Of a stretch of 64,000 nt of DNA, positions 1-64,000 are shown one piece after another. Position numbers and translations under genes: made by a program. The stretch is from Magnetospira sp. QH-2. Lineage in GTDB: Bacteria > Pseudomonadota > Alphaproteobacteria > Rhodospirillales > Magnetospiraceae. The stretch lies in NCBI RefSeq assembly GCF_000968135.1, contig NZ_FO538765.1, positions 2,309,819 through 2,373,818 of the forward strand, written 5' to 3'. The notes under the pieces were generated by a model. That model did not search any database. It was not told the DNA's origin and saw only the letters and a list, made by a program, of their open reading frames with translations. Position 1 is the first letter of the stretch; every line of letters begins with the position of its first letter.

Positions 1-581
1 TCAGACGGTTTCGAGCCGGAGATCATTGCCGACACTTGCATGGCCCCACCTTGATCGGCCCCATCGAACAATGGAACCGCCATCATCCTTTTTCCGTCGC
101 GTGCTGCCTTTAGAAGCTCGATCAGGTGGCGGCTGGGAAACAGGGTACCGGGCGGCAGATCAAAATAGGCCTCTTCCGGCTGGGTAAAAACCACTTGGCG
201 GTTGTCAGCCTCCAACGTCGCTTCTCCGCGCATCAAACTGATCACCGCGCCATTGTCCACTTCGCGGCCCCAAAAACGATAGTGGGTACCATCACGGGCT
301 TCCCAACTCGTCAAGGACCAGAGATTCTCCTCCAGCCCCCCATCCGCATCACCAAGGATCAATCGACTGCGGTTCTCGGTAGACCAGCCGTCACAACGGC
401 TTTGGAAGCGGTAAAAAAAGATCCCGGTGGCCTGGACAACCCCCGAGCCTTCTCGGGATTCCAGCAACGACACATCATATAACGCCCGGTGCGACACCAA
501 GCCCTGCGCGCGCGCGGTGGCGTCGCCCCAGACGAGGACGATCAGAAGGATACCAAAGAGGCCGCGCAGCAAGAACATCAT
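1..581 (-). CDS. eipB: EipB-family cell-envelope protein (partial)
   Basis: Reading the minus strand from an ATG at 581 gives 193 codons that stay open to the window edge, so the C-terminus lies outside. The protein starts with a hydrophobic signal peptide (LLRGLFGILLIVLVWG) and continues with LVSHRALYDVSLLE, the hallmark opening of the EipB/DUF1849 family, periplasmic beta-spiral proteins tied to envelope integrity in alphaproteobacteria. Later segments (FFYRFQSRCDGWSTENRS, YFDLPPGTLFPSRHL) also fit the family. A second ATG overlaps at 578; no strong ribosome site separates the two. Family call is from remembered motifs, function is by family. Confidence 0.82.
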   Translation of the reverse strand, partial: MMFLLRGLFGILLIVLVWGDATARAQGLVSHRALYDVSLLESREGSGVVQATGIFFYRFQSRCDGWSTENRSRLILGDADGGLEENLWSLTSWEARDGTHYRFWGREVDNGAVISLMRGEATLEADNRQVVFTQPEEAYFDLPPGTLFPSRHLIELLKAARDGKRMMAVPLFDGADQGGAMQVSAMISGSKPS

Positions 582-843
582 GGACCGGTTCGAAGTTCAT
601 CATGAATGGGCCTCGAAATTGGACCTAATTGGTCGCCCTGTCCATGGGGCATGTCTTGCCGGGTAGGGAAATATCTGCCGGGTGAACTGGGCAAATAGTG
701 CCTCTCGAGCCTTCCTATCCTCGCCATGAACAAATATATCGCTTTCGATTCAATCCTCTGAAAGCTGGCACGGTCCCTGCTTGGAGAGTGTTGGTAATCC
801 CTCTCTCCCGGGTTCGCTCCCGCAACGTGAATGGAAGAATACC

Positions 844-1572
844 ATGAACGCTCAATTCGGACTGCCCATCAAGACGGCCAATGACGAACCGGAACACGAT
901 CTGGTCAGCCATATCACCCATTTGATTTACTGGCTGAGCGATGATGTATCCCCTGCCTCCTCTCTCCGCGAAACCGGCTCGACCATTGATGCCGCCGAAG
1001 CAGCCCTGATCTCCGCCATGCAGGCGGCCAACCTAATTGCCGAGCAGAAAGCCCGGATTGCCAAGTTGGAAGAACAGGTGCTGACCGACGAGCTGACCCA
1101 ACTGAGCAACCGGCGTGGCTTCTTGCGAGAAGTCCGCCGGATCCGCTCAGCAATGGACCGGTACGACGAACAAGGGTTGCTGCTGTTCATCGATCTGGAT
1201 GGCTTCAAGCAGGTCAACGACACCTTCGGCCACGCCGCCGGAGACACCGTCCTGCAACGGGTTGCCGATGTGCTGCGTGACAGCGTGCGGCAATCGGATG
1301 TGGTCGCCCGTCTCGGTGGCGACGAATTCGTGGTGCTGCTTTCCCATGCCTCTCCCGAGGCGGCACGGACCAAGGCACGGGAGCTGGATCGCATTCTCAA
1401 CGCTGCAAAGGCTTGGTGGCATGATCATCAAATTCCCATCCGGGCCAGCATCGGCATCCGTAAAGTGACCCGAAACTGCGCCATGGACAAGCTGCTGCGC
1501 GAGGCCGACAACGCCATGTACGCCAGCAAGCGGTCGCGATGTTCGAGCCTGCCCGCCTTGTCCCAGCCCTGA
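844..1572 (+). CDS. Diguanylate cyclase (GGDEF protein)
   Basis: A 242-residue soluble protein. Residues 1-80 are a helical N-terminal part without recognised sensor domain, ending in a short coiled segment (IAEQKARIAKLEEQ). Residues 82-235 are a GGDEF domain making cyclic di-GMP from two GTP. The active-site motif GGDEF is intact at residues 158-162. The allosteric I-site RQSD lies five residues upstream (149-152), so product inhibition is expected. The ATG at 844 was preferred to an upstream ATG at 781 because homology-like sequence starts there. It is followed after 6 bp by the next gene, suggesting co-transcription. Confidence 0.92.
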   Translation: MNAQFGLPIKTANDEPEHDLVSHITHLIYWLSDDVSPASSLRETGSTIDAAEAALISAMQAANLIAEQKARIAKLEEQVLTDELTQLSNRRGFLREVRRIRSAMDRYDEQGLLLFIDLDGFKQVNDTFGHAAGDTVLQRVADVLRDSVRQSDVVARLGGDEFVVLLSHASPEAARTKARELDRILNAAKAWWHDHQIPIRASIGIRKVTRNCAMDKLLREADNAMYASKRSRCSSLPALSQP

Positions 1573-1578
1573 CCGGTT

Positions 1579-2082
1579 ATGAAAATCGAAATTCTGCCGC
1601 CGCTGCTCAGACCGGACCTCACCCCCCAGGAAACGAAATCCCGCGAGATTATCCCCGTCGGCCCCACTCAGCCGCTGGTGATTGACGGCGAGCGGGTAGA
1701 CGTACAAGTCGCGACCCCGGAACCGTCAGGTCCACCCACCGCCCTGCAAAAGCTTGTGGGCAACCGGGATGTACGGGATCTTTCGCCCCGACAGATGGTG
1801 GATCTCAGCCTGGACCTCTATGCCGGGAACATTATTTCTTGGGATGAGTACACCCTGCTCGCCTTCCAGCCGGACCTGCATCCAGACTATGACGCCACGG
1901 TCGGTGCCTTGACCGGACGCCCGGCGGCCCCGGACACTCCCCGGGACTATGTCGCCCAATGGGAGGAAAAACTCGATTTCGAGATGAAGCACAACACCGA
2001 TGATCGGGCGACCCTGGATAAGGTCGCCCACATCGTCACGGTGCTCAGGCAGATCGAAAACCCGACCAACCTGTCCATCTAA
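1579..2082 (+). CDS. Hypothetical protein downstream of diguanylate cyclase
   Basis: A 167-residue soluble protein with no domain I can name. It has a proline-rich N-terminal third, then a mostly helical remainder (LSPRQMVDLSLDLYAGNIISWDEY region around residues 70-95) and a charged helical tail. There is no signal peptide or membrane segment. It starts 6 bp after the diguanylate cyclase stop, so the two are probably one transcript and may act together. It could be a conserved accessory protein of Rhodospirillales. Coding status rests on length, close spacing and typical codon use. Confidence 0.7.
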   Translation: MKIEILPPLLRPDLTPQETKSREIIPVGPTQPLVIDGERVDVQVATPEPSGPPTALQKLVGNRDVRDLSPRQMVDLSLDLYAGNIISWDEYTLLAFQPDLHPDYDATVGALTGRPAAPDTPRDYVAQWEEKLDFEMKHNTDDRATLDKVAHIVTVLRQIENPTNLSI

Positions 2083-2085
2083 GAA

Positions 2086-2928
2086 TTACTGAATGCGGAC
2101 GTCCGCCACTTCGGCTCCGGCAGCTTTGGCCAGTTCCGTTTCGGAAACCACAGGCCAAGCTTCCTGCTCGAACCGGGCAGCCCAAAGATTTCGGACACCG
2201 GCCTTGACGATGCGGCTCCGTACTCTCTTTTGATCCGCTTCGCTGAAGCCAACCACCAAGCGATAGACCATGCCGCCATCCATGGGACGATGGACCACCA
2301 CCGGACGCAAACCGGCCAGCTTGAGAGACTTGCTCGCCGCCTCTTCCATGGTGCCGTAGGACCCAATCACATAGACCAGTTCACTATTGACCAACCGCAG
2401 CGGCGGCTCATCGGTTTCGTGTACCGGAAGCCGGTCGGCCTTGGCGATCAGTGTCTGTTCGCTGACAGGGGCCACGGGCTTGGATTTGGGAAGCGGCAAT
2501 CCGGCCAACAGGGTCTCGGTAGCGGAATACTGGCGCGCGGTCTCTTCATTTTTTTGGACCGGCCCAGCAGCGGTGACGAATGTCGCCAGATCTTCACCCG
2601 CGTCCTGTTCATCAGCTTCCGCGACCGGTGTTTCGGTCATCGCGGAGACAGCGCCCACCGGCGGCTGCTCACCCGTGGCCTTGGCCACTTCGACCGCCGC
2701 CACTTGAATTTCGTCGCTTGTATCGATGCAGATGTCGTCGCCCTTGATACCACGCCATACCGCGCAGTCCTGTTCGGTCACCGCCGACAGCATATGATCG
2801 CTCAGGGATTTCTCGGTCGCCAGATAGCTGATGCCGTCCACCGCCCATGTGGCGATACGAACCGACATGGGTAACGCACAGCCCCCGACCAATAATGGCA
2901 GGGCCAAAACAACGATTGCTTTTTTCAT
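2086..2928 (-). CDS. Lipoprotein with SPOR-like C-terminal domain
   Basis: A 280-residue protein beginning MKKAIVVLALPLLVGGC, a lipoprotein signal whose lipobox cysteine is residue 17. The middle third is acidic and low in complexity. Residues about 195-270 (YVIGSYGTMEEAASKSLKL, VVHRPMDGGMVYRLVVGF) look like a SPOR/RNP-fold domain, which in other proteins binds denuded peptidoglycan at septa. The start at 2928 is chosen over an in-frame ATG at 2943 because an AAGGATGAG ribosome site lies just before it. It converges with the hypothetical gene ending at 2082. The SPOR assignment is moderately sure. Confidence 0.8.
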   Translation of the reverse strand: MKKAIVVLALPLLVGGCALPMSVRIATWAVDGISYLATEKSLSDHMLSAVTEQDCAVWRGIKGDDICIDTSDEIQVAAVEVAKATGEQPPVGAVSAMTETPVAEADEQDAGEDLATFVTAAGPVQKNEETARQYSATETLLAGLPLPKSKPVAPVSEQTLIAKADRLPVHETDEPPLRLVNSELVYVIGSYGTMEEAASKSLKLAGLRPVVVHRPMDGGMVYRLVVGFSEADQKRVRSRIVKAGVRNLWAARFEQEAWPVVSETELAKAAGAEVADVRIQ

Positions 2929-3127
2929 GGCCTCATCCTTCACAACGGAAACTATTGTGATTCCGCAACAATTTCCGATCCCCGTCTATTCTTTATGCCT
3001 GACTTTGAGGCTAGAGCGCAAGGGTTAACAAACGGCGAATAGACGCGACGGTCCACGCCCATGCCCCGTTTCCCCCATACTCAGGTAAGGTATCGCATGC
3101 CGATTCAGGCAGGGACCCGACGGAGCG

Positions 3128-4945
3128 TCAGTCTTCCGACGCGTCTTCACCCTCTTGTTTTTTCTTTACTTTCACCTTCGGCAACTGAGCCCGGATATGC
3201 AATTCTCGATAGCGGGTCTCATCAATGACAGCCGGCGCTCCCATCAACAAATCCTGTGCCTGTTGATTCATCGGAAATGCGATGACCTCGCGAATATTGG
3301 GCTCATCAGCCAGCAGCATGACCATGCGATCGATGCCCGGGGCACATCCGGCATGGGGCGGCGCCCCGAATTTAAAGGCATTGAGCATGCCGCCGAATTC
3401 CTTTTCCACCACCGCTTCGTCATACCCGGCGATATCGAAGGCCTTGACCATGATGTCCGGGCGATGGTTCCGCACCGCGCCCGAGGATAGCTCGATCCCG
3501 TTGCAGACGATATCATACTGATAAGCCAGGACATCCAACGGATCCATGGTCTCCAGAGCCTCCAGACCGCCTTGGGGCATGGAGAAGGGATTGTGGGAAA
3601 ACTCGATTTTGCCGGTTTCCTCGTCCAGTTCGTACATGGGGAAATCGACCACCCAGCAGAACTTGAAACAACCTTTTTCGACCAAATCCAGATCCTCGCC
3701 GACCTTGGTCCGGGCGGCTGCGGCAAATGCCGCGAACTCCGACGGCACCCCGGCGACGAAAAATACCGCGTCGCCGTCCTTGAGACCCAGTTCGTCCCGA
3801 AGCGCGGCGGCCCGGTCCTGGCCGATGTTCTTGGCCACCGGTCCGGCACCCTCGCCGTCGCGGAAGAAAATATAGCCCAGGCCCGGCTGCCCCTCGGACT
3901 GGGCCCAGCTGTTCATGCGGTCGCAAAATGCCCGGCTGCCGCCGCCGACGGCGGGGATGGCATAGACCCGCACACGATCATTCTTCTCGATCATCCCGGC
4001 AAAGATCTTGAAGCCCGAGCCCCGGAAAGTCTCGGTGGCATCGCTCATCTCGATGGGATTGCGCAGGTCGGGCTTGTCGGTACCGTACTTCTGCATGGCC
4101 TCGCGGTAAGGTATGCGCGGGAACGGATGCTCGGTCACATGGCGGCCCTCGCCGAACTCCTCGAACACGCCGCTCAGTACCGGCTCGAGGATTTCAAACA
4201 CGTCCTCCTGGGTGGCGAAGGACATCTCGAAGTCGAGCTGATAGAACTCGCCCGGCGAGCGGTCGGCACGGGCATCCTCGTCGCGGAAACAGGGCGCGAT
4301 CTGGAAATACTTATCGAAACCGGCAACCATCAGCATCTGCTTGAACTGCTGCGGCGCCTGCGGCAGAGCATAGAACTGCCCCGGATGGATGCGCGACGGC
4401 ACCAGATAGTCCCGCGCCCCTTCCGGCGACGAGGCGGTGAGAATCGGGGTCTGCATTTCCAGGAACCCGGAATCGGTCATGCGGCGGCGGATCGACGAGA
4501 TGATCCGCGAGCGCAGCACGATATTGGCATGGACCTTTTCCCGGCGCAGGTCGATGAAGCGATACCGCAGCCGGGTTTCTTCCGGATACTCCGCCTCGCC
4601 GAAGACCTGCAAGGGCAGTTGCTCGGCCGGAGATTCGATGGTCATGGTCGCAACCTGCACCTCCACGTGGCCGGTGGGCAGGTTGGGATTGATGGTGTCC
4701 TCGGTGCGATCAACGACCTTTCCATCTACAATGATCACGCTTTCCGGGCGCATGGCCTCGGCCTGGGCAAACAGCGGGCTGGATACGTCGATGACACATT
4801 GGGTGACCCCGAAATGGTCGCGCAGGTCGATGAACAAGAGATTGCCGTGATCCCTTTTCCGATGCACCCAGCCCGACAGGCGGACCTCTTGTCCGGTGTT
4901 GTGGGGGCGCAATTCCCCGCAGTTGTGCGAGCGATAGGGATGCAT
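3128..4945 (-). CDS. aspS: Aspartyl-tRNA synthetase
   Basis: A 605-residue class II synthetase, the normal size for bacterial AspRS. It has an N-terminal OB-fold anticodon domain ([19 protein letters not shown]), motif 2 ([15 protein letters not shown]), the bacterial GAD insertion around residues 300-420 and C-terminal motif 3 ([10 protein letters not shown]). The ATG at 4945 follows an AGGAG site; the longer in-frame extension to 5047 lacks one. The OB-fold carries His in RDHG, the residue associated with non-discriminating AspRS in Pseudomonas, so this enzyme probably charges both tRNA-Asp and tRNA-Asn and relies on GatCAB. That last point is inference. Confidence 0.97.
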
Positions 4946-5116
4946 GACTGTCTCCTGGAGGGGTATCTCGTTCATTAATCTGGGGCGCAAAACGCCATGG
5001 ACCCGAGCCTTTGTCAAGGGATTGGCCCCCACAGGGGCCGAAAACATTTGAAATAGACCAACAACCCCCTCGACAAGTCCGTTTGGACTCTGCTATATGC
5101 CGGGCCTCCCCGTTGG

Positions 5117-5192
<76 letters not shown>

Positions 5193-5342
5193 TTTAGATC
5201 AAGGCCTTAGCATGGACGCTAGGGCCTTGTTTCTTTTGGGCCATAGCGAGCATTGCGATATCTCGAATTGATATGCCCTACTCGCCGAGGATCGAGACGG
5301 CGGCATGGCGAGGAAGCTTGAACGGCTTCCGCGGGAGGCTGG

Positions 5343-5550
5343 CTAGATCACGTCGTGTTTGATCGGATTCGATCAAACATGAAAAACGTGATCGATTCCA
5401 ATAAGGTCGTGCGTGTCTAACGGGTCCGATTGGACCCGACACGCGCTAGATCACGTCGTGTTTGATCGGATTCGATCAAACACGAAAAACGTGATCGATT
5501 CCAATATGGTCGCGCGTGTCTAACGGGTCCGATTGGACCCGACACGCGCT
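5343..5550. repeat. Two tandem copies of a 103-bp palindromic repeat
   Basis: Two directly repeated units start at 5343 and 5446 (period 103 bp), differing at only a few bases. Each unit holds two hairpins: GTGTTTGATCG-GATT-CGATCAAACA(C/T), and a nested one with outer arms GCGTGTC/GACACGC and inner arms GGGTCC-GATT-GGACCC. Further copies lie at 25367-25473 (complete) and 38514-38580 (second half only). The dispersed, intergenic, palindromic nature suggests a REP/MITE-like family. The stretch 5193-5806 otherwise shows no convincing gene. Confidence 0.9.
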
Positions 5551-5806
5551 CGTGTCAATCCACCCCCTTTGAGGCCTCCGCCCGAACCACAACCAGACCC
5601 TTGATCGGACCACGTTTGGAATGAGGGTGTCGATTTAGTCGACGAGATGTTTCCATTAGGTGACAGATTTGTTACAATCACCTCCCCCAACAAGAAAATC
5701 CCAACACATCCAGTGCTGGAATAGAAAAACATAGCGTACCAAACAAATAGCAGCACACAAGATTGCTGCTATGAAAATATGTATCTGAATTAAAAAGGCA
5801 TAGAGA

Positions 5807-7618
5807 ATGCTCAAGAAAATATTTCTTCCCGTCATATTTTCCATATTGGTTTATGGATTCTGGGTAAGTCCGAATTTCAAGGAAATCTCCGCTGGCGTAT
5901 CCATATTCTTATTTGGAATGCTCTTCTTGGAAGAAGGGTTTAGGTCATTCACGGGTGGCCTATTAGAAAGCTTACTGAAAAAAACAACAGACAAGCTGTG
6001 GAAAAGCATAGGGTTTGGTATTGCCACCACTACCATAATGCAATCCAGCTCTCTTGTTTCTGTCATCACCATCTCTTTTCTTAGTGCTGGACTGATTGGC
6101 CTAACATCTGGTATCGGGATTATTTTTGGTGCCAATATCGGTACGACGACCGGCGCCTGGCTGGTAGCCGGTTTCGGGTTGAAGGTGAAGATCTCGGCTT
6201 ATGCCATGCCCATGCTGGTATTCGGCATTATTCTCGTCTTTCAGCGCTCCCGTAGCCTCAAGGGAATCGGCTACATCCTGGCAGGGTTGGGTTTCCTTTT
6301 TCTCGGCATCCACCACATGAAAGAAGGCTTTGAAGCCTTCCGCCATACCATCGACCTGTCTTCGTTTGCCATTGAAGGCTATGCCGGGCTGCTCATCTAT
6401 ACCGGGATCGGCATCGCCGCGACCGTCATCATGCAGTCAAGCCATGCCACCTTGGTACTAATTCTAACCGCATTGTCCGCACAACAGATCAGCTATGAAA
6501 ACGCCTTGGCCTTGGCTATTGGCGCGAATATCGGCACAACAATTACCGCCATCATCGGTGCAATGAGCGCCAACTACCAAGGTAAACGATTGGCCGGGGC
6601 TCATCTGATGTTCAATCTCGTGACCGGCATGGTCGCGATCATCTTTATCCACCAGCTTGTCATTGCGGTGGAGTTCGTGGCCAACAATGTCGGTATCAGA
6701 GAGGACGATTACTCGCTCAAGCTGGCTGTTTTCCATACGATTTTCAATCTTCTCGGCGTGATCATCATGGTGCCGTTGATTGGGAAAATGGTGGCCTTTC
6801 TCGAGAAATCAATTACCGCGCCAGAACAGACGGTCGTGCAACCGCGCTACCTCAATGAGTCCGTGGAAGATTTTCCAGAAACCATGTTGGAAGCCGTCCG
6901 CAACGAGGCCATGCATCTTTATGACAATGCATTTGAAATCATGGCACACGGCCTCAATTTGCATCGACATGACATTTTGTCGGATGTGGACCTGGAAAAG
7001 AAATTGTCTTCCAGCAGGGAGGTCATCGACATTGAAATCGACGACGTCTATCTGACCAAGGTCAAAGCGCTATACTCGGCGATCATCGACTTCATCAGCC
7101 GCACGCAAACCCGCCTGCCCAACGAGTACGGCAATGAACTGTTCGAACTGCGTCACGTCTGTGGCACCATTGTTCAGTCGGTCAAGGAAGTGAAGCATCT
7201 GCGAAAAAACATGTCAGCCTATGCCAACTCCGACAACGAATTCATTCGCCGCGAGTACAATGGCATTCGCATTCAAATTGCGGAACTGCTGCGCATGATT
7301 CAGCAACTCCGCGACGGCCAAAATGAGGATGTGGATTCACTCGATCTGGATGAATTCAAGGTGGCGATCGCGGAAGAGAACATTGTCGTCAATGGCACCC
7401 TTGATGGATTGATTCGTGATGGGCGGATTACCTCCGGCATGGGGTCGTCGCTCATCAATGATATGAGTTATGCCAAGACCATCATTTGGAACCTGGCAGA
7501 CCTGGCCGATAGCTTGTTTGGCAAGGATAGCCTTGATCAGCGTGAGGCCAAACTCCTCGTATCCCTGGACCAAGAAGAGGTTGATGAACTGGCATCTGAA
7601 TCTGGTTCTGTGAATTAA
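5807..7618 (+). CDS. Na/Pi cotransporter family protein with PhoU-like tail
   Basis: A 603-residue inner-membrane protein. Residues 1-330 hold the two inverted Na/Pi cotransporter repeats, each with its signature (TTIMQSSSLVSV near 67; ATVIMQSSHATLVL near 207) and a GANIGTT loop (near 108 and 243). The second QSS motif reads QSSH rather than QSSS. Residues 345-590 form a soluble helical PhoU-like domain (MLEAVRNEAMHLYDNAFEIM). NptA/YjbB relatives move phosphate with sodium, some outward. It opens a phosphate-related cluster. The ATG at 5807 has only a weak AAGG upstream. The 5' region is AT-rich compared with the rest. Confidence 0.93.
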   Translation: MLKKIFLPVIFSILVYGFWVSPNFKEISAGVSIFLFGMLFLEEGFRSFTGGLLESLLKKTTDKLWKSIGFGIATTTIMQSSSLVSVITISFLSAGLIGLTSGIGIIFGANIGTTTGAWLVAGFGLKVKISAYAMPMLVFGIILVFQRSRSLKGIGYILAGLGFLFLGIHHMKEGFEAFRHTIDLSSFAIEGYAGLLIYTGIGIAATVIMQSSHATLVLILTALSAQQISYENALALAIGANIGTTITAIIGAMSANYQGKRLAGAHLMFNLVTGMVAIIFIHQLVIAVEFVANNVGIREDDYSLKLAVFHTIFNLLGVIIMVPLIGKMVAFLEKSITAPEQTVVQPRYLNESVEDFPETMLEAVRNEAMHLYDNAFEIMAHGLNLHRHDILSDVDLEKKLSSSREVIDIEIDDVYLTKVKALYSAIIDFISRTQTRLPNEYGNELFELRHVCGTIVQSVKEVKHLRKNMSAYANSDNEFIRREYNGIRIQIAELLRMIQQLRDGQNEDVDSLDLDEFKVAIAEENIVVNGTLDGLIRDGRITSGMGSSLINDMSYAKTIIWNLADLADSLFGKDSLDQREAKLLVSLDQEEVDELASESGSVN

Positions 7619-7629
7619 TTATGACGCTT

Positions 7630-7670
7630 CAGATTAATATCCCTTTGACCATCAAAGGGGTGTTAATCTG
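7630..7670 (+). terminator. Hairpin after the Na/Pi transporter gene
   Basis: An inverted repeat CAGATTAA..CCCTTTG-accat-CAAAGGG..TTAATCTG lies 12 bp after the transporter stop. The stem is long with a small internal mismatch, but no T-run follows. It may attenuate or stabilise the transcript entering the small Lys-rich gene rather than end it. Confidence 0.5.
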
Positions 7671-7696
7671 GTTCGGTCAAAACAAAGGGTGTCAAA

Positions 7697-7942
7697 ATGA
7701 AAACTCAATCCTTGTTGGAATCACTGGGCAATGTGCTGAAGGACGATAAAAAGAAGCACAAGCAGATCGATTCCCTAAAAAAAGTATTGGCAAAACTGAA
7801 ACACAAAAAGAATTCCCTACGGAAAAAGTCCGCCCAGGCCAGTGGTGTCGAGAAGAAAAAGATCGATAAAAAGCTTCATCTGATCCATGCCCAAAGAAAG
7901 AAAGGCCTCAAGGCTTTGAAACACCTGAAAAGCAAGAAATAG
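7697..7942 (+). CDS. Small lysine-rich protein
   Basis: An 81-residue protein in which 26 residues are lysine (DDKKKHKQ, LKHKKNSLRKK, GVEKKKIDKK), with regularly spaced leucines that suggest two or three amphipathic helices. It has no signal peptide, membrane segment or cysteine. A possible ribosome site AAAGGGTG precedes the ATG. It lies between phosphate-transport genes. A polyanion-binding role (polyphosphate or nucleic acid) is possible but only inferred from charge and place. No family recognised. Confidence 0.72.
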   Translation: MKTQSLLESLGNVLKDDKKKHKQIDSLKKVLAKLKHKKNSLRKKSAQASGVEKKKIDKKLHLIHAQRKKGLKALKHLKSKK

Positions 7943-8198
7943 ATTGCGTTTCGGATTTTAAAAAGCACAAGCAGGCTCTCCCTGCCTAGGGCACCTTTCG
8001 CCTCTGAACTACACCGAATTTGCCGGAGTCAGACCCTCCGCCGATCAATCACGCCAAACCTTGGATTTGGCTGTGTTGAAATGAGTCGGCATCGTAAGTA
8101 CTGTGGAATCGTTGCCTTGGAAATCACGATCCTGCGAAATTAATCGTTTTGCTACCGCTGAATGCTGATCGTGCTTTGGCGGAAGGAGAGAAAGAACC

Positions 8199-10313
8199 AT
8201 GGGAGTCTCAATCAACAAGAAACTCTTACCTGTTGAAGGACTCCAGGAGGTTTACGGGGTTGAATTGCCCATTGGGCTGAAGTTTCGCCAGTTGATTGTT
8301 ACGGGGCCGCCAGGTTCCGGCAAAACATATATGATCAATAAACTGCACGGTTGGCCCAATGAGGGCTATATCGATATGACTCAGACCAATTGGTGGCGAG
8401 ATCGTACGTTGGTGTATCGCCCCCGCGAGGTTCATTTGGGTTTGCCGTTCTTTGGTTTTTCGGAAGCTTTGACGGTTTTTGATCGGGAATGGCTGGAAAA
8501 GGGTGAGCAGCCCAAACTTGAAACAAACCGAATTATGATCCCTCCCCTCGGGCAAGGGTTGTTCCAGTCCAATTGGCGGGAACGCTATATTTTTGAATTT
8601 CTTCTGCCGTCTCCCGAAACAATACTGGCGTTCAGAATGTCCCGGAAAACTGATTCCTATCATACGGTTGATGACGATCTGAACCTGGAGATCATTCGGC
8701 GCCAGGTAAATACCTATGCGACCACGGCTCTGCACTTGCACCGAAGCAAAATGCAGGTCTATGTCCGCGAAACCCTCGATCACCCGCCCATGCGAATTGT
8801 CGAGGATGGTGAAGAAAGACCACCCGAATGGGCCATCAATGCGCCGGAGAAGGTGACGGATTACTTTGATCTGGGCAAAACCATCAAATCGATTCTGGGT
8901 CGTGATGGCGTGAAGTGGGTCGTGCCGGAAAAAGTGCCACAGGTCTTACATGGTGAATCACGGGTTGCCTATGATGGAAAACCCCTCGTGCTCAACCTGA
9001 ACGGCATGGACGTTCATATTGTTCCAGAAATCCCCTATGGAGCGCGCCGCAAGCGGATCGAGAAAAACTGGGTTCTCATCAACGCCCAATCCGCCAAGAA
9101 GGGTGTGTATTCGTTTCTGCGCATCAAGGAAGGCGAGATACTTCTGCTGGGCCGTGGAAACGAAGAATGTGCCCAGGCGCTTGACCTGCCAAAAAAGGTC
9201 GCCAAGCGCCACCTGAATATCATCAATGAAAACGGCGACCTGATTCTGCGGGTTCTTGATGAAGAGTATGAAACAACTCTTTCGGCCCTCCATCGCAGCA
9301 AGGATGATTTCACCAATATCGGACGGCCCCTGGGCTCACGGGTCCGTGGTATCAATGTTGGCCGGCTCCAGGCCCTCCAGAGCGTTCGAGACCTGTATAA
9401 ATGGCCCATGAAACCGCTGCCGCCGACCCCGGCCTTGGTGTTGCTCCGGGAAGTCATCGCCCAAATAGAGCAGGAGCCCTGCCAACCGAAAGATTCGAAC
9501 GGACAGCCGGGAGCCGTTATCGAGTTGCCCTATGGCAAGACAACCGTGATCGTCGGCGATCTCCATGCACAAGTGGATAACCTGTTAAACGTCCTGAGCA
9601 GCATCAATATTCTGGACGGACTGGAGAATGATACCATTTCGCTCGTCATCTTGGGGGATGCGGTGCATTCCGAAGAAGATGGTGAGCTTGAAAATATGGA
9701 TAGCTCCGTCCTGATCATGGATCTTATATTCAGCCTGATGCTCCGGTTTCCCAGCCGCGTATTCTACCTTCTTGGCAATCACGATAGCTTCGACCCGGAA
9801 ATCAGCAAACAAGGCGTGCTGCAAGGGGTCTTGCTCTGCCGCCGACTACGGGAACTAAGGGGTGATGAATATATTGCCGATATGAAGCGTCTATTCGAGA
9901 CCCTGCCTTACATCGCAAAATCCGACGAGTTCGCGGCCTGCCATGGCGGGCCTCCCAGTCGCGCCATGACCTATGAAGAAATCATCGATCTTCGTAAGAC
10001 GCCTCAAAGAGCGCAAGAAGTCCTCACCTCACGCCTGAACCGCTCGGGGGCCCCAGGCAGCTACACCAAGGGGGATATCAAACGATTGCGGAAGGGTCTG
10101 GGGACTCCCAAGCAGTCTCACTTGATTGTTGGGCACACGCCCCTTTCCCAGTATGGAACCTATTGGCTCAATGCCGGAGATATCAAAGGGCACCATATTT
10201 TGTATAGCGGCCGGACAAATGGACCCGGCATATTCCTTTGCGAAGGCTCTAAATTGACCCCCCTTGAGTTTCCATCGGAACCTTTGCTGGACCTCATGAA
10301 TAGCTTGGACTGA
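8199..10313 (+). CDS. P-loop / FHA-like / PPP-type phosphatase fusion protein
   Basis: A 704-residue cytoplasmic protein with three apparent modules. Residues 36-43 are a Walker A loop (GPPGSGKT) in an N-terminal P-loop NTPase or kinase-like domain of about 200 residues. Residues about 313-352 resemble an FHA fold (LLLGRGN ... KRHLNI). Residues 448-690 are a calcineurin-type phosphatase with all metal-binding motifs: GDLH 453-456, GDAVH 486-490, GNHD 526-529, HGG 582-584 and VGHTPL near 644. The usual GDxxDRG is altered to GDAVHSE. A GGAGAG site precedes the ATG. Flanked by two phosphate transport systems, it may sense or act in phosphate signalling; the substrate is unknown. Confidence 0.85.
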   Translation: MGVSINKKLLPVEGLQEVYGVELPIGLKFRQLIVTGPPGSGKTYMINKLHGWPNEGYIDMTQTNWWRDRTLVYRPREVHLGLPFFGFSEALTVFDREWLEKGEQPKLETNRIMIPPLGQGLFQSNWRERYIFEFLLPSPETILAFRMSRKTDSYHTVDDDLNLEIIRRQVNTYATTALHLHRSKMQVYVRETLDHPPMRIVEDGEERPPEWAINAPEKVTDYFDLGKTIKSILGRDGVKWVVPEKVPQVLHGESRVAYDGKPLVLNLNGMDVHIVPEIPYGARRKRIEKNWVLINAQSAKKGVYSFLRIKEGEILLLGRGNEECAQALDLPKKVAKRHLNIINENGDLILRVLDEEYETTLSALHRSKDDFTNIGRPLGSRVRGINVGRLQALQSVRDLYKWPMKPLPPTPALVLLREVIAQIEQEPCQPKDSNGQPGAVIELPYGKTTVIVGDLHAQVDNLLNVLSSINILDGLENDTISLVILGDAVHSEEDGELENMDSSVLIMDLIFSLMLRFPSRVFYLLGNHDSFDPEISKQGVLQGVLLCRRLRELRGDEYIADMKRLFETLPYIAKSDEFAACHGGPPSRAMTYEEIIDLRKTPQRAQEVLTSRLNRSGAPGSYTKGDIKRLRKGLGTPKQSHLIVGHTPLSQYGTYWLNAGDIKGHHILYSGRTNGPGIFLCEGSKLTPLEFPSEPLLDLMNSLD

Positions 10314-10335
10314 AAAAGCATCGCGATGGAACAAA

Positions 10336-10368
10336 AAGACCCGCTCCCATGGTGGTGGAGCGGGTCTT
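10336..10368. terminator. Shared bidirectional terminator
   Basis: A perfect 12-bp stem (AAGACCCGCTCC / GGAGCGGGTCTT, loop 9 nt) sits between the convergent phosphatase gene and PiT gene. Five A residues flank its left side, giving a U-tract to the minus-strand PiT transcript, and a T-rich GGTCTTT follows on the plus side. Confidence 0.88.
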
Positions 10369-10393
10369 GGTCTTTGGGGATGGCGGGATCGGC

Positions 10394-11659
10394 TTAGTTG
10401 AAGATCCCCTTCAACACGAAGAATATGATGGCCGCCAGAACGCCGCCCACCGGGAGCGTGATGATCCAAGCCAGGAAGATGCCCCCAATGACCCGGACGT
10501 CAATAGCGCCAACGCCTCGTGCGAGGCCGACACCGATCACCGCGCCGACGGCAATATGGGTCGTCGAAACAGGCAGCCCCAAACGAGAGGCCATAACAAC
10601 GGTAATAGCCGCGGCCATGGTTGCACAGAAACCCCGGGTCGGGGTCAGTTCGGTGATCTTGGTCCCGACGGTCTGCATAACCTTGTAGCCATAGGTGACC
10701 AGACCGAAGATGATACCGCCACCACCAAGGACCAGAATCCATAGGGGCATGGCGGATTTCTGCGCAATTTCGCCGCCACTTTGGACAAGGCCGTAAACAG
10801 CAGCAAGCGGGCCAATACCATTGGCAACGTCATTGGCACCGTGAGCAAAGGCCATGCCGCAAGCCGTGAACAGCATCATCGGCACGAAGACCTTTTCGAC
10901 ACTGGCAAAGTGGAAGTCCTTGTCCGCTTCCGGGTCTACTTTGACCTTTTTGATCAACAAGTGGCCGATGAATCCAACCAACACGCCAAATGCCGCGGCA
11001 ACCAGGAAGCTCATGGGGATGCTGAGATCGACTTTCAGATGCTTGAGCCCTTTGAACAAGGTGACCAGGGCGACGATAAAGCCGACCAGGAACACATAGA
11101 CGGGGCCCCAGGCCTTCGCCTTTTCAAACGGGTTGTCGGTGTTCAAAATCAATTTGCGGATGCTGAGCATCAACAACAGAGCAATGACGCCGCCGAGCAC
11201 CGGAGAAACCACCCAGCTGGCGACGATTTTACCAATGGCATCCCATTTGACCGCATCGAAGCCAATGCCAACGATCGCGAAACCGACGATGGCACCGACA
11301 ATTGAATGGGTGGTCGAAACCGGCCAGCCACGCATGGAGGCGATCATCAACCATATGGCCGCAGCGAGCAATGCCGCTAGCATACCAAATGCCAAGATCT
11401 CCGGTTGGTCGGCGATACCACTGGGGTCAACCATCCCCTTGCGGATGGTTTTCGTCACATGTCCGCCCGCCAGGGCCGCGCCACCGAATTCGAAAATTGC
11501 GGCAATGATAATTGCCGTCTTGACGGTAATCGCTCCTGATCCGACTGATGTTCCCATGACATTGGCAACATCGTTGGCGCCGATGCCCCAGGTCATGTAG
11601 ACCGCGAATATAATAGCGATGATGATCAGAATGGTGCCGTATTGAGAGAGAATGTCCAT
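10394..11659 (-). CDS. pit: PiT-family inorganic phosphate permease
   Basis: A 421-residue membrane protein of about 10-11 helices with the duplicated PHO4 signature: GANDVANVMGTSVGSG near residue 28 and AHGANDVANGIGPLAA near 274. Members are proton- or sodium-coupled low-affinity phosphate symporters. It lies 42 bp downstream of the DUF47 gene on the same strand, the common pairing for PiT carriers, and is ended by the hairpin at 10336-10368. Confidence 0.95.
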   Translation of the reverse strand: MDILSQYGTILIIIAIIFAVYMTWGIGANDVANVMGTSVGSGAITVKTAIIIAAIFEFGGAALAGGHVTKTIRKGMVDPSGIADQPEILAFGMLAALLAAAIWLMIASMRGWPVSTTHSIVGAIVGFAIVGIGFDAVKWDAIGKIVASWVVSPVLGGVIALLLMLSIRKLILNTDNPFEKAKAWGPVYVFLVGFIVALVTLFKGLKHLKVDLSIPMSFLVAAAFGVLVGFIGHLLIKKVKVDPEADKDFHFASVEKVFVPMMLFTACGMAFAHGANDVANGIGPLAAVYGLVQSGGEIAQKSAMPLWILVLGGGGIIFGLVTYGYKVMQTVGTKITELTPTRGFCATMAAAITVVMASRLGLPVSTTHIAVGAVIGVGLARGVGAIDVRVIGGIFLAWIITLPVGGVLAAIIFFVLKGIFN

Positions 11660-11701
11660 GATGATTTGTCCAGGCAGCTAAGAGTGAAAAGACCGAAGTG
11701 G

Positions 11702-12379
11702 TTAGCGGGCGATCAATAGAAGCAACCGATTCCCCACATGCTCCGCGTTGTCACCAAGGTTCGATGTCCATTTGATTAACTCGTTCCAAAAGACAACATC
11801 AACGGGGCCCATCTTGTCCTCGTTGGCAAACAGAACCTTGACGGCCTCGATGGCCAATCGATCGGTTTCGCTTTCGATTTTGCTCAGTTCATGAACCATT
11901 TGGTGGACATTGTCGGCCTCGCCACCACCGAATCCGACTTCAACCAACTCATCCAGCAAGGCGACGATTTCGCCGGCCTTGGCACAGGTATCCGCACATT
12001 TTTGAGCCAACGCAATCAACGGAGCTTTCAATTCCTCGACGGGCGGCATGGTTCGTGTCATCAGGAAACCAGCGATATCTTGCGAGACGCCGGCAATCTC
12101 ATCTTGCATATGCAACAGGTCCAGAAGATCGCCTCTATTGACAGGCATCAGCAGGCTTTTAGGAAGATGCGACCGCATTTCTTCTTTGACCTTGTCGGCT
12201 TCTTCTTCCAACGCGAAAATACGGTCACGCACCTCTTCAACAGCCTTACTATTCCCGTCAAACAACGCCACAAATAGATCGGGCACCTGAGAAGAACATT
12301 GGACAGAAACCAACATATGGTTTTGAAGTTGCTTGAAAGGAGAGCGACCAAACAAACTAGTTAGCGGGTTAGTGACCAT
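11702..12379 (-). CDS. DUF47 / TIGR00153 family PhoU-like protein
   Basis: A 225-residue all-helical cytoplasmic protein (FALEEEADKVKEEMRSHLP, LHMQDEIAGVSQDIAGFL, WTSNLGDNAEHVGNRLL) matching the DUF47 family, distant PhoU homologues. Such proteins are almost always encoded directly upstream of a PiT permease and are thought to regulate or assist it. Here it is the first gene of the two-gene minus-strand operon. Its promoter should lie in the AT-rich gap beyond 12379. Confidence 0.93.
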   Translation of the reverse strand: MVTNPLTSLFGRSPFKQLQNHMLVSVQCSSQVPDLFVALFDGNSKAVEEVRDRIFALEEEADKVKEEMRSHLPKSLLMPVNRGDLLDLLHMQDEIAGVSQDIAGFLMTRTMPPVEELKAPLIALAQKCADTCAKAGEIVALLDELVEVGFGGGEADNVHQMVHELSKIESETDRLAIEAVKVLFANEDKMGPVDVVFWNELIKWTSNLGDNAEHVGNRLLLLIAR

Positions 12380-12859
12380 CTTTATATCCCCATATTTGTG
12401 GCAGGCGAAAAATCAAACAAATCACTCAACCTTTATCCATATGTAAACTTGGCAACTTCAAATCTGCTCACATATTTAAGTAAGGTTATTTATTATATGC
12501 TCATATAAATACACTCAATACAAACATCTCCCAAAATACGCGCGCAGATATTCCGTTGCCATGGATTCCACTGAAGCCATTGTTGAAATAACGAGTCCCC
12601 AGGCTCATCGGTTCGAGTCTAACAAATTTTTCCTATTAATTTCACACTTTTCTCAGAAATTGTGCCTTGATCTGTTCATGCTTCGAGTATTCAGAGGCGG
12701 GATCACCCGATGGCCCTTCTTCGAACACCTACCAAAAAAGATGTTATATTTTTTTATATTATTATAAGTTGTCGTGTCATCTGTCAAAACTGGGTCGAAT
12801 TTCCCTTGTCGTACCAAGCGCTGACATAGGGTGGGTCCGCGAAAGGACCTTCACTGGAC
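12380..12859. other. AT-rich intergenic region
   Basis: About 480 bp without a convincing gene. The stretch is markedly AT-rich, holds the presumed promoter of the DUF47-pit operon on its left side and the 3' end of the DMT transporter gene on its right. A 68-codon open frame at 12561 has no ribosome site or protein-like composition. Confidence 0.6.
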
Positions 12860-13774
12860 CTATCCCGAAGGAACCGCGAGGGTCTGCGCGCGCCGGGCTT
12901 CCCTTTGCCCGATATAAACCCCGGAGGCGACGATGATCCCCGCGCCGATCCAGGTCCAAAGATCCGGCATTTCTCCATAGGCCCAGAAACCAACCAGAGC
13001 GATGAAAGGGATTTGGACGAATCCGAAAGGCGCGACCAGGGACGCATCCGCCGAAGCGAAAGCCCGGTTAATGGCCAAATGCGCCCCCGTGGCGACGACA
13101 CCGAGTCCCCCGATCCAGAACCAGGCGATGGTTGCCTCGGGCCAGACCCAAACCATCACCGCCGGGGGAAAGGAAAACATCGTCATGAACAGTCCCATCC
13201 ATAGCACCATGGCATTGGGAGATTCGGTGCGTGCCAGAGACTTGTTGGACAGCATGGCCCCGGCAATGAACACGGCAGCCATCAGAGCCAAAAGCTGTGC
13301 GGTTTCGATGTCATGAAATCCGGGGCGCAGTATGATCAAAACCCCGGCAAACCCGACCAGGGTGGCGGCCCAGCGCCGGAAGCCGACGGTTTCGCGGAAA
13401 AACAGCGCGGCCCCTGCCGTGGTGAACAAGGGCGCGGAAAAACTCAAGGCCGTGGCCTCGGCGATGGGCATCATGGTGACCACGGAAAACCAGGTCAGCA
13501 TGGCGGCGATACCAAACAGTGAGCGGCGCACGTGAGCCCAGGGCCTTTGGGTTTTCACCGCCCGCCAACCAACCAGGATCAGCCACGGCAGCATCAGCAG
13601 CAATTGCGCCAAATTGCGAAAGAAAGCCACTTCGAAAGGCGGCAAAAACCGTGCCGCCTCACGGGCCAGCAGACTGACGAGCCCCAACAGACAGGCCGCC
13701 AAAGACATCCACAACACGCCCCGGATCACGGCGGTCGCCGGTTTCTGAGCGGGGGTGAAAGCAGGCAGCGTCAT
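12860..13774 (-). CDS. DMT-superfamily (EamA) transporter
   Basis: A 304-residue inner-membrane protein with ten predicted helices in two EamA halves (residues about 17-150 and 165-295). Characteristic stretches include FFRNLAQLLLMLPWLILVG, ATALSFSAPLF and FFRETVGFRRWAATLVGFAG. Family members export small metabolites or amino acids; the substrate cannot be told. It lies on the same strand as hisG and a small membrane protein, 105 bp downstream of the latter. Confidence 0.92.
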   Translation of the reverse strand: MTLPAFTPAQKPATAVIRGVLWMSLAACLLGLVSLLAREAARFLPPFEVAFFRNLAQLLLMLPWLILVGWRAVKTQRPWAHVRRSLFGIAAMLTWFSVVTMMPIAEATALSFSAPLFTTAGAALFFRETVGFRRWAATLVGFAGVLIILRPGFHDIETAQLLALMAAVFIAGAMLSNKSLARTESPNAMVLWMGLFMTMFSFPPAVMVWVWPEATIAWFWIGGLGVVATGAHLAINRAFASADASLVAPFGFVQIPFIALVGFWAYGEMPDLWTWIGAGIIVASGVYIGQREARRAQTLAVPSG

Positions 13775-13879
13775 AGGATACGGAGTCCGGCATATTCAGA
13801 CCGCCACGGATGCGATCATGGTCAGCGGATCTGACGGCAATTCACCGAAAAAGTATAGCTATTCCGTGCAAGGCCTCAA

Positions 13880-14107
13880 TTAAACCGAAGCTTCAACGGC
13901 CCGCCGTCGTCCCCACCAGACCTGGCCGCGCCGACGCAATCGCCGAACCCTTGGCACATCCACCGACAACACCATCAACCCGGCAGGCAGCATCCAAAAT
14001 CCGAGAACGGGCAAGATCCCGAAGATTCCGCCAACCACCAAAGCCCAACCAAGGGCCAACCGATGGTGCCGTTTCTCCGGCATCTTGATGGAATCGATTC
14101 GAAACAT
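13880..14107 (-). CDS. Small two-helix membrane protein
   Basis: A 75-residue protein starting MFRIDSIK, with two hydrophobic segments (LGWALVVGGIFGILPVLGFW and MLPAGLMVLSV) followed by a strongly basic tail (VRRLRRRGQVWWGRRR). This pattern recurs in a small conserved alphaproteobacterial family of unknown function. The ATG at 14107 lies 31 bp after the hisG stop on the same strand; a second ATG at 14083 is possible. Positive-inside charge suggests the tail is cytoplasmic. Confidence 0.72.
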   Translation of the reverse strand: MFRIDSIKMPEKRHHRLALGWALVVGGIFGILPVLGFWMLPAGLMVLSVDVPRVRRLRRRGQVWWGRRRAVEASV

Positions 14108-14138
14108 AGTAACGACATAAGCGAAAGTGGATAGCCGG

Positions 14139-15014
14139 TCAACAAACCTTGCGGATTTCCAATTCCAAAATCCCCTCGGCCCCGGCTCCCTTGAGCTGCG
14201 GCACCAAATCGCGGACGGCGCCCCGGTCCAATACGGTTTCCACGGCAACCCATTCGGGGTCCGAAAGATGTGCCACGGTCGGCGCATGGATACTCGGTAG
14301 AATATCCAATACACCGTCCAGGTGTTTTTTCGGAACATCGAGTTTCAAAAGAACCTTGCCGCGCGCATCCAAGGCGGCCTTGAGCATCAAGGCGATCTGA
14401 TCGATCTTGGCTTTCTTGGCCGGATTCTTAAGCGCCTCTTTGTTGGCAATGAACACCGTATGGGTATGCAAAAGGTCGCAAACAATGCGCAAACCATGGG
14501 CGCGGATGGTCGAACCGGTCTCGGTGATCTCCACCGCCGCATCGGCCAGCCCCTCGACCACCTTGGCCTCGGTGGCGCCCCATGAAAATTGCACATCGGC
14601 CTCGATGTTGCGGGCCCGCAGGTAACGGCTGGTGAATCCAGTCAGCTCGGTGGCAATGACTTTTCCTTGGAGATCCTCGACCGTTTTAATCGGCGAATCT
14701 TGGGTAACCACCAGCACCCAGCGAGCCCCCTGATCAGAACTCTTGGAATAGACCAGCGGTCGAATCACCTCCACATCGGCCTCGGATTCCATCACCCAAT
14801 CGATACCGGTCAAACCGCAATCCAAGGTCCCGCCAGCCACATAGGGGCCCATTTCCTGAGAGCGCACCAGGGAGCAGGTGATTTCATCGTCATTGATGCT
14901 GGGGAAATAGTTTCTCGACCGGGTGCTGATTTTCCAACCGGCCTGATCGAACAGGTCGATGGTGGCGCCTTCCAGGCTGCCTTTTGGGATCCCGAGCTTG
15001 AGGATGTTGGTCAT
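14139..15014 (-). CDS. hisG: ATP phosphoribosyltransferase, long form
   Basis: A 291-residue enzyme joining ATP and PRPP in the first step of histidine synthesis. The N-terminal start LKLGIPKGSLEGATIDLF, the catalytic and PRPP-binding stretch AAVEITETGSTIRAHGL (around residue 150) and the C-terminal HisG_C regulatory domain (residues about 215-290) are all present. This is the long, histidine-sensitive form that needs no HisZ. The ATG at 15014 follows a GGAGAG site; the in-frame extension to 15095 is not supported. Confidence 0.96.
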   Translation of the reverse strand: MTNILKLGIPKGSLEGATIDLFDQAGWKISTRSRNYFPSINDDEITCSLVRSQEMGPYVAGGTLDCGLTGIDWVMESEADVEVIRPLVYSKSSDQGARWVLVVTQDSPIKTVEDLQGKVIATELTGFTSRYLRARNIEADVQFSWGATEAKVVEGLADAAVEITETGSTIRAHGLRIVCDLLHTHTVFIANKEALKNPAKKAKIDQIALMLKAALDARGKVLLKLDVPKKHLDGVLDILPSIHAPTVAHLSDPEWVAVETVLDRGAVRDLVPQLKGAGAEGILELEIRKVC

Positions 15015-15315
15015 GTTGGCTCTCCGGCGGTTCGATCCGTTTTGCGATGGGGGGGGATCCTGCGTCGGGACGGCCCGAAATGCAAGCGGAACCAAGGGCC
15101 TGTGAATTGTCCACCGAATACGATGACTTTTCAGAAAAATACCATATCTTGGGTTTGCAAGGCAGCTTTTCGCAGGATATGATACCTCCGACGCATTTCG
15201 GACGGTGCTTAGAATAAGTTCGCCGGCGTACCAGAAACCGGTGCCTTTTTGCGTAACTTGTTAACTTTTGCCATTTACGTTTGAGCCAACGCTAGAATCC
15301 AGGGAGACCGGGTCC

Positions 15316-15648
15316 ATGACCGAGACGGAACAGTTGAGCCTTACCGAGGAAAACGCCTTTAACCTTTCCCAGGTCGCTATTCAGCTTGACCAAGCACGCG
15401 AAGATAGCACGCAACTAGCCACCGCCCTTGAACGCAATATGGAAGTCTGGGTGGCCATGCGCATCATGGTTTCTCGCGCCGGAGAAGCCTTGCAGCAAGA
15501 CACCAAGGACAATCTGATCCGCCTGAGCCAGTTTGTCGCCGAGACCACCATGAAATATGGTGCCGACATTCCGGGCGAAGTGATCGATACCCTGATCAAC
15601 ATTAATCTTCAGATCTCCGAAGGATTTTTGGAAAGCGCCAAGGCCTAG
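15316..15648 (+). CDS. FlaF-like flagellin regulator (first copy)
   Basis: A 110-residue helical protein whose core (LATALERNMEVWVAMR, LIRLSQFVAETTMKYG, IDTLININLQISEGFLE) follows the FlaF pattern of helix, N-x-x-W/V-x and a final L-x-x-I/N-N-x-x-I-x-x-G helix. FlaF proteins act with FlbT on flagellin synthesis or secretion. A more typical flaF sits at 19505, so this is a paralogue. The ATG at 15316 has a GGGAGA site. It is followed closely by a TPR/SPINDLY glycosyltransferase. Confidence 0.78.
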   Translation: MTETEQLSLTEENAFNLSQVAIQLDQAREDSTQLATALERNMEVWVAMRIMVSRAGEALQQDTKDNLIRLSQFVAETTMKYGADIPGEVIDTLININLQISEGFLESAKA

Positions 15649-15696
15649 TCCGGATCCGGGCAGCGCTTTTCGAAGCGCGGCCCGCCCACGCGCGCC

Positions 15697-17880
15697 ATGA
15701 CTGATCCTGATCCGCCCGGCCTGTCTGCCGCAGAAATTCTATCCCAAATGCTGAATAATGCCTTGGGCCTGCATCAGTCTGGGCAATTGGTCGAGGCCCA
15801 GGCCGCCTATAAGACCATTCTCGATCACTTTCCCGACCAACCCGATACCCTGCATCTCCTTGGCGTGCTGCAACACCAGAACGGCGACCCCACTGCCGCC
15901 GCAGCCCTGATCGAGAAATCCATCCGTCTGGCCCCCGACTTCGGTCCGGCCCATGCGAATTTGGGGAATGTCTACAAGGACCTGGGCCGCCCGCAAGAAG
16001 CCGCCGAAAGCTTAATGCGAGCCATTGACCTGGACCCGCGAAACCCGGCCATCCGCACCAATCTCAGCCGGATTTTTGGCGAAATGGGGCATTGGGATGA
16101 CGCCGCGGCCGCGGCCATGGATGCCCTGAACATGTCGCCCGGTGACGGTCAGGCCCTGATAAACCTAGCGGATATGCTGGAGGGCGGCGGCAAAACCGAA
16201 GATGCCCGCAAGGTCTTGGACCAAGGCACGGCGCAACGCCCCGATGACGCGGATCTGCAGGCGGCCATGGGCAACTTTCTGTTGCGCCGGGGCGAGGCCC
16301 CCGGAGCGATTAAACACCTCACCGCAGCGGTTCGATCGGACCCGGAAAACGCTCTGCATCATAATGCCCTTGGCTTGGCCCTCAACAGCCTGACCCTGAG
16401 TGATCAGGCTCTCCATTGCTTCGAAACAGCCGCCCGTCTCAATCCCAACGCGGCCGAGGCCTGGGTCAATCTCGCCAATGCTCATCGAGCGGGCGGTGCC
16501 CTTGGGCAAGCGGAAATCGCCTATCGTGAAGCCTTGCGGGCACACCCGAACCTGGTTGCCGCCTCGGGTCAATTGGGAACCATGCTGTTATTGTCCTTCG
16601 CCAATGCTGAAGCGGCCCTTCCATACTTGAAATCGGCGGCGGAAGCCTCCGCTCCAGACTCACCGCATCACTCGGCCTACTTGATGGCGCTGCACTATGC
16701 CGACGCTGTATCCGCCGGTGATATCGCCACCGCTCACAAAGACTATGGCATGGCGTTTCCCGATCCTCCCCGCCCCTCCCCGATTTCCCGCGCACCGGGA
16801 TCACCGATGCGGGTGGGACTGGTGTCAGGGGACTACCGCCGTCATGCCACCGGGTTTTTCCTGCCACCGTTGCTGCGCGAGCGCGACCCTTCGGTCTGGT
16901 CCGCCTTGCTGTATTCGAATACCCAGACACCCGACAGCCAAACCGGGATTTTCCGCCAGTTAGCTGATGATTTCATCGATATAAGCAGCTTGGACGACGA
17001 CGACGCCGCGGCTCGGATCCGCGCCGACAATCTGGATATCCTCATCGACCTGAACGGCCATACCTGGGGCAACCGCCTGCCGGTTTTGGCCCGCCGACCC
17101 GCACCGATCCAAGCGGCGTGGCTTGACTACGTGGGGAGCACCGGCTTGGCGCAGGTCGATGCGGTGCTGGTAGACGGACACCATGTGCCCCCGTCTCAAG
17201 AGGACCAATACAGAGAAACCGTGCTTCGCTTCAAAGAGAACCTATTTTGCTACGACCCGCCGATGGATGCCCCGGCCCCCACGCCGCCCCCCTGCTTGAA
17301 ACAGGGCACCATCACATTCGGCTGTTTCAATGCCGCCTTCAAAATCACGCCAAGGACCATCGCCTTATGGAGCCAGATCCTTCGGGCGCTGCCCGATAGC
17401 CGGATGGTTCTGCGATCACCACCGTTCCAGTATGAGGAGACCATCGAACGCTTCCGGGCGCTCTTCCGATCCCACGAGATTGACCCGGCCCGGATCGAAT
17501 TCCATGGACCGGCCACAAACGCGGAAGTCCTTGCCGCCTATGGGGCATTGGACCTTGTCCTGGACAGCCATCCCTACTCCGGGGGACTGACGACCCTGGA
17601 AGCCTTGTGGATGGGCGTGCCCGTGGTAACCATGCCGGGGGATCGCATGGCCGCCAACCACAGCGCCGCCCACCTAAGGACCATGGGACGCGCGGAATTG
17701 GTGGCCGATGATGAGGACGACTTTGTCCAGATCGCCCATGCCTTGGCCCGCGACACGGACCATTTGGTCCATTTACATCAAAACCTGCGGGCCGAAATGG
17801 ATGCCTCGCCGATGACGAACGCGGTGGCCTATGCCCGTGATTTCGAACGATTGCTGTCACACTTGATCCAGGCTGTTTGA
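15697..17880 (+). CDS. TPR protein with SPINDLY-type O-GlcNAc transferase domain
   Basis: A 727-residue cytoplasmic protein. Residues about 10-340 are a run of tetratricopeptide repeats (HLLGVLQHQNGDPTAAAAL, AHANLGNVYKDLGRPQEAAE). Residues about 370-725 form the GT41 catalytic region: SGDYRRHATGFFLPPLL, DILIDLNGHTWGN, PIQAAWLDYVGSTGL, and the nucleotide-binding LDSHPYSGGLTTLEALWMG. The family adds sugars to Ser/Thr of proteins. Next to flagellin, flbT and flaF, flagellin is the likely substrate, an inference from position. Confidence 0.92.
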   Translation: MTDPDPPGLSAAEILSQMLNNALGLHQSGQLVEAQAAYKTILDHFPDQPDTLHLLGVLQHQNGDPTAAAALIEKSIRLAPDFGPAHANLGNVYKDLGRPQEAAESLMRAIDLDPRNPAIRTNLSRIFGEMGHWDDAAAAAMDALNMSPGDGQALINLADMLEGGGKTEDARKVLDQGTAQRPDDADLQAAMGNFLLRRGEAPGAIKHLTAAVRSDPENALHHNALGLALNSLTLSDQALHCFETAARLNPNAAEAWVNLANAHRAGGALGQAEIAYREALRAHPNLVAASGQLGTMLLLSFANAEAALPYLKSAAEASAPDSPHHSAYLMALHYADAVSAGDIATAHKDYGMAFPDPPRPSPISRAPGSPMRVGLVSGDYRRHATGFFLPPLLRERDPSVWSALLYSNTQTPDSQTGIFRQLADDFIDISSLDDDDAAARIRADNLDILIDLNGHTWGNRLPVLARRPAPIQAAWLDYVGSTGLAQVDAVLVDGHHVPPSQEDQYRETVLRFKENLFCYDPPMDAPAPTPPPCLKQGTITFGCFNAAFKITPRTIALWSQILRALPDSRMVLRSPPFQYEETIERFRALFRSHEIDPARIEFHGPATNAEVLAAYGALDLVLDSHPYSGGLTTLEALWMGVPVVTMPGDRMAANHSAAHLRTMGRAELVADDEDDFVQIAHALARDTDHLVHLHQNLRAEMDASPMTNAVAYARDFERLLSHLIQAV

Positions 17881-18061
17881 GGTTTGCTCCGTTTTTAATT
17901 TGAGGTAATCTCATACCCGTTAAAGTGATTGGGAAAGACACGAAGAAATCGTCTGTATCGATCCCGGCGCCGGGTCTTCATCTTCGGGGACGGCGTCATA
18001 TTAGTTTCGTTATCGAAAAAAATTTTCGTTGGCGGAAGGCCGTACCCGTGTTAGTCTATTC

Positions 18062-18080
18062 TGTGTGTGAGAAACACACA
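18062..18080 (+). promoter_or_regulatory. Hairpin in the flagellin 5' leader
   Basis: TGTGTGT-gagaa-ACACACA forms a 7-bp stem 38 bp before the flagellin start. In Caulobacter FlbT acts on the flagellin mRNA 5' region, so this leader hairpin is a candidate site for post-transcriptional control. No promoter was confidently located in 17881-18061. Confidence 0.45.
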
Positions 18081-18118
18081 TGTAGCATCACAGCACCCCA
18101 AGAATGGGAGACTTACAA

Positions 18119-19039
18119 ATGGCTGATATTACACTATCCGATGCGGTTCGTTCGAACCTGCTATCCCTTCAGAACACCCAAGGCTTGATTGACCGGACTC
18201 AAAGTCGTCTTTCCACGGGCCTGAAGGTTGCTTCACCGGTCGATGACGCGGTGAAGTTCTTCCAAGCTGAATCCTTGAGCAACCGCGCTACGTCCCTATT
18301 GGAACGTAAATCTGCGGTGGATCAGGGCATCCAGGCCTTGGACGCGACCTTGAAGGCTCTCGAATCCATCGAGGACTTCTCTTCTCAGCTCAAAGGTCTG
18401 GTCGATAGTGCCCGGTCCGCGGATGATGCCCAACGGGCGGAACTGCAAACCCAGGTCAACGAACTGGCCAAGCAGATCGAGAAGCTCATTGCCGATGCCA
18501 CCTATCAGGGCTTGAACCTGTTGAACTCCTCGGCCTCGAAGCTGTCTGTCCGGTTCTCGGACAAGTCTGACTCGAAGCTCGAAGTGACCGGCATCGATAT
18601 CAACCCCAGCGCCCTGTATCGTAATTCGCTCGGTACCGGCTTTGTGGGGCAAACCCTTGACGCCAGTCAGGCCAACTTCGTCGAATCGTTCCTGGGCTTC
18701 GGACAGTCGTTCGAAGGCTACGATCTGACCGATGCGACCGAACTGGCCTCCTTCAATGCCCATGCGGACGTTGCCATCTCCCGCCTGGATTCCACCATCA
18801 GCTACCTGCAAGCGAAAGCAGGCTCCATGGCCAATAACGTCGCCATCTTGCAAGTCCGGTCGGACTTCACGCAGGAATACGTCGATGTGTTGGACACCGG
18901 TGCCGGTAAGCTGACCGTGGCCGACCTCAACGAGGAAGGCGCCAACCTGCTGGCCCTGCAAACCCGCCAGCAGTTGGGCATTCAGTCCCTGGCCTTCGCC
19001 GGTCAGGCCGAACAGTCCATCTTGGGTCTGTTCCGTTAA
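18119..19039 (+). CDS. Flagellin
   Basis: A 306-residue flagellin with the conserved N-terminal D0/D1 helices (SLQNTQGLIDRTQSRLSTGL, then DDAVKFFQAESLSNRA) and C-terminal D1/D0 helices (VAILQVRSDFTQEYVDVL ending QSILGLFR). The variable centre (residues about 140-200) is short, so surface-exposed D2/D3 domains are reduced. The ATG at 18119 is preceded by GGGAG; the ATG at 18104 is part of that site. It forms the main filament subunit and is likely glycosylated by the neighbouring enzymes. Confidence 0.95.
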   Translation: MADITLSDAVRSNLLSLQNTQGLIDRTQSRLSTGLKVASPVDDAVKFFQAESLSNRATSLLERKSAVDQGIQALDATLKALESIEDFSSQLKGLVDSARSADDAQRAELQTQVNELAKQIEKLIADATYQGLNLLNSSASKLSVRFSDKSDSKLEVTGIDINPSALYRNSLGTGFVGQTLDASQANFVESFLGFGQSFEGYDLTDATELASFNAHADVAISRLDSTISYLQAKAGSMANNVAILQVRSDFTQEYVDVLDTGAGKLTVADLNEEGANLLALQTRQQLGIQSLAFAGQAEQSILGLFR

Positions 19040-19061
19040 GGACCTTCGTTTCGAAACGGCT

Positions 19062-19084
19062 CGGGGGGGCCTCGCGCTCCCCCG
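19062..19084 (+). terminator. GC-rich hairpin between flagellin and flbT
   Basis: CGGGGG and CCCCCG pair across an 11-nt spacer just after the flagellin stop. No T-run follows, so it probably sets flagellin transcript level or stability relative to flbT-flaF rather than giving full termination. Confidence 0.5.
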
Positions 19085-19119
19085 GTCGACCTTAACGTTT
19101 AGCGCTCCCCAAGGTCCTC

Positions 19120-19536
19120 ATGCCCCTAAAAATTCAGCTCAAGAAGAGCCAGAAGATCATCATCAACGGTGCCGTATTGGAAAACGCTTCACAGCGCAGC
19201 GTTTCCTTGTTGATCGCCAACGATGCCGCCATTCTGCGCGATTCCGATATTCTCACCCCCGAAGATGCCGTTACCCCTGCCAGCCGAACCTATTACGCGC
19301 TGCAATGCATGTACGTGTTTCCGGGAACCGACGACAATCCCCACCACAAACAGTTTATGAGTTTCTTGGACAATTACGAAAAGGCAGCACCAAGCAGCCG
19401 CCTTATCACCAGCGCTGTCCGGGAAATGGTCGAACAAAGCGACCTTTACCATGCGCTTAAGAAATGCCAGGAACTGATCTTCCACGAGAAGGAATTATTG
19501 GCAGATGTACAAGAAGAACTTAGTAGCCAGCTATGA
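19120..19536 (+). CDS. flbT: Flagellar biosynthesis repressor FlbT
   Basis: A 138-residue protein with the FlbT pattern: LKKSQKIIINGAVLENA at the start, then LLIANDAAILRDSDILTPEDA, RTYYALQCMYVFPG and a helical C-terminus. FlbT post-transcriptionally represses flagellin, and in some species helps its export, working with FlaF. It lies directly after flagellin and overlaps flaF by 32 bp. Confidence 0.93.
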   Translation: MPLKIQLKKSQKIIINGAVLENASQRSVSLLIANDAAILRDSDILTPEDAVTPASRTYYALQCMYVFPGTDDNPHHKQFMSFLDNYEKAAPSSRLITSAVREMVEQSDLYHALKKCQELIFHEKELLADVQEELSSQL

Positions 19537-19933
19537 AAAAGCCCCGACCCCGGGGAACCCTCAAGCCACCGAAGCATGGGCTTTGGCACAGGCCGGAATT
19601 CGGCTGACCCGGGCCAAGGAAAGCGGCAGTATTGAGGACATGCAAGCAGCATTGCGGCTCAATTGGCAGCTATGGACCATCTTCCAATCGGAATTGCTCT
19701 CTCCCAATTGTACGGTGCCCGATGACGTTCGCAGCAGCGTTCTATCGCTGGCCAACTTCGTCGACAAACATACCCTCGAGATCATGCCTTCTCCAACCAA
19801 GGAAAAGATTGATGTCTTGATCAATATCAATCGGGAACTGTCCGGAGGATTGAATGCGGGTCTTGAAGGCGCCCCCGACCCAGCGGAAACCGGCAACGAG
19901 CCCTCCTCTTCCGATGGTGGAGTTTCCGCATGA
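19505..19933 (+). CDS. flaF: Flagellar biosynthesis regulator FlaF
   Basis: A 142-residue protein. Residues 1-115 match FlaF (LVASYEKAPTPGNPQATEAW, LRLNWQLWTIFQSEL, LANFVDKHTLEIM, LININRELSGGL). A 25-residue acidic, disordered tail follows. FlaF is needed for flagellin secretion or synthesis. It overlaps flbT at its start and the next gene by ATGA at its end, pointing to translational coupling through the three genes. Confidence 0.9.
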   Translation: MYKKNLVASYEKAPTPGNPQATEAWALAQAGIRLTRAKESGSIEDMQAALRLNWQLWTIFQSELLSPNCTVPDDVRSSVLSLANFVDKHTLEIMPSPTKEKIDVLININRELSGGLNAGLEGAPDPAETGNEPSSSDGGVSA

Positions 19934-21852
19934 GCGCCCCGGTCGCGGCCGATAAGGCCCAGTTGGTCGAAAAGGCCAATGCCCTGGTCGACAGCGAAAA
20001 CTGGCAAGAACTTGCCAGCCTTTCTCTTGATTACCTGGATCAAGACCCCGATAGCGCCGAGGCGTATTTTTTGGCGGCTGTCGCGGCATTCCAGCAAGAT
20101 TCCATCCGCGAGGCCGTTGATTTCGCGGAAATCGCCTTCTCCAAGGACTCCGCCGTTCGCGAAACGATCGAGCTTCTGTCCTCTTTGTATGTGTTTGCCG
20201 GTGAGCTGTCCCAAGCGCTTTTTCATGGAAAAATAGCGATGACGGTCCAAAGCAACGAGACTTATTCACGCTGGGTGCCGAAAGATCTAGCTACGTTCGG
20301 GCAAGCACTGGGGAAAGTGCGTGAAAATCCGCTCATGAATAAAGCCGTTCTGGCGACCCGGGACGAAGACCGCAACCAGGCGGTTCACTGGCTGCGGCAG
20401 CATATTGCTTTCAATCCGGAATCCCGCAAGGCCCACAAGGCTCTCGCCCATACCCTGACAGGCGCAGGGCTTTTCCACGAAGCGGTAAACTCGTTGCGCG
20501 CCGCGGCCCACGCCCTGCCAGGCGATGCCAGCATTCTCAGTCAGCTTTCAGACAATCTCGCCTATGCGGGATACCGGGATCAATCCCGGGCGCTTGGTGA
20601 ATTGACCCGATCCATCGTCCCCGACGATGCGGCGGTTCAATTCGATACCATTTGCTCCCGGCTGACAGATTCCATGGATCCTTTGGACAGTATTAGCCAG
20701 GAAATACAGGGTTGGGGAGAGCGTTTCGGATGCAAGCCGGAACCCTGGGCTGTAGATCCCGTGGCGGGTCCGAGGTCACAATTGACCGTTGGCTACCTTG
20801 TTGGCGGAGCGGGAGCACGCGGCCACGCCGATGCGTTGGCCGATACCCTTGCCGCCCATGATACCGACAAGTATCGCTTGATCGGATTTGGCTGGGGCAA
20901 GCTGACTCAGGAACAAAACCTTAAATTCCAGAAATGCTTCAATACCTGGCACGATGTCCGCAATCTGGATCCCATCACCTTTGGCACCATGGTCGCCGCG
21001 GAGGCCGTGGATATCCTGGTTGACGCCAGTGGCTATGGATCACCAGAGCAATTGGCTGCGTTCGGAACTCGGATGGCCCCGGTTCAGGTCTCCTGGTTCG
21101 GAGCCCCCGCCGGAAGCGGAATGGGCGCAATGGATATTATGTTGACGGATTCCGTGCTCGATCCGAGCGATTCCGACCCGGCCCTGCATGAGCGCCTGTT
21201 TAAGCAGGAGAATGGTCTGCCACCGATCAATCTTCCCTCCCCGGAGCTCCCCATGCGTGAAGCTGGAAGCGGAGAGGAACCCGTCACCCTCGTGGCCAAT
21301 GCTCCTATGGAATTCTTGTCTCCATACCAAGTTTCCATTTGGGCTCGCGTGCTCTTCGCACTGCCGGAAGCCTCCTTGGTGCTGCAAGACTATGCCTATG
21401 GCCATCAGGCGGTCATATCGCGGCTGATCGGCATGTTTGGCGATTACGGTCTTGCCCACAGGATTGATTTGGCCGCGCCGCATCAAACTGAAGCCTTGTA
21501 TCACATGGGAGACATATGTCTGGCTCCGCTGATTGTCGGCAACCCGGCCGATGCGGCTCAGGCTCTTTGGCAGGGTTTGCCTGTCGTGACCCTCAATGGG
21601 CCGGATCGACGGCAACGGGAAGTGGCCAGCCTGCTCAATCAGTTGGGCTTGGGCGATATGGTTGCGGACTCCATTGAAAGCTATGTGGAAATCGTGGCTG
21701 ACTGGGCCCGCGACGTGGATCGCCGGACCCAGTTCCGTCAATCCATCCGGGATCGTATGTCAGGGGCCTCTCTCTTTGATCCGAAGCAAAGAGCGCGATC
21801 CATGGAATCCACCTATGCCGCATTGTGGTCGGAGGCCGAGACCGGAGCATAA
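19930..21852 (+). CDS. TPR/SPINDLY-like glycosyltransferase (divergent)
   Basis: A 640-residue protein with N-terminal TPR-like helices (residues 1-230) and a C-terminal region related to GT41 transferases: VDILVDASGYGSPEQLAAFG, APVQVSWFGAPAGSGMGAMD, DICLAPLIVGNPADAAQALW. The motifs are looser than in the 15697 gene, and the Ser/His-rich donor-site stretch HPYSGG is replaced by LIVGNPADA, so donor choice or activity may differ. ATGA overlap with flaF and TAATG overlap with the next gene place it in one operon with flagellin regulators. Confidence 0.8.
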   Translation: MSAPVAADKAQLVEKANALVDSENWQELASLSLDYLDQDPDSAEAYFLAAVAAFQQDSIREAVDFAEIAFSKDSAVRETIELLSSLYVFAGELSQALFHGKIAMTVQSNETYSRWVPKDLATFGQALGKVRENPLMNKAVLATRDEDRNQAVHWLRQHIAFNPESRKAHKALAHTLTGAGLFHEAVNSLRAAAHALPGDASILSQLSDNLAYAGYRDQSRALGELTRSIVPDDAAVQFDTICSRLTDSMDPLDSISQEIQGWGERFGCKPEPWAVDPVAGPRSQLTVGYLVGGAGARGHADALADTLAAHDTDKYRLIGFGWGKLTQEQNLKFQKCFNTWHDVRNLDPITFGTMVAAEAVDILVDASGYGSPEQLAAFGTRMAPVQVSWFGAPAGSGMGAMDIMLTDSVLDPSDSDPALHERLFKQENGLPPINLPSPELPMREAGSGEEPVTLVANAPMEFLSPYQVSIWARVLFALPEASLVLQDYAYGHQAVISRLIGMFGDYGLAHRIDLAAPHQTEALYHMGDICLAPLIVGNPADAAQALWQGLPVVTLNGPDRRQREVASLLNQLGLGDMVADSIESYVEIVADWARDVDRRTQFRQSIRDRMSGASLFDPKQRARSMESTYAALWSEAETGA

Positions 21853-23891
21853 TGAGTCATACCGTTTCGAAAGCCCCCCCAGGATCCGACGCCTTTTTTG
21901 AGCGGAACCTCGCGGCCTTCAAAACTCACATGCCATCGGTCTGGCAATTGCTTGAAACCATAGGAACACCCGTCTCCAAATTGGTTTCGGGCCCCGATGG
22001 AGCGATGAATATCGACCTGGGATCCGTGTCCCTCTATGACCGAGATGCCCGTGAGGTCACGCGGCAGCAATTGGACGAGTACTTCAAGCTACCGGACCGG
22101 CTCAAATTCAGCACGGTTTCCCATTGCAATCTTATCGGCCTGTCGATGGCGTTATTCCAGAGCACCCGAACGTTCATCGATGAACACATGTCCCCCGAAG
22201 AGTTTGTCGAATTGCCGGTGGTCGATATCGGTTATTGCTATGTGTTCGGCGTCGGCCTGGGATATCACCTGGAAGAACTTCTGGAGCGGACTCACTGCCG
22301 CACCATGATCATCGTCGAACCCACCCCGGAATTGCTGCTTCATTCCATGCGGGCCATCGATTGGGTTGCGTTATGGGAACAGGCTGCTGCCCGGGGTCAG
22401 GATGTCTATGTTGTCATCCGTTCGGAACCGGAGCATGTCTCTGAGACCATTTTCTCTATTCAGGACAAACACGGTCGCACCTTCCTCAACGGATCCTACG
22501 CCTACCATCACTACTATTCCTGGACCCTTAAAAGGATCCGGGAATTGATCAATACCAAGATGGAATCCTATCACTGGTCGAAGGGCTACTTTGAAGACGA
22601 ATTGCTCATGATGGGCAATACGGTCGGGAATTTCGCGCGCTTCAACCACGCGATCATTCCCTGGGAACAGCGTCTGCACCAAGACACCCCGGTTCTGGTG
22701 GTGGGGTCCGGGCCATCGTTGGATAAAGACCTGCCGCATATTGCCCGCCTGAGGGATCAAGCGATCATTCTCAGTTGCGGAACCTCCTTGGGTATCCTGT
22801 TAAAGCATGGCATTCGACCCGATTTCCATCTGGAGAACGAGAACACCTACCCCCTGGTCAATAACCTGATCAAATTTAAAGAAGAGTACGGGTTGGAGGG
22901 CATCGTTTTGCTGGGTTCCTCTTCCATCCACCCGGAAGCCTCGGCACAGTTCGATGAGGTTTGGTACTACTACCGCTCTGGCCTCAGCTGCGACCATCTA
23001 CTCAACCCAGGCTATCACGCCATCATCAGTGCCGGGCCTTTGGTGGCCAACGCGGGATTTGCCGCAGTTAGCGCCTTGGGGTTTCGGCGGCTGTATCTGT
23101 TTGGCGTGGATTGCGGACGCCGACCCGATGCCTCTCATCACTCAAAGGATGTGGTCTATCTGCAAGACGACTATGACAATTGGCTGGCGGGCTCGAGTCT
23201 CAAGGGACTGGAAGAGTCATTCAATCAAGTCGTGGAGGGCAACTTCGGCGGCAAGATCATAACATCGTGGAAACTCGCCTACTCCCGCACCCAGTTTTCC
23301 CGGATCCAATCGCTTAAAAATCTCGATATCCACAATTGCAGCGATGGAGCGGCTATTGCCGGCGCCCGCCCGCAGGCCGCAGCCGCGCTACGACTGAGCG
23401 ATATGGACCTGCCCAGGGAGGCGGTCATCCGATCGGTACGCGAGCAATTGCCGCACTATGCGGCGGGCAAGGGCCTGAATATCAAGAACCTCAAGACCTA
23501 TAAGGAATCGGTGGAATCTTTTGGCAGCGGAATCAAATTGATCATCGAACAGGCTCGCGCCGAGGACAGGCTGTTTTCGGAATTGGAAGACCGGATTCAG
23601 AACTGGTTTCTTGAACACAAAGAAGATTTGAAGGGTGTCTTGGTGCTCGCCCGCGAAAGCATGGCATCGGCCATACGCGTCGGAGCCTATATGGCGGGAA
23701 GAATCGATAACGAGGATCTGCGCCAAGAATTCTTAGCAATGTTTCTCGATAAATTCGACATCATGTGTGCAAGCATTACCGAGACGGCGCTGGATGCCTA
23801 TGATGACTACATAGACCAAGCCAAAGCGGCCAGATCAGCTCGCGCAGGTTCACCGGGTTCCATTGCCCCCGACCCGAGCGAAAGACTTTAG
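21852..23891 (+). CDS. Motility-associated factor (Maf) glycosyltransferase
   Basis: A 679-residue protein with the DUF115/Maf core. Key stretches are the N-terminal FGVGLGYHLEELLER with IIVEPTPELL and, near residue 285, the nucleotide-binding motif VVGSGPSLDKDLPHI, followed by LSCGTSLGILLKHGIRPDF and LFGVDCG. Maf enzymes attach nonulosonic acids such as pseudaminic or legionaminic acid to flagellin. Its ATG overlaps the previous stop (TAATG). The last codons border an inserted IS110-type element whose target repeat supplies the stop codon's final base. Confidence 0.93.
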   Translation: MSHTVSKAPPGSDAFFERNLAAFKTHMPSVWQLLETIGTPVSKLVSGPDGAMNIDLGSVSLYDRDAREVTRQQLDEYFKLPDRLKFSTVSHCNLIGLSMALFQSTRTFIDEHMSPEEFVELPVVDIGYCYVFGVGLGYHLEELLERTHCRTMIIVEPTPELLLHSMRAIDWVALWEQAAARGQDVYVVIRSEPEHVSETIFSIQDKHGRTFLNGSYAYHHYYSWTLKRIRELINTKMESYHWSKGYFEDELLMMGNTVGNFARFNHAIIPWEQRLHQDTPVLVVGSGPSLDKDLPHIARLRDQAIILSCGTSLGILLKHGIRPDFHLENENTYPLVNNLIKFKEEYGLEGIVLLGSSSIHPEASAQFDEVWYYYRSGLSCDHLLNPGYHAIISAGPLVANAGFAAVSALGFRRLYLFGVDCGRRPDASHHSKDVVYLQDDYDNWLAGSSLKGLEESFNQVVEGNFGGKIITSWKLAYSRTQFSRIQSLKNLDIHNCSDGAAIAGARPQAAAALRLSDMDLPREAVIRSVREQLPHYAAGKGLNIKNLKTYKESVESFGSGIKLIIEQARAEDRLFSELEDRIQNWFLEHKEDLKGVLVLARESMASAIRVGAYMAGRIDNEDLRQEFLAMFLDKFDIMCASITETALDAYDDYIDQAKAARSARAGSPGSIAPDPSERL

Positions 23892-23912
23892 CAGGCTGCT
23901 TCTGTAATCGAG

Positions 23913-24144
23913 TCTTTTGAGTCAAGCTGATTTCCAAGCCGTCGGTTTGAACCTGGGTTATGTGGCGCCCTTTGCTTCTGTCCGCGGTCGACGTCGTCGC
24001 CGCATGATGGGGATCAAGGGGGATCGGGTGCAGCAATCTGAAAAGCGTGGTCTTACGCCACTGCAGCCTGCGCGCTGTCATCCGAGCCCCGCGCGTCGCC
24101 ACGCGTCCTGGCCGCCCTTCAGGCGATCTCGGTTTTCGTTGTGT
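23913..24144 (-). ncRNA. Candidate bridge RNA region of the IS1111-group element
   Basis: IS110-family recombinases use a bridge RNA from a noncoding end; in the IS1111 group it lies downstream of the recombinase gene. This 232-bp stretch is in that place. At 24036-24044 it carries ATCTGAAAA, as at the right junction. At 24063-24071 it has GCAGCCTGC, the reverse complement of the left flank at 23891-23899. The two lie either side of a 4-bp hairpin (GTGG 24047-24050 / CCAC 24058-24061), as expected of a target-binding loop. Extent and strand are inferred. Confidence 0.5.
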
Positions 24145-25176
24145 TTAGATGGCGGTCTCCTCCTTGCGGTACTGGAAGTCCGTGCCGTCGATCCACATGC
24201 GATGCATGATTACGGCGAGACACCGGGCAACGGCTACCTTGGCGCGTTTCATCCCGCGCCTTTTGGCGACCGCGAGCCCCCAGTGTTTGAGCCAGGACCA
24301 ACGGCGGGTTCGAGTGAGAAGTGCATTGGCGGCCTCGAACAAAAGCCAACGAACCATGGCATCTCCGCACTTGCTGATGGGGCCGCTTCGGTCCTGCTCT
24401 CCCGAGGCGTATCTGCGTGGGACAAGCCCGAAGTGGGCGCCGACCATGACCGACTTTTGAGACCGTTCCAGCACGTCGAGTCCTGTCCTGAAAGCGAGGG
24501 CGGTAACCGGGCCGACGCCGGGAACGGTCATCAGGCGTCGGCAAACGCTATCATCGCGCGCAGCGGCATGAACCTGCCGGTCGAGCTTGTCGAGTTGTTC
24601 GAGCAAGGCTTGGCGCGCAAGCAAGAGCGGCTCGGCGGCTGCGCTGAGGTGCGGGTTATCAGCCGTCAATTCCCGAACCCGCGCCGCGAAAAGGCGTCCG
24701 CGCGCCATACCGACCTTGAGGCCGAAAGCTTTCAATGTTCCTCGTACCGTATTGGACAACTGACGGACCTGATGAACCAGGGTCTCCCGATGGGTCAGCA
24801 CCATCCGGAGCTCCTGACTGCGCGCGGTCTTGACGTGGGTCGCGCGGTACAAACCGGTCCGCATCGCCTGGCTGATCAAGCGGGCGTCGCGACGGTCCGT
24901 CTTGACTGGGCTGGCGCTGGCAAAGGCCTTCATTTGCCGGGTCTCGATACAAATCACAGGGAGGCCCCGACTGGACAGTCCTGCGTACAGCCAAGGCGCC
25001 AGAGGGCCAGCTTCCAACCCAATTCGCGCAAAGCCACGCCCGCTTTCCTCGAGCCAAGTGGCGACCGCCTCGGGTGTGCTTGACACCTTGCCTTCGCGAA
25101 TGACGGTTCCCTTTGCATCAATCTCACAGATCGAAATGCTTGCCATCGATACGTCCATTCCAACAAAATACTCCAT
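24145..25176 (-). CDS. IS110/IS1111-group transposase (DEDD recombinase)
   Basis: A 343-residue recombinase. The N-terminal RuvC-like DEDD domain shows MEYFVGMDVS (Asp8), RIGLEAGPLAPWL (Glu) and KTDRRDARLI (Asp pair). The C-terminal Tnp_20 domain shows LMTVPGVGPVTALAF and GPISKCGDAMVRWLL with the expected catalytic serine. All catalytic residues look intact. The ATG at 25176 follows GAGGAGA; the in-frame extension to 25227 is unsupported. A perfect 11-bp inverted repeat (AGCTGGTCTCC 25177-25187, GGAGACCAGCT 25238-25248) sits directly upstream of the start. Confidence 0.95.
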   Translation of the reverse strand: MEYFVGMDVSMASISICEIDAKGTVIREGKVSSTPEAVATWLEESGRGFARIGLEAGPLAPWLYAGLSSRGLPVICIETRQMKAFASASPVKTDRRDARLISQAMRTGLYRATHVKTARSQELRMVLTHRETLVHQVRQLSNTVRGTLKAFGLKVGMARGRLFAARVRELTADNPHLSAAAEPLLLARQALLEQLDKLDRQVHAAARDDSVCRRLMTVPGVGPVTALAFRTGLDVLERSQKSVMVGAHFGLVPRRYASGEQDRSGPISKCGDAMVRWLLFEAANALLTRTRRWSWLKHWGLAVAKRRGMKRAKVAVARCLAVIMHRMWIDGTDFQYRKEETAI

Positions 25177-25287
25177 AGCTGGTCTCCTCTGTTCCATGTC
25201 CAGGAATTGACCCGGATCCTTGATCAAGACCGAGTGTGGAGACCAGCTGACTGTCTAGGCAATCCCTGACTGCTCGATTACCGCCAT

Positions 25288-25536
25288 CTGAAAAAGTCCG
25301 ATTTCGAGCGTGTGGCGACACATGCTTCGACAAGCTCAGCATGAGGGCCTTTGAATTTTCAATATGCTAGAGCGTGTCGTGTTTGATCGGATTCGATCAA
25401 ACATGAAAAACGTGATCGATTCCAATAAGATCGCGCGTGTCTAGCGAGTCCGATTGGACCCGACACGCGCTAGCCTCACCCTGAGCTTGTCGAAGGGCGA
25501 GGCGGGTCGTAGGACAACACTTTTTCAGCAGCCGGT
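25288..25536. repeat. Large composite inverted repeat
   Basis: Left arm 25288-25347 (CTGAAAAAGT ... CTTCGACAAGCTCAG ... TGAGG) and right arm 25476-25536 (CCTCACCCTGAGCTTGTCGAAG ... ACTTTTTCAGCAGCC) are imperfect inverted copies. The left arm is split by the IS110-type element, its outer 10 bp being at 23891-23900. Between the arms lies a complete copy of the 103-bp palindromic unit. Sequences like CTTCGACAAGCTCAG are dispersed repeats in many bacterial genomes. Confidence 0.75.
25367..25473. repeat. Third copy of the 103-bp palindromic repeat
   Basis: Carries the same two hairpins as the 5343-5550 pair (GTGTTTGATCG-GATT-CGATCAAACA and GCGTGTC/GACACGC), with a few substitutions such as GAGTCC for GGGTCC, and ends in CGCTAG. 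It lies exactly between the arms of the larger inverted repeat. Confidence 0.88.
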
Positions 25537-25546
25537 TAGATCCTGA

Positions 25547-26620
25547 TCAGGCTGTGATGCTAAGCAGCATTTGCGCGACTTTGTTGTTGCCGGTCAATCC
25601 GCGGAACATGAACTGATAGTCCACTTTCAAGGACATGGCCGCAACCACCCGCCCCTGAGCCGCTTCGAATTCCTGCGCCAGTTCCAACTGCCGCTGCTGC
25701 ACTTCCTGTGCCCGTTCAATCAACAGCTCATTGACGTCGGAAGTCAGCCCCTTGGCCTCGGTGCTGGCTTTCTCTTCGAAGTATTTCGCAATGGCAAAGG
25801 CGCTTTCATAGCGGGCCACCTCGACTTTCGCGGCAGCTTTTGCATCATCCAGGTCCGCCTTGGCGCGGGTCCGACCGTCGGTGGTGTTCAAATTCTCATA
25901 GTACCAGGCATTGACGATTTCCAGCCCTTTGCCGGTCAGAGTGCCGGTCAAGGCTTCGGGTGTTCCGGAATCCGGATTGAGGGTGAAGGTCACGCTGCTG
26001 CCGGTCACGCTATCGAAGCGCACCCCATGCTCAAGGCTGTAATTCACATTGGTGGGATCGTCCGGATAAGAGTTGTATTGTTTAAGCAGCTTGGACTGAT
26101 GGTCCGGGATCCAAACCTTATCGTTGGAATCAATGATCTGATAGCTGTCGCCGAGATAGTTTCCCTGCACCCGCTGGGATCCGCCATAGCGGCTGGATTT
26201 GTAAAACACATCCGGCTCCAACCGGCTCAGAGGGTTCTTGGTCACGCCCCCGGATTCCGTGGTTGCGTCCAGGCGCTTGAGAAAATTGTCGAAGGTAGTG
26301 CCGTAGTTGCCATATCCGCTGTCCGTCTGCTCGGCGGAAACCACCAGCCGGATCATCGCATCGACATTGGATAAAATACTCTTGGCCTGACCGACGGTTT
26401 TGGACAGAAACGTGCTGACCTCACCGATATCGGCTTTCAACTTGGTATAAGAGTCGATCTCGGTCTGTTTGCCATTGATTTTGGTTTGATACTCGTTGGA
26501 GATCTTGTCACTCTCGGCCTGTATTTTCTTTTGTTGCTGAACCTGCATCTGAGAGAGCAGCATATTCGACGAATACTGCGATACGGTATTCGACGTTTTT
26601 CCCGGTATGAGGACGGCCAT
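25547..26620 (-). CDS. Hypothetical coiled-coil protein in the flagellin region
   Basis: A 357-residue protein I do not recognise. Residues 18-85 are a long coiled coil (MLLSQMQVQQQKKIQAESDK). The centre (95-240) is polar and glycine-rich (EQTDSGYGNYGTTFDNFL). Residues 245-330 form another helical stretch (RAKADLDDAKAAAKVEVARY). There is no classical signal peptide. Helical ends around a variable centre, near flagellin genes, recall exported filament- or hook-associated proteins, but this is only an architectural likeness. Confidence 0.75.
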   Translation of the reverse strand: MAVLIPGKTSNTVSQYSSNMLLSQMQVQQQKKIQAESDKISNEYQTKINGKQTEIDSYTKLKADIGEVSTFLSKTVGQAKSILSNVDAMIRLVVSAEQTDSGYGNYGTTFDNFLKRLDATTESGGVTKNPLSRLEPDVFYKSSRYGGSQRVQGNYLGDSYQIIDSNDKVWIPDHQSKLLKQYNSYPDDPTNVNYSLEHGVRFDSVTGSSVTFTLNPDSGTPEALTGTLTGKGLEIVNAWYYENLNTTDGRTRAKADLDDAKAAAKVEVARYESAFAIAKYFEEKASTEAKGLTSDVNELLIERAQEVQQRQLELAQEFEAAQGRVVAAMSLKVDYQFMFRGLTGNNKVAQMLLSITA

Positions 26621-26816
26621 GGGTTAGAGCTCCTTCTAGCGCTGCGCGGTGTTCTTTCTGAACCCGATTGTCCATCATAGCAGAAAAATACCGTTTCCGA
26701 AACGGCAATGAGAAACCCTGGGATTCCTGATATCCGTCCCCCTGGCTTAACACGATTTTAAGGCCACCCGATCATGCTATTGGTTGGCATAAAATGGATA
26801 ATCTATAAGGACTGTC

Positions 26817-28124
26817 ATGGACATTTCCGTAATTGGATTGGGGAAGCTGGGATCCCCCATGGCCGCGATCATGGCGAGCAAAGGTCATCGGGTCATCGGT
26901 GTTGATTACAATGAAACTTTCGTCGCCGACCTGAAAGCCGGACGAGCGCCGGTGGAAGAGCCGGATCTGCAAGACCTGATCCATCAGGCGCAAGGCAACC
27001 TGGATGCCACGACGCGCTACGACGACGCCATCGCCCGCTCCACGGCGACCTTTATTATCGTGCCCACGCCAAGCGTCGAGAATGGCGAGTTCACCAATGA
27101 CTATGTGATCCAGACTCTGGAAGCCATCGGACAGGCCCTACGCAACAAGACCGAGGATCACTTGGTGGTGGTCACCAGCACGGTGATGCCGGGCAGCAGC
27201 AGCCAGACCCTTATCCCGGTGCTGGAACAAGCTTCGGGACGGCGGATCGGCGAAGGTCTGGGCTACTGTTACAGCCCCGAGTTCATCGCCTTGGGGAGCG
27301 TCGTCCATGACCTGTTGAACCCGGACTTCATCTTGATGGGAGAATCCGACCCGGCGGCGGGAGACTGGCTCGAAAGCATCTATAAATCCGTTTGCGACAA
27401 TGATCCGCCCATCGCCCGCATGGCCCTGGTCAATGCCGAACTGACGAAGATTTCGGTCAACGCCTATGTGACCATGAAGATTTCCTTTGCCAATATGCTG
27501 GCCGATGTCTGTGATCGGTTACCGGGAGCCAATGTGGACGAGGTCACTGCCGGATTGGGCCTGGACCGCCGCATTGGCCGTCACTACCTGAAGGGCGCCA
27601 TGGCTTTCGGCGGCCCTTGTTTCCCGCGTGACAACCGGGCATTCGGGGTGGTGGCCGATCGCATCGGGGCCCGAGCCGATCTGCCCCGTTCCAGCGACTT
27701 GTTGAACCAGTACCAATCCCAGCGCATGAACGATATCGTCGGGCGATTGGCCCCATCGGGATGCACCGTGGCGGTGCTGGGCCTGTCGTATAAGCCCCAT
27801 ACCTACGTCATTGAGGAATCCGCCAGCCTGCGGCTGATCGAGGACCTGCATGGCAACGGACATAAGGTCATGGCGCATGATCCCATGGCCCTGGACAATG
27901 CCCGCGAGGCTCTGGGCGATCAGGCAGAGTATACCGCCGACATTGCCGATGCCTTGGCGGAGGCGAGCGTCGTCATCCTCGCCACTCCCTGGCCGCAGTA
28001 CAGGGACATCGACCCGAGTCTGCTCGCGGGCAAAAAGGTCATTGATTGCTGGCGAATGCTCGACGATTCCGAATATGCTGGCCATTGCGAACTGCACCAT
28101 CTCGGGGCCGGTATCCTGGCCTGA
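26817..28124 (+). CDS. Nucleotide-sugar 6-dehydrogenase (UDP-Glc/GDP-Man family)
   Basis: A 435-residue NAD-dependent dehydrogenase that oxidises a nucleotide sugar to its uronic acid. The N-terminal Rossmann motif is VIGLGKLGSPMA. The central helical domain has INAELTKISVNAYVTMKIS-like sequence (VNAELTKISVNAYVTMK) and the catalytic cysteine is Cys268 in GGPCFPRDN. The C-terminal domain has VLGLSYKPHTYVIEES. It lies 37 bp before a GDP-mannose-epimerase-like gene, so the pair probably makes an uncommon sugar precursor for surface glycans or flagellin. Confidence 0.92.
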   Translation: MDISVIGLGKLGSPMAAIMASKGHRVIGVDYNETFVADLKAGRAPVEEPDLQDLIHQAQGNLDATTRYDDAIARSTATFIIVPTPSVENGEFTNDYVIQTLEAIGQALRNKTEDHLVVVTSTVMPGSSSQTLIPVLEQASGRRIGEGLGYCYSPEFIALGSVVHDLLNPDFILMGESDPAAGDWLESIYKSVCDNDPPIARMALVNAELTKISVNAYVTMKISFANMLADVCDRLPGANVDEVTAGLGLDRRIGRHYLKGAMAFGGPCFPRDNRAFGVVADRIGARADLPRSSDLLNQYQSQRMNDIVGRLAPSGCTVAVLGLSYKPHTYVIEESASLRLIEDLHGNGHKVMAHDPMALDNAREALGDQAEYTADIADALAEASVVILATPWPQYRDIDPSLLAGKKVIDCWRMLDDSEYAGHCELHHLGAGILA

Positions 28125-28161
28125 AGACTCCCTCCCTCCCGTTTTTCGAAAGGCGCGACAT

Positions 28162-29163
28162 ATGTTTGATTTTTTCCAGCAGGCGGACAAGGACGACCTG
28201 ATCCTGGTGGCGGGCGGCGGCGGCTTCATTGGCGGCCACATGATCGCCGACCTGCGCCGGGCGGGCTATCGCCGTCTGCGCGCCGTGGATATCAAACCCG
28301 TCGAGAACTGGCATCTATCCTTCCCCGACGTGGACAACCAGGTCCTTGATCTGCGAGAGAAACCGGCCTGCATGGAAGCCGCCAAAGACGCGGCCTGGAT
28401 CTATAACTTCGCCTGCGACATGGGCGGCATGGGCTTTATCGAGTTTCACAAGGCCGACTGCATGCTCTCGGTGCTGATCAATACCCATATGCTGATGGCG
28501 GCCCGGGAAGTGGGCGCCAAGCGGATGCTCTATTCCTCCTCGGCCTGCGTCTATGCCGCCGACAAGCAAACCGATGCCGACGTCACCGCCTTGAAGGAGA
28601 GCGATGCCTATCCGGCCATGGCCGAGGACGGCTACGGCTGGGAGAAGCTGTTCTCCGAGCGCATGTGCCGCCACTTCTACGAAGACTATGGCGTCGACAA
28701 CAGGGTGGTCCGCTTTCACAACGTCTATGGCCCCGACGGATCCTGGAACGATGGACGGGAAAAGGCCCCCGCCGCCATCTCCCGCAAGGTGGCCCTGGCC
28801 AAGCTGACCGGCGACCACAGCATCGAGATCTGGGGTGACGGCCTGCAAACCCGCAGCTTCATGTATATCGATGACTGCCTCGAAGGCACCAAGATGATGA
28901 TGGCCAGCGATGTGCGTGAGCCGCTCAACGTCGGCAGCGACGAACTGGTAACCATCAACGGCCTGGTGGACATGGTCGAAAGCTTCGCCGGGATCAAGCT
29001 GGAGCGCCATTATAACCTGGACGCCCCCAAGGGCGTGCGCGGCCGCAACTCGGACAACACCTTGATCCAGGAAAAGCTCGGCTGGGCCCCCTCCATCCCC
29101 CTCGTCGAGGGCATGGAAAAGACCTATCGCTGGGTCTATGACCAGGTGAAGGCGAGTTTGTGA
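28162..29163 (+). CDS. NAD-dependent epimerase, GDP-mannose 3,5-epimerase type
   Basis: A 333-residue short-chain epimerase/dehydratase. The Rossmann motif is VAGGGGFIGGHM. The stretch MGGMGFIEFHKADCM and YSSSACVYAA resemble plant-type GDP-mannose 3,5-epimerase. The catalytic pair is Tyr158/Lys162 (YGWEK). FHNVYGPDGSW and RSFMYIDDCLEGT complete the fold. The substrate assignment is by likeness. The start at 28162 is used because the open frame upstream overlaps the dehydrogenase gene. Confidence 0.9.
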   Translation: MFDFFQQADKDDLILVAGGGGFIGGHMIADLRRAGYRRLRAVDIKPVENWHLSFPDVDNQVLDLREKPACMEAAKDAAWIYNFACDMGGMGFIEFHKADCMLSVLINTHMLMAAREVGAKRMLYSSSACVYAADKQTDADVTALKESDAYPAMAEDGYGWEKLFSERMCRHFYEDYGVDNRVVRFHNVYGPDGSWNDGREKAPAAISRKVALAKLTGDHSIEIWGDGLQTRSFMYIDDCLEGTKMMMASDVREPLNVGSDELVTINGLVDMVESFAGIKLERHYNLDAPKGVRGRNSDNTLIQEKLGWAPSIPLVEGMEKTYRWVYDQVKASL

Positions 29164-29207
29164 GGGCGGGAGCCTGGAAAGGCCTGGGGGGCAGTGAGGT
29201 GAGGCTG

Positions 29208-29233
29208 TAATTAGTGGAGTGTCACCGTAACCC
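29208..29233. repeat. Left copy of a 26-bp inverted repeat around the IS-rich island
   Basis: The sequence TAATTAGTGGAGTGTCACCG continuing to CCC is repeated exactly, in inverse orientation, at 35703-35728. A 14-bp part (CGGTGACACTCCAC) recurs at 40312-40325. The two 26-bp copies bracket 6.5 kb of broken genes and insertion sequences. Confidence 0.8.
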
Positions 29234-29314
29234 GCAACCGTAACCACCGCAACCCGATATAACTCAATAAAATTGGCATTCTTTGAATATTGTTACTATC
29301 AATGTGACAAAAAA

Positions 29315-29707
29315 CTACAGCTTAAACCCAATAACAGATATATCGTCACGTCGACTTTCATCACCTTGGTATTCTAACAAAGCTTGATTGATGGTCGTCA
29401 TTTGATCACTCATAGATTTGCCTTGTATTTCAACCAACAAATTCATCAACCTTTTTTTACCAAAGCCAAGACGTTTTGGTCCGCCAATTTGATCAAGGAT
29501 GCCATCAGAAGTCATATAAAAAGCTTGATCTTGAGTGATGCTAATCTCATGGATATCATACTTTTGATCATGAGGAATGCTGCGATAGCCAATGCCTTTC
29601 TTGGTTCCCTTTGTTATTTGGGTTTTGCCATTATTGATTTCGAACAAATCGAACTTTGCACCAGAAAAAAAGAATTTCTCGCTTTCATTAGGTAGGTAAC
29701 AAACACC
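29315..29707 (-). pseudogene. 3' remnant of the SBP-PAS-SpoIIE gene (SpoIIE phosphatase C-terminal half)
   Basis: Minus-strand reading gives GVCYLPNESEKFFFSGAKFD, then KGTKKGIGYRSIP, FYMTSDGILDQIGG and a final RRDDISVIGF. This is the C-terminal half of a SpoIIE-type PP2C phosphatase domain with the metal-binding DG (SDGILDQ) and the RRDDISV ending. The N-terminal half of the domain is missing; a palindrome at 29708-29801 takes its place. The fragment belongs with 29802-29935 and 31725-33405. AT-rich, unlike the core genes around it. Confidence 0.85.
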
Positions 29708-29801
29708 TAACCCGAATTATTCATGAGTCTCCCTGGCATCGCAACGGCCGAGGGCCCGTGGCCGTTGCGATGCCAGGGAGACTCATGAATAATTCGGGTT
29801 A
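29708..29801. repeat. 42-bp-arm perfect palindrome
   Basis: Arms 29708-29749 and 29760-29801 are perfectly complementary (TAACCCGAATTATTCATGAG ... to ... CTCATGAATAATTCGGGTTA) around the 10-nt loop GAGGGCCCGT. The outer bases are TA/TA. It may be a MITE that used a TA target, or two IS ends fused head to head after an internal deletion. It puts a stop codon in the interrupted PAS frame. Confidence 0.92.
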
Positions 29802-29935
29802 AGTAAATCAGCAGGAAGCCCCAACATTTCAGCGAAGCGTTTGTTTGAAACAACCACGTCCATATTCTCATTCGTATAGCAAATTCCACCCGGCATATTT
29901 TCCATGGCAATGCGCAAATAAGCTTCCTTTTCTGC
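29802..29935 (-). pseudogene. PAS-domain fragment of the SBP-PAS-SpoIIE gene
   Basis: Reading the minus strand gives AEKEAYLRIAMENMPGGICY, then SNKRFAEMLGLPADLLN. This is the start of a PAS_7-type domain, often followed by a signalling output domain. It stops at TCATGA inside the palindrome arm. Joined on paper to 31725-33405 after removing the IS and one TA copy, the frame is continuous: VEAAL then AEKEAYL. Confidence 0.82.
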
Positions 29936-29947
29936 TAGGCTCAGGAC

Positions 29948-30411
29948 TCATAACCAGAAGATGACGGTTGCGGCGATGCAGATTGCGCTCATGAAGGTAT
30001 GGGCGCAACGGTCGTAGCGGGTGGCGATACGCCGCCAGTCCTTGAGCCGACCGAACATGCGCTCGATCAAGTTTCGCTGCTTGTAGAGGGCTTTATCGTA
30101 AAGGATTTCCTCTTTGCGGTTCGAGCGACCTGGAATGCAGGGCTCGATGCCGAGATCAAGCAGGGCCTGGCGGAAACGGTCGCTGTCGTATCCCCTGTCG
30201 GCGATCAGGTCGTCGGCATCAGGGAATGCAGGGAGCATGGTGTCGGCGCCGCGATAGTCGCTGACTTGTCCTTCGGTCAGCAGCAGGATCAGGGGCTTTC
30301 CATCGGCATCGCAGGCGGCATGCAGTTTCGAATTCAGGCCGCCCTTGGTGCGCCCGATACGGCGGGGAACAGCCCCTTTTTGAGCAGGCTCGCCGCCGTC
30401 CTGTGGGCCTT
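29948..30411 (-). pseudogene. IS427-like transposase, C-terminal part
   Basis: The frame to 29948 encodes DDLIADRGYDSDRFRQALLD (second catalytic Asp), RSNRKEEILYDKALYKQRN and LIERMFGRLKDWRRIATRYD (catalytic Glu), the C-terminal half of an IS5 DDE transposase. The segment 30382-30411 before the C4T5 run is in the 0 frame (LKAHRTAASLLKKG), the rest in -1. It is cut from its N-terminal part by the inner IS at 30415-31345. Confidence 0.85.
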
Positions 30412-30414
30412 GAG

Positions 30415-31345
30415 AGTCGGACTCAGAAAGAAGCTTTCGAGTTCAATCTCTTGCTAGACGCCGGGTGAGCTGGCGTATACTGGCGATGGTAATCCAAGCG
30501 ACGGCGCTTTCGATGGTCGCCTCGAAATCCTTGGCCAGTCTACGACACCGACCGAGCCAAGCGAAGGTACGCTCCACGACCCAGCGCCGGGGTAGAACCT
30601 CGAAACCGTTTGCCGCATCGGAGCGCTTGATCACTTCAATGGTCCATTGTCCGATCTTTTCCAGCGCGCCGCGCAGCTTTTGTCCAGCATAGCCTCCGTC
30701 AGCGAAGACATGGCGTAGCCAAGGGAGGCGGCTGCGAAAGGAGGCGAGGATCCCGGGAGCACCGTCGCGATCCTGGATATCCGCCTCGTGCACCATGACG
30801 GCAACCATGAAGCCTTCGGTATCGGTGACGATGTGACGCTTCCGGCCTTTGATCTTCTTGCCTGCGTCAAAGCCCCGGGGGCCGCCGCTCTCCGTGGTTT
30901 TCACGCTCTGGCTGTCGATCACTCCGGCACTTGGGGAGGCCTCCCTGCCCATCGCCTCGCGTGCCGCCATGACAAGATGATGATTGATCGTCGCCCACCG
31001 ACCGTCGTCGCGCCAATCGTAAAAATATCCCTGTACCGTCGAATAGGGCGGAAAGCATTTCGGCAACAGTCGCCACTGACATCCACTCGCCGCGATATAG
31101 AGCAACGCATTGACAACCTCCCGCAAATCCGTCTCGCGTGGCCGACCCAATCGGTTCGCCTCGGGTAAATGCGGCTCGATCCATTCCCATTCCTCTTGTG
31201 TCAGGTCGCTTGCATACCGGCTGTTGTTGCGCTCATACTTGGGACGAGTGGTCTCGGTCCACATCTTGTGTCTCCTTCATTGTTTGGTCACAACGATAGA
31301 ATCACAAGTGACTGATTCCACTCAACTCTTTTTCAGCCAGCCTCT
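30415..31345 (-). mobile_element. Inner IS5-family element
   Basis: A 931-bp element inserted in the IS427-like transposase gene. A GAG triplet flanks both sides (30412-30414 and 31346-31348). Removing the element and one triplet restores the host reading frame (ACC CAT CTC AAG GCC). Its ends are imperfect inverted repeats beginning AGTCGGACTCAGAAAG and, at the other side, AGAGGCTGGCTGAAAAAG. Confidence 0.8.
30443..31264 (-). CDS. IS5-family transposase (inner element)
   Basis: A complete 273-residue transposase. The N-terminal DUF4096 region (DLTQEEWEWIEPHLPEANR, SGCQWRLLPKCFPPYSTVQ) is followed by the DDE core: first Asp in GVIDSQSVKTTESGG, second in HVFADGGYAGQKL and Glu in WVVERTFAWLGRCRRLAKDF. 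All three catalytic residues are present and the frame is unbroken, so this copy may still be active. Confidence 0.95.
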   Translation of the reverse strand: MWTETTRPKYERNNSRYASDLTQEEWEWIEPHLPEANRLGRPRETDLREVVNALLYIAASGCQWRLLPKCFPPYSTVQGYFYDWRDDGRWATINHHLVMAAREAMGREASPSAGVIDSQSVKTTESGGPRGFDAGKKIKGRKRHIVTDTEGFMVAVMVHEADIQDRDGAPGILASFRSRLPWLRHVFADGGYAGQKLRGALEKIGQWTIEVIKRSDAANGFEVLPRRWVVERTFAWLGRCRRLAKDFEATIESAVAWITIASIRQLTRRLARD

Positions 31346-31348
31346 GAG

Positions 31349-31642
31349 ATGGGTGGCGTCGATCATCACCGTATGGGTGGCCGTGCTTTCGGCGGCCAGG
31401 GTGGCGAAGATCCGGTCGAACACTCCGGCCTCGCTCCAACGGACGAAGCGGTTGTACAGGGTCTTGTGCGGTCCATAGGCGACGGGCGCGTCACGCCACA
31501 TCAAGCCGTGGCGAAGAACATGGATGATGCCGCTGATCACCCGCCGGTCATCGACGCGCGGGACGCCTCTTGTTTTGTTCGGCAGCAACGGTTGAAGGCG
31601 TTCGAATTGTTTGTCGGACAACCAGAAATGATGGCTCTGCAT
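31349..31642 (-). pseudogene. IS427-like transposase, N-terminal part
   Basis: From an ATG at 31642 (GGGAGGGGAAAG before it) the frame encodes MQSHHFWLSDKQFERLQPLL, LRHGLMWRDAPVAYGPHKT and TVMIDATHL, the N-terminal domain and first catalytic Asp of an IS5/IS427 transposase. It then runs into the inner IS and stops at 31322. It continues in 29948-30411. Confidence 0.85.
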
Positions 31643-31724
31643 CGGCTTTCCCCTCCCTAAAATTCCAGGGAAGGGAATCATGTCCACCGACTATTGGGAA
31701 TCCCTTTTATGGGTCCTGAGCCTA

Positions 31725-33405
31725 AGGCTGCCTCGACTTTTTTTCTTTCTGCAATCTCGCGTCCAAGTTTTCGGTTCCAATAAACCATGACCAATAAGAA
31801 GGCCAATATGCCTGCACCGATTTTAGATAAAAATATGTAATCGACGGCTTGCTCAATACTAATTTTCACCCAATCATCATAGATTTTTTTCTTTGTTTTA
31901 ACGTCGATGCGCGCAATCACTTTGTTGAGAATAGAAAGAAGTTCTGGGTCTGAATTTTGAACCAAAATACTATGTCTAAATTCAAATTCAGTAATACCGA
32001 TAATCTTTAGGTTCCGCAAGTAAAGGGCCTCCATGTTGTAGATAGAGACAAGCTTATGTCCGATAAAGACATCAGCTTCACCTGAGGAAACAAGAGAGAG
32101 TGCTTTTTCAATGCTTGTGGTTGCGCGAACGTTCAACTCGGGGAAATTCTCTTTGATGTAATTGTAGCTTGTATAAAATTTTGGTATAGCGAGCGTCATA
32201 CCTTCAAGGTCTTCGGGACCATTGACAAAGTTGGCATTGTTGCGTCCAACGATAACAAGGGGGTATCTTGAATAGGCATCTGAAATTAGTCCCAATGCTC
32301 TTTCATTGGCTGAGTTACCAACACCGGGAACGATATCAAGTTTTTGCTCACCAAATTTTTTCAATACATCAGGCCATGAGTCTGCTGCAACAAAGTCGAA
32401 GCGAATGCCTGTTTCCTCAGAGATAATGCTTAGATAATCACCCATAACCCCAGTCATTGTTCCGTTTTCAATAATGGACATAGGCTTCCAGTTTACTTCA
32501 CTATAAGTCACAACTGGGTGGGCTCTTAACCACTGTTTTTCTTTCTCAGAAAAGTTGATCTTTGTTTGCCCCGTGTTACGGATTTCATAAAGGGCACCAT
32601 TGGAAGCGAAATGGGTTTGGAATAGCTTATTCCTTGCTCCATCATCGATGGCTTTAAGGCTCTTTTGTAAGATATCGCGTAGAGGTTCATCTATTTTTTT
32701 AACCGCCATGCGGAGTGTATTTTCATCATCACGATGAAGTCCCGTAGCAGCCACTACCTTTAAGTTGGAAAGTAGATTTTCTTCCAATAAAACGGTTACA
32801 ACGCTGAGACTTTCAATAAAACCGTCTGCATTCCCAAACGATACGGCAGTCATTCCATCAAGAGCACCATCTACATGGGTGCGAGTAATGTTTGGATAAC
32901 GTTCCTTTATCAGGTGATCAAAAGATGTATCGGCAATTGCGGCAAGGCTAAGACCTCGAAGATCATCAAGGTTGTTTAATTCTGTACGATCTTTGTGAAG
33001 CACCAACGCAGCAGGGTTGACCGCATAGCCATCTGTGAATAGCATTGTTTCGCTACGTTCAGGCGTGAAATACACAGCAGGGAGAACATCAATATTCCCA
33101 GCATGAAATTCTTTGATAAGATCTGGCCACGTAAGACCATTAACAAATTCGATATTAAGCCCAGCAATTTCTGCTGCCTTTTGGATCATATCAATTGAAA
33201 AACCATAAGGCTGGCCATTACGCACATAATCAAAGGGTGGCCAGTCTGTTTCATTGGCGATTTTGATTGTTGGATTCTGTTTGATCCAATCTTGTTCCGT
33301 CTGAGTGAGGGAAATACTGGAATTACTACCGATTGCGATAGACGGCTCTATAAAAAGAGCTGCAATCAGCACCCCTATGGCAATGATATGTGATTTGAAA
33401 AACAA
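31725..33405 (-). pseudogene. 5' part of a two-SBP membrane sensor (SBP-SBP-TM-PAS-SpoIIE)
   Basis: A signal peptide (IIAIGVLIAALFIEPSIA) is followed by two extracytoplasmic solute-binding (SBP_bac_3) domains: residues about 40-260 (IANETDWPPFDYVRNGQPYG) and 275-500 (VVTYSEVNWKPMSIIENGTM). A transmembrane helix (SKIGAGILAFLLVMVYW) and a coiled linker (REIAERKKVEAAL) come next. Then the IS427-like element interrupts it; the 14 following codons are IS-derived. The start codon appears to be TTG at 33405. The intact gene would have linked ligand binding to a PAS-SpoIIE phosphatase. AT-rich, likely acquired. Confidence 0.88.
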
Positions 33406-33466
33406 ATATAGTATCCCCAGTCCAAATTATCTTGTCTAGCAACTATAAGCTGCTAAGAAAGCCCTA

Positions 33467-34481
33467 GATTCAGACCCCAAGTGCACCACCCAGGTATGCT
33501 GGGAACGCTATGGGACAGAGATATGCACACGTCAGCTTGGACGAAAGATGCGAGATTTACCGTCTGCATGCAGACGGTAAATCTCAACGGGCCATTGGGC
33601 GGCTGATGGGCCGCTCGGCCTCGACCATTGGCCGGGAATTGAAGCGCAACGCGCTGCCCCGGGCCGGATACAAGCCGGCCATGGCCGAGCGCATGGCCTG
33701 GGCGCGCAAACGCCGCCTGCCGAAAATCGAGCGCTTGAGCCCTCTGAAAACCCACATCCTGGATGCGCTTGCTATGGAACAGAGCCCGGAGCAGATCGCC
33801 GGAAGGCTCAAGCTCGAAGGATCAGAGCATACCGTCAGCGCCGAGACAATCTATGCCTGGATCTACGGGCCCCACGGGCGGCGGCGGAAGCTCCACCGCC
33901 TGTTGCCGCAGGCCAAATCCCGTCGCGGACGACGGGCCCGAAAAGGGCGGCGCGATCCGCCGATCCCCGACCGGATGCCGATCCATATGCGCCCGACCAA
34001 GGCCCATCTGCGCGCCGAGCCGGGCCATTGGGAGGCCGATCTGGTGCATTTCCGCAAGCAACGGGCCTGTCTGCTCACCTGTATCGAGCGGCGGTCTCGG
34101 CTGCTGCTCACCGCGCCCCTTCCAGACAAAACCGCCCGCACCACCGCCGAGGCGCTGGCCGGTTTGCTCAATCGGGCGCCCAAACGGGCCCGGAAAACCG
34201 TCACCCTGGACAACGGCGGCGAGTTCTACGACCACAAGAGCCTGCCTGTGCGCGCCTTCTTTTGCGATCCCCATTCCCCCTGGCAGCGCGGCTCCATTGA
34301 GAACGCCAACGGCGTCCTGCGCCGCAGCCTGCCCAGGCACATTCGCCTCATCAAATTCTCCGATCAAGACATCGAGGACATCACATGGACCTACAACACA
34401 ACGCCCCGAAAATGCCTCGGTTTCCTCACGCCAATCGAGGCATTCGCCAAATCAATCGGTGTTGCGCTTGTAATTTGAATC
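33467..34481 (+). mobile_element. IS30-family insertion sequence
   Basis: About 1.0 kb. The left end GATTCAGACCCCAAGTGCAC (33467 on) and the inverted right end GATTCAAATTACAAGCGCAA (from 34481) are imperfect terminal inverted repeats. I could not define a target duplication. It sits just upstream of the broken sensor gene's start. Confidence 0.78.
33510..34478 (+). CDS. IS30-family transposase
   Basis: A 322-residue transposase. The N-terminal helix-turn-helix reads LDERCEIYRLHADGKSQRAI and GRSASTIGRELKRN. The DDE integrase core has EPGHWEADLVHF (Asp), VTLDNGGEFYDHK (Asp) and SPWQRGSIENANGVLRR (Glu), followed by the family ending ITWTYNTTPRKCLGFLTP. Intact and probably functional. Confidence 0.96.
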   Translation: MGQRYAHVSLDERCEIYRLHADGKSQRAIGRLMGRSASTIGRELKRNALPRAGYKPAMAERMAWARKRRLPKIERLSPLKTHILDALAMEQSPEQIAGRLKLEGSEHTVSAETIYAWIYGPHGRRRKLHRLLPQAKSRRGRRARKGRRDPPIPDRMPIHMRPTKAHLRAEPGHWEADLVHFRKQRACLLTCIERRSRLLLTAPLPDKTARTTAEALAGLLNRAPKRARKTVTLDNGGEFYDHKSLPVRAFFCDPHSPWQRGSIENANGVLRRSLPRHIRLIKFSDQDIEDITWTYNTTPRKCLGFLTPIEAFAKSIGVALVI

Positions 34482-34579
34482 CAGCAGCCTTGATATTTAT
34501 ATCAGTCTTCGTGAGATTTGGCAAATTTGTCCTATCTAGAGAATTGTGATTAATACAATTATGAGCACCTTTAATGCTA

Positions 34580-35633
34580 GAGCGTTTCCCACTTACTCTG
34601 GTTCATAACCAGCAGCGGAGAAGAAGTTTCGCGCCTCTGCGAGTGTGATGGCGTCGATGGCCGAGGCGACGGCATCCCAGAGGTCTTCGAGTTTCCGGGC
34701 GGCGGTCTTTTTGAGGAGAGCCTTGATCTTGGAGAACGCCATCTCGATCGGGTTGAAGTCCGGGCTATAGGGCGGCAGGAACAGCAAATGGGCTCCGGCC
34801 TGTTCGATGGCCTCGCGGATGGCGCTCGGTTTGTGGGCGGGCAGGTTGTCCAGAATGACGATGTCGCCGCGCCGGAGCGTCGGCACCAGGGCCTGCGTCA
34901 CATAGGCCTCGAAGGCCACTCCGGTCATGGCGCCGTCCAGGGTCATCGGCGCGGTGATGCCCGAGAGGCGCAACGCCCCAACGAAGGTCGTCGTCTTCCA
35001 GTGGCCGTGCGGGATCGGTGCCCGGCAACGCTCCCCCCGCGCCGACCGACCGCGCAACCGGGCCATCTTGGTCGATACCCCGGTCTCGTCGATGAACACC
35101 AGGCGCTCCGGATCGAGGTCCGGCTGCCCGTCGAACCAAGCCAATCTGCGTTGCTTTACGTCTGGTCGTTCCTGTTCGGCGGCATGCGCCGTCTTTTTTT
35201 GAATGTCACCTCGTGGCGAACGAAAAACCGGTCCACCGCGCTGGTCGACGTCTCGACACCGTGGTTGACCCGCAGGTGCTCGACAACCTCGGAAAGCGTC
35301 ACATCCGGTCGGGCTTCCACAAGCGCCAGGATCTCTTCGTAAAGGCCTTCCAACGGGCTGCGCGGAGACCGACTGCCCATCTTCTCCGGCTCCCAGCTTC
35401 CGGTGCGCCGCCAACGGGCCACCCAGCGGATCGCCGTTGCCTCGCCGACACCGTAACGGCGGGCCGCCGCCCGCCGCGTCATGCCACTGTCAACGGCTTC
35501 AACCACACGCCTGCGCAAATCGTTCGAGAGAGGTCGCGTCATAAGGGCTGGCCTCCTTCTCCAGCCCTTAGCTTGAATCACAAATCCGCCTCAAAGGGAA
35601 TCCCTTGTGATTCAATCTTTCTGGGAAATGCTC
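34580..35633 (-). mobile_element. IS630-family insertion sequence
   Basis: Ends GAGCGTTTCCCA (34580 on) and TGGGAAATGCTC (to 35633) are inverted copies with one mismatch, flanked by TA at 34578-34579 and 35634-35635, the target rule of IS630. The right TA lies at the stop codon of an older IS5 transposase remnant. Confidence 0.9.
34593..35581 (-). CDS. IS630-family transposase (two frames, -1 shift)
   Basis: The first frame (35581-35156) has the helix-turn-helix part ([37 protein letters not shown]). The second frame (to 34593) has the DDE part: [50 protein letters not shown]. They join at an A7 run (T7 at 35194-35200 on the plus strand), right after TFKK. The total length of 989 bases fits one -1 shift, giving about 329 residues. 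Programmed shifting is known in IS630 relatives, so this is probably not decay. Confidence 0.85.
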
Positions 35634-35635
35634 TA

Positions 35636-35710
35636 GGCCGTGGACTCAATTGATCTGAGCCAGACGCGGATGGCGGCCAGTTTGACCATGGCGAGGAAGT
35701 TGGGGTTACG
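35636..35710 (-). pseudogene. IS5-family transposase 3' remnant
   Basis: The minus strand reads RNPNFLAMVKLAAIRVWLRS and then IESTA with a stop, the typical C-terminus of IS5-group transposases. Nothing more of the gene is present; its upstream side meets the 26-bp repeat at 35703-35728. IS630 is inserted at its stop codon. Confidence 0.75.
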
Positions 35711-35728
35711 GTGACACTCCACTAATTA
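35703..35728. repeat. Right copy of the 26-bp inverted repeat
   Basis: GGGTTACGGTGACACTCCAC and six more bases, the exact reverse complement of 29208-29233. The part CGGTGACACTCCAC also precedes the other aldo/keto reductase 3' end at 40312-40325. Confidence 0.8.
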
Positions 35729-35764
35729 TCGGCAGTCCGACCTTTCCATGCCCTGCCTTCAAGC

Positions 35765-35997
35765 ACCCCCCTACCCCCGCGCCAGCCGTCCCCGCACCGG
35801 GTAGGCTGGGTCCGTGTATCCTGGGGTGGAGGCATGGCCGGGCGCGACCAGGCCGTCGACGATGGCCTCGTCCTCTGGGGCCAGCACATGGGCCAGGGCG
35901 CCCAGGTACTCGGTCCATTGGTCGAAGGTGCGGGGACCGGCAATGGCGGAAGCCACCAGGCGGTTGTTCAACACCCAATTGAAGGCGAATTGGGCCG
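35765..35997 (-). pseudogene. Duplicated 3' fragment of an aldo/keto reductase gene
   Basis: A 233-bp block nearly identical to 40362-40594, the 3' end of the intact aldo/keto reductase gene. It encodes FAFNWVLNNRLVASAIAGPR through PAYPVRGRLARG. It lacks the barrel core and active site. It is fused at 35998 to RAYT-associated sequence, so it cannot give a working enzyme. Confidence 0.9.
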
Positions 35998-36014
35998 AGC
36001 AATCAAAGGGGTCA

Positions 36015-36240
36015 CAATCAAAGGGGTCAGAGTAAATCGATTTAGGCATTTGCCGCCTCCCGATATTTTTTTGACCTCAGATCCTCACCTCTGGGAATTG
36101 GCTCTATACGCCTGTCCGTCATTTTTTCAATCAAAGGGGTCAGAGTAAATCGATTTAGGCATTTGCCGCCTCCCGATATTTTTTTGACCTCAGATCCTCA
36201 CCTCTGGGAATTGGCTCTATACGCCTGTCCGTCATTTTTT
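36015..36240. repeat. Two tandem 113-bp repeats
   Basis: CAATCAAAGGGGTCAGAGTA begins at 36015 and again at 36128 and the following sequence is the same over the whole period. The block spans the 3' end of the RAYT remnant. AAGGGGTCAGAGTAAAT is typical of sequence near RAYT genes. Confidence 0.9.
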
Positions 36241-36412
36241 TGATTTCACCCTTGAAGCGATCACCGCCGAGTACCCAGCCTTTGTTGGTGTTCAACCGGA
36301 TCTCCTCCAGCGCTCGATCCGGAATGCCTTCCTTAAAAAGACCCTGATACGCCTTTCGTCTTTGCCCGCCAGAATGGCCAAGGGTGTCGTAACAGGGGTG
36401 CCCAGTTATCAA
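36155..36412 (-). pseudogene. RAYT (REP-associated tyrosine transposase) remnant
   Basis: An 85-codon frame: HPCYDTLGHSGGQRRKAYQG, EIRLNTNKGWVLGGDRFK, RRIEPIPRGEDLRSKKYRE. These match the C-terminal region of IS200-like RAYT proteins. The catalytic HUH/Tyr N-terminal domain is missing, with the start codon followed directly by the C-terminal linker, so an internal deletion is likely. Confidence 0.78.
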
Positions 36413-36462
36413 TTTAATCTGACTCCATTGGTCATAAACTCAAAGGAGGAAAAATCGAAAAA

Positions 36463-36495
36463 AGCCGCATAAACTATCCAAGCCCCGGAGCGGCT
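36463..36495 (-). terminator. Terminator of the Rap1a-like gene
   Basis: AGCCGC and GCGGCT pair across a 21-nt interval; on the minus strand the stem is followed by TTTTTTCGATTTTT. It lies 44 bp beyond the stop of the 36539 gene. Confidence 0.65.
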
Positions 36496-36538
36496 ACTGT
36501 CAGGTGATTACCCTCTCTGTACAATTAATGAGACAATG

Positions 36539-36919
36539 CTACAAGCAAGGGTATACATTCTTGTAGTATGTGACGAGAAATAGCTTTGCTGGCCATCCTT
36601 TTTGAATTGGGTTATCTTCAAAGTACTTTAATGATAGATTTTTCATCTGATCTTTTGTTAGCTCCACATCTTCGCAGGAAGAATCCCGCCCTCTTTTATC
36701 GTTAGAATATTTTATTAGATAAATTACAGACCCCATCTGAAAAGAGCATATTGCCTGGCTAGCGCTGTCCGACGATTCACATTTCTCTTTTAATTCCTTC
36801 TGGGTAATTGTCAAAGCATGCGCGATAGTCTTTATTTGCTCTTTTTCTAATTCTTCTGCCTGAGAAAAATTGGCGGCCAGCATCATGGCCAAGGAAAATG
36901 TAAGCAATTTTAGTTTCAT
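36539..36919 (-). CDS. Secreted Rap1a/Tai-like small protein
   Basis: A 126-residue protein with a signal peptide (MKLKLLTFSLAMMLAANFSQA). The mature part has four cysteines and the pattern C..S..A.CSFQMGSVIYLI...C...L..D.........Y.EDNP......A..L....Y....PC, like the Rap1a/Tai periplasmic immunity fold. In type VI secretion such proteins block amidase effectors; no effector is seen here, so it would be an orphan. AT-rich and probably acquired. Family call moderately sure. Confidence 0.7.
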   Translation of the reverse strand: MKLKLLTFSLAMMLAANFSQAEELEKEQIKTIAHALTITQKELKEKCESSDSASQAICSFQMGSVIYLIKYSNDKRGRDSSCEDVELTKDQMKNLSLKYFEDNPIQKGWPAKLFLVTYYKNVYPCL

Positions 36920-37325
36920 GGTTTCCGCCTGTATTTTTTAGAGCATCTCTAGACACCACATGATTTAAACCGTTTTGATTAGGTGTCAAACTACATATTT
37001 CAATAGAGAATAGATCAAGGCTCCCATATTCCTCCTGTTTTTGGCACTATTTCTATGGCCTCAACCATTCATGGGAATGGTCTTTGTTGCAGGGATTGGA
37101 ACTAATCTGCTCCAACATCCTTTTTCCATGCCGTGAAACTCCAGCATAAGGCGGCGATCAAAATCGCCCCGAAGTCCGCCCCGTTTTGATTCACCCTCCG
37201 GGTGGGCCATACATGCCGCGGCATCATTTGCTCACCATATCAGTTCATATAGAAAATTATCCTTCTTGCGGCATGAATGATCGGGATCACTTGGAAAATA
37301 GGGGACAAGAACCTCGGGAACATGG
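36920..37325. other. Gene-poor junk region
   Basis: About 400 bp with no supported gene. Near 37302-37382 the plus strand has a short open stretch (NLGNMVTALDGGGVDQEFEA then YLGA and stop) that looks like the C-terminus of a lost gene. Its DNA also encodes, in reverse, the odd tail of the next protein. Confidence 0.5.
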
Positions 37326-37802
37326 TCACGGCCCTGGATGGCGGCGGCGTGGACCAGGAGTTCGAGGCGTATTTGGGAGCTTGACGCCCGTTAACATTTG
37401 ATAGATTGACTGCCCAGGTGCGTGTCGGCGAACAATGCATTGAAAGTTGATTTCTTCTGAGCCAGATCCCCCGCCGACCGTGATGTGATAAGTGTCTCGT
37501 GTATGGAGTGAACCCAACCACCCCTTCATATAGAACGCGCACGCGGAAGACCGGAACACGATAAAAAAGCTTTCTATACTTTGATCACCCGGCCGTGTTG
37601 CCGACCACCCATCGGCTTGGGCCGTGCAGTGTTCACCATTGGAAAATGTAACCGTGACACGCGGGCGGGTTCCACCTTCCATTGATGGATGGGCTTGGAC
37701 GGTCCCTTCATCTGACTGGCACAATGTTGTTTCTGCCGCCTTTAGCGGGAGTGTCATCAGAAGGAAAATCATCGACACGAAAACACATTTCACAAAGGGC
37801 AT
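37326..37802 (-). CDS. Secreted hypothetical protein with altered C-terminus
   Basis: About 158 residues from the ATG at 37802. A signal peptide (MPFVKCVFVSMIFLLMTLPLKA) precedes a mature part with four cysteines (TLCQSDEG, NGEHCTAQ, SSACAFYM, NFQCIVRR). No family recognised. The last 25 residues (PNTPRTPGPRRRHPGP) are read through sequence that looks like the end of another gene on the plus strand, so the native C-terminus may have been replaced. Confidence 0.55.
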   Translation of the reverse strand: MPFVKCVFVSMIFLLMTLPLKAAETTLCQSDEGTVQAHPSMEGGTRPRVTVTFSNGEHCTAQADGWSATRPGDQSIESFFIVFRSSACAFYMKGWLGSLHTRDTYHITVGGGSGSEEINFQCIVRRHAPGQSIYQMLTGVKLPNTPRTPGPRRRHPGP

Positions 37803-37964
37803 AACCAACTTTCATTTGTATCGCTTGATGTGAAGTCCCCGCCATTGTGTGTCGACCGTGTTGTGAAAAGTTCGCCTCTCGGCGTTCAGGGCCCTTGCTC
37901 GTGTACGACTAAACGTGGCTCCCATCTCTTGCACATGAACCAGTCACCCACGGTGTTTAAAGGC

Positions 37965-38447
37965 CTAAAGTCTCTTCCGGATCGCGGATAGAAAAGGTTT
38001 AACGCTACAAAATGTTTGTTGCGAACCCAACATTGCTGAGCGGCTCCAATGGTAAGTCACGTCGTCATACATGAGTTCATTGAGCGCTCTGTCGATCAAC
38101 TCCTTGGGCGTTTCAGCTTGTGCATCCATGACAGCCCAAGCGCCCCTGTGCATATGCTCAAAATGACTCCGATATGTTTTGTCTGTCCATATTTCCAGTA
38201 TCCCGAGGCTGAGAATGGACGCGATGTAATGAATATCAAGTATAATTAAGAGATAATTCTTGAAATTCTGAGTGTCCACGATTTTAACCAGCTCCGCAAT
38301 ATCTTCTTCCTGGCGGGCTTTTGTGGCGTAATTAAAATAAAAATATGGCCAGATTTCAATGGTCAGGAAAATGCGATCCCATAAGGTTTTGTATTTCGGC
38401 CGCCTTGGGATTTGCAAGAGGGTGAATTGCTCCCGAATACGTGTCAT
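37965..38447 (-). CDS. Hypothetical membrane-associated protein
   Basis: A 160-residue protein from the ATG at 38447. It has a hydrophobic segment (NYLLIILDIHYIASILSLGI) and charged flanks; the rest is mixed helical (AETPKELIDRALNELMYDD). No family recognised. A longer in-frame start at 38573 would read through a partial palindromic repeat and is rejected. AT-rich and in the decayed region; coding status moderate. Confidence 0.5.
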   Translation of the reverse strand: MTRIREQFTLLQIPRRPKYKTLWDRIFLTIEIWPYFYFNYATKARQEEDIAELVKIVDTQNFKNYLLIILDIHYIASILSLGILEIWTDKTYRSHFEHMHRGAWAVMDAQAETPKELIDRALNELMYDDVTYHWSRSAMLGSQQTFCSVKPFLSAIRKRL

Positions 38448-38513
38448 GAAAATGTTTCTGTAGGCAGCGCGCACTGAGGGTCCCGGTTTTGTCAAAAGTA
38501 TGGCCCGCCGGAC

Positions 38514-38580
38514 CTGACGTGATCGTTTCCCATAAGGTCGCGCCTGTCCGATGGGTCCAATTGGACCCGACACGCACTAG
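38514..38580. repeat. Partial fourth copy of the palindromic repeat
   Basis: GACGTGATCG then GGGTCCAATTGGACCCGACACGC and CACTAG correspond to the second half of the 103-bp unit with several substitutions. Its CTA supplies the stop codon (minus strand) of the 38577 gene. Confidence 0.78.
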
Positions 38581-38912
38581 GGGCGCGCACAGGTTTCGTG
38601 TGCGGCTTTCAGGAGGTCCCCCACCGTCCGGATCGTCTCGAAAACGCCATCGGCTATGCGGCAATTTACGGTTTTTTCAAGAGAATCCCGGACCCCCAGG
38701 ATGCGAAAGTCCATACCCAATTGAGTGGAGGCCTCCGCTACCTTATAGAGGCTTGTATCGTTCTGAACTTGCTCAAGTGGCAACTCGTAATAGTGAGCCA
38801 CGGCATCGCGAATGGCTGTGTCCAGGGTCGGGGCAGCGACACCTCCAGCCAAGGCATAGGTCTGTCCAAACAACAGGACCATCATAGCTAGCCCATGAAC
38901 TCCATATCGCAA
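38577..38912 (-). CDS. Exported acyl-carrier-like protein without phosphopantetheine serine
   Basis: A 111-residue protein with a signal peptide (VHGLAMMVLLFGQTYALAGG). The mature part follows the acyl carrier protein helix pattern: AIRDAVAHYYELPLEQVQND, LGMDFRILGVRDSLEKTV, TIRTVGDLLKAA. In ACPs the central motif is LGxDSL; here the serine that carries phosphopantetheine is replaced by Phe (LGMDF). A periplasmic, non-loaded ACP fold would be unusual; function unknown. The stop codon lies in a palindromic repeat. Confidence 0.65.
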   Translation of the reverse strand: MRYGVHGLAMMVLLFGQTYALAGGVAAPTLDTAIRDAVAHYYELPLEQVQNDTSLYKVAEASTQLGMDFRILGVRDSLEKTVNCRIADGVFETIRTVGDLLKAAHETCARP

Positions 38913-39047
38913 AATGGTTTGCCTCCTTCTCTCAAAAACTTAAAACCTATTCAGGCCATCAATTTGGACCGGCAGCATATCACCATATTTTTACCAATAT
39001 CATATTTAAACATCGAGCACCCCCATCCATTGGCGTCGGAGTCACGC

Positions 39048-39749
39048 ATGTTCAAATTTCTTTTCGCTCAGCTATTTCTCATTGGTTCGTTCTCAACCTT
39101 TTGCTTGTTCATGGTGAGTGCCGACACCCTTCACGAGGCTGTTGAACGCAAGGATATCGCGCAGGTGAAGGCTCTTATTTCGAACGGAGAAGACCTTAGT
39201 ACCGTGGATCAAAGCGGCCTGACCCCACTTCACTGGGCGATCATTCGCGGACGGACCCCCATTGCCAAGCTGCTGATTGACCAGGGTGCGGATATTCACG
39301 CCAAGGGAAAAAACGGTCAAACACCGCTCTATTTTGCCGCTGGAGGTGGCCATCTTAAAATTGCGGAATATTTGATTTCCAAGGGGGCGGACGTCAACAC
39401 ATCGGTGGTGGAGAACAGCGCTGACGTGAATGCCGAAGTTTTTGACGGCTTTACGCCTCTTCATATTGCTATTTTTCGAGGACGTCGTACGGCTCTCGAT
39501 ATGGTCGCGTTGCTTGTGACCAATGGCGCGCACATCAACGCAACCAACCGATCAGGGTATACGCCACTGCATTTTGCCGCGCATATGGGAAGTTTGGTTC
39601 TTATCAATTTGCTTATCGAAAAGCAGGCCGATATCCATGCCCAAGACAAGAATGGAAGAACACCTCTTGATCTTGCACAAGAATTTGGTCACGGCCCCGT
39701 TGTTGACACTCTAAAGATGGCTCAACAGCCCGATACATCGACACGATGA
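39048..39749 (+). CDS. Exported ankyrin-repeat protein
   Basis: A 233-residue protein from the ATG at 39048. The signal peptide is FLFAQLFLIGSFSTFCLFMV. About six ankyrin repeats follow (SGLTPLHWAIIRGRTPIAKL, NGQTPLYFAAGGGHLKIAEY, DGFTPLHIAIFRGRR, SGYTPLHFAAHMGSL, NGRTPLDLAQEFGH). An insertion after the third repeat (VNTSVVENSADVNAEVF) makes it uneven. Periplasmic ankyrin proteins bind partner proteins; no partner is evident. The 38895 start would give a long non-signal extension. Confidence 0.88.
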   Translation: MFKFLFAQLFLIGSFSTFCLFMVSADTLHEAVERKDIAQVKALISNGEDLSTVDQSGLTPLHWAIIRGRTPIAKLLIDQGADIHAKGKNGQTPLYFAAGGGHLKIAEYLISKGADVNTSVVENSADVNAEVFDGFTPLHIAIFRGRRTALDMVALLVTNGAHINATNRSGYTPLHFAAHMGSLVLINLLIEKQADIHAQDKNGRTPLDLAQEFGHGPVVDTLKMAQQPDTSTR

Positions 39750-39883
39750 TTATTAGAGCCGATTTTATCGATGAGGATAATATTGGCGAAACACGGCCTG
39801 GTCCAAATGGGCAGTCCTGATTCTAGCAAGAGAATTTCCAAATCTGACAAATAACCACACCTTCACGGCGGTGGGAGAAAATC

Positions 39884-40267
39884 ATGAAGATGTTTCTAGA
39901 TATCGATGGTGTTTTACTCACTCGTCAGGGTGGATTGTCAGTGGGTGCGGAGATTTTTCTGAGGCATATTGTAGACAAGCATGAGGCCTATTGGCTGTCC
40001 ACAAGGACGAATAATGGAACCCTCGATGGTGCCCGTAAGGCCTTCCATGGGTTACTTCACATTAATTTGATTGAGCGTATTCAGCCCGTGCGCTGGACAA
40101 CGTTAAAAACCGAGGCCCTGCCGTTTGGGACAGAAAACTGGCTGTGGATTGATGACGAACTGATGTTTGTTGAACGCCAACAATTGGAGGCCGAAAACGC
40201 CCTGGGGAATTTTTTGCGTATTAACCTCAGAAAACAACCTGATATCCTCAACACATTGCGGTTTTAA
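39884..40267 (+). CDS. HAD-like protein
   Basis: A 127-residue protein opening with MKMFLDIDGVLLT, the HAD motif I (DxDGV), and a later WLWIDDELMF stretch that resembles motif IV (two acidic residues). Small HAD-like proteins of this kind are found as single-domain genes with unknown substrates. The sequence is complete, with a start after GGGAGAAAATC. No operon partner. Confidence 0.8.
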   Translation: MKMFLDIDGVLLTRQGGLSVGAEIFLRHIVDKHEAYWLSTRTNNGTLDGARKAFHGLLHINLIERIQPVRWTTLKTEALPFGTENWLWIDDELMFVERQQLEAENALGNFLRINLRKQPDILNTLRF

Positions 40268-40270
40268 ACG

Positions 40271-40290
40271 GGCCCCTTGCTCAAGGGGCC
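40271..40290. terminator. Hairpin between convergent genes
   Basis: GGCCCCTT-gctc-AAGGGGCC, an 8-bp perfect stem 4 bp after the HAD-like gene stop. It has no T-run, but it is the only strong structure before the convergent aldo/keto reductase gene. Confidence 0.55.
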
Positions 40291-40367
40291 GAGCAGAGAC
40301 TACGAATATTTCGGTGACACTCCACAAAATAGCAGGTTGCGACGACAAGGGTACCTCATCAGCCCCC

Positions 40368-41393
40368 CTACCCCCGCGCCAGCCGTCCCCGCACCGGGTA
40401 GGCTGGGTCCGTGTATCCTGGGGTGGAGGCATGGCCGGGTGGCACTAGGCCGTCGACGATGGCCTCGTCCTCTGGGGCCAGCACATGGGCCAGGGCGCCC
40501 AGGTACTCGGTCCATTGGTCGAAGGTGCGGGGACCGGCAATGGCGGAAGCCACCAGGCGGTTGTTCAGCACCCAATTGAAGGCGAATTGGGCCGGAGTCA
40601 TGCCCCGGGCCACGGCATGCTCGCTGAGTTGTTGCGCTAACACTAGGGACTCGGGCCGGTATTCCGTTTGCAGGATGCGGCGGTCCTGCCGCCCGGCGCG
40701 GGAGTCCGCCGGCGGCGTCCCACCGGGTTCGTACTTGCCGCTGAGGACACCCCGGGCCAAGGGGCTGTAAGGCACCACGCCCAGACCATGATAGAGACTG
40801 GCCGGTAGGGTCTCCACCTCGGCTTGCCGATTGAGGATATTGTACAGCGGTTGCACGGCCACCGGACCCGGCACGCCCAATCGCTGGGCCGTGGCCACAT
40901 AGTCAGCGATGCGCCAAGCCTTGAAATTGCTCATGCCCCAATAGCGGATCTTTCCGCTTTGGATCAGGCCCGCCAAGGTCAGCACCACCTCCTCCACCGG
41001 TACGGCTTCGTCGTCGCGATGGAGATACAGCAGGTCGATGGTGTCCGTATGCAGACGGCGCAGGCTGCCCTCGACCCCTTCGATCATCCACTTGCGTCCC
41101 AGCCCCCCCTGATTGGGGCCCTTGCCCATGGGGCTGCCGGTCTTGGAGGCCAGAACCCATGAGTCCCGGTCCGCAGCGATCAGGTCCGCCAGAACCTCTT
41201 CGCTGCGGCCATTTTGATAGATATCCGCCGTATCGACGAAATTGACCCCCACGTCGCGGGCCGAGCTCATGATCCAGTTGCAATCATCAGCCTCGGTCGG
41301 ACCACCGAACATCATGGTCCCCAGGCACAGCCGGGATACCTTCAACCCACTCGCCCCCAGGCGGACATATTCGATATTGTCACCTAAGTTCAC
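40368..41393 (-). CDS. Aldo/keto reductase
   Basis: A 341-residue NADPH-dependent oxidoreductase with a TIM barrel. Motifs are LGASGLKVSRLCLGTMMFGG, the catalytic VNFVDTADIYQNGRSEE (Asp and Tyr), VLASKTGSP (Lys), IDLLYLHRDD (His) and the cofactor region VVPYSPLARGVLSGKY. The GTG at 41393 is chosen because GGGAGGGG lies 6 bp upstream; ATG at 41447 has no site. The 3' 230 bp are duplicated at 35765-35997. Substrate unknown. Confidence 0.9.
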   Translation of the reverse strand: MNLGDNIEYVRLGASGLKVSRLCLGTMMFGGPTEADDCNWIMSSARDVGVNFVDTADIYQNGRSEEVLADLIAADRDSWVLASKTGSPMGKGPNQGGLGRKWMIEGVEGSLRRLHTDTIDLLYLHRDDEAVPVEEVVLTLAGLIQSGKIRYWGMSNFKAWRIADYVATAQRLGVPGPVAVQPLYNILNRQAEVETLPASLYHGLGVVPYSPLARGVLSGKYEPGGTPPADSRAGRQDRRILQTEYRPESLVLAQQLSEHAVARGMTPAQFAFNWVLNNRLVASAIAGPRTFDQWTEYLGALAHVLAPEDEAIVDGLVPPGHASTPGYTDPAYPVRGRLARG

Positions 41394-41480
41394 GGGCTGC
41401 CCCTCCCATTCCCACACGACCAATTCGGGATAACCATCATAATACATAATCAGGATGAAAAATAGGCCCGAGACAGAAAA

Positions 41481-41510
41481 AGCCCCGGGAAACAATTATC
41501 TCCCGGGGCT
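41481..41510 (-). terminator. Terminator of the DsrC-like gene
   Basis: A perfect 10-bp stem AGCCCCGGGA / TCCCGGGGCT with a 10-nt loop; on the minus strand it is followed by TTTTTCTG. It lies 24 bp after the stop at 41534. Confidence 0.92.
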
Positions 41511-41533
41511 CTTCAATGCGATATGGGTGGAAC

Positions 41534-41863
41534 TCAATACCCACCCTTGCGCTTGGTTTCCGGCAGCCCGGCGACCTTGGTCCCCTGTTTTGATGGCTGC
41601 ATGGGGAACAGCGTAAAGAGATCCTTGGCCGAGATCTTTTCACCCCAGGCCGCCGACATGGCCTTGACCATGGCGCGCTCGTTCGGCTGATTGCCATTGT
41701 TGTCAAAGTACTCTTCGCGCAGGAAACGGATCAAATCCCAATGGCGCTCGGTCAATTCCCCCAGGCTCTCCGCCTCGGCGATCTCCCGTGCCATGTCTTC
41801 ACTCCAATCGGCGGTATCGACCAGATAGCCATTGGCAGTCTTTTCCACGTCCGCGTAACCCAT
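41534..41863 (-). CDS. DsrC/TusE-family protein without cysteines
   Basis: A 109-residue protein of the DsrC/TusE/RspA fold: NGYLVDTADWSEDMAREIAE, LTERHWDLIRFLREEYFDNN and LFTLFPMQPSKQGTKVAGLP. In DsrC and TusE the C-terminal arm ends in one or two reactive cysteines used for sulfur transfer. Here the arm reads KVAGLPETKRKGGY and the whole protein has no Cys, so it cannot carry sulfur and fits the RspA-like regulatory type. Start follows AGGAGG. A terminator ends this single-gene unit. Confidence 0.92.
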   Translation of the reverse strand: MGYADVEKTANGYLVDTADWSEDMAREIAEAESLGELTERHWDLIRFLREEYFDNNGNQPNERAMVKAMSAAWGEKISAKDLFTLFPMQPSKQGTKVAGLPETKRKGGY

Positions 41864-42137
41864 TTTCTGTTTCCTCCTATATATCGGCCGGATCCCCTGT
41901 CCTTGAACGGACTCCGGCCCTGTCTTGGAACAGGTCCTATAATCGGCATCACGCCACCAGATTTCAATGGTTAAGCCACCTGCTTTTCATCGATCAAGAC
42001 CCCACCGACAATCAACAAAACATGCCTGGAATTCGCGCCATTTCTCCATCATGCGAATTGTAACTTTTCTCAATTGTCATCTTCCTGTAACATTTTTGTA
42101 AGAAAACCTTCTCATTCAGGGCATGAGGCATTTGTGA

Positions 42138-42377
42138 ATGGATTTGTTCTTTTCGTTGATCGTGATCGCATGCAGCAATCCGATCTGCCATTACGTCATG
42201 CCGCCGACAAACTACAAATCCGAAGAGCAATGCCGCATCAATGCCGCCATGATCGCAGGCATGAAAAGAGCCGACAACTTCGTCGCCTCGGGAAGCCCGT
42301 TCACTTATGAGTATGAGTGCCACCCGGTGGTTCAAGTATCCCAGGCCCCTTTGAATGATTCAGGCGGGACCAAGTAG
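42138..42377 (+). CDS. Small cysteine-containing hypothetical protein
   Basis: A 79-residue protein with a short hydrophobic start (MDLFFSLIVIACSNPICHYV) and later EEQCRINAAMIAGM and YEYECHPVV. Four cysteines and a weak signal-like N-terminus suggest an exported disulfide protein. No family named. No strong ribosome site; coding status moderate. Confidence 0.5.
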   Translation: MDLFFSLIVIACSNPICHYVMPPTNYKSEEQCRINAAMIAGMKRADNFVASGSPFTYEYECHPVVQVSQAPLNDSGGTK

Positions 42378-42636
42378 GGTTCCCTGTCTTACCGAAAACG
42401 GTATGAGCGCCGCTCCAGATCAACCAGGACATGTCAAAACACTCGCCTTTCCTTGGATGAGTGGCTAAAACCCATTGATTTCACATTAAAATGTGTTCTT
42501 TGCCGAATTTATGGGCCAAAATTCCGGGTCCGTTGCTCCGGGTTTTTCATGGCGGGTTCTGCCCCGCATTCCAACCTAAAAACATGTCAAAAGTATCCAC
42601 TGGACCCGGATGGTCAAATTTGGAGGAGACGTGACA

Positions 42637-43896
42637 ATGGTCCGCAACCCAGGTGTGTCCGGTCGGCGATGGCGCTCCTGTCTGATCACCCTGCTGATGT
42701 TTCAGATGGTGTTACCGATTGCCTGGCGGGCCAAGGCGGAGACCCCCGCCCCGTACCATATCTACATCGATGCGGATTGGACCCATTCGCTGCCTTCGAG
42801 CCGGGCAATCGAATGGGGAATCAAGACCGCGCTGAGGGCCATTGATAATAAGATCAGCGGGTTTCCCATGGAAATCCGCCGCATCGACCATCGCGCCAAT
42901 ACCAAGCGCCATTTGAAAAACCAGAAAACCATTCTCGCCGATGACCGAGCCTTGGCCGTGTTTACCGGCCTCCATTCCCCTCCCTTGCTGGCCAACAAGC
43001 AATTCATCAATACCAACGAGATCCTCACGTTAGACCCCTGGGCCGCTGCCGGTCCCATCACCCGAAGCCCGGAACCCAATTGGATCTTCCGACTCTCAGT
43101 GGATGATGCGGTCGCCGGACGTGTCATCGTCGAGCACGCGGTTAAGAACCGAGGCTTTAAAAACCTGGTCTTGATTGCCGAGGACACCGGTTGGGGCCGT
43201 TTCAACAACAAAAACATGTCGGCCATGGCCAGGGAGCTAAAGGTTGAGCAATTTCAGGTTCTTTGGTCCAATTGGGGCATCTCGAAACCGGCGGCGAAAA
43301 TCCTCTTGAGACAGGCCACCAATCGGGGGGCGGATGCCATTCTCCTGGTCACCAATCCGGCTGAATGCGTTGTCTTCGCGCAGGCCGCGATGGAACTGGA
43401 GCCCTCGCTCCGACGTCCTTTCCAAAGCCATTGGGGATGCAGCAGTGGCGGATTTGCGGGAAAGATCGGCCCGGAGGCTCTCAACAGCTTGGACATGGAG
43501 TTCATTCAAAGCCGTTTCTCGTTCCTATGGCAGCCAAACATCGCTCATGCAGGTGACGTGCTGAACGTCACCCGCCAGATGTTTCCCGAGTTGATCGCCA
43601 AGGCCGAGGACATTCGGCCCCCGGCCGCCTTTATCCATGCCCACGACCTGACCATGCTCCTGATTGCCGCGGCAAAACAGGCCAAGCTGACCGGAGACCT
43701 GGCGACGGATCGACAAAACCTGCGCGAAGCCCTGCTGGATTTGAGGAAGCCGGTGCGCGGGCTGATCAAGACCTATGAAAAACCCTTCAGTCCCTGGTCC
43801 CCGGAGAATTCCGATGGCCACGAAGCCTTGGGCCGCGAAGACTACGTCATGGCTCGATACGATGAACAAGGCCGCATTCTGATGGAGCCTCGGTGA
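42637..43896 (+). CDS. Periplasmic binding protein (branched-chain amino-acid type)
   Basis: A 419-residue protein with a signal peptide (SCLITLLMFQMVLPIAWRAKA). The mature part has the type I periplasmic binding fold (AIEWGIKTALRAIDNKISG, LVLIAEDTGWGRFNNKNM, FAGKIGPEAL). Transporter genes are absent; instead a large GGDEF/EAL sensor starts 43 bp downstream, so this protein may deliver a ligand signal to it. The ATG at 42637 follows GGAGGAG; the 42610 ATG is upstream of that site. Confidence 0.88.
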   Translation: MVRNPGVSGRRWRSCLITLLMFQMVLPIAWRAKAETPAPYHIYIDADWTHSLPSSRAIEWGIKTALRAIDNKISGFPMEIRRIDHRANTKRHLKNQKTILADDRALAVFTGLHSPPLLANKQFINTNEILTLDPWAAAGPITRSPEPNWIFRLSVDDAVAGRVIVEHAVKNRGFKNLVLIAEDTGWGRFNNKNMSAMARELKVEQFQVLWSNWGISKPAAKILLRQATNRGADAILLVTNPAECVVFAQAAMELEPSLRRPFQSHWGCSSGGFAGKIGPEALNSLDMEFIQSRFSFLWQPNIAHAGDVLNVTRQMFPELIAKAEDIRPPAAFIHAHDLTMLLIAAAKQAKLTGDLATDRQNLREALLDLRKPVRGLIKTYEKPFSPWSPENSDGHEALGREDYVMARYDEQGRILMEPR

Positions 43897-43939
43897 TGAT
43901 CCACAGCGCTGATCGGCGGTTGACCGGGGTTCAAGGGCC

Positions 43940-46900
43940 TTGATCCGAAAAAAAATCCCCATTGGTTGGTTACTGGGCCTGATTTCCATCGGCGGCATGT
44001 TGGTGATCGGCGGCGTACTGGGTCTGGTGACACTGAAAAGTTTTGGCGGTGCGTTTGAACAACATGCGGCCCGTTTGACCCTTTCCCAAACAGAAACATC
44101 GATTGCCGGGATCCACGAGTTCGTGAGAACCCGAACCGACATGCTCCGCGACATCGCTCACTCCCCGCTTCTCTTGCAGGGAGTCATGCAGCAGGAAACC
44201 GGCCTCCCCAACGCGGTCGATCATTTGGAGAGTTCACGTTTGGCCGGGCAAAGGGTTCGGCTGATGCTGTTTGATTTTGAAGCCATGCCAATCCATGACA
44301 CGGCGGCCGCCCCCAGGCAGCCCCCCAAAGAGATCCTCACGGCGCTTTTGGAAAGCGACAGCCCCACATTAGCCCGCTTTTCATGGTTCCCTGGGGGGAA
44401 AAGCGCCTTATGGCTCGGTGCCTCCATATCATGGCGTGGCAGCACCGAAGGTGTTCTGATCGCCGAAATTCCCATGGACCGCATGGGGTTCTTGAGCGCG
44501 CGGATGTTCTCCACCGGGCATGGAAAGCTGGAAATCCTTCAAGACAGCAAAACCCTGTTTTCGGACTCTTGGCAAGCAATGGGGAAGACCATTGGACGAG
44601 GACTGCCCCAGTTAGGAGTCCAAATTCGGTATACCTCAGATTTGAGCCAGATCCGCCGTGAACAGCAAGAGCTGGCGGTCAATTTGATCTTCGTCGGCAG
44701 TCTCTTGGTGGCGGCAATCGGTTTGATCACCTTTTGGGTAGGACGCCGGACCCTGGTCCAACCGCTGCTCAAAATCGAACAAATGACAGCCCGGATCATC
44801 AATGGAGAATCGGTTGAATCAGCCAGCCTCAAATCACATGTGGTTGAATTGCAGAGCCTGGGCCGCCGGTTTGATGAAATGGCCCGAGAAACCCAATTAG
44901 CCCGCCAGCACCTGCAAAGTCTGGTCGAGGCACGGACACAGGCACTGAACAAAGAGCTCCAAGACAAGAAGACGGCCACAATGGAACTGCGTAAGGTTTC
45001 GGCCTTGCAATCGGCCATCCTCGAAAGCGCCACCTATGCCATCGTCACCATGGATCCCTTGGGCACCATCATGTCCTTCAATCCGACAGCCGAGCGCATG
45101 TTTGGATATAGGGCACCGGATATGATCGGCAAACGATCGGTCCTGGTGCTGCATCGCCATGAGGACTTGGTCAAAAAATCGGAAACGTTGAGCCGTGAGC
45201 GCGGGCAAACCATTGCGTCACCCTTCGACGCCCTCACCTTTGTCGCGGACCGGGGCCGCGTCGACGAAACCGAATGTCATCTGGTACGGCGCGGTGGTGG
45301 GACTTTTCCCGCGCGGCTGACCATTACCCGACTGGGCGACCGCGACGATCTGGTGGAAGGCTATATGGCCGTCTCTTCTGATATCACGCAACGCAAAGAG
45401 ACCGAGGAAAAGCTGCAACTGGCCCATGAGATCATTCAAAAAGCCGGCGAAGCGGTCGTGATCACCAACCCGTCCGGACAGATCATTGATATCAACCCGG
45501 CCTACGAGAAAGTCACCGGATATCACCGCAAAGACATTCTGGGGCGCAATCCGAGCATGGCCAAATCGGGACGTCATGACGCGGCCTTTTACGCCGATAT
45601 GTGGACCACTCTCAATGCGACGGGCCGTTGGGAAGGCGAAATCTGGGACCGGCGTGCCAGTGGAGAAATCTTCCCCAAATGGCTTGGTATAAACGCCATC
45701 AGAGATGATGATGGTCATGTGAGCAATTATGTGGGCATTTTCACGGATATCAGCGCTCAGAAATCCACCGAACGGAAGCTCGAGCGGCTGGCCTTTTTCG
45801 ACCCACTGACAAAGCTGCCCAACCGGGCCTTGTTCCGAGATCGCCTGACCCAGGGCTTGGAGATGGCCCGGCGGGATACCCATCCTTTGGCGCTGATGTT
45901 CATCGACCTGGACCGTTTCAAGAATATCAATGACAACTTGGGCCACGATGTTGGCGACGAAGTGTTGATCGCGGTGGCGCAACGGATCAAAGGATGCCTA
46001 CGCAAGAGCGATACGGTGGCCCGCCTGGGCGGTGACGAATTCACCGTCATCCTGCGCGACCCCGGAGACAGCGTGGATCTGGGCACCCTGGCGGACGATA
46101 TCATCGGAGTTTTGACCAAGCCGTTCCATATCCGCGAACAAGACCTGTTCATCGGCGCCAGCATTGGCATCGCCTTGTTCCCGGAGGATGGAGCCGACGA
46201 CGAAACCCTGATGAAGAACGCTGACGTGGCCATGTATCAAGCCAAGCAGGCCGGACGCGGGACCTATCGCTTCTTCACCAATGAGATGAACGATAACACC
46301 GGTCGCCGCATTGCCCTGGAAGCGGATCTGCGGACCGCCATCGATCAGGACCAATTGGCTCTCCACTACCAACCGAAAATCGCCTTGGAGAATAATCGGA
46401 TTATTGGCTTCGAGGCTCTGGTCCGTTGGAATCACCCCACTAAGGGCATGATTTCACCAATCGAGTTTATACCCCTGGCCGAAGAAACAGGCCTGATCGT
46501 TCCCTTGGGCGAATGGGTATTGAAAACGGCCTGCACGCGGATCAAAAATTGGCGAACCAAGCTCAATGAAGATCTGACCATCGCCGTCAATCTATCCGCC
46601 CGTCAATTCGAAGACCCTTTACTAACGGAAAAGATCGAAGGAATTCTGACAGAATTGCACCTGCCCAGTAGCGCTTTGGAACTGGAAATTACCGAAAGCA
46701 TCGCCATGGCCGATGTGGAACGAACCATTGCCGTCATCGATGGCCTTAAATCCCGTGGCCTGAGGATCTCCATTGATGACTTCGGTACGGGCTATTCATC
46801 GCTCAGCTATTTGAAGCGCTTCCCGCTGCATTCCTTGAAAATCGACAAATCCTTCATCCACGGTCTGGCCATAGCCTCGGACGACGAGGCTATCGTCACC

Positions 46901-47062
46901 GCCATCCTTTCCATGGCCCATAGCATGAACCTCAACGTCATCGCCGAAGGGGTAGAAACGGAAGACCAACTCAGCTTCCTGCGCACCAATGACTGCGAAG
47001 AGGTGCAGGGTTATTTCATCAGCAAACCGATACCGGCCGAAGATGTTGAAAAAATGCTTTAG
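43940..47062 (+). CDS. Membrane PAS-PAS-GGDEF-EAL protein
   Basis: A 1040-residue c-di-GMP enzyme. TM1 is residues about 9-32, a periplasmic sensor domain follows to about 240, then TM2 (VNLIFVGSLLVAAIGLITFW), HAMP (265-315) and two PAS domains (about 350-470, 480-600). GGDEF has RLGGDEF near 695 with I-site RKSD five residues before. EAL has EALVRWNHP near 824, DDFGTGYSSLSYL and KIDKSFI. Both catalytic motifs look intact, so it may be bifunctional. The start codon appears to be TTG at 43940 with AAGG upstream. Confidence 0.93.
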   Translation: MIRKKIPIGWLLGLISIGGMLVIGGVLGLVTLKSFGGAFEQHAARLTLSQTETSIAGIHEFVRTRTDMLRDIAHSPLLLQGVMQQETGLPNAVDHLESSRLAGQRVRLMLFDFEAMPIHDTAAAPRQPPKEILTALLESDSPTLARFSWFPGGKSALWLGASISWRGSTEGVLIAEIPMDRMGFLSARMFSTGHGKLEILQDSKTLFSDSWQAMGKTIGRGLPQLGVQIRYTSDLSQIRREQQELAVNLIFVGSLLVAAIGLITFWVGRRTLVQPLLKIEQMTARIINGESVESASLKSHVVELQSLGRRFDEMARETQLARQHLQSLVEARTQALNKELQDKKTATMELRKVSALQSAILESATYAIVTMDPLGTIMSFNPTAERMFGYRAPDMIGKRSVLVLHRHEDLVKKSETLSRERGQTIASPFDALTFVADRGRVDETECHLVRRGGGTFPARLTITRLGDRDDLVEGYMAVSSDITQRKETEEKLQLAHEIIQKAGEAVVITNPSGQIIDINPAYEKVTGYHRKDILGRNPSMAKSGRHDAAFYADMWTTLNATGRWEGEIWDRRASGEIFPKWLGINAIRDDDGHVSNYVGIFTDISAQKSTERKLERLAFFDPLTKLPNRALFRDRLTQGLEMARRDTHPLALMFIDLDRFKNINDNLGHDVGDEVLIAVAQRIKGCLRKSDTVARLGGDEFTVILRDPGDSVDLGTLADDIIGVLTKPFHIREQDLFIGASIGIALFPEDGADDETLMKNADVAMYQAKQAGRGTYRFFTNEMNDNTGRRIALEADLRTAIDQDQLALHYQPKIALENNRIIGFEALVRWNHPTKGMISPIEFIPLAEETGLIVPLGEWVLKTACTRIKNWRTKLNEDLTIAVNLSARQFEDPLLTEKIEGILTELHLPSSALELEITESIAMADVERTIAVIDGLKSRGLRISIDDFGTGYSSLSYLKRFPLHSLKIDKSFIHGLAIASDDEAIVTAILSMAHSMNLNVIAEGVETEDQLSFLRTNDCEEVQGYFISKPIPAEDVEKML

Positions 47063-47474
47063 CCTTATGGCGCTGTTGGGTCTGACAGCAAGCGGCGTGC
47101 AGGCAGATGACGCCATGATTTTGGAAGTGCGCGTGGAAAAAATGGAAAATACCGAAGGCCGGGTCGTCGTGGCGCTATTCACCGACGCCAAAAGTTTTTT
47201 GGAAAAGGCATTGATCGACCAGGCCGTTGCCATTGACGGGGACCAGGCCGTCGCCCGTTTCGAAGGTCTGGCTCCAGGAACCTATGCCGTCTCGGCCTAT
47301 CACGATATCAACGACAATGATCGCCTGGACCGCAATTTCCTTGGCCTGCCGTTAGAGCCCTATGCGTTCTCCAATCAAGCGCCGGTTAATCTGGCCCCGC
47401 CCACCTGGGAGGCAGCACGGATTGTCCTGGATGGACCGTTTAAACGGATCGTCATCCGTTTGGGCGAACACTGA
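47043..47474 (+). CDS. DUF2141 family exported protein
   Basis: A 143-residue protein with signal peptide (MLKKCFSLMALLGLTASGVQ). The mature part follows DUF2141: GRVVVALFTDAKSFLEKA, LAPGTYAVSAYHDINDNDRL, GLPLEPYAFSNQAPVNL, PTWEAARIVL. The HDxNxNxxLD stretch is its hallmark. It overlaps the end of the GGDEF/EAL gene by 20 bp, so the two are translationally linked. Function of the family is unknown. Confidence 0.9.
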   Translation: MLKKCFSLMALLGLTASGVQADDAMILEVRVEKMENTEGRVVVALFTDAKSFLEKALIDQAVAIDGDQAVARFEGLAPGTYAVSAYHDINDNDRLDRNFLGLPLEPYAFSNQAPVNLAPPTWEAARIVLDGPFKRIVIRLGEH

Positions 47475-47753
47475 TTGAGCGGAGTCTCGACTGAACCGCC
47501 CATTCAAAGTGCACTTACATCGTGATCGCTGCCTCCTCAACACACAAATCAGGCCCACCGAACGGCTAATGCCTAATTTTTAGCCACATACATCTTTTGG
47601 GGCACAACAAAGCTCATTGAACAGGCATTTTCCAACACCGGAAATAATTACTCTTTATTTTGCAACATACTACCGTATGGCATGCCATTTGCTATCTATC
47701 GTCAAACATGGAACGAGAGCCAATAATTACGGCAACAATAGGCAGAGCCCACC

Positions 47754-48356
47754 GTGACACTCACATTGAAAACCCCCGTTGGTTTGAACGTCCTTCTCTG
47801 CGCCAAGGGGGAGGAGCGTGGGGCTCAGCTCGAAAAAGTGTTGCTTGATGCCGGATACGGATTGGCCGTGCGGTTGGACGATCCCGCCAAGGTCATCGAA
47901 ATGATCCAGACGACCGAGCCGGATTTGTTGGTCTTCGCCCATCCAAAGCCGGCCGAACCTGAATTTAAAGTCATCAGCGACATTCGCGCGACCCTGCCCC
48001 GCCCCATTCTCATGTTCAGCGAAGATGGGACAACGGCAACCATGCGGGCCGCAGTGGCTGCCGGAGTCAATTCTTATGTCTTGGTGGGCGTCAATGCCAA
48101 TCGGGTGCATTCGGCCATTGATCTGGCCTTTGCCCATTATTCGGAAGCCCAGGAATTGAGGGGCGAACTGGCCAAGGCGACCACGGCGCTGGCCGAACGC
48201 AAAATGATTGAACGAGCCAAGGGCATCATCATGAAGACCAAGGCCCTGGACGAAGAAGAAGCTTATGCCTTCATGCGCAGCACGGCCATGAACCGCGACA
48301 TGCGGCTGGCCGCTCTCGCCAAAACGGTGATCGAGGCCCATGAACTGGTGAACTAA
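47754..48356 (+). CDS. NasT-like ANTAR response regulator
   Basis: A 200-residue protein. Residues 12-130 are a receiver-like domain; the usual phospho-acceptor position is not Asp (PDLLVFAHPKP), so it is likely not phosphorylated. Residues about 140-197 are the ANTAR RNA-binding domain (AERKMIERAKGIIMKTKALD, AYAFMRSTAMNRDMRLAALA). NasT-type proteins antiterminate nitrogen genes by binding tandem hairpins in leaders. It is followed by such hairpins and the cyanate/nitrate transporter genes. The start appears to be GTG at 47754. Confidence 0.9.
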   Translation: MTLTLKTPVGLNVLLCAKGEERGAQLEKVLLDAGYGLAVRLDDPAKVIEMIQTTEPDLLVFAHPKPAEPEFKVISDIRATLPRPILMFSEDGTTATMRAAVAAGVNSYVLVGVNANRVHSAIDLAFAHYSEAQELRGELAKATTALAERKMIERAKGIIMKTKALDEEEAYAFMRSTAMNRDMRLAALAKTVIEAHELVN

Positions 48357-48366
48357 TTCCGCGCGA

Positions 48367-48452
48367 GATCCCCAAGGACGGGGATCGAACGTCCATTAAA
48401 AACCGACGGGCTAATGGCGGTCTCGAGGTTCCCAGCAGGCCAACGTCGGCCT
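48367..48452 (+). promoter_or_regulatory. Candidate tandem ANTAR-target hairpins
   Basis: Two hairpins have six-base loops with A at position 1 and G at position 4, the known ANTAR-binding signature. The first is GATCCCC-AAGGAC-GGGGATC (48367-48386). The second is AGGCC-AACGTC-GGCCT (48437-48452). They lie between nasT and the binding-protein gene. The linker of 50 nt is longer than usual and no clear T-run terminator follows, which lowers confidence. Confidence 0.62.
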
Positions 48453-48521
48453 CGCACCGTGGTGATGGATTCCACTCGTAGAGGGATTCCGCGCCGCATG
48501 TGAAGACAGACGGAGTACATT

Positions 48522-50000
48522 ATGGGAGCTTTTGCCAATCCCTTTGATCCGGACAAGGTCCTTTGGGCCGGTTGTCCCTGTGGGCAGCATAAATCGCTGC
48601 TCGAACACCAGATGGCCATGAGCGGCCAATCGGAATCCCGGTTTGCCTGCGAGACCATTGAACCGGAAGCCGAAACCGCGATCAACACGCCGATGATGGC
48701 CGATAGCGCCATCGACGACGATGAACCCGATATGCTCGACCAGGAAGCGGTCATGGAGCGGGCGGTGGAATCCGCCGTGCTCAACGGCATCTTCGGCAAC
48801 GACATGCAACGCCGCACTTTCTTGCAGGCGGTGGGCGCCGGAACCGCCGCAGCGGCTATTTCCCAGTTCTTCCCGTTGCAGGAAGCCAAGGCGGCGGTGC
48901 TCGACAATCTTAAGGGCGGCCCGCTGGAAAAGAAGCATCTCAACGTCGGCTTCGTGCCCATCACCTGTGCCACGCCGATCATCATGGCGCACCCCATGGG
49001 CTTCTATAAGAAGTACGGCCTGGACGTGGACGTCATCAAGACCGCCGGTTGGGCGGTGGCCCGCGATAAATCCCTTTCCGGGGAATACGACGCGGCCCAC
49101 ATGCTGACCCCGATGCCCCTGTCCATCACCATGGGTGCCGGTTCCACGGCTCATCCTTGGACCATGCCGGCCATCGAAAACATCAACGGACAGGCCATCA
49201 CCTTGGCCAACAAGCACAAGGACAAGCGCGATCCGAAGATGTGGAAGGGCTTCAAGTTCGCCGTGCCCTTTGAATACTCCATGCACAACTTCCTGCTGCG
49301 CTACTACGTGGCGGAACATGGCCTGGACCCGGACAAGGACATCCAGATCCGCGTGCTGCCGCCGCCAGAGATGGTCGCCAACCTGCGGGCTGGAAACGTC
49401 GACGGCTACCTGTCGCCCGATCCGTTCAACCAGCGGGCGGTCTACGATGGCGTTGGCTTCCTGCATGCCCTGACCAAGGAAATCTGGTCCGGCCATCCCT
49501 GCTGTGCATTCGCCTCGAGCGAAAAGTTCATCAAGGAAGCGCCGAACACCTTCCTGGCGTTGTTCAAGTCGATTCTCGAAGCGACGGCCTATTCGTCCAA
49601 CAAGGCCAACCGTGCCGAGATCGCCAAGGCCATTTCGCCCAAGAACTATCTGAATCAGCCGGAAACGGTGGTGAAGCAGGTTCTGACCGGTCGTTTCGCC
49701 GACGGTCTGGGCAAGGTCCGCAACGATCCCGACCGCATCGATTTCGATCCGTTCCCCTGGCATTCCATGGGTATCTGGATCATGACGCAGATGAAGCGGT
49801 GGGGCTACGTCAAGGGCGACGTGGACTACAAGGGCGTGGCCGAGCAGGTCTATCTGGCCACCGATGCTCAGAAGCTGATGACCTCCATGGGTCAGACGCC
49901 GCCTGACAAGACCTACGACAAGCACACCATCATGGGTAAGGAATTCGATCCGTCGAAGCCCGAGGCCTATGTGGATAGCTTCGCCATCAAGCGCGGATAA
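48522..50000 (+). CDS. NrtA/CynA-type ABC transporter binding protein
   Basis: A 492-residue CmpA/NrtA-family protein binding nitrate, cyanate or a similar anion. It has an unusual 95-residue N-terminal part containing GCPCGQHKSLLEH, then an internal Tat signal (QRRTFLQAVGAGTAAAA; Arg97-Arg98), then the binding domain (LNVGFVPITCATPIIMAHPM, VDGYLSPDPFNQRAVYDGVG, FPWHSMGIWIMTQMKRWG). It starts a five-gene set with permease, ATPase and cyanase, so cyanate is the most likely substrate. Confidence 0.92.
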   Translation: MGAFANPFDPDKVLWAGCPCGQHKSLLEHQMAMSGQSESRFACETIEPEAETAINTPMMADSAIDDDEPDMLDQEAVMERAVESAVLNGIFGNDMQRRTFLQAVGAGTAAAAISQFFPLQEAKAAVLDNLKGGPLEKKHLNVGFVPITCATPIIMAHPMGFYKKYGLDVDVIKTAGWAVARDKSLSGEYDAAHMLTPMPLSITMGAGSTAHPWTMPAIENINGQAITLANKHKDKRDPKMWKGFKFAVPFEYSMHNFLLRYYVAEHGLDPDKDIQIRVLPPPEMVANLRAGNVDGYLSPDPFNQRAVYDGVGFLHALTKEIWSGHPCCAFASSEKFIKEAPNTFLALFKSILEATAYSSNKANRAEIAKAISPKNYLNQPETVVKQVLTGRFADGLGKVRNDPDRIDFDPFPWHSMGIWIMTQMKRWGYVKGDVDYKGVAEQVYLATDAQKLMTSMGQTPPDKTYDKHTIMGKEFDPSKPEAYVDSFAIKRG

Positions 50001-50035
50001 AACCGCGTGATTTCGGCAGAAAGGAGTTCATTCCG

Positions 50036-50884
50036 ATGACTATTTCACCACGACTTCGGGCCTTTGTCCTCTCGATCGCCCTGTTTTCCGTCTTTGCCAT
50101 CGTCTGGCATGTGGCGGTGCTGGCCCCCGAGCAGACCATCCCGGAGGGAATGGACCCCGAGTATGCCGAAATGATGGGTTTCACCGGCGGCACGAAGGGG
50201 GGCTCGTCCATACCGGGCCCCCTGGAGGTCGGCGGCGCCATCTGGGAGCATGTTTCCGATCCCTTCTACGACAACGGCCCCAACGACAAAGGCATCGGCA
50301 TTCAGTTGGCCTATTCTCTGGCCCGGGTGCTGGTCGGCTTCTTCTTTGCCGCCATCCTGGCCATTCCCCTGGGCTTTTTGATCGGCATGTCGCCGATGTT
50401 CCATCGGGCGCTGGATCCGTTCATCCAGATCATGAAGCCCATCTCGCCCTTGGCCTGGATGCCGCTGGCCCTTTACACCATCCAAGATTCCGGCATCTCC
50501 TCCATTTTTGTTATTTTTATCTGTTCGGTCTGGCCCATGCTGGTCAATACCGCCTTCGGCGTGGCCTCTGTGCGCAAGGAGTGGCTGAATGTGGCTCGCA
50601 CCTTGGAGGTCGGACGCCTGCGCACGGCGCTGTTCGTCATCCTGCCCGCTGCCGCGCCGACCATCATGACCGGCATGCGCATCTCCATCGGCATTGCCTG
50701 GCTGGTCATCGTCGCCGCCGAGATGTTGGTGGGCGGTACGGGCATCGGCTACTTCGTCTGGAACGAGTGGAACAACCTGTCCATCACCAGCGTCATCAGC
50801 GCCATCTTCTTCATCGGCGTGTTCGGCATGGTGCTGGATCTGATCCTCGCCACCATCGCCAAGTTCATCACCTACACCGAATAA
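50036..50884 (+). CDS. ABC transporter permease (nitrate/cyanate type)
   Basis: A 282-residue inner-membrane protein with about six helices. The start is at 50036 after AAAGGAG. The cytoplasmic EAA-like loop reads RTLEVGRLRTALFVILPAAA. Family traits include FFAAILAIPLGFLIGMSPMF and GIAWLVIVAAEMLVGGTGIG. It belongs to the NrtB/SsuC/TauC group and is the membrane part of the transporter. Confidence 0.93.
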   Translation: MTISPRLRAFVLSIALFSVFAIVWHVAVLAPEQTIPEGMDPEYAEMMGFTGGTKGGSSIPGPLEVGGAIWEHVSDPFYDNGPNDKGIGIQLAYSLARVLVGFFFAAILAIPLGFLIGMSPMFHRALDPFIQIMKPISPLAWMPLALYTIQDSGISSIFVIFICSVWPMLVNTAFGVASVRKEWLNVARTLEVGRLRTALFVILPAAAPTIMTGMRISIGIAWLVIVAAEMLVGGTGIGYFVWNEWNNLSITSVISAIFFIGVFGMVLDLILATIAKFITYTE

Positions 50885-50905
50885 CCCGAGAGCGGAGATC
50901 GATCC

Positions 50906-51799
50906 ATGACCCTGCCCGCCCCGAAAATCAGTATCGAAGGCCTGGAACGCCGCTTTCCCGCCCCCGACGGCAAGGGCGCCGACGTCTCGGTGTTCAAGGA
51001 TCTCTATTTCCATGTCCAGGAAGGCGAGTTCGTCTGTCTGATCGGCCATTCCGGCTGCGGCAAGACCACCTTACTCAACATCCTCGCCGGGCTCGACGAA
51101 GCCAGCGCCGGGGGCGTGGTGGTCAACGGCCAGGAAATCAGCGGCACTTCGCTGGATCGAGCCGTCGTATTCCAAAGCCATGCACTCATGCCTTGGATGA
51201 CGGCCCTGGGCAATATCGCCTTCGCGGTAAAGTCCCGTTGGCCCAAGTGGAACAAGGAAAAAATCCGCCTCCACTGCCAGAAGTACCTGGACATGGTGCA
51301 TTTGAGCGGCGCCGAGGACAAGAAACCGGCCCAACTGTCCGGCGGCATGAAACAGCGCGTGGGCATCGCCCGGGCCTTTGCCATCCAGCCGCAAATCCTG
51401 CTGATGGACGAACCTTTCAGCGCCCTGGACGCCCTGACCCGAGGCTCTTTGCAACAAGAATTGCTGAGCATCTGCCAGGAAACCAAACAGACGGTGTTCA
51501 TGATCACCCATGACATCGACGAAGCCATTTTGCTCGCCGACCGCATCGTGCTGATGACCAACGGTCCGGAAGCCCAGGTCTGCGAAATCGTTGAGAACAC
51601 CCTGCCGCGCAATCGCACCAAGCATGACATGCACAAGCAGGCCAACTACTACCCCATGCGCAACCATCTGATCGAGTTCCTGGTCAACCGTTCCAAGCAG
51701 TTCAAGGACGAACTGGCGGCCAGCGACTACGACCCCAAGCACCCGCCCATCGCCCGGCCCACGCGAGAGCCGGAACCGCCGATCCGCGGGGCGGCCTAA
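50906..51799 (+). CDS. ABC transporter ATP-binding protein (NrtD/CynD type)
   Basis: A 297-residue ATPase energising the transporter. Walker A is [10 protein letters not shown] near residue 51, the Q-loop is [11 protein letters not shown], the signature is [16 protein letters not shown], Walker B is [15 protein letters not shown] and the switch is [11 protein letters not shown]-terminal extension of about 60 residues includes [16 protein letters not shown]. It lies 21 bp after the permease. Confidence 0.95.
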
Positions 51800-51840
51800 C
51801 GCTTTTTCAATCACCAAGACAACCACAGGAGAGCCCGAAA

Positions 51841-52284
51841 ATGAATCGCTTGGATGTGACGGAGAAGATTATTGCCACCAAATTGGCCAAAGACCTCAAA
51901 TGGGCCGATGTCGCCAAGGAAATTGGCCAGTCCAAGGAATGGGCCACCACCGGCCTGCTGGGCCAGATGCAGATGAACGAGGAAGAGGCGGCCACGGCGG
52001 CCAAGATCTTCGACCTGACCGACGAGGAAGCCAAATGGCTGACCACCTGCCCCTATCGCGGTGGGTTGGGCCAGTCGGTGCCCACCGACGCCCTGGTGTA
52101 CCGTTTCTACGAAATCATTCAGGTTTATGGTCCGACCATCAAGGCGCTGATCGAGGAAGAATTCGGCGACGGCATCATGTCGGCCATCGATTTCTCCATG
52201 GATATTTCCCGCGAGGAAGATCCGAAAGGCGATCGAGTCATTGTGATGCTGAACGGCAAATTCCTGCCCTACAAGCGCTACTAA
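51841..52284 (+). CDS. cynS: Cyanate hydratase (cyanase)
   Basis: A 147-residue enzyme turning cyanate and bicarbonate into ammonia and carbon dioxide. The N-terminal helical domain is typical; the active site residues Arg88 and Glu91 (VYRFYEII) and Ser114 (GIMSAIDFSM) correspond to E. coli Arg96, Glu99 and Ser122. It follows an NrtABD/CynABD-type transporter by 41 bp, the classic cynABDS order, which supports cyanate uptake as the role of the operon. Confidence 0.97.
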   Translation: MNRLDVTEKIIATKLAKDLKWADVAKEIGQSKEWATTGLLGQMQMNEEEAATAAKIFDLTDEEAKWLTTCPYRGGLGQSVPTDALVYRFYEIIQVYGPTIKALIEEEFGDGIMSAIDFSMDISREEDPKGDRVIVMLNGKFLPYKRY

Positions 52285-52301
52285 GACACTAAAAACCGAA
52301 A

Positions 52302-52325
52302 CCGGCGGGTAACGGCGCCCGCCGG
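52302..52325 (+). terminator. Hairpin after cynS
   Basis: CCGGCGGG-taacggcg-CCCGCCGG, an 8-bp perfect stem 17 bp after the cynS stop. The following sequence is CCCCCTATT rather than a T-run, so termination would be weak or factor-aided. Confidence 0.55.
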
Positions 52326-52371
52326 CCCCCTATTCCCGATCATCGGCAACAGTCAAAGGAGATTGCGCGCC

Positions 52372-53331
52372 ATGTCGAAAGTCCCCGTGACCCTGCTCAC
52401 CGGCTACCTGGGTGCCGGTAAAACCACGCTTCTCAACCGGATCCTCACCGAAAACCACGGCAAGAAATACGCTGTCATCGTCAACGAGTTCGGCGAGGAA
52501 GGCATCGACAACGAACTGGTAATCGGTGCCGACGAGGAAGTATTCGAGATGAATAACGGGTGCATCTGTTGCACCGTGCGCGGGGATCTGATTCGCATCA
52601 TTGGCAATCTTTTGAAACGACCAGACCAATTTGATGGCATGCTCATCGAAACCACCGGCCTGGCCGACCCGGCGCCCGTGGTGCAGACCTTCTTCGTCGA
52701 CGAAGATATCAAGGACGAACTCGCCCTTGATTCAGTGGTGACCCTGGTGGACGCCGCCCATTTCCTCGACCGGGTGGATGATTCCCACGAAGCCGAGGAA
52801 CAGGTGGCTTTCGCCGATCTGATCTTGCTCAACAAGGTGGACCTGGTGGATGCCGCCGGGCTGGCGGCTGTGCACAAACGGGTCCGCGAACTGAACCGCT
52901 TCGCAAAAATCATCGAGACGGAAAAGTCCGCCGTCCCGCTGGACATGGTCATGGATCAGGGCGCCTTCGACCTGCAACGGGCCTTGGAAGTGGACCCGGG
53001 ATTCCTGGAAGAGGAAGACCATGATCACGACGACAGCATTTCCAGCGTCTCCCTGACCGCCCGGGCTCCCGTGGTGGCCGAGAAATTCTCCGCATGGATC
53101 CGCAACCTGATCATGACCCGGGGCACCGATATTTTCCGCTCCAAGGGGATCTTATCCCTGGAAGGTCAAGAAAACCGCTATGTATTCCAAGGCGTTCACA
53201 TGGTCATGGACAGCGACTGGAGTGCCCCCTGGGGCGACGACGAACGCAACAGCCGCCTGGTGCTGATCGGGCGCGATCTGGACGGATCGCTTCTGCAGAA
53301 GGAGTTCGAGGCATGTACTCAGGCTGTGTAA
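52372..53331 (+). CDS. CobW/COG0523 family GTPase
   Basis: A 319-residue metal-handling GTPase. Walker A is GYLGAGKTTLL (Gly11 on). The metal-binding CxCC is Cys64-Ile-Cys66-Cys67 (GCICCTVRGDL). The nucleotide site has LLNKVDLVD. A short acidic/His stretch EEEDHDHDDS near residue 215 precedes the C-terminal CobW domain. The next genes encode a WD40 protein and a cobalt transporter, so cobalt delivery is likely, though zinc cannot be excluded. ATG at 52372 follows AAAGGAG. Confidence 0.93.
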   Translation: MSKVPVTLLTGYLGAGKTTLLNRILTENHGKKYAVIVNEFGEEGIDNELVIGADEEVFEMNNGCICCTVRGDLIRIIGNLLKRPDQFDGMLIETTGLADPAPVVQTFFVDEDIKDELALDSVVTLVDAAHFLDRVDDSHEAEEQVAFADLILLNKVDLVDAAGLAAVHKRVRELNRFAKIIETEKSAVPLDMVMDQGAFDLQRALEVDPGFLEEEDHDHDDSISSVSLTARAPVVAEKFSAWIRNLIMTRGTDIFRSKGILSLEGQENRYVFQGVHMVMDSDWSAPWGDDERNSRLVLIGRDLDGSLLQKEFEACTQAV

Positions 53332-54419
53332 AACCAGGCTGCGAGGATCCCGGCTGCGGCGAAGGCGGCATTGATGCCGGGGCCATGGTGGTCTCGCCGG
53401 ATGTCACGTCCGAGGAATTCGACCTCGGCGCCTATGTAAATGGGGTCTGCCATGGTCCGCGATCCAACAAGGTGGCGGTTGGTCTTGGAGATGGCCGGGT
53501 ATTGGCCGCCCCGATCTCTCGCATGGACGCGTTGAAAGAGATCAGTCGCCACGAAGGGGTGGTTTCAGCCCTGGCTCCTTTTGGCGAGGGCTTCATTTCG
53601 GGCGGTGACGATGGGCGCGTGCTGTTCAGCCGACCTGACGGTGGTGTCGAGGAACTGCATCACTTCGAGGATCAATGGGTCGAACACATGGCGGTTCACG
53701 AAGCAACCGGCACCATCGCCGTCACCGTGGGTCGTGATATCCATCTTCTCGATCGAGACGGCAACGCGGTTGGCGTTTGCGGGCCTCATCAAAGCACCCT
53801 TTCCGGCTTGGCGCTATCGGCAGATGGAACCATGGTCGCGGCCTCCCACTACGATGGGGCCACCCTTTGGACCGCTGGGGCCGACAAGCCCTCCAACAAG
53901 CTCTATTGGAAAGGCTCCCATACCGGTGTCACGCTGAGCCCCAACAATCGGTATCTGGTCACCGCGACCCAGGAAAAGGAACTCCACTGCTGGAATCTCG
54001 AGACCGGCAAGGACATGAAAATGAGCGGTTATCCGGCGAAGATCCGATCATTGGATTGGACACATGACGGGCGTTTCCTTGCTGCCGCCGGGGCCGATGT
54101 GCTGACCAGTTGGTCCTTTGACGGATCGGGGCCATCCGGCAGGCCGCCACTGGAACTGGGCTATGTCTTCAACGCCGTCGTCTCGTCGGTCGCCGTCCAC
54201 CCGCATCTACCCCTTGTTATCGGAGGCTACGACAGCGGCACGGTTTTGATCGGCGATATCGAGCGAGGAGATGCTCTGATCGCCCGGCCAACCGGGCAAG
54301 GGTCGATTACCGCCACCTGTTGGGGCGGTGATACCCATACCGCCATTTGCGGCACCGCGGATGGCAAATTGGCCTGTATGACGATCAGTGGCGAAATGCT
54401 ACAGCGTCCTGTATCTTGA
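53313..54419 (+). CDS. WD40-repeat protein linked to CobW
   Basis: A 368-residue soluble protein. It starts MYSGCVKPGCEDPGCGEGGI, a cysteine-rich head that may bind metal, then about seven WD40-like blades (VVSALAPFGEGFISGGDDGR, HTGVTLSPNNRYLVTATQ, IRSLDWTHDGRFLAAAGAD). The ATG at 53313 follows AAGGAG and overlaps the CobW gene end by 19 bp. The tight linkage suggests a scaffold or metal-handling partner of CobW or of the CbiMNQO transporter; exact role unknown. Confidence 0.87.
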   Translation: MYSGCVKPGCEDPGCGEGGIDAGAMVVSPDVTSEEFDLGAYVNGVCHGPRSNKVAVGLGDGRVLAAPISRMDALKEISRHEGVVSALAPFGEGFISGGDDGRVLFSRPDGGVEELHHFEDQWVEHMAVHEATGTIAVTVGRDIHLLDRDGNAVGVCGPHQSTLSGLALSADGTMVAASHYDGATLWTAGADKPSNKLYWKGSHTGVTLSPNNRYLVTATQEKELHCWNLETGKDMKMSGYPAKIRSLDWTHDGRFLAAAGADVLTSWSFDGSGPSGRPPLELGYVFNAVVSSVAVHPHLPLVIGGYDSGTVLIGDIERGDALIARPTGQGSITATCWGGDTHTAICGTADGKLACMTISGEMLQRPVS

Positions 54420-54442
54420 TCCCGATTCTGGGGGACTGAACC

Positions 54443-55111
54443 ATGCATATTGTTGAAGGCTACCTTCCCATCGAACACGCGATCGGCTGGAGCCTTGCCG
54501 CCGCGCCGTTCGTCGCCTACAGCGTTCGAAAGACCAGCAAGCTGTTGGCCGAGAAGCCTCAATTGAAGCTTTTATTTGCCGCTTCTGGTGCCTTTGCCTT
54601 TGTCTTGTCGGCATTGAAGCTGCCGTCGGTCACGGGCAGCACCTCCCATCCCACCGGTATCGGTATGGGGACCGTCTTGTTCGGACCGGCGGTGATGCCG
54701 TTGATCGGTAGTATTGTATTGGTGTTTCAAGCCCTGTTGCTGGCTCATGGAGGCCTTACGACATTGGGCGCCAATATCTTTTCGCTTGCCGTGGTCGGAC
54801 CTTGGCTTGCCTGGATGGTCTATCGGGGTCTGATGGGGATGAATGCCAACCTATCGGTTGCCGTGTTCATGGCGGCCATCGTGGCCAATCTGGGCACCTA
54901 CATGACCACGGCCACGCAGTTGGCCTTGGCCTTTCCCGACCCAATCAGCGGCATCGGCGGCTCAATGATCAAATTCACCAGCGTCTTTGCTCTGACTCAG
55001 GTGCCCTTGGCGATCAGCGAGGCCCTCCTGACCGTTGTGGTCATCAATCTCCTGCGCACCAATGCCATGCAGGAGTTGGTGCTATTGAAGTTTGCCGGGA
55101 GGCAAGGATGA
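54443..55111 (+). CDS. cbiM: Cobalt ECF transporter substrate protein CbiM
   Basis: A 222-residue membrane protein with the CbiM N-terminus MHIVEGYLP, whose first residues and His2 form the metal site. Other traits are [20 protein letters not shown] and [18 protein letters not shown]. It is the metal-binding S-component of the ECF transporter for Co2+. It overlaps cbiN by ATGA. Confidence 0.95.
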
Positions 55112-55410
55112 ACGCGTCATCTACCAATATTTTGTTGCTGCTGGCCGCCGTGGCGGTGATTGCCGTGCCGTTGCTGCTGGGGATCGACGGCGAGTACGCC
55201 GGTACCGATGGTCAGGCGGTGGGCGTGATCGAGGATACCTCGCCCAATTACAAGCCCTGGGTCGACCATGTCTGGAGCCCGCCTTCCGGAGAAGTGGAGA
55301 GTATGCTATTCACGCTACAGGCCGCTTTGGGAGCCGGACTTTTGGGCTACTTCATCGGTTCACGGAGAGCCCGCCGCAAAGCGGAGAATTCGACGGTGGA
55401 AACCGAATGA
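55108..55410 (+). CDS. cbiN: Cobalt transport accessory protein CbiN
   Basis: A 100-residue protein with two membrane helices ([18 protein letters not shown] and [20 protein letters not shown]) and the conserved periplasmic part [10 protein letters not shown], then [20 protein letters not shown]. CbiN aids metal loading of CbiM. The ATG at 55108 overlaps the cbiM stop. Confidence 0.92.
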
Positions 55411-55422
55411 GGTCGGACAACC

Positions 55423-56181
55423 ATGCGGTTCCTGGATGCCAGTGCCCACTGCAACGGGTGGTCCCATCACCATGCAGGTGAAAAGCTGCTGTTCGCCTTC
55501 GGGATGATCGCAATTCTGTACGTCGCTGATCCTCTCGCAGCTGCTCCCCTGGTTGCCTTGGTAATGGCCTGCGCGGCTTGGCTGGGCGCCGGCGTACCAT
55601 TGCCCACCTACTTGAAAACAGTCGCGATTCCCGCCGGGTTTCTGATCGTCAGCCTACCGATACTGCTGATCTCGGTTTCCTGGACCCCTGCGTTTCAGAT
55701 CACTTTGGCCTGGGAGACCCTGACGGCCAGCGGACAGGTCTTGGCCCGGGCCCTGGGTGCCATGAGCTGCCTTGCATTTTTGATCCTGACCACCCCTGCC
55801 CCCAGAATTCTGGTTTTTTTCGGCGCCCGCGGATTGCCCAAACCGGTGTTGGAGATGGTATTTCTAATCTATCGCTTCTCCTTCATCCTGTTCGATCAAC
55901 TGGTCAACGGGTTCCGCTCTCAACAGGCTCGCGGTGGCTATGACAACCTGAGGACCGGCTTATCCTCCAGCGGTCTCCTTGCTTCAACCTTGCTGGGTCG
56001 CGCCCTGGCCCAGGGACGCCGCATGGAAGCCGGGTTGGCTTGTCGCGGGTTCGAGGGCAGTTTTGAAACCGTATCGCGCGGAGGCACCCTCTCCTATCGC
56101 CGCCTTGGTTTCATTGGTGCTGGATTGATACTTGTTCTAGCGGCCAGCCTCTGGATGGAGCAGGGAATGCCATGGACATGA
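55423..56181 (+). CDS. cbiQ: ECF transporter transmembrane protein CbiQ
   Basis: A 252-residue membrane protein with about five or six helices. The cytoplasmic coupling region includes ARGGYDNLRTGLSSSG and GRRMEAGLACRGFEG, which match the Ala-Arg-Gly motifs of the T-component that contacts the ATPase. It starts 12 bp after cbiN and overlaps cbiO by 10 bp. Confidence 0.92.
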   Translation: MRFLDASAHCNGWSHHHAGEKLLFAFGMIAILYVADPLAAAPLVALVMACAAWLGAGVPLPTYLKTVAIPAGFLIVSLPILLISVSWTPAFQITLAWETLTASGQVLARALGAMSCLAFLILTTPAPRILVFFGARGLPKPVLEMVFLIYRFSFILFDQLVNGFRSQQARGGYDNLRTGLSSSGLLASTLLGRALAQGRRMEAGLACRGFEGSFETVSRGGTLSYRRLGFIGAGLILVLAASLWMEQGMPWT

Positions 56182-57029
56182 AAGGGCAGACTTTGCCTGC
56201 CATGGAAGTCCGCGGTGTCACCTATCGTTACCCCGGTGGCGACTTCGGGCTGAGCGATTTGAATCTGACCATCCGCCGCAGGCGGCGGCTGGCGGTCCTG
56301 GGTGCCAATGGATCGGGGAAATCAACCCTGCTCATGCATTTGAACGGAGCCTTGAAACCGGACAAGGGCGAGATCCTGCTGGATGATGCACCCATGGGCT
56401 ATGGACGGGCGCAACTTCGGGACTGGCGGCAGCGCGTAGGGGTGGTTTTACAGAACCCCGATGACATGCTGTTTGCCACCACTGTCTACGAAGATGTGGC
56501 CTATGGTCCAAAAAACCGGGGCCTTCCCGTTTCCGACGTCGAGACGATAACCACCCGGGTATTGGCGTGGCTGGATCTATCCGAGTTGGCTGACCGCCCT
56601 CCTCATATGCTCAGCTACGGACAGAGAAAACGAGTGGCCATCGCGGGTATTGTGGCCATGGAACCTCAGGTGATCGTGCTGGACGAACCAACGGCCGGAT
56701 TGGATTCCTGGGCATCAAAAAAACTGATCGAATGCCTCGATCGATTGGAAGAAACCGGGACCACGTTTGTCTTCGCAACCCACGACGCGCACCTCGTGTT
56801 GGAATGGGCCGACGACGTCGCCTTGTTCAAGGACGGCTCGGTGGTTTTTCAGGGAACCACGACCGAATACGTGCAGCGGTCCGACCGGATGGATGACCCG
56901 GGCATCCCCAGGCCCGCCGTGTTCGGATTTCTAGATCTCCTCTTTGCCGACGAACGGTTTGACGCCCAAGAGAGGGACGCTGCACGGGAGAAATATATTT
57001 CCTTCCTGCGCGGGTCCACCCTCGGATAA
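56172..57029 (+). CDS. cbiO: ECF transporter ATP-binding protein CbiO
   Basis: A 285-residue ATPase. Walker A is LGANGSGKSTLLMHL near residue 39, the Q-loop is VLQNPDDMLF, the signature reads LSYGQRKRVAIAGIVA, Walker B is VIVLDEPTAGLDSW and the switch His is FATHDAH. A C-terminal tail of about 40 residues follows. It completes the CbiMNQO cobalt importer. Confidence 0.95.
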   Translation: MDMKGQTLPAMEVRGVTYRYPGGDFGLSDLNLTIRRRRRLAVLGANGSGKSTLLMHLNGALKPDKGEILLDDAPMGYGRAQLRDWRQRVGVVLQNPDDMLFATTVYEDVAYGPKNRGLPVSDVETITTRVLAWLDLSELADRPPHMLSYGQRKRVAIAGIVAMEPQVIVLDEPTAGLDSWASKKLIECLDRLEETGTTFVFATHDAHLVLEWADDVALFKDGSVVFQGTTTEYVQRSDRMDDPGIPRPAVFGFLDLLFADERFDAQERDAAREKYISFLRGSTLG

Positions 57030-57126
57030 TCTGATGTCGATCCAAGGTGGGAGATCAGTTGTATTTCCGGATCGGTGGAGAGTAATTCCAGAAAACTAAC
57101 CCTATGATAAACCTCGGAGGCTTATT

Positions 57127-60100
57127 TTGCGGCATGGTGTTGGACTGACGATCGGCTTCGGACTTTTAGTCTCCCTGCTTTTCCCGGCGAGCGCCTTTGC
57201 CGCCCCCGCCCAATGGATCGCGGTCAAAAACGGTAAGCTGCCGACTAATAGCGTCATCGGTGGGTCAATCCCAGGACGCAAGTTCGCCGTCTGTCGGTCG
57301 CAGTTCCAGAACGGCAAGCACATCGGCAAGGTCGCCAAGGGCGTCTGCTCTTTCGGCTGGGGCTGGAAGGAGCAGAAGGCCACCAAGGATTTCGAGGTTC
57401 TGGTCGCACCCGCGCCATCGATCAAATGGGTTCCCGCCAAGGGAAGCAAGCCACCCAAAGGCAGCCTCGTCGGCGGCGCCAACGATCAACGGGTCTGCCG
57501 CGCCAAGCACAAGGAAGGCACCTACCCGGGTAAAACCTACAAGGGGAAGTGCAATATCCCCTATCGGGGCAAGGAAGTGGCCAAGGCGCCGTTCGACTAT
57601 CTGGTGGTCACGGCTGAAAAACCGGCTGAAAAACCCTCGCAAACCCTCAAATCCCTGAGCGAGCTGCCTTTCGACGCCAAGAACCTGAAGAAGACCGTCG
57701 AGGGAAACCTGCTTTCCAGGATCCCCCTGGTCGGATCCGACTTGGTCAGCCAGATCGCCACGATCTTCGCCGCCAACAGTCAGGCCAAATGGGCCGAATA
57801 CGAGAATTACTATGGCACCCGGCTGACCTGGAAGCAGAAGCATCACCTCTGGCTGTTTATCGAAAAGCCCGCCGGGGCGACCAAGGGGACCGGTGGGTCG
57901 GGTGTCGGCGCCAGCATGTTCCTGCATATTCCGGGGCGCCTCACCCCCAACCTGCCGGGCCGGGTCTTGGCCCTGTTCAAGGGCGCGGACCTGGAACACC
58001 TGATTGTCTCCGGCGTGGCCACGGGACCGAAGGAGACAAACCGCGACAGCCGCAAGCGCGAGGATATCAAGGTCGCCGACCTGCCCAAGCCCTTGCGCGA
58101 GCGGATCAAGAAAACCTACAAGGGCATGGTCTCATTCCCGCCCGCCATTCAAGCCCTGGCCTCCATCGAGGCCAAAGGGCTGCTTAAGGGAGCCCTGGAC
58201 TCCTTCGGCTTTCCCCACAAGGACCTGACCCTGCGTGTCGGCATGGAACAACCGGAATACAGCGTCATGGGAAATGACGGGGGAGACGAACCGGAAGAGG
58301 CCGGAGGCGACGATTCCGGACAAACCTTCTACGCCGAACTGATCCGACGCGGCAAATGGAGCAAGCCGTTTAATCTGGCCGGGGTAACCCTGTGGGATTC
58401 CACGGTGGGCATCAACACCGAGTTGAAGATGCTGGTCTCCGGCCATGGCACCATCAACAAGAACAACAAGGCGGTGCTCTATTACAATGGCCCCTTCCCA
58501 CGCCAAAACGTGCCGCCCAGCGAGTTCAAGGATCTGGCCTTCGCCTTGGGCGCCGCCGAGATTTCCTATGCTCAGTACCTGAACCTCATGCTGTCGCTGC
58601 AGGTGCCGACTTCACCGGGCAAGAGCCTCAATTTCATCAACGATGTGGGCGGCTTCTTCAATGGCGCGGGCAAGCTGTTGCGCGATGGGGCCTCAAAGCT
58701 GCCCTTGGGCGTGTTGAAGATCACCCACAATCCCTTACGCGGCTACAAGCCGAAATCCGGCGATTTTCCACCGCCTAGAATGTTCAATATCCACGCCATC
58801 GGCCCCGATGGATCCATGGGCGAAGGCAAGGACGAGCGCAAGGGCCCGCTGATTGCCCTGCGCGGCCATGGGACGCTGCTGGGCAAGAATCTGGCCGACT
58901 TCAACGGGGAACTGTCCCGAAGCGGCTTGGAAGCCCGGGGCGGCTTCGGCGACAAAATCAAGCTGGGGCCGTTTGGATCCATCGGGACAACGGGCAACGT
59001 GAGCACCTACATCGGCCCGGACAAGACCAAGCCGTTGCACCTGTCCTTGTCGGGGGACCTGAAGGCGGGGCCGCTGGCAAACCGGTCATTTAGAACCTCG
59101 TTCAACAAGAACGGCGCCCACTTCCACAGCCCGGCGGAGTGCGCCACGGCGTTCGTCGTCAAGGCCGAGGTGGGATCGGCGAACCTGGGAAGACTGTCTT
59201 TCGACTCGCTGCCGCTCAAGGTGGTTCCCAAGCCGGGCATGGTCGCCGAATGCGCCGCCAAAGGCCTCAAGGATGCCGCCGAGTACACGGCCAAAATGGC
59301 CAAAAAAGGGGTCCAGGCAGCGGCTAGCGCGGCGAAAGTCGGCACCAAGGGCGCAAAAAAGGCCCTCAGACAATTGAACAAGGCGGCGAATGCGGCAAAA
59401 AAAGCCGCCGAGGCCATGAAAAACGCCGATCAGGCCGCCCAAGCCGCCGTGGAAATGTCCTTCGCCGCCGTCGGTGGCGTAAAAAACGTACTCAACAGCA
59501 CCTTTAAGGCCGTAGTCAATGTGGCCGACAAGGCATCCTGTTTCTTCAAAAGCTGCAACCTGCCGCACATTCCCGGCAAATGGAGCAACCCGGAAATCTT
59601 CACCAAGGATATTGTCGATCTCAGCCTGACCTATGAGAACGACCTGCTCTATGTGCTGCGTGACGGACGGGCCTTCCGCCATCGCATGAACCGCGACGGG
59701 GATGGCCGCTATCGCAAGTTCCAGGGCGCCCAGGAGATCAAGCGGCCCAAAGGCGCGGCGCTGTTCCGTATCGACGGGGTGATCGGATCGGGCCAGTACC
59801 CCACCGGAGCGGTGGCCCTTGACCGCAATGGGCGGGTCTATTTCAGCTCCTCCCGGGGCCAGCCGTTCAAGCCGGCCCAGGGCACCATGCGGGCCATGGA
59901 CGTGAGTGCCAGTGCCACCCATATCTGGATCGCCCGCGCCGACGGCCCCAAAGGTGGCATGATCATGCGCGCGCCCCTCGATCAGTTCCCCAACTTCAGT
60001 TGGGAAACGTCGAACGGTGTTGGATTGCGGGTCGACGCCACGCGGGATAACAGAGCCTGGATTCTGGCCCATGACCCGAAGTCACCGATCAAGCAGTGGC

Positions 60101-60381
60101 GAGTCTGGGAGCCGAAGAGCCACTACAACAATTGGGCGCCGCAGCAGGCCTGGGGCGTGGAGATCACCACCAGTTCCGACAAGACGCCGAAGATCTGGCT
60201 GACCCAGATGGCCAGCAAGTACGGCGGTCCGCTGTTCAACTGGACCGGCAACGGTTCCAAGTACCAGCAGTTCCATGGTGGGGGAACCCTCATCGCGGCG
60301 GGGCGCAACGGCACCATGGCCATGGTCAATGGCTATGGGCGGGCCTATCTGGCGGTGAACAGCTATTCCAAGGTGGAATAG
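57127..60381 (+). CDS. Large exported DM9/tectonin-like protein
   Basis: A 1084-residue protein with signal peptide (GLTIGFGLLVSLLFPASAFA). Residues about 28-95 and 98-160 are two DM9 (DUF3421) repeats (WVPAKGSKPPKGSLVGGAND). A long central part (200-690) of unknown fold follows, then an Ala/Lys-rich helical segment (KKGVQAAASAAKVGTKGAKK), and residues about 830-1084 resemble a tectonin propeller (GRAFRHRMNRDGDG, RNGRVYFSSSRGQP, RDNRAWILAH). The start appears to be TTG at 57127 after CGGAGG. DM9 and tectonin modules bind glycans in other proteins. Confidence 0.8.
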   Translation: MRHGVGLTIGFGLLVSLLFPASAFAAPAQWIAVKNGKLPTNSVIGGSIPGRKFAVCRSQFQNGKHIGKVAKGVCSFGWGWKEQKATKDFEVLVAPAPSIKWVPAKGSKPPKGSLVGGANDQRVCRAKHKEGTYPGKTYKGKCNIPYRGKEVAKAPFDYLVVTAEKPAEKPSQTLKSLSELPFDAKNLKKTVEGNLLSRIPLVGSDLVSQIATIFAANSQAKWAEYENYYGTRLTWKQKHHLWLFIEKPAGATKGTGGSGVGASMFLHIPGRLTPNLPGRVLALFKGADLEHLIVSGVATGPKETNRDSRKREDIKVADLPKPLRERIKKTYKGMVSFPPAIQALASIEAKGLLKGALDSFGFPHKDLTLRVGMEQPEYSVMGNDGGDEPEEAGGDDSGQTFYAELIRRGKWSKPFNLAGVTLWDSTVGINTELKMLVSGHGTINKNNKAVLYYNGPFPRQNVPPSEFKDLAFALGAAEISYAQYLNLMLSLQVPTSPGKSLNFINDVGGFFNGAGKLLRDGASKLPLGVLKITHNPLRGYKPKSGDFPPPRMFNIHAIGPDGSMGEGKDERKGPLIALRGHGTLLGKNLADFNGELSRSGLEARGGFGDKIKLGPFGSIGTTGNVSTYIGPDKTKPLHLSLSGDLKAGPLANRSFRTSFNKNGAHFHSPAECATAFVVKAEVGSANLGRLSFDSLPLKVVPKPGMVAECAAKGLKDAAEYTAKMAKKGVQAAASAAKVGTKGAKKALRQLNKAANAAKKAAEAMKNADQAAQAAVEMSFAAVGGVKNVLNSTFKAVVNVADKASCFFKSCNLPHIPGKWSNPEIFTKDIVDLSLTYENDLLYVLRDGRAFRHRMNRDGDGRYRKFQGAQEIKRPKGAALFRIDGVIGSGQYPTGAVALDRNGRVYFSSSRGQPFKPAQGTMRAMDVSASATHIWIARADGPKGGMIMRAPLDQFPNFSWETSNGVGLRVDATRDNRAWILAHDPKSPIKQWRVWEPKSHYNNWAPQQAWGVEITTSSDKTPKIWLTQMASKYGGPLFNWTGNGSKYQQFHGGGTLIAAGRNGTMAMVNGYGRAYLAVNSYSKVE

Positions 60382-60390
60382 CCGGACGGC

Positions 60391-62994
60391 TCAATCGCGG
60401 GCCTTCTTGATCACCGGCGTGTTGCTTTCGTTGAACCAGGGGCGCCCCTCGGCATCCACGGCCACCCAATGGCTGGTGGTGTTGTTCACCTTATCGAACG
60501 TGCCGTTGGTACCGTTCCATTTACGCAGCACATTGCTGTCGTCGGAAATGTAGACGGTGCCGGTCACATCGCTGATACCGATGGTCAGGGCTTTGTTGAT
60601 TTTGTTGGTCGGGCGGAACTCGAACTTACTGCCGGTCCATTGGTTGACGTAGCTCTGCTGGTCGATCATCCAGACATCGCCGCCGGGCCCCACGGCGATA
60701 TAGTTCAGGTCCGTGTCGGTGCTCCACTTGGTGAAGGTTTCCTCATCCGGGCCCTTTGTGTAGAGGTAGTAGTTGCTGAGGGCATCAAAGACAACCACAT
60801 AGACGGTCCCATCCGCCCCCACGGCAATATCCGATGGCGTGAGGCTGCTGGAGATCGTGTATTCCTTCAGCGCATTATTGCGTTCACGGAAAATACCGGT
60901 TGTCGGGTTGGAAGTAACCGCCCAGATATCGCCATTCAGTCCAATATCGTAATCGGTGAAATCATAGGAGTTGCTGAAGAATGTGGTTTCTTCGTCGACG
61001 AACTTCCGTTTGCCGCTGTTGTACTTTTCCAGGTCTCCGCCCACCGTATAGGCCCAGATAACGCCGTCCGGATCCGATTGCAGCAAGGCATATTGGCCGC
61101 CAACCAGGGCCGTGAAACTGACTGTCTCGAATTTCATGTTCTTGGAAAAGGTGAAACCCGAGGCCTGGGTGGACACCACCGCCGCCGTATCACCGCTGCC
61201 GGTGGTGTCCCCGGTACTGCGGATACTGGCCACCCGGTCGCCGGCCTCGTCGCGATCGAAAAACTTCGAAGCCAGAGCCAGATTGGCAGAGGTCACCACC
61301 CACGGATACCCTTTGGGGCCAACCGCCACGGACAGCGGTGTATGGCCGGTGATATTGATTTTTTCAAATCTCTGTTTCTGGGCATCGAAGCGCATCAACT
61401 GATTGATATCAGACACAATGAAGACACTGCCATCCGGACCAACGGATAGGCTGATGGCTTTTTGCGAATATACCTTGCAAGGCGTGCTGTCACAGCGCTG
61501 AACAAGCTTGTCGGTGCGGATGGTCCAAGGGGTGCCGTCGGGCGCCAGAGCGACCACCGCCACATTGGTGCCCGAGATGAGATCGAAGCGGGTCATGGCC
61601 GCATTGAGCTTGTACAGACGCCCCAAGGCATCCGCCGCGACAACGTCTCCCTTGGATGAGATCGAGAGGTCCGACGCCGTGGCATTGACAATCTGCTTCC
61701 AGGCCAACCCCGTGTGACGGAAAACGCGCCCCAGTGCCGAGATGCCCCAAGGGTTGCCATCGGGATCCACGGCCAGTCGGACCAAAGAACCCGGGAAACT
61801 TTCGAAACGACTGCGGCTGTTGGACCACTTGGCCAAATTGCCGCCCGAGACCAGGGAAAATACGCTGCCGTCTTTGCCAATGGCCAATTGGGTCACCGAT
61901 TTGCGGGTGTTGGTGAACGTCAGATCGCCGCTGGCGGAAGTAGCGGCGGGATCCACTCCCCCGTCGATGTCGCCGATAGTCGGATTGACCGAGCCCGGTG
62001 CTTGCGCCGTCTGGGCGGTGGCGGCTTCGGCCTGAACCGGTTTGGCTACGATTTTCGAGGCTTGCACTGGGGCCGCATCGGCGGGAAGCGCGGCGGGTAC
62101 CGGCGCGACGACCGGCGGCGCCTGAAGGTCCGAGGCGATGGCCGGATCCGCCCTGGCTTCCCGAGCCCGGGGCACACTGGCCTTGGGGGTCTCGGCTTCG
62201 CCTTCCTCCTTACGGATTTTCTCCGGCGCGACCAGCAAGGTAGTGGCCATGATGGTTCCGTTAGCAAGCACCGCCCAAGGGCCGCCGTCGGGGGCGGCCG
62301 CAATCCCTATGGCATTATTGACTCCCTCGACCAAAACCCAGCGCCCCTGGGTCGGCTTCCAGGTCCGCACCCGGCCTTCGCCATCGGCAATGACGGCCAC
62401 ATCTTTGCCGTTGACCTCGATATCTCTGGCGCGACCGGGCAGATCCACCCATTGGGTGCCATCGTGAAAGTGGATGGCCCGGTCCTTGTCGATGATCCAG
62501 GGATGTCCCGCCGTATCCAAGGCAATCCGCACCGCGCTGCCCGGCTGGTCCCGCCATTCGCTGCGGAGCGGGTTCCATTTCTGGATGCGCCCGTCCTGGC
62601 GGGCGATATAAACATTGCCCAGGGCATCCGCGCCCACGTCGGCCACCTCCGTGGCCTTGTTTTCCCACCACAGCCCGTTGTAGCGGAAGACCACGCCTTC
62701 TCGATCAATGGCCCAGGGGCGGTTGCCGGTGGCCGCCGAAATACGGACGAAGCGGCCCGACATGGGGCGCCAGCGCTGCTGCTCGGCGTCCCAGCGCCAG
62801 GGCCGTCCGTCGGGGGCGAGGCGATAGGCCTGCCCTTCGGTATTGATCGACAAATCGATGGTCTTGCCGGGTACCTCGGTCCAAAGGGGGCCGGACGGTG
62901 GATTTTCCTGCGCCCGGATCGACGACGAAAGGAGACCGACCAACAAGGCCAGTCCGATCATTCGCCACGGAAATCGGGTCGGAGATCGGCTCAC
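60391..62994 (-). CDS. Exported tectonin-type beta-propeller protein
   Basis: An 867-residue protein with signal peptide (MIGLALLVGLLSSSIRA). Residues about 35-250 and 355-865 hold many tectonin-like repeats of the form (A/G)xDxxGxPW(x)I (DTAGHPWIIDKDRAIHFHDG, VDPDGNPWGISALGRVFRHT, GPGGDVWMIDQQSY). A Pro/Ala-rich linker (250-345) separates the two groups. It is downstream of, and in one operon with, a secretin gene; its last base lies 9 bp from the convergent DM9 protein gene. Surface binding is suggested by domain type. Confidence 0.88.
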   Translation of the reverse strand: MSRSPTRFPWRMIGLALLVGLLSSSIRAQENPPSGPLWTEVPGKTIDLSINTEGQAYRLAPDGRPWRWDAEQQRWRPMSGRFVRISAATGNRPWAIDREGVVFRYNGLWWENKATEVADVGADALGNVYIARQDGRIQKWNPLRSEWRDQPGSAVRIALDTAGHPWIIDKDRAIHFHDGTQWVDLPGRARDIEVNGKDVAVIADGEGRVRTWKPTQGRWVLVEGVNNAIGIAAAPDGGPWAVLANGTIMATTLLVAPEKIRKEEGEAETPKASVPRAREARADPAIASDLQAPPVVAPVPAALPADAAPVQASKIVAKPVQAEAATAQTAQAPGSVNPTIGDIDGGVDPAATSASGDLTFTNTRKSVTQLAIGKDGSVFSLVSGGNLAKWSNSRSRFESFPGSLVRLAVDPDGNPWGISALGRVFRHTGLAWKQIVNATASDLSISSKGDVVAADALGRLYKLNAAMTRFDLISGTNVAVVALAPDGTPWTIRTDKLVQRCDSTPCKVYSQKAISLSVGPDGSVFIVSDINQLMRFDAQKQRFEKINITGHTPLSVAVGPKGYPWVVTSANLALASKFFDRDEAGDRVASIRSTGDTTGSGDTAAVVSTQASGFTFSKNMKFETVSFTALVGGQYALLQSDPDGVIWAYTVGGDLEKYNSGKRKFVDEETTFFSNSYDFTDYDIGLNGDIWAVTSNPTTGIFRERNNALKEYTISSSLTPSDIAVGADGTVYVVVFDALSNYYLYTKGPDEETFTKWSTDTDLNYIAVGPGGDVWMIDQQSYVNQWTGSKFEFRPTNKINKALTIGISDVTGTVYISDDSNVLRKWNGTNGTFDKVNNTTSHWVAVDAEGRPWFNESNTPVIKKARD

Positions 62995-63029
62995 GGAAGC
63001 CCCCTCTTCAAATCACTGTTAGCCGGAAC

Positions 63030-64000
63030 TCAATTGGCCAGAATCCGGTTCTTCAGTGCCGCCAGGGACTGTCGCGCTGCCTTGGTTTGCTGCCAGGATT
63101 GGACCTGTACGTCGCCGACACGGAACTCTTCGAAGAACTCCCGGCCTTGCAGTTTATCAACAATCTGGTTGAAAGTCGGGCGCGGCGTGAACCAGTCTTT
63201 GTGACGCTGTTCCAACCGTTCCAGATCCCGCTCCAGGTCCGACAAGGTGGCGTCGATCTGCGCCCGATCCTCGGCTGAACGGCGCGTATACTGCGGCCGT
63301 CGAGGAGTCATGAGAATCAGGATGGACCGCTCGAATTCACGTTCGACCCGTTCGGAGAAAAAGTATTTCAGACCCGGCACATCCATCAGCCCCGGGACAC
63401 CGTCGGAGCTTTTCGATGTCTCGCGCTCGCTCAAGCCGCCGAGGATCAGAGTTTCACCAAACTTCATGGTGACCGTGGAATTGACGTTGGTCTTGGTAGT
63501 ATCAAGCCGGAACTCGAAGACGACGGAGTTTGATGGGTCAGTCAAGAACGTCCGCTCCGCAACCACATGCAGTCGCAACCGGTCATTGGGCAGGATTTCC
63601 GGAGTCACCGCCAGCTTGACACCCACTTCCTTTTGGACCGATACGCTGTCGCCATTGCCACCGGACACAGCGGCAGCCAGGATCTCGGTACCGGAAAAGA
63701 ATTCCGAAGTTTGTCCGGCTTGCGCCACCAAGCTGGGCTTAGCCAGGATCTGGTTATTGGAGTCCAGGGAATTGGCGATATTCAGGGAATATGTCACCGC
63801 CGGAATACCGATCATGCTGGTGATGGTTTGAGTGCTCTCCGCCAGCCCTGATTCCAACCAATCATTCTTGCGCGAGGTGTTGATACCCCAGGCCAGCGTG
63901 CCCGCTTGCGGATCGCCAAACTGCAACTGCAACCCGTTGAGCAGATTAACACCCCGGGAATCGCGCACATCCTCTTGGGTACCGATCAACACCACATCGA
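63030..64000 (-). CDS. Secretin-family protein (partial, GspD/PilQ type)
   Basis: The C-terminal part (about 322 residues) of a secretin; the frame runs off the right window edge. The conserved core is there: SNNQILAKPSLVAQAGQTSE, VQKEVGVKLAVTPEILPND, VPGLMDVPGLKYFFSERVER and the hallmark SILILMTPRR. After it comes an unusual 80-residue tail with a coiled stretch (DATLSDLERDLERLEQRHKD). Secretins form outer-membrane export gates. Next to tectonin and DM9 proteins, it may export them, an inference from linkage. Confidence 0.88.
   Translation of the reverse strand, partial: DVVLIGTQEDVRDSRGVNLLNGLQLQFGDPQAGTLAWGINTSRKNDWLESGLAESTQTITSMIGIPAVTYSLNIANSLDSNNQILAKPSLVAQAGQTSEFFSGTEILAAAVSGGNGDSVSVQKEVGVKLAVTPEILPNDRLRLHVVAERTFLTDPSNSVVFEFRLDTTKTNVNSTVTMKFGETLILGGLSERETSKSSDGVPGLMDVPGLKYFFSERVEREFERSILILMTPRRPQYTRRSAEDRAQIDATLSDLERDLERLEQRHKDWFTPRPTFNQIVDKLQGREFFEEFRVGDVQVQSWQQTKAARQSLAALKNRILAN

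Follow-up and report, generated by a model that had tools for sequence, protein, structure and literature searches.

The window analyzed here, a 64,000-nt stretch of the Magnetospira sp. QH-2 genome (NZ_FO538765.1), encodes an ANTAR regulator followed by an ABC transporter of the NrtABCD/CynABD type and the cyanase CynS. The stop codon of the ANTAR gene and the start codon of the substrate-binding protein gene are separated by a 165-nt spacer, referred to below as the leader. The relevant features are listed in the order of their position.

47678..47693, + strand, putative sigma54 (-24/-12) promoter, TGGCATGCCATTTGCT, 60 nt ahead of the start codon of the ANTAR gene
47754..48356, + strand, ANTAR regulator gene (PF03861, 60.6 bits)
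48367..48386, + strand, ANTAR-type hairpin 1, gatccccAAGGACggggatc, loop AAGGAC, 7 Watson-Crick pairs
48408..48423, + strand, ANTAR-type hairpin 2, gggctAATGGCggtct, loop AATGGC, 5 pairs, 3 of them G-U
48437..48452, + strand, ANTAR-type hairpin 3, aggccAACGTCggcct, loop AACGTC, 5 Watson-Crick pairs
48459..48497, + strand, strong downstream hairpin lacking a U-tract (-21.5 kcal/mol, z -3.3, 0/200 shuffles as stable)
48522..50000, + strand, NrtA/CynA-type substrate-binding protein gene (PF13379; PDB relatives NrtA, CmpA and NrtC)
50036..50884, + strand, NrtB/CynB-type ABC permease gene (TIGR01183 over cut-off)
50906..51799, + strand, NrtCD/CynD-type ABC ATPase gene (TIGR01184 over cut-off)
51841..52284, + strand, cynS, cyanase (TIGR00673 and NF002773 over cut-offs)
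52375..53331, + strand, CobW-type GTPase gene, a frequent neighbour (PF02492, PF07683)

The ANTAR gene is the sole ANTAR match in the genome. Its product is predicted to consist of a receiver-like domain, a coiled coil and the ANTAR helices (AlphaFold2 model, mean pLDDT 91), its sequence matches EutV, Rv1626 and NasR, and AmiR (1qo0) is among its profile matches. The receiver-like domain is devoid of the phospho-acceptor aspartate, and the respective Asp of EutV aligns with Ala. Nine of the 11 RNA-contact residues named for EutV in the available part of the structural report (PMC8934654) and mapped onto the window protein by our own reading of the alignment are identical (Arg142, Lys143, Lys149, Glu160, Tyr164, Arg168, Met172, Asn173 and Arg177); the other two are replaced, Lys147 by Arg and Arg175 by Asp.

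Hairpin 1 begins 10 nt past the ANTAR stop codon. The original prediction described two hairpins with six-base loops carrying A1 and G4 (AAGGAC and AACGTC); both were found where predicted, 50 nt apart, and they exceed chance expectation, with at least two A1/G4 hexaloop hairpins of at least 5 Watson-Crick pairs occurring only once when the 165-nt leader was dinucleotide-shuffled 3000 times. The long linker, considered unusual in that prediction, was measured correctly, but it accommodates a third hexaloop hairpin (48408-48423) that had been overlooked, so the 50 nt resolve into 21 nt, hairpin 2 and 13 nt. A1 and G4 are present in all three loops, and three hairpins at a looser cut-off were not obtained in any of 3000 dinucleotide shuffles of the window leader. 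Taken alone, hairpin 2 is weak and falls below the stricter cut-off of the shuffle test (at least 5 Watson-Crick pairs); its loop and closing bases agree with the consensus of the nine aligned leaders described below. The free folding probabilities of hairpins 2 and 3 are as low as 0.00 and 0.27, respectively, so that protein or co-transcriptional folding would be needed for their formation. gtggtGATGGAttccac, possibly a decayed fourth hairpin, was left uncounted, with a T-T mismatch located at its loop. The window leader has the sequence and structural features that define an ANTAR target RNA.

Homologous loci were taken as the best 80 of 569 obtained in a scan with the binding protein. An ANTAR gene is located upstream in nine of these 80 (L002, L004, L005, L006, L007, L008, L010, L011 and L065), in L004 at a distance of 2.3 kb, whereas 70 lack it; L003 is truncated by a contig end, which puts its ANTAR gene out of view, and this locus was kept apart from both groups. 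When hairpins with the loop RAnG were counted within 170 nt before the start codon at the tested cut-off, at least two were present in 7 of the 9 loci with a visible upstream ANTAR gene versus none of the 70 loci without one. L005 and L065 have one hairpin each and L003 has three, and among the ANTAR-less loci 63 have no hairpin and 7 have one. Additional ANTAR-linked leaders, L130-L137 and L147, were also considered, of which L136, L147 and L130 were treated as identical to L006, L008 and L005, respectively, and counted once. Regulator matches at E <=1e-15 occur in 82 of 297 genomes of the same order. Several of these loci encode more than one ANTAR protein: L130-L135 contain a second ANTAR gene upstream of the operon-adjacent one, up to ~4 kb away, and L130, L131, L134 and L135 a third one, in the opposite orientation, past the operon. 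The first ANTAR protein of L005 has Asp at the position where the window protein has Ala. A single origin of the cyn-linked ANTAR proteins was considered and rejected, as the tree requires three label changes and comes with long-branch warnings.

The nine leaders with three clear hairpins, including that of the window and excluding L005 and L065 (no clear three-hairpin set), could be aligned with the loops in register, and RNAalifold predicts the three hairpins from them with no structure supplied. Paired cells comprise 97.5% of the alignment helices versus 83.1% in shuffles, none of the 500 shuffles reaching the former value, and 7 of the 14 pairs have changes on both sides, helix 2 also having such double-sided changes. 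The other eight aligned leaders have a first linker of 22-30 nt and a second of 8-15 nt, and the two of them with four hairpins have a third linker of 4-6 nt. Conservation of A1 and G4 in orthologous leaders, on which the original prediction depended, holds in part: G4 is invariant, but position 1 is A or G, and it is A2 that is invariant instead. According to the available part of the EutV structure report (PMC8934654), EutV makes base-specific contacts to G4 but not to A1, which fits this pattern.

The ANTAR-target signature, for which a covariance model had been suggested as a check, was recovered independently of the window sequence. A leave-one-out model built from the eight related leaders gave the window leader a score of 44.4 bits (E=3.5e-7), with a runner-up match of 11.2 bits (E=0.81), and the match spans hairpin 2 too. 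In a search of the same genome with the model of all nine leaders, the window among its seeds, in which 150 of 2028 candidates were scored, the window leader obtained 65.2 bits and the second-best match 21.2 bits (E=1.05); with a single strong match and a single ANTAR protein, the regulator and the leader are the only clear pair found in this genome. Of the 385 alphaproteobacterial genomes sampled, only that of the window gave a match to the nine-leader model under strict filters, and among the 80 loci and the window the nine seeds were followed by L005 (18.6 bits, E=0.59), the remainder being at chance level. The further ANTAR-linked leaders scored 35.5 (L132), 28.8 (L133), 28.3 (L137), 22.6 (L135), 18.6 (L130), 17.6 (L131) and 16.6 bits (L134), and the top score at nitrate-type loci was 20.2 bits (E=0.12); the three-hairpin model is therefore a poor description of the further leaders. 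Rfam at gathering cut-offs identified in the window a tRNA alone (5117-5189), leaving the leader without a family, and at E up to 10 it produced two irrelevant weak matches in the region 47000-49500, both outside the leader.

The regulator, the leader and the operon are likely to share a single transcript, given that hairpin 1 follows the ANTAR stop codon at a distance of 10 nt and that the one sigma70-type site found on the + strand of positions 47400-48700 is located upstream of the ANTAR gene. The putative sigma54 promoter TGGCATGCCATTTGCT matches TGGCAYGNNNNTTGCW exactly, and no other site in the window does so. If one mismatch is tolerated, the window contains 3 matches versus 1.47 expected, so single-mismatch sites alone mean little. 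Counting the window, 8 of 14 loci have a site with at most one mismatch no further than 500 nt before the ANTAR gene, but five of the eight (L130 and L132-L135) have the two-ANTAR arrangement, and their sites are therefore not independent. The site of L006 has two mismatches, and none passing was found up to 500 nt upstream in L007, L010, L011, L131 and L137. Divergent ORFs of the sigma54-activator type (GAFTGA) occur together with the ANTAR leader in L002 (1042-3000) and L004 (1666-3630), so two control layers may coexist there; an upstream ORF of this type was found in 34 of 68 ANTAR-less loci versus 2 of 8 ANTAR-set loci with enough upstream sequence.

The step through which the leader would act was approached by comparing the regions downstream of the hairpins. 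Out of 17 distinct ANTAR-linked leaders, 10 have an intrinsic terminator that overlaps the last hexaloop hairpin (L003, L008, L065, L130-L135 and L137). In these 10, the 5' arm of the terminator overlaps that hairpin on its 3' side, and the T run begins 20-30 nt before the start codon; hence, in many relatives, the last hexaloop hairpin and the terminator have the shared-arm anatomy of antitermination. The last hairpin has A1 and G4 in L003, L008, L065 and L137, and, as read by eye, G4 but C at loop position 1 in L130-L135, which are mutual kin. Its free-folding probability is 0.00 in both L003 and L008. By the same test, no terminator was detected in the window, L002, L004, L006, L007, L010 and L011; a candidate in L136 was disregarded; it is a branched fold lying 63 nt ahead of the start. 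The lack of a clear terminator in the window had been anticipated: a search for an intrinsic terminator with a U-tract in the leader found none, and the longest T run past hairpin 3 is 2 nt. Yet a strong, 39-nt hairpin without U-tract (48459-48497) sits where several relatives carry the terminator.

Taken together, leave-one-out detection, co-occurrence, covariation and gene order bear out the part of the original prediction that ties an ANTAR target to the adjacent ANTAR gene, and ANTAR control of the leader is well supported. Antitermination, the other part, is unsupported in the window copy because the intrinsic terminator of 10 of the 17 leaders is absent there. We consider it probable that the leader serves as an ANTAR target RNA with three hairpins and that the bound ANTAR protein lets operon expression proceed on sensing of cyanate or a related anion. 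Similar arrangements in related bacteria suggest that the regulator probably switches the cyanate genes on through the leader RNA. Under this scheme, the sigma54 promoter upstream of the ANTAR gene would give rise to one transcript that covers the ANTAR gene and runs across the leader into the cyanate transporter/cynS operon; the ANTAR protein would grip the hexaloops of the leader, as the anatomy and the conserved contact residues suggest; and, once cyanate or a related anion is sensed, expression would continue into the operon. The strong hairpin without U-tract leaves two alternatives for the output in the window, namely, a terminator or pause that is degenerate or assisted by a factor, or translation control.

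Action on translation, with the bound hairpins freeing or blocking the ribosome site of the binding-protein gene, overlaps with the preferred explanation and is a possibility that we regard as real, if doubtful. It is consistent with the missing U-tract in the window and with the terminator-less leaders of L006, L007, L010 and L011, in which the last hairpin stops 28-30 nt before the start codon, and translational ANTAR targets have been reported in actinobacteria (PMC8164766, available part). In the unbound fold of the window, leader bases pair with the start-codon region, the openness of which is 0.36 without and 0.57 with forced hairpins. The openness of the ribosome site itself, however, barely shifts (0.58 to 0.64), forcing the hairpins produced no consistent change in its sequestration over the nine leaders, and many relatives have terminators instead.

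The missing terminator can also be read as decay, an ancestral antitermination leader having lost it so that the hairpins are relics and sigma54/NtrC alone sets expression. The presence of the terminator in 10 of 17 distinct leaders and its absence from the window, as well as the three G-U pairs of hairpin 2, would agree with such a history, but three similarly spaced hairpins are retained in the window and in the terminator-less leaders, the RNA-contact residues of the ANTAR protein are kept, and the leader is the only strong target of the sole ANTAR protein found in the genome. We therefore give little credence to decay.

The question of the sensor bears on whether the locus is an ordinary NasS-NasT nitrate system that merely precedes cynS. 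The canonical partner of NasT is NasS, a signal-less NrtA homologue (PMC3795266, available part). Among the four PF13379 proteins of the genome, namely, the operon binding protein, one Tat-type and two Sec-like proteins, all with export-type N-termini as judged by eye, no signal-less NasS-type protein was found, and none is encoded beside the ANTAR gene; so far as these searches go, this is not a standard NasS-NasT system. The gene described in the original prediction as NasT-like does encode a receiver-like and ANTAR regulator, but the NasS partner implied by that name was not found in the genome. By comparison, 8 of 11 nitrate-type NasT loci have a short-N-terminus homologue lacking an evident signal (by eye), the other 3 being ambiguous. 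The regulator fold is nevertheless the same, similar hairpins (for example, cctcAATGGCgagg and ggaacAAAGGCgttcc) are present at nitrate-type NasT loci from the same order of bacteria, the ABC transporter models carry nitrate names, and cynS, although present in 9 of 10 ANTAR-set loci (absent from L002) and, among the further loci, in L130-L136 but not in L137, also accompanies 63 of the 70 ANTAR-less homologues and so is not special to the ANTAR set. Weighing the export-type N-termini and the recurrence of cynS against these points, we find an ordinary nitrate system quite improbable. Cyanate is the likely ligand, albeit not the only possible one. A more specific scheme, a NasS-less cyanate-responsive switch in which a cytoplasmic Tat-folded precursor of the binding protein would hold the regulator inactive, part of the transporter thus being the sensor, and the three hexaloops would act without a terminator, is put forward as a speculation that is unlikely in this full form. 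As for chance hairpins in a GC-rich spacer, the 61% G+C of the hairpin stretch and the weakness of hairpin 2 carry practically no weight against the absence of three hairpins from 3000 shuffles, the double-sided changes in relatives and the independent leave-one-out match, which contradicts this reading.

The Tat motif of the binding protein is internal, ~94 residues in, with TAT_signal under the Pfam cut-off and TIGR01409 over its own. In the window (48522-48900), ~90 residues with a Cys-x-Cys motif precede the twin-arginine motif, and an N-terminus combining the two motifs was detected, using a permissive pattern, in 79 of 80 binding-protein homologues (L002-L081).

In the AmiC-AmiR system, the ANTAR regulator has a receiver-like domain that does not serve in phosphorylation, and it works with a binding-protein-type sensor. 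The window regulator resembles AmiR in being an ANTAR protein with a receiver-like domain of the non-phosphorylated type, but no sensor was identified for it. EutV of Enterococcus faecalis, whose RNA binding is raised by phosphorylation-like conditions (PMC3369931 and PMC8934654, available parts), differs from the window regulator, in which Ala replaces the phospho-acceptor Asp. As far as the available descriptions of the eut leaders go, tandem A1/G4 hexaloops and the kept contact residues are common to both systems, and the last hairpin overlaps a terminator in many relatives of the window leader. The window leader departs from the eut leaders in having three hairpins, 21 nt before the second one and no U-tract terminator; the eut linkers are 5-12 nt long, and a longer linker lowered induction (PMC3369931, available part).

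The Paracoccus denitrificans NasS-NasT system, with leader hairpins 137 and 91 bp before the structural gene nasA (PMC3795266 and PMC5424462, available parts), is similar to the window in the upstream ANTAR gene, the leader hairpins, general nitrogen control of the regulator gene and the assimilation operon, and dissimilar in that the window operon includes cyanase, the leader has three hexaloop hairpins and a signal-less NasS was not found. In Pseudomonas pseudoalcaligenes, cynABDS has a sigma54 promoter, is repressed by ammonium and requires the sigma54-dependent activator CynF (PMC6627978, available part). The CynABD-type transporter, CynS and a sigma54 promoter, putative in the window, are shared, but CynF is needed in that system, and our proposal for the window is that the ANTAR protein acts on the leader RNA. 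The known regulators of cyanate operons, CynR and CynF, are non-ANTAR proteins as described in the available part of PMC6627978, and a survey of sigma54 names cyanase and ANTAR genes as separate targets (PMC12316311, available part). Among the literature matches listed, leaving out PMC6316151, none described a cyanate operon as being under ANTAR control or contained ANTAR together with cyanase, and among those listed for three or multiple hairpins with ANTAR nothing relevant appeared. If the proposed mechanism is correct, ANTAR control at the RNA level would reach a cyanate operon, beyond nitrate, ethanolamine and amides, and the failure to find NasS raises the question of what senses the ligand. 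The 17 related leaders, some with and others without terminators, allow a direct comparison of whether a terminator is needed and whether hairpin pairs must be closely spaced.

A CobW homologue is present, within the fetched flanks, in 7 of 10 ANTAR-set loci versus 3 of 70 others. The ANTAR-linked operons are accompanied by the CobW GTPase and a gene for a cobalt/nickel-type transporter, which is CbiM, HupE/UreJ or CbtA depending on the locus (window, 52375-53331 and 54443-55111; L132, 5941-6609; L137, 10362-11036; L010, 7770-8426; L006, 8123-8863). In the window, the same cluster includes a WD40-repeat ORF (53094-54416) that overlaps the end of cobW.
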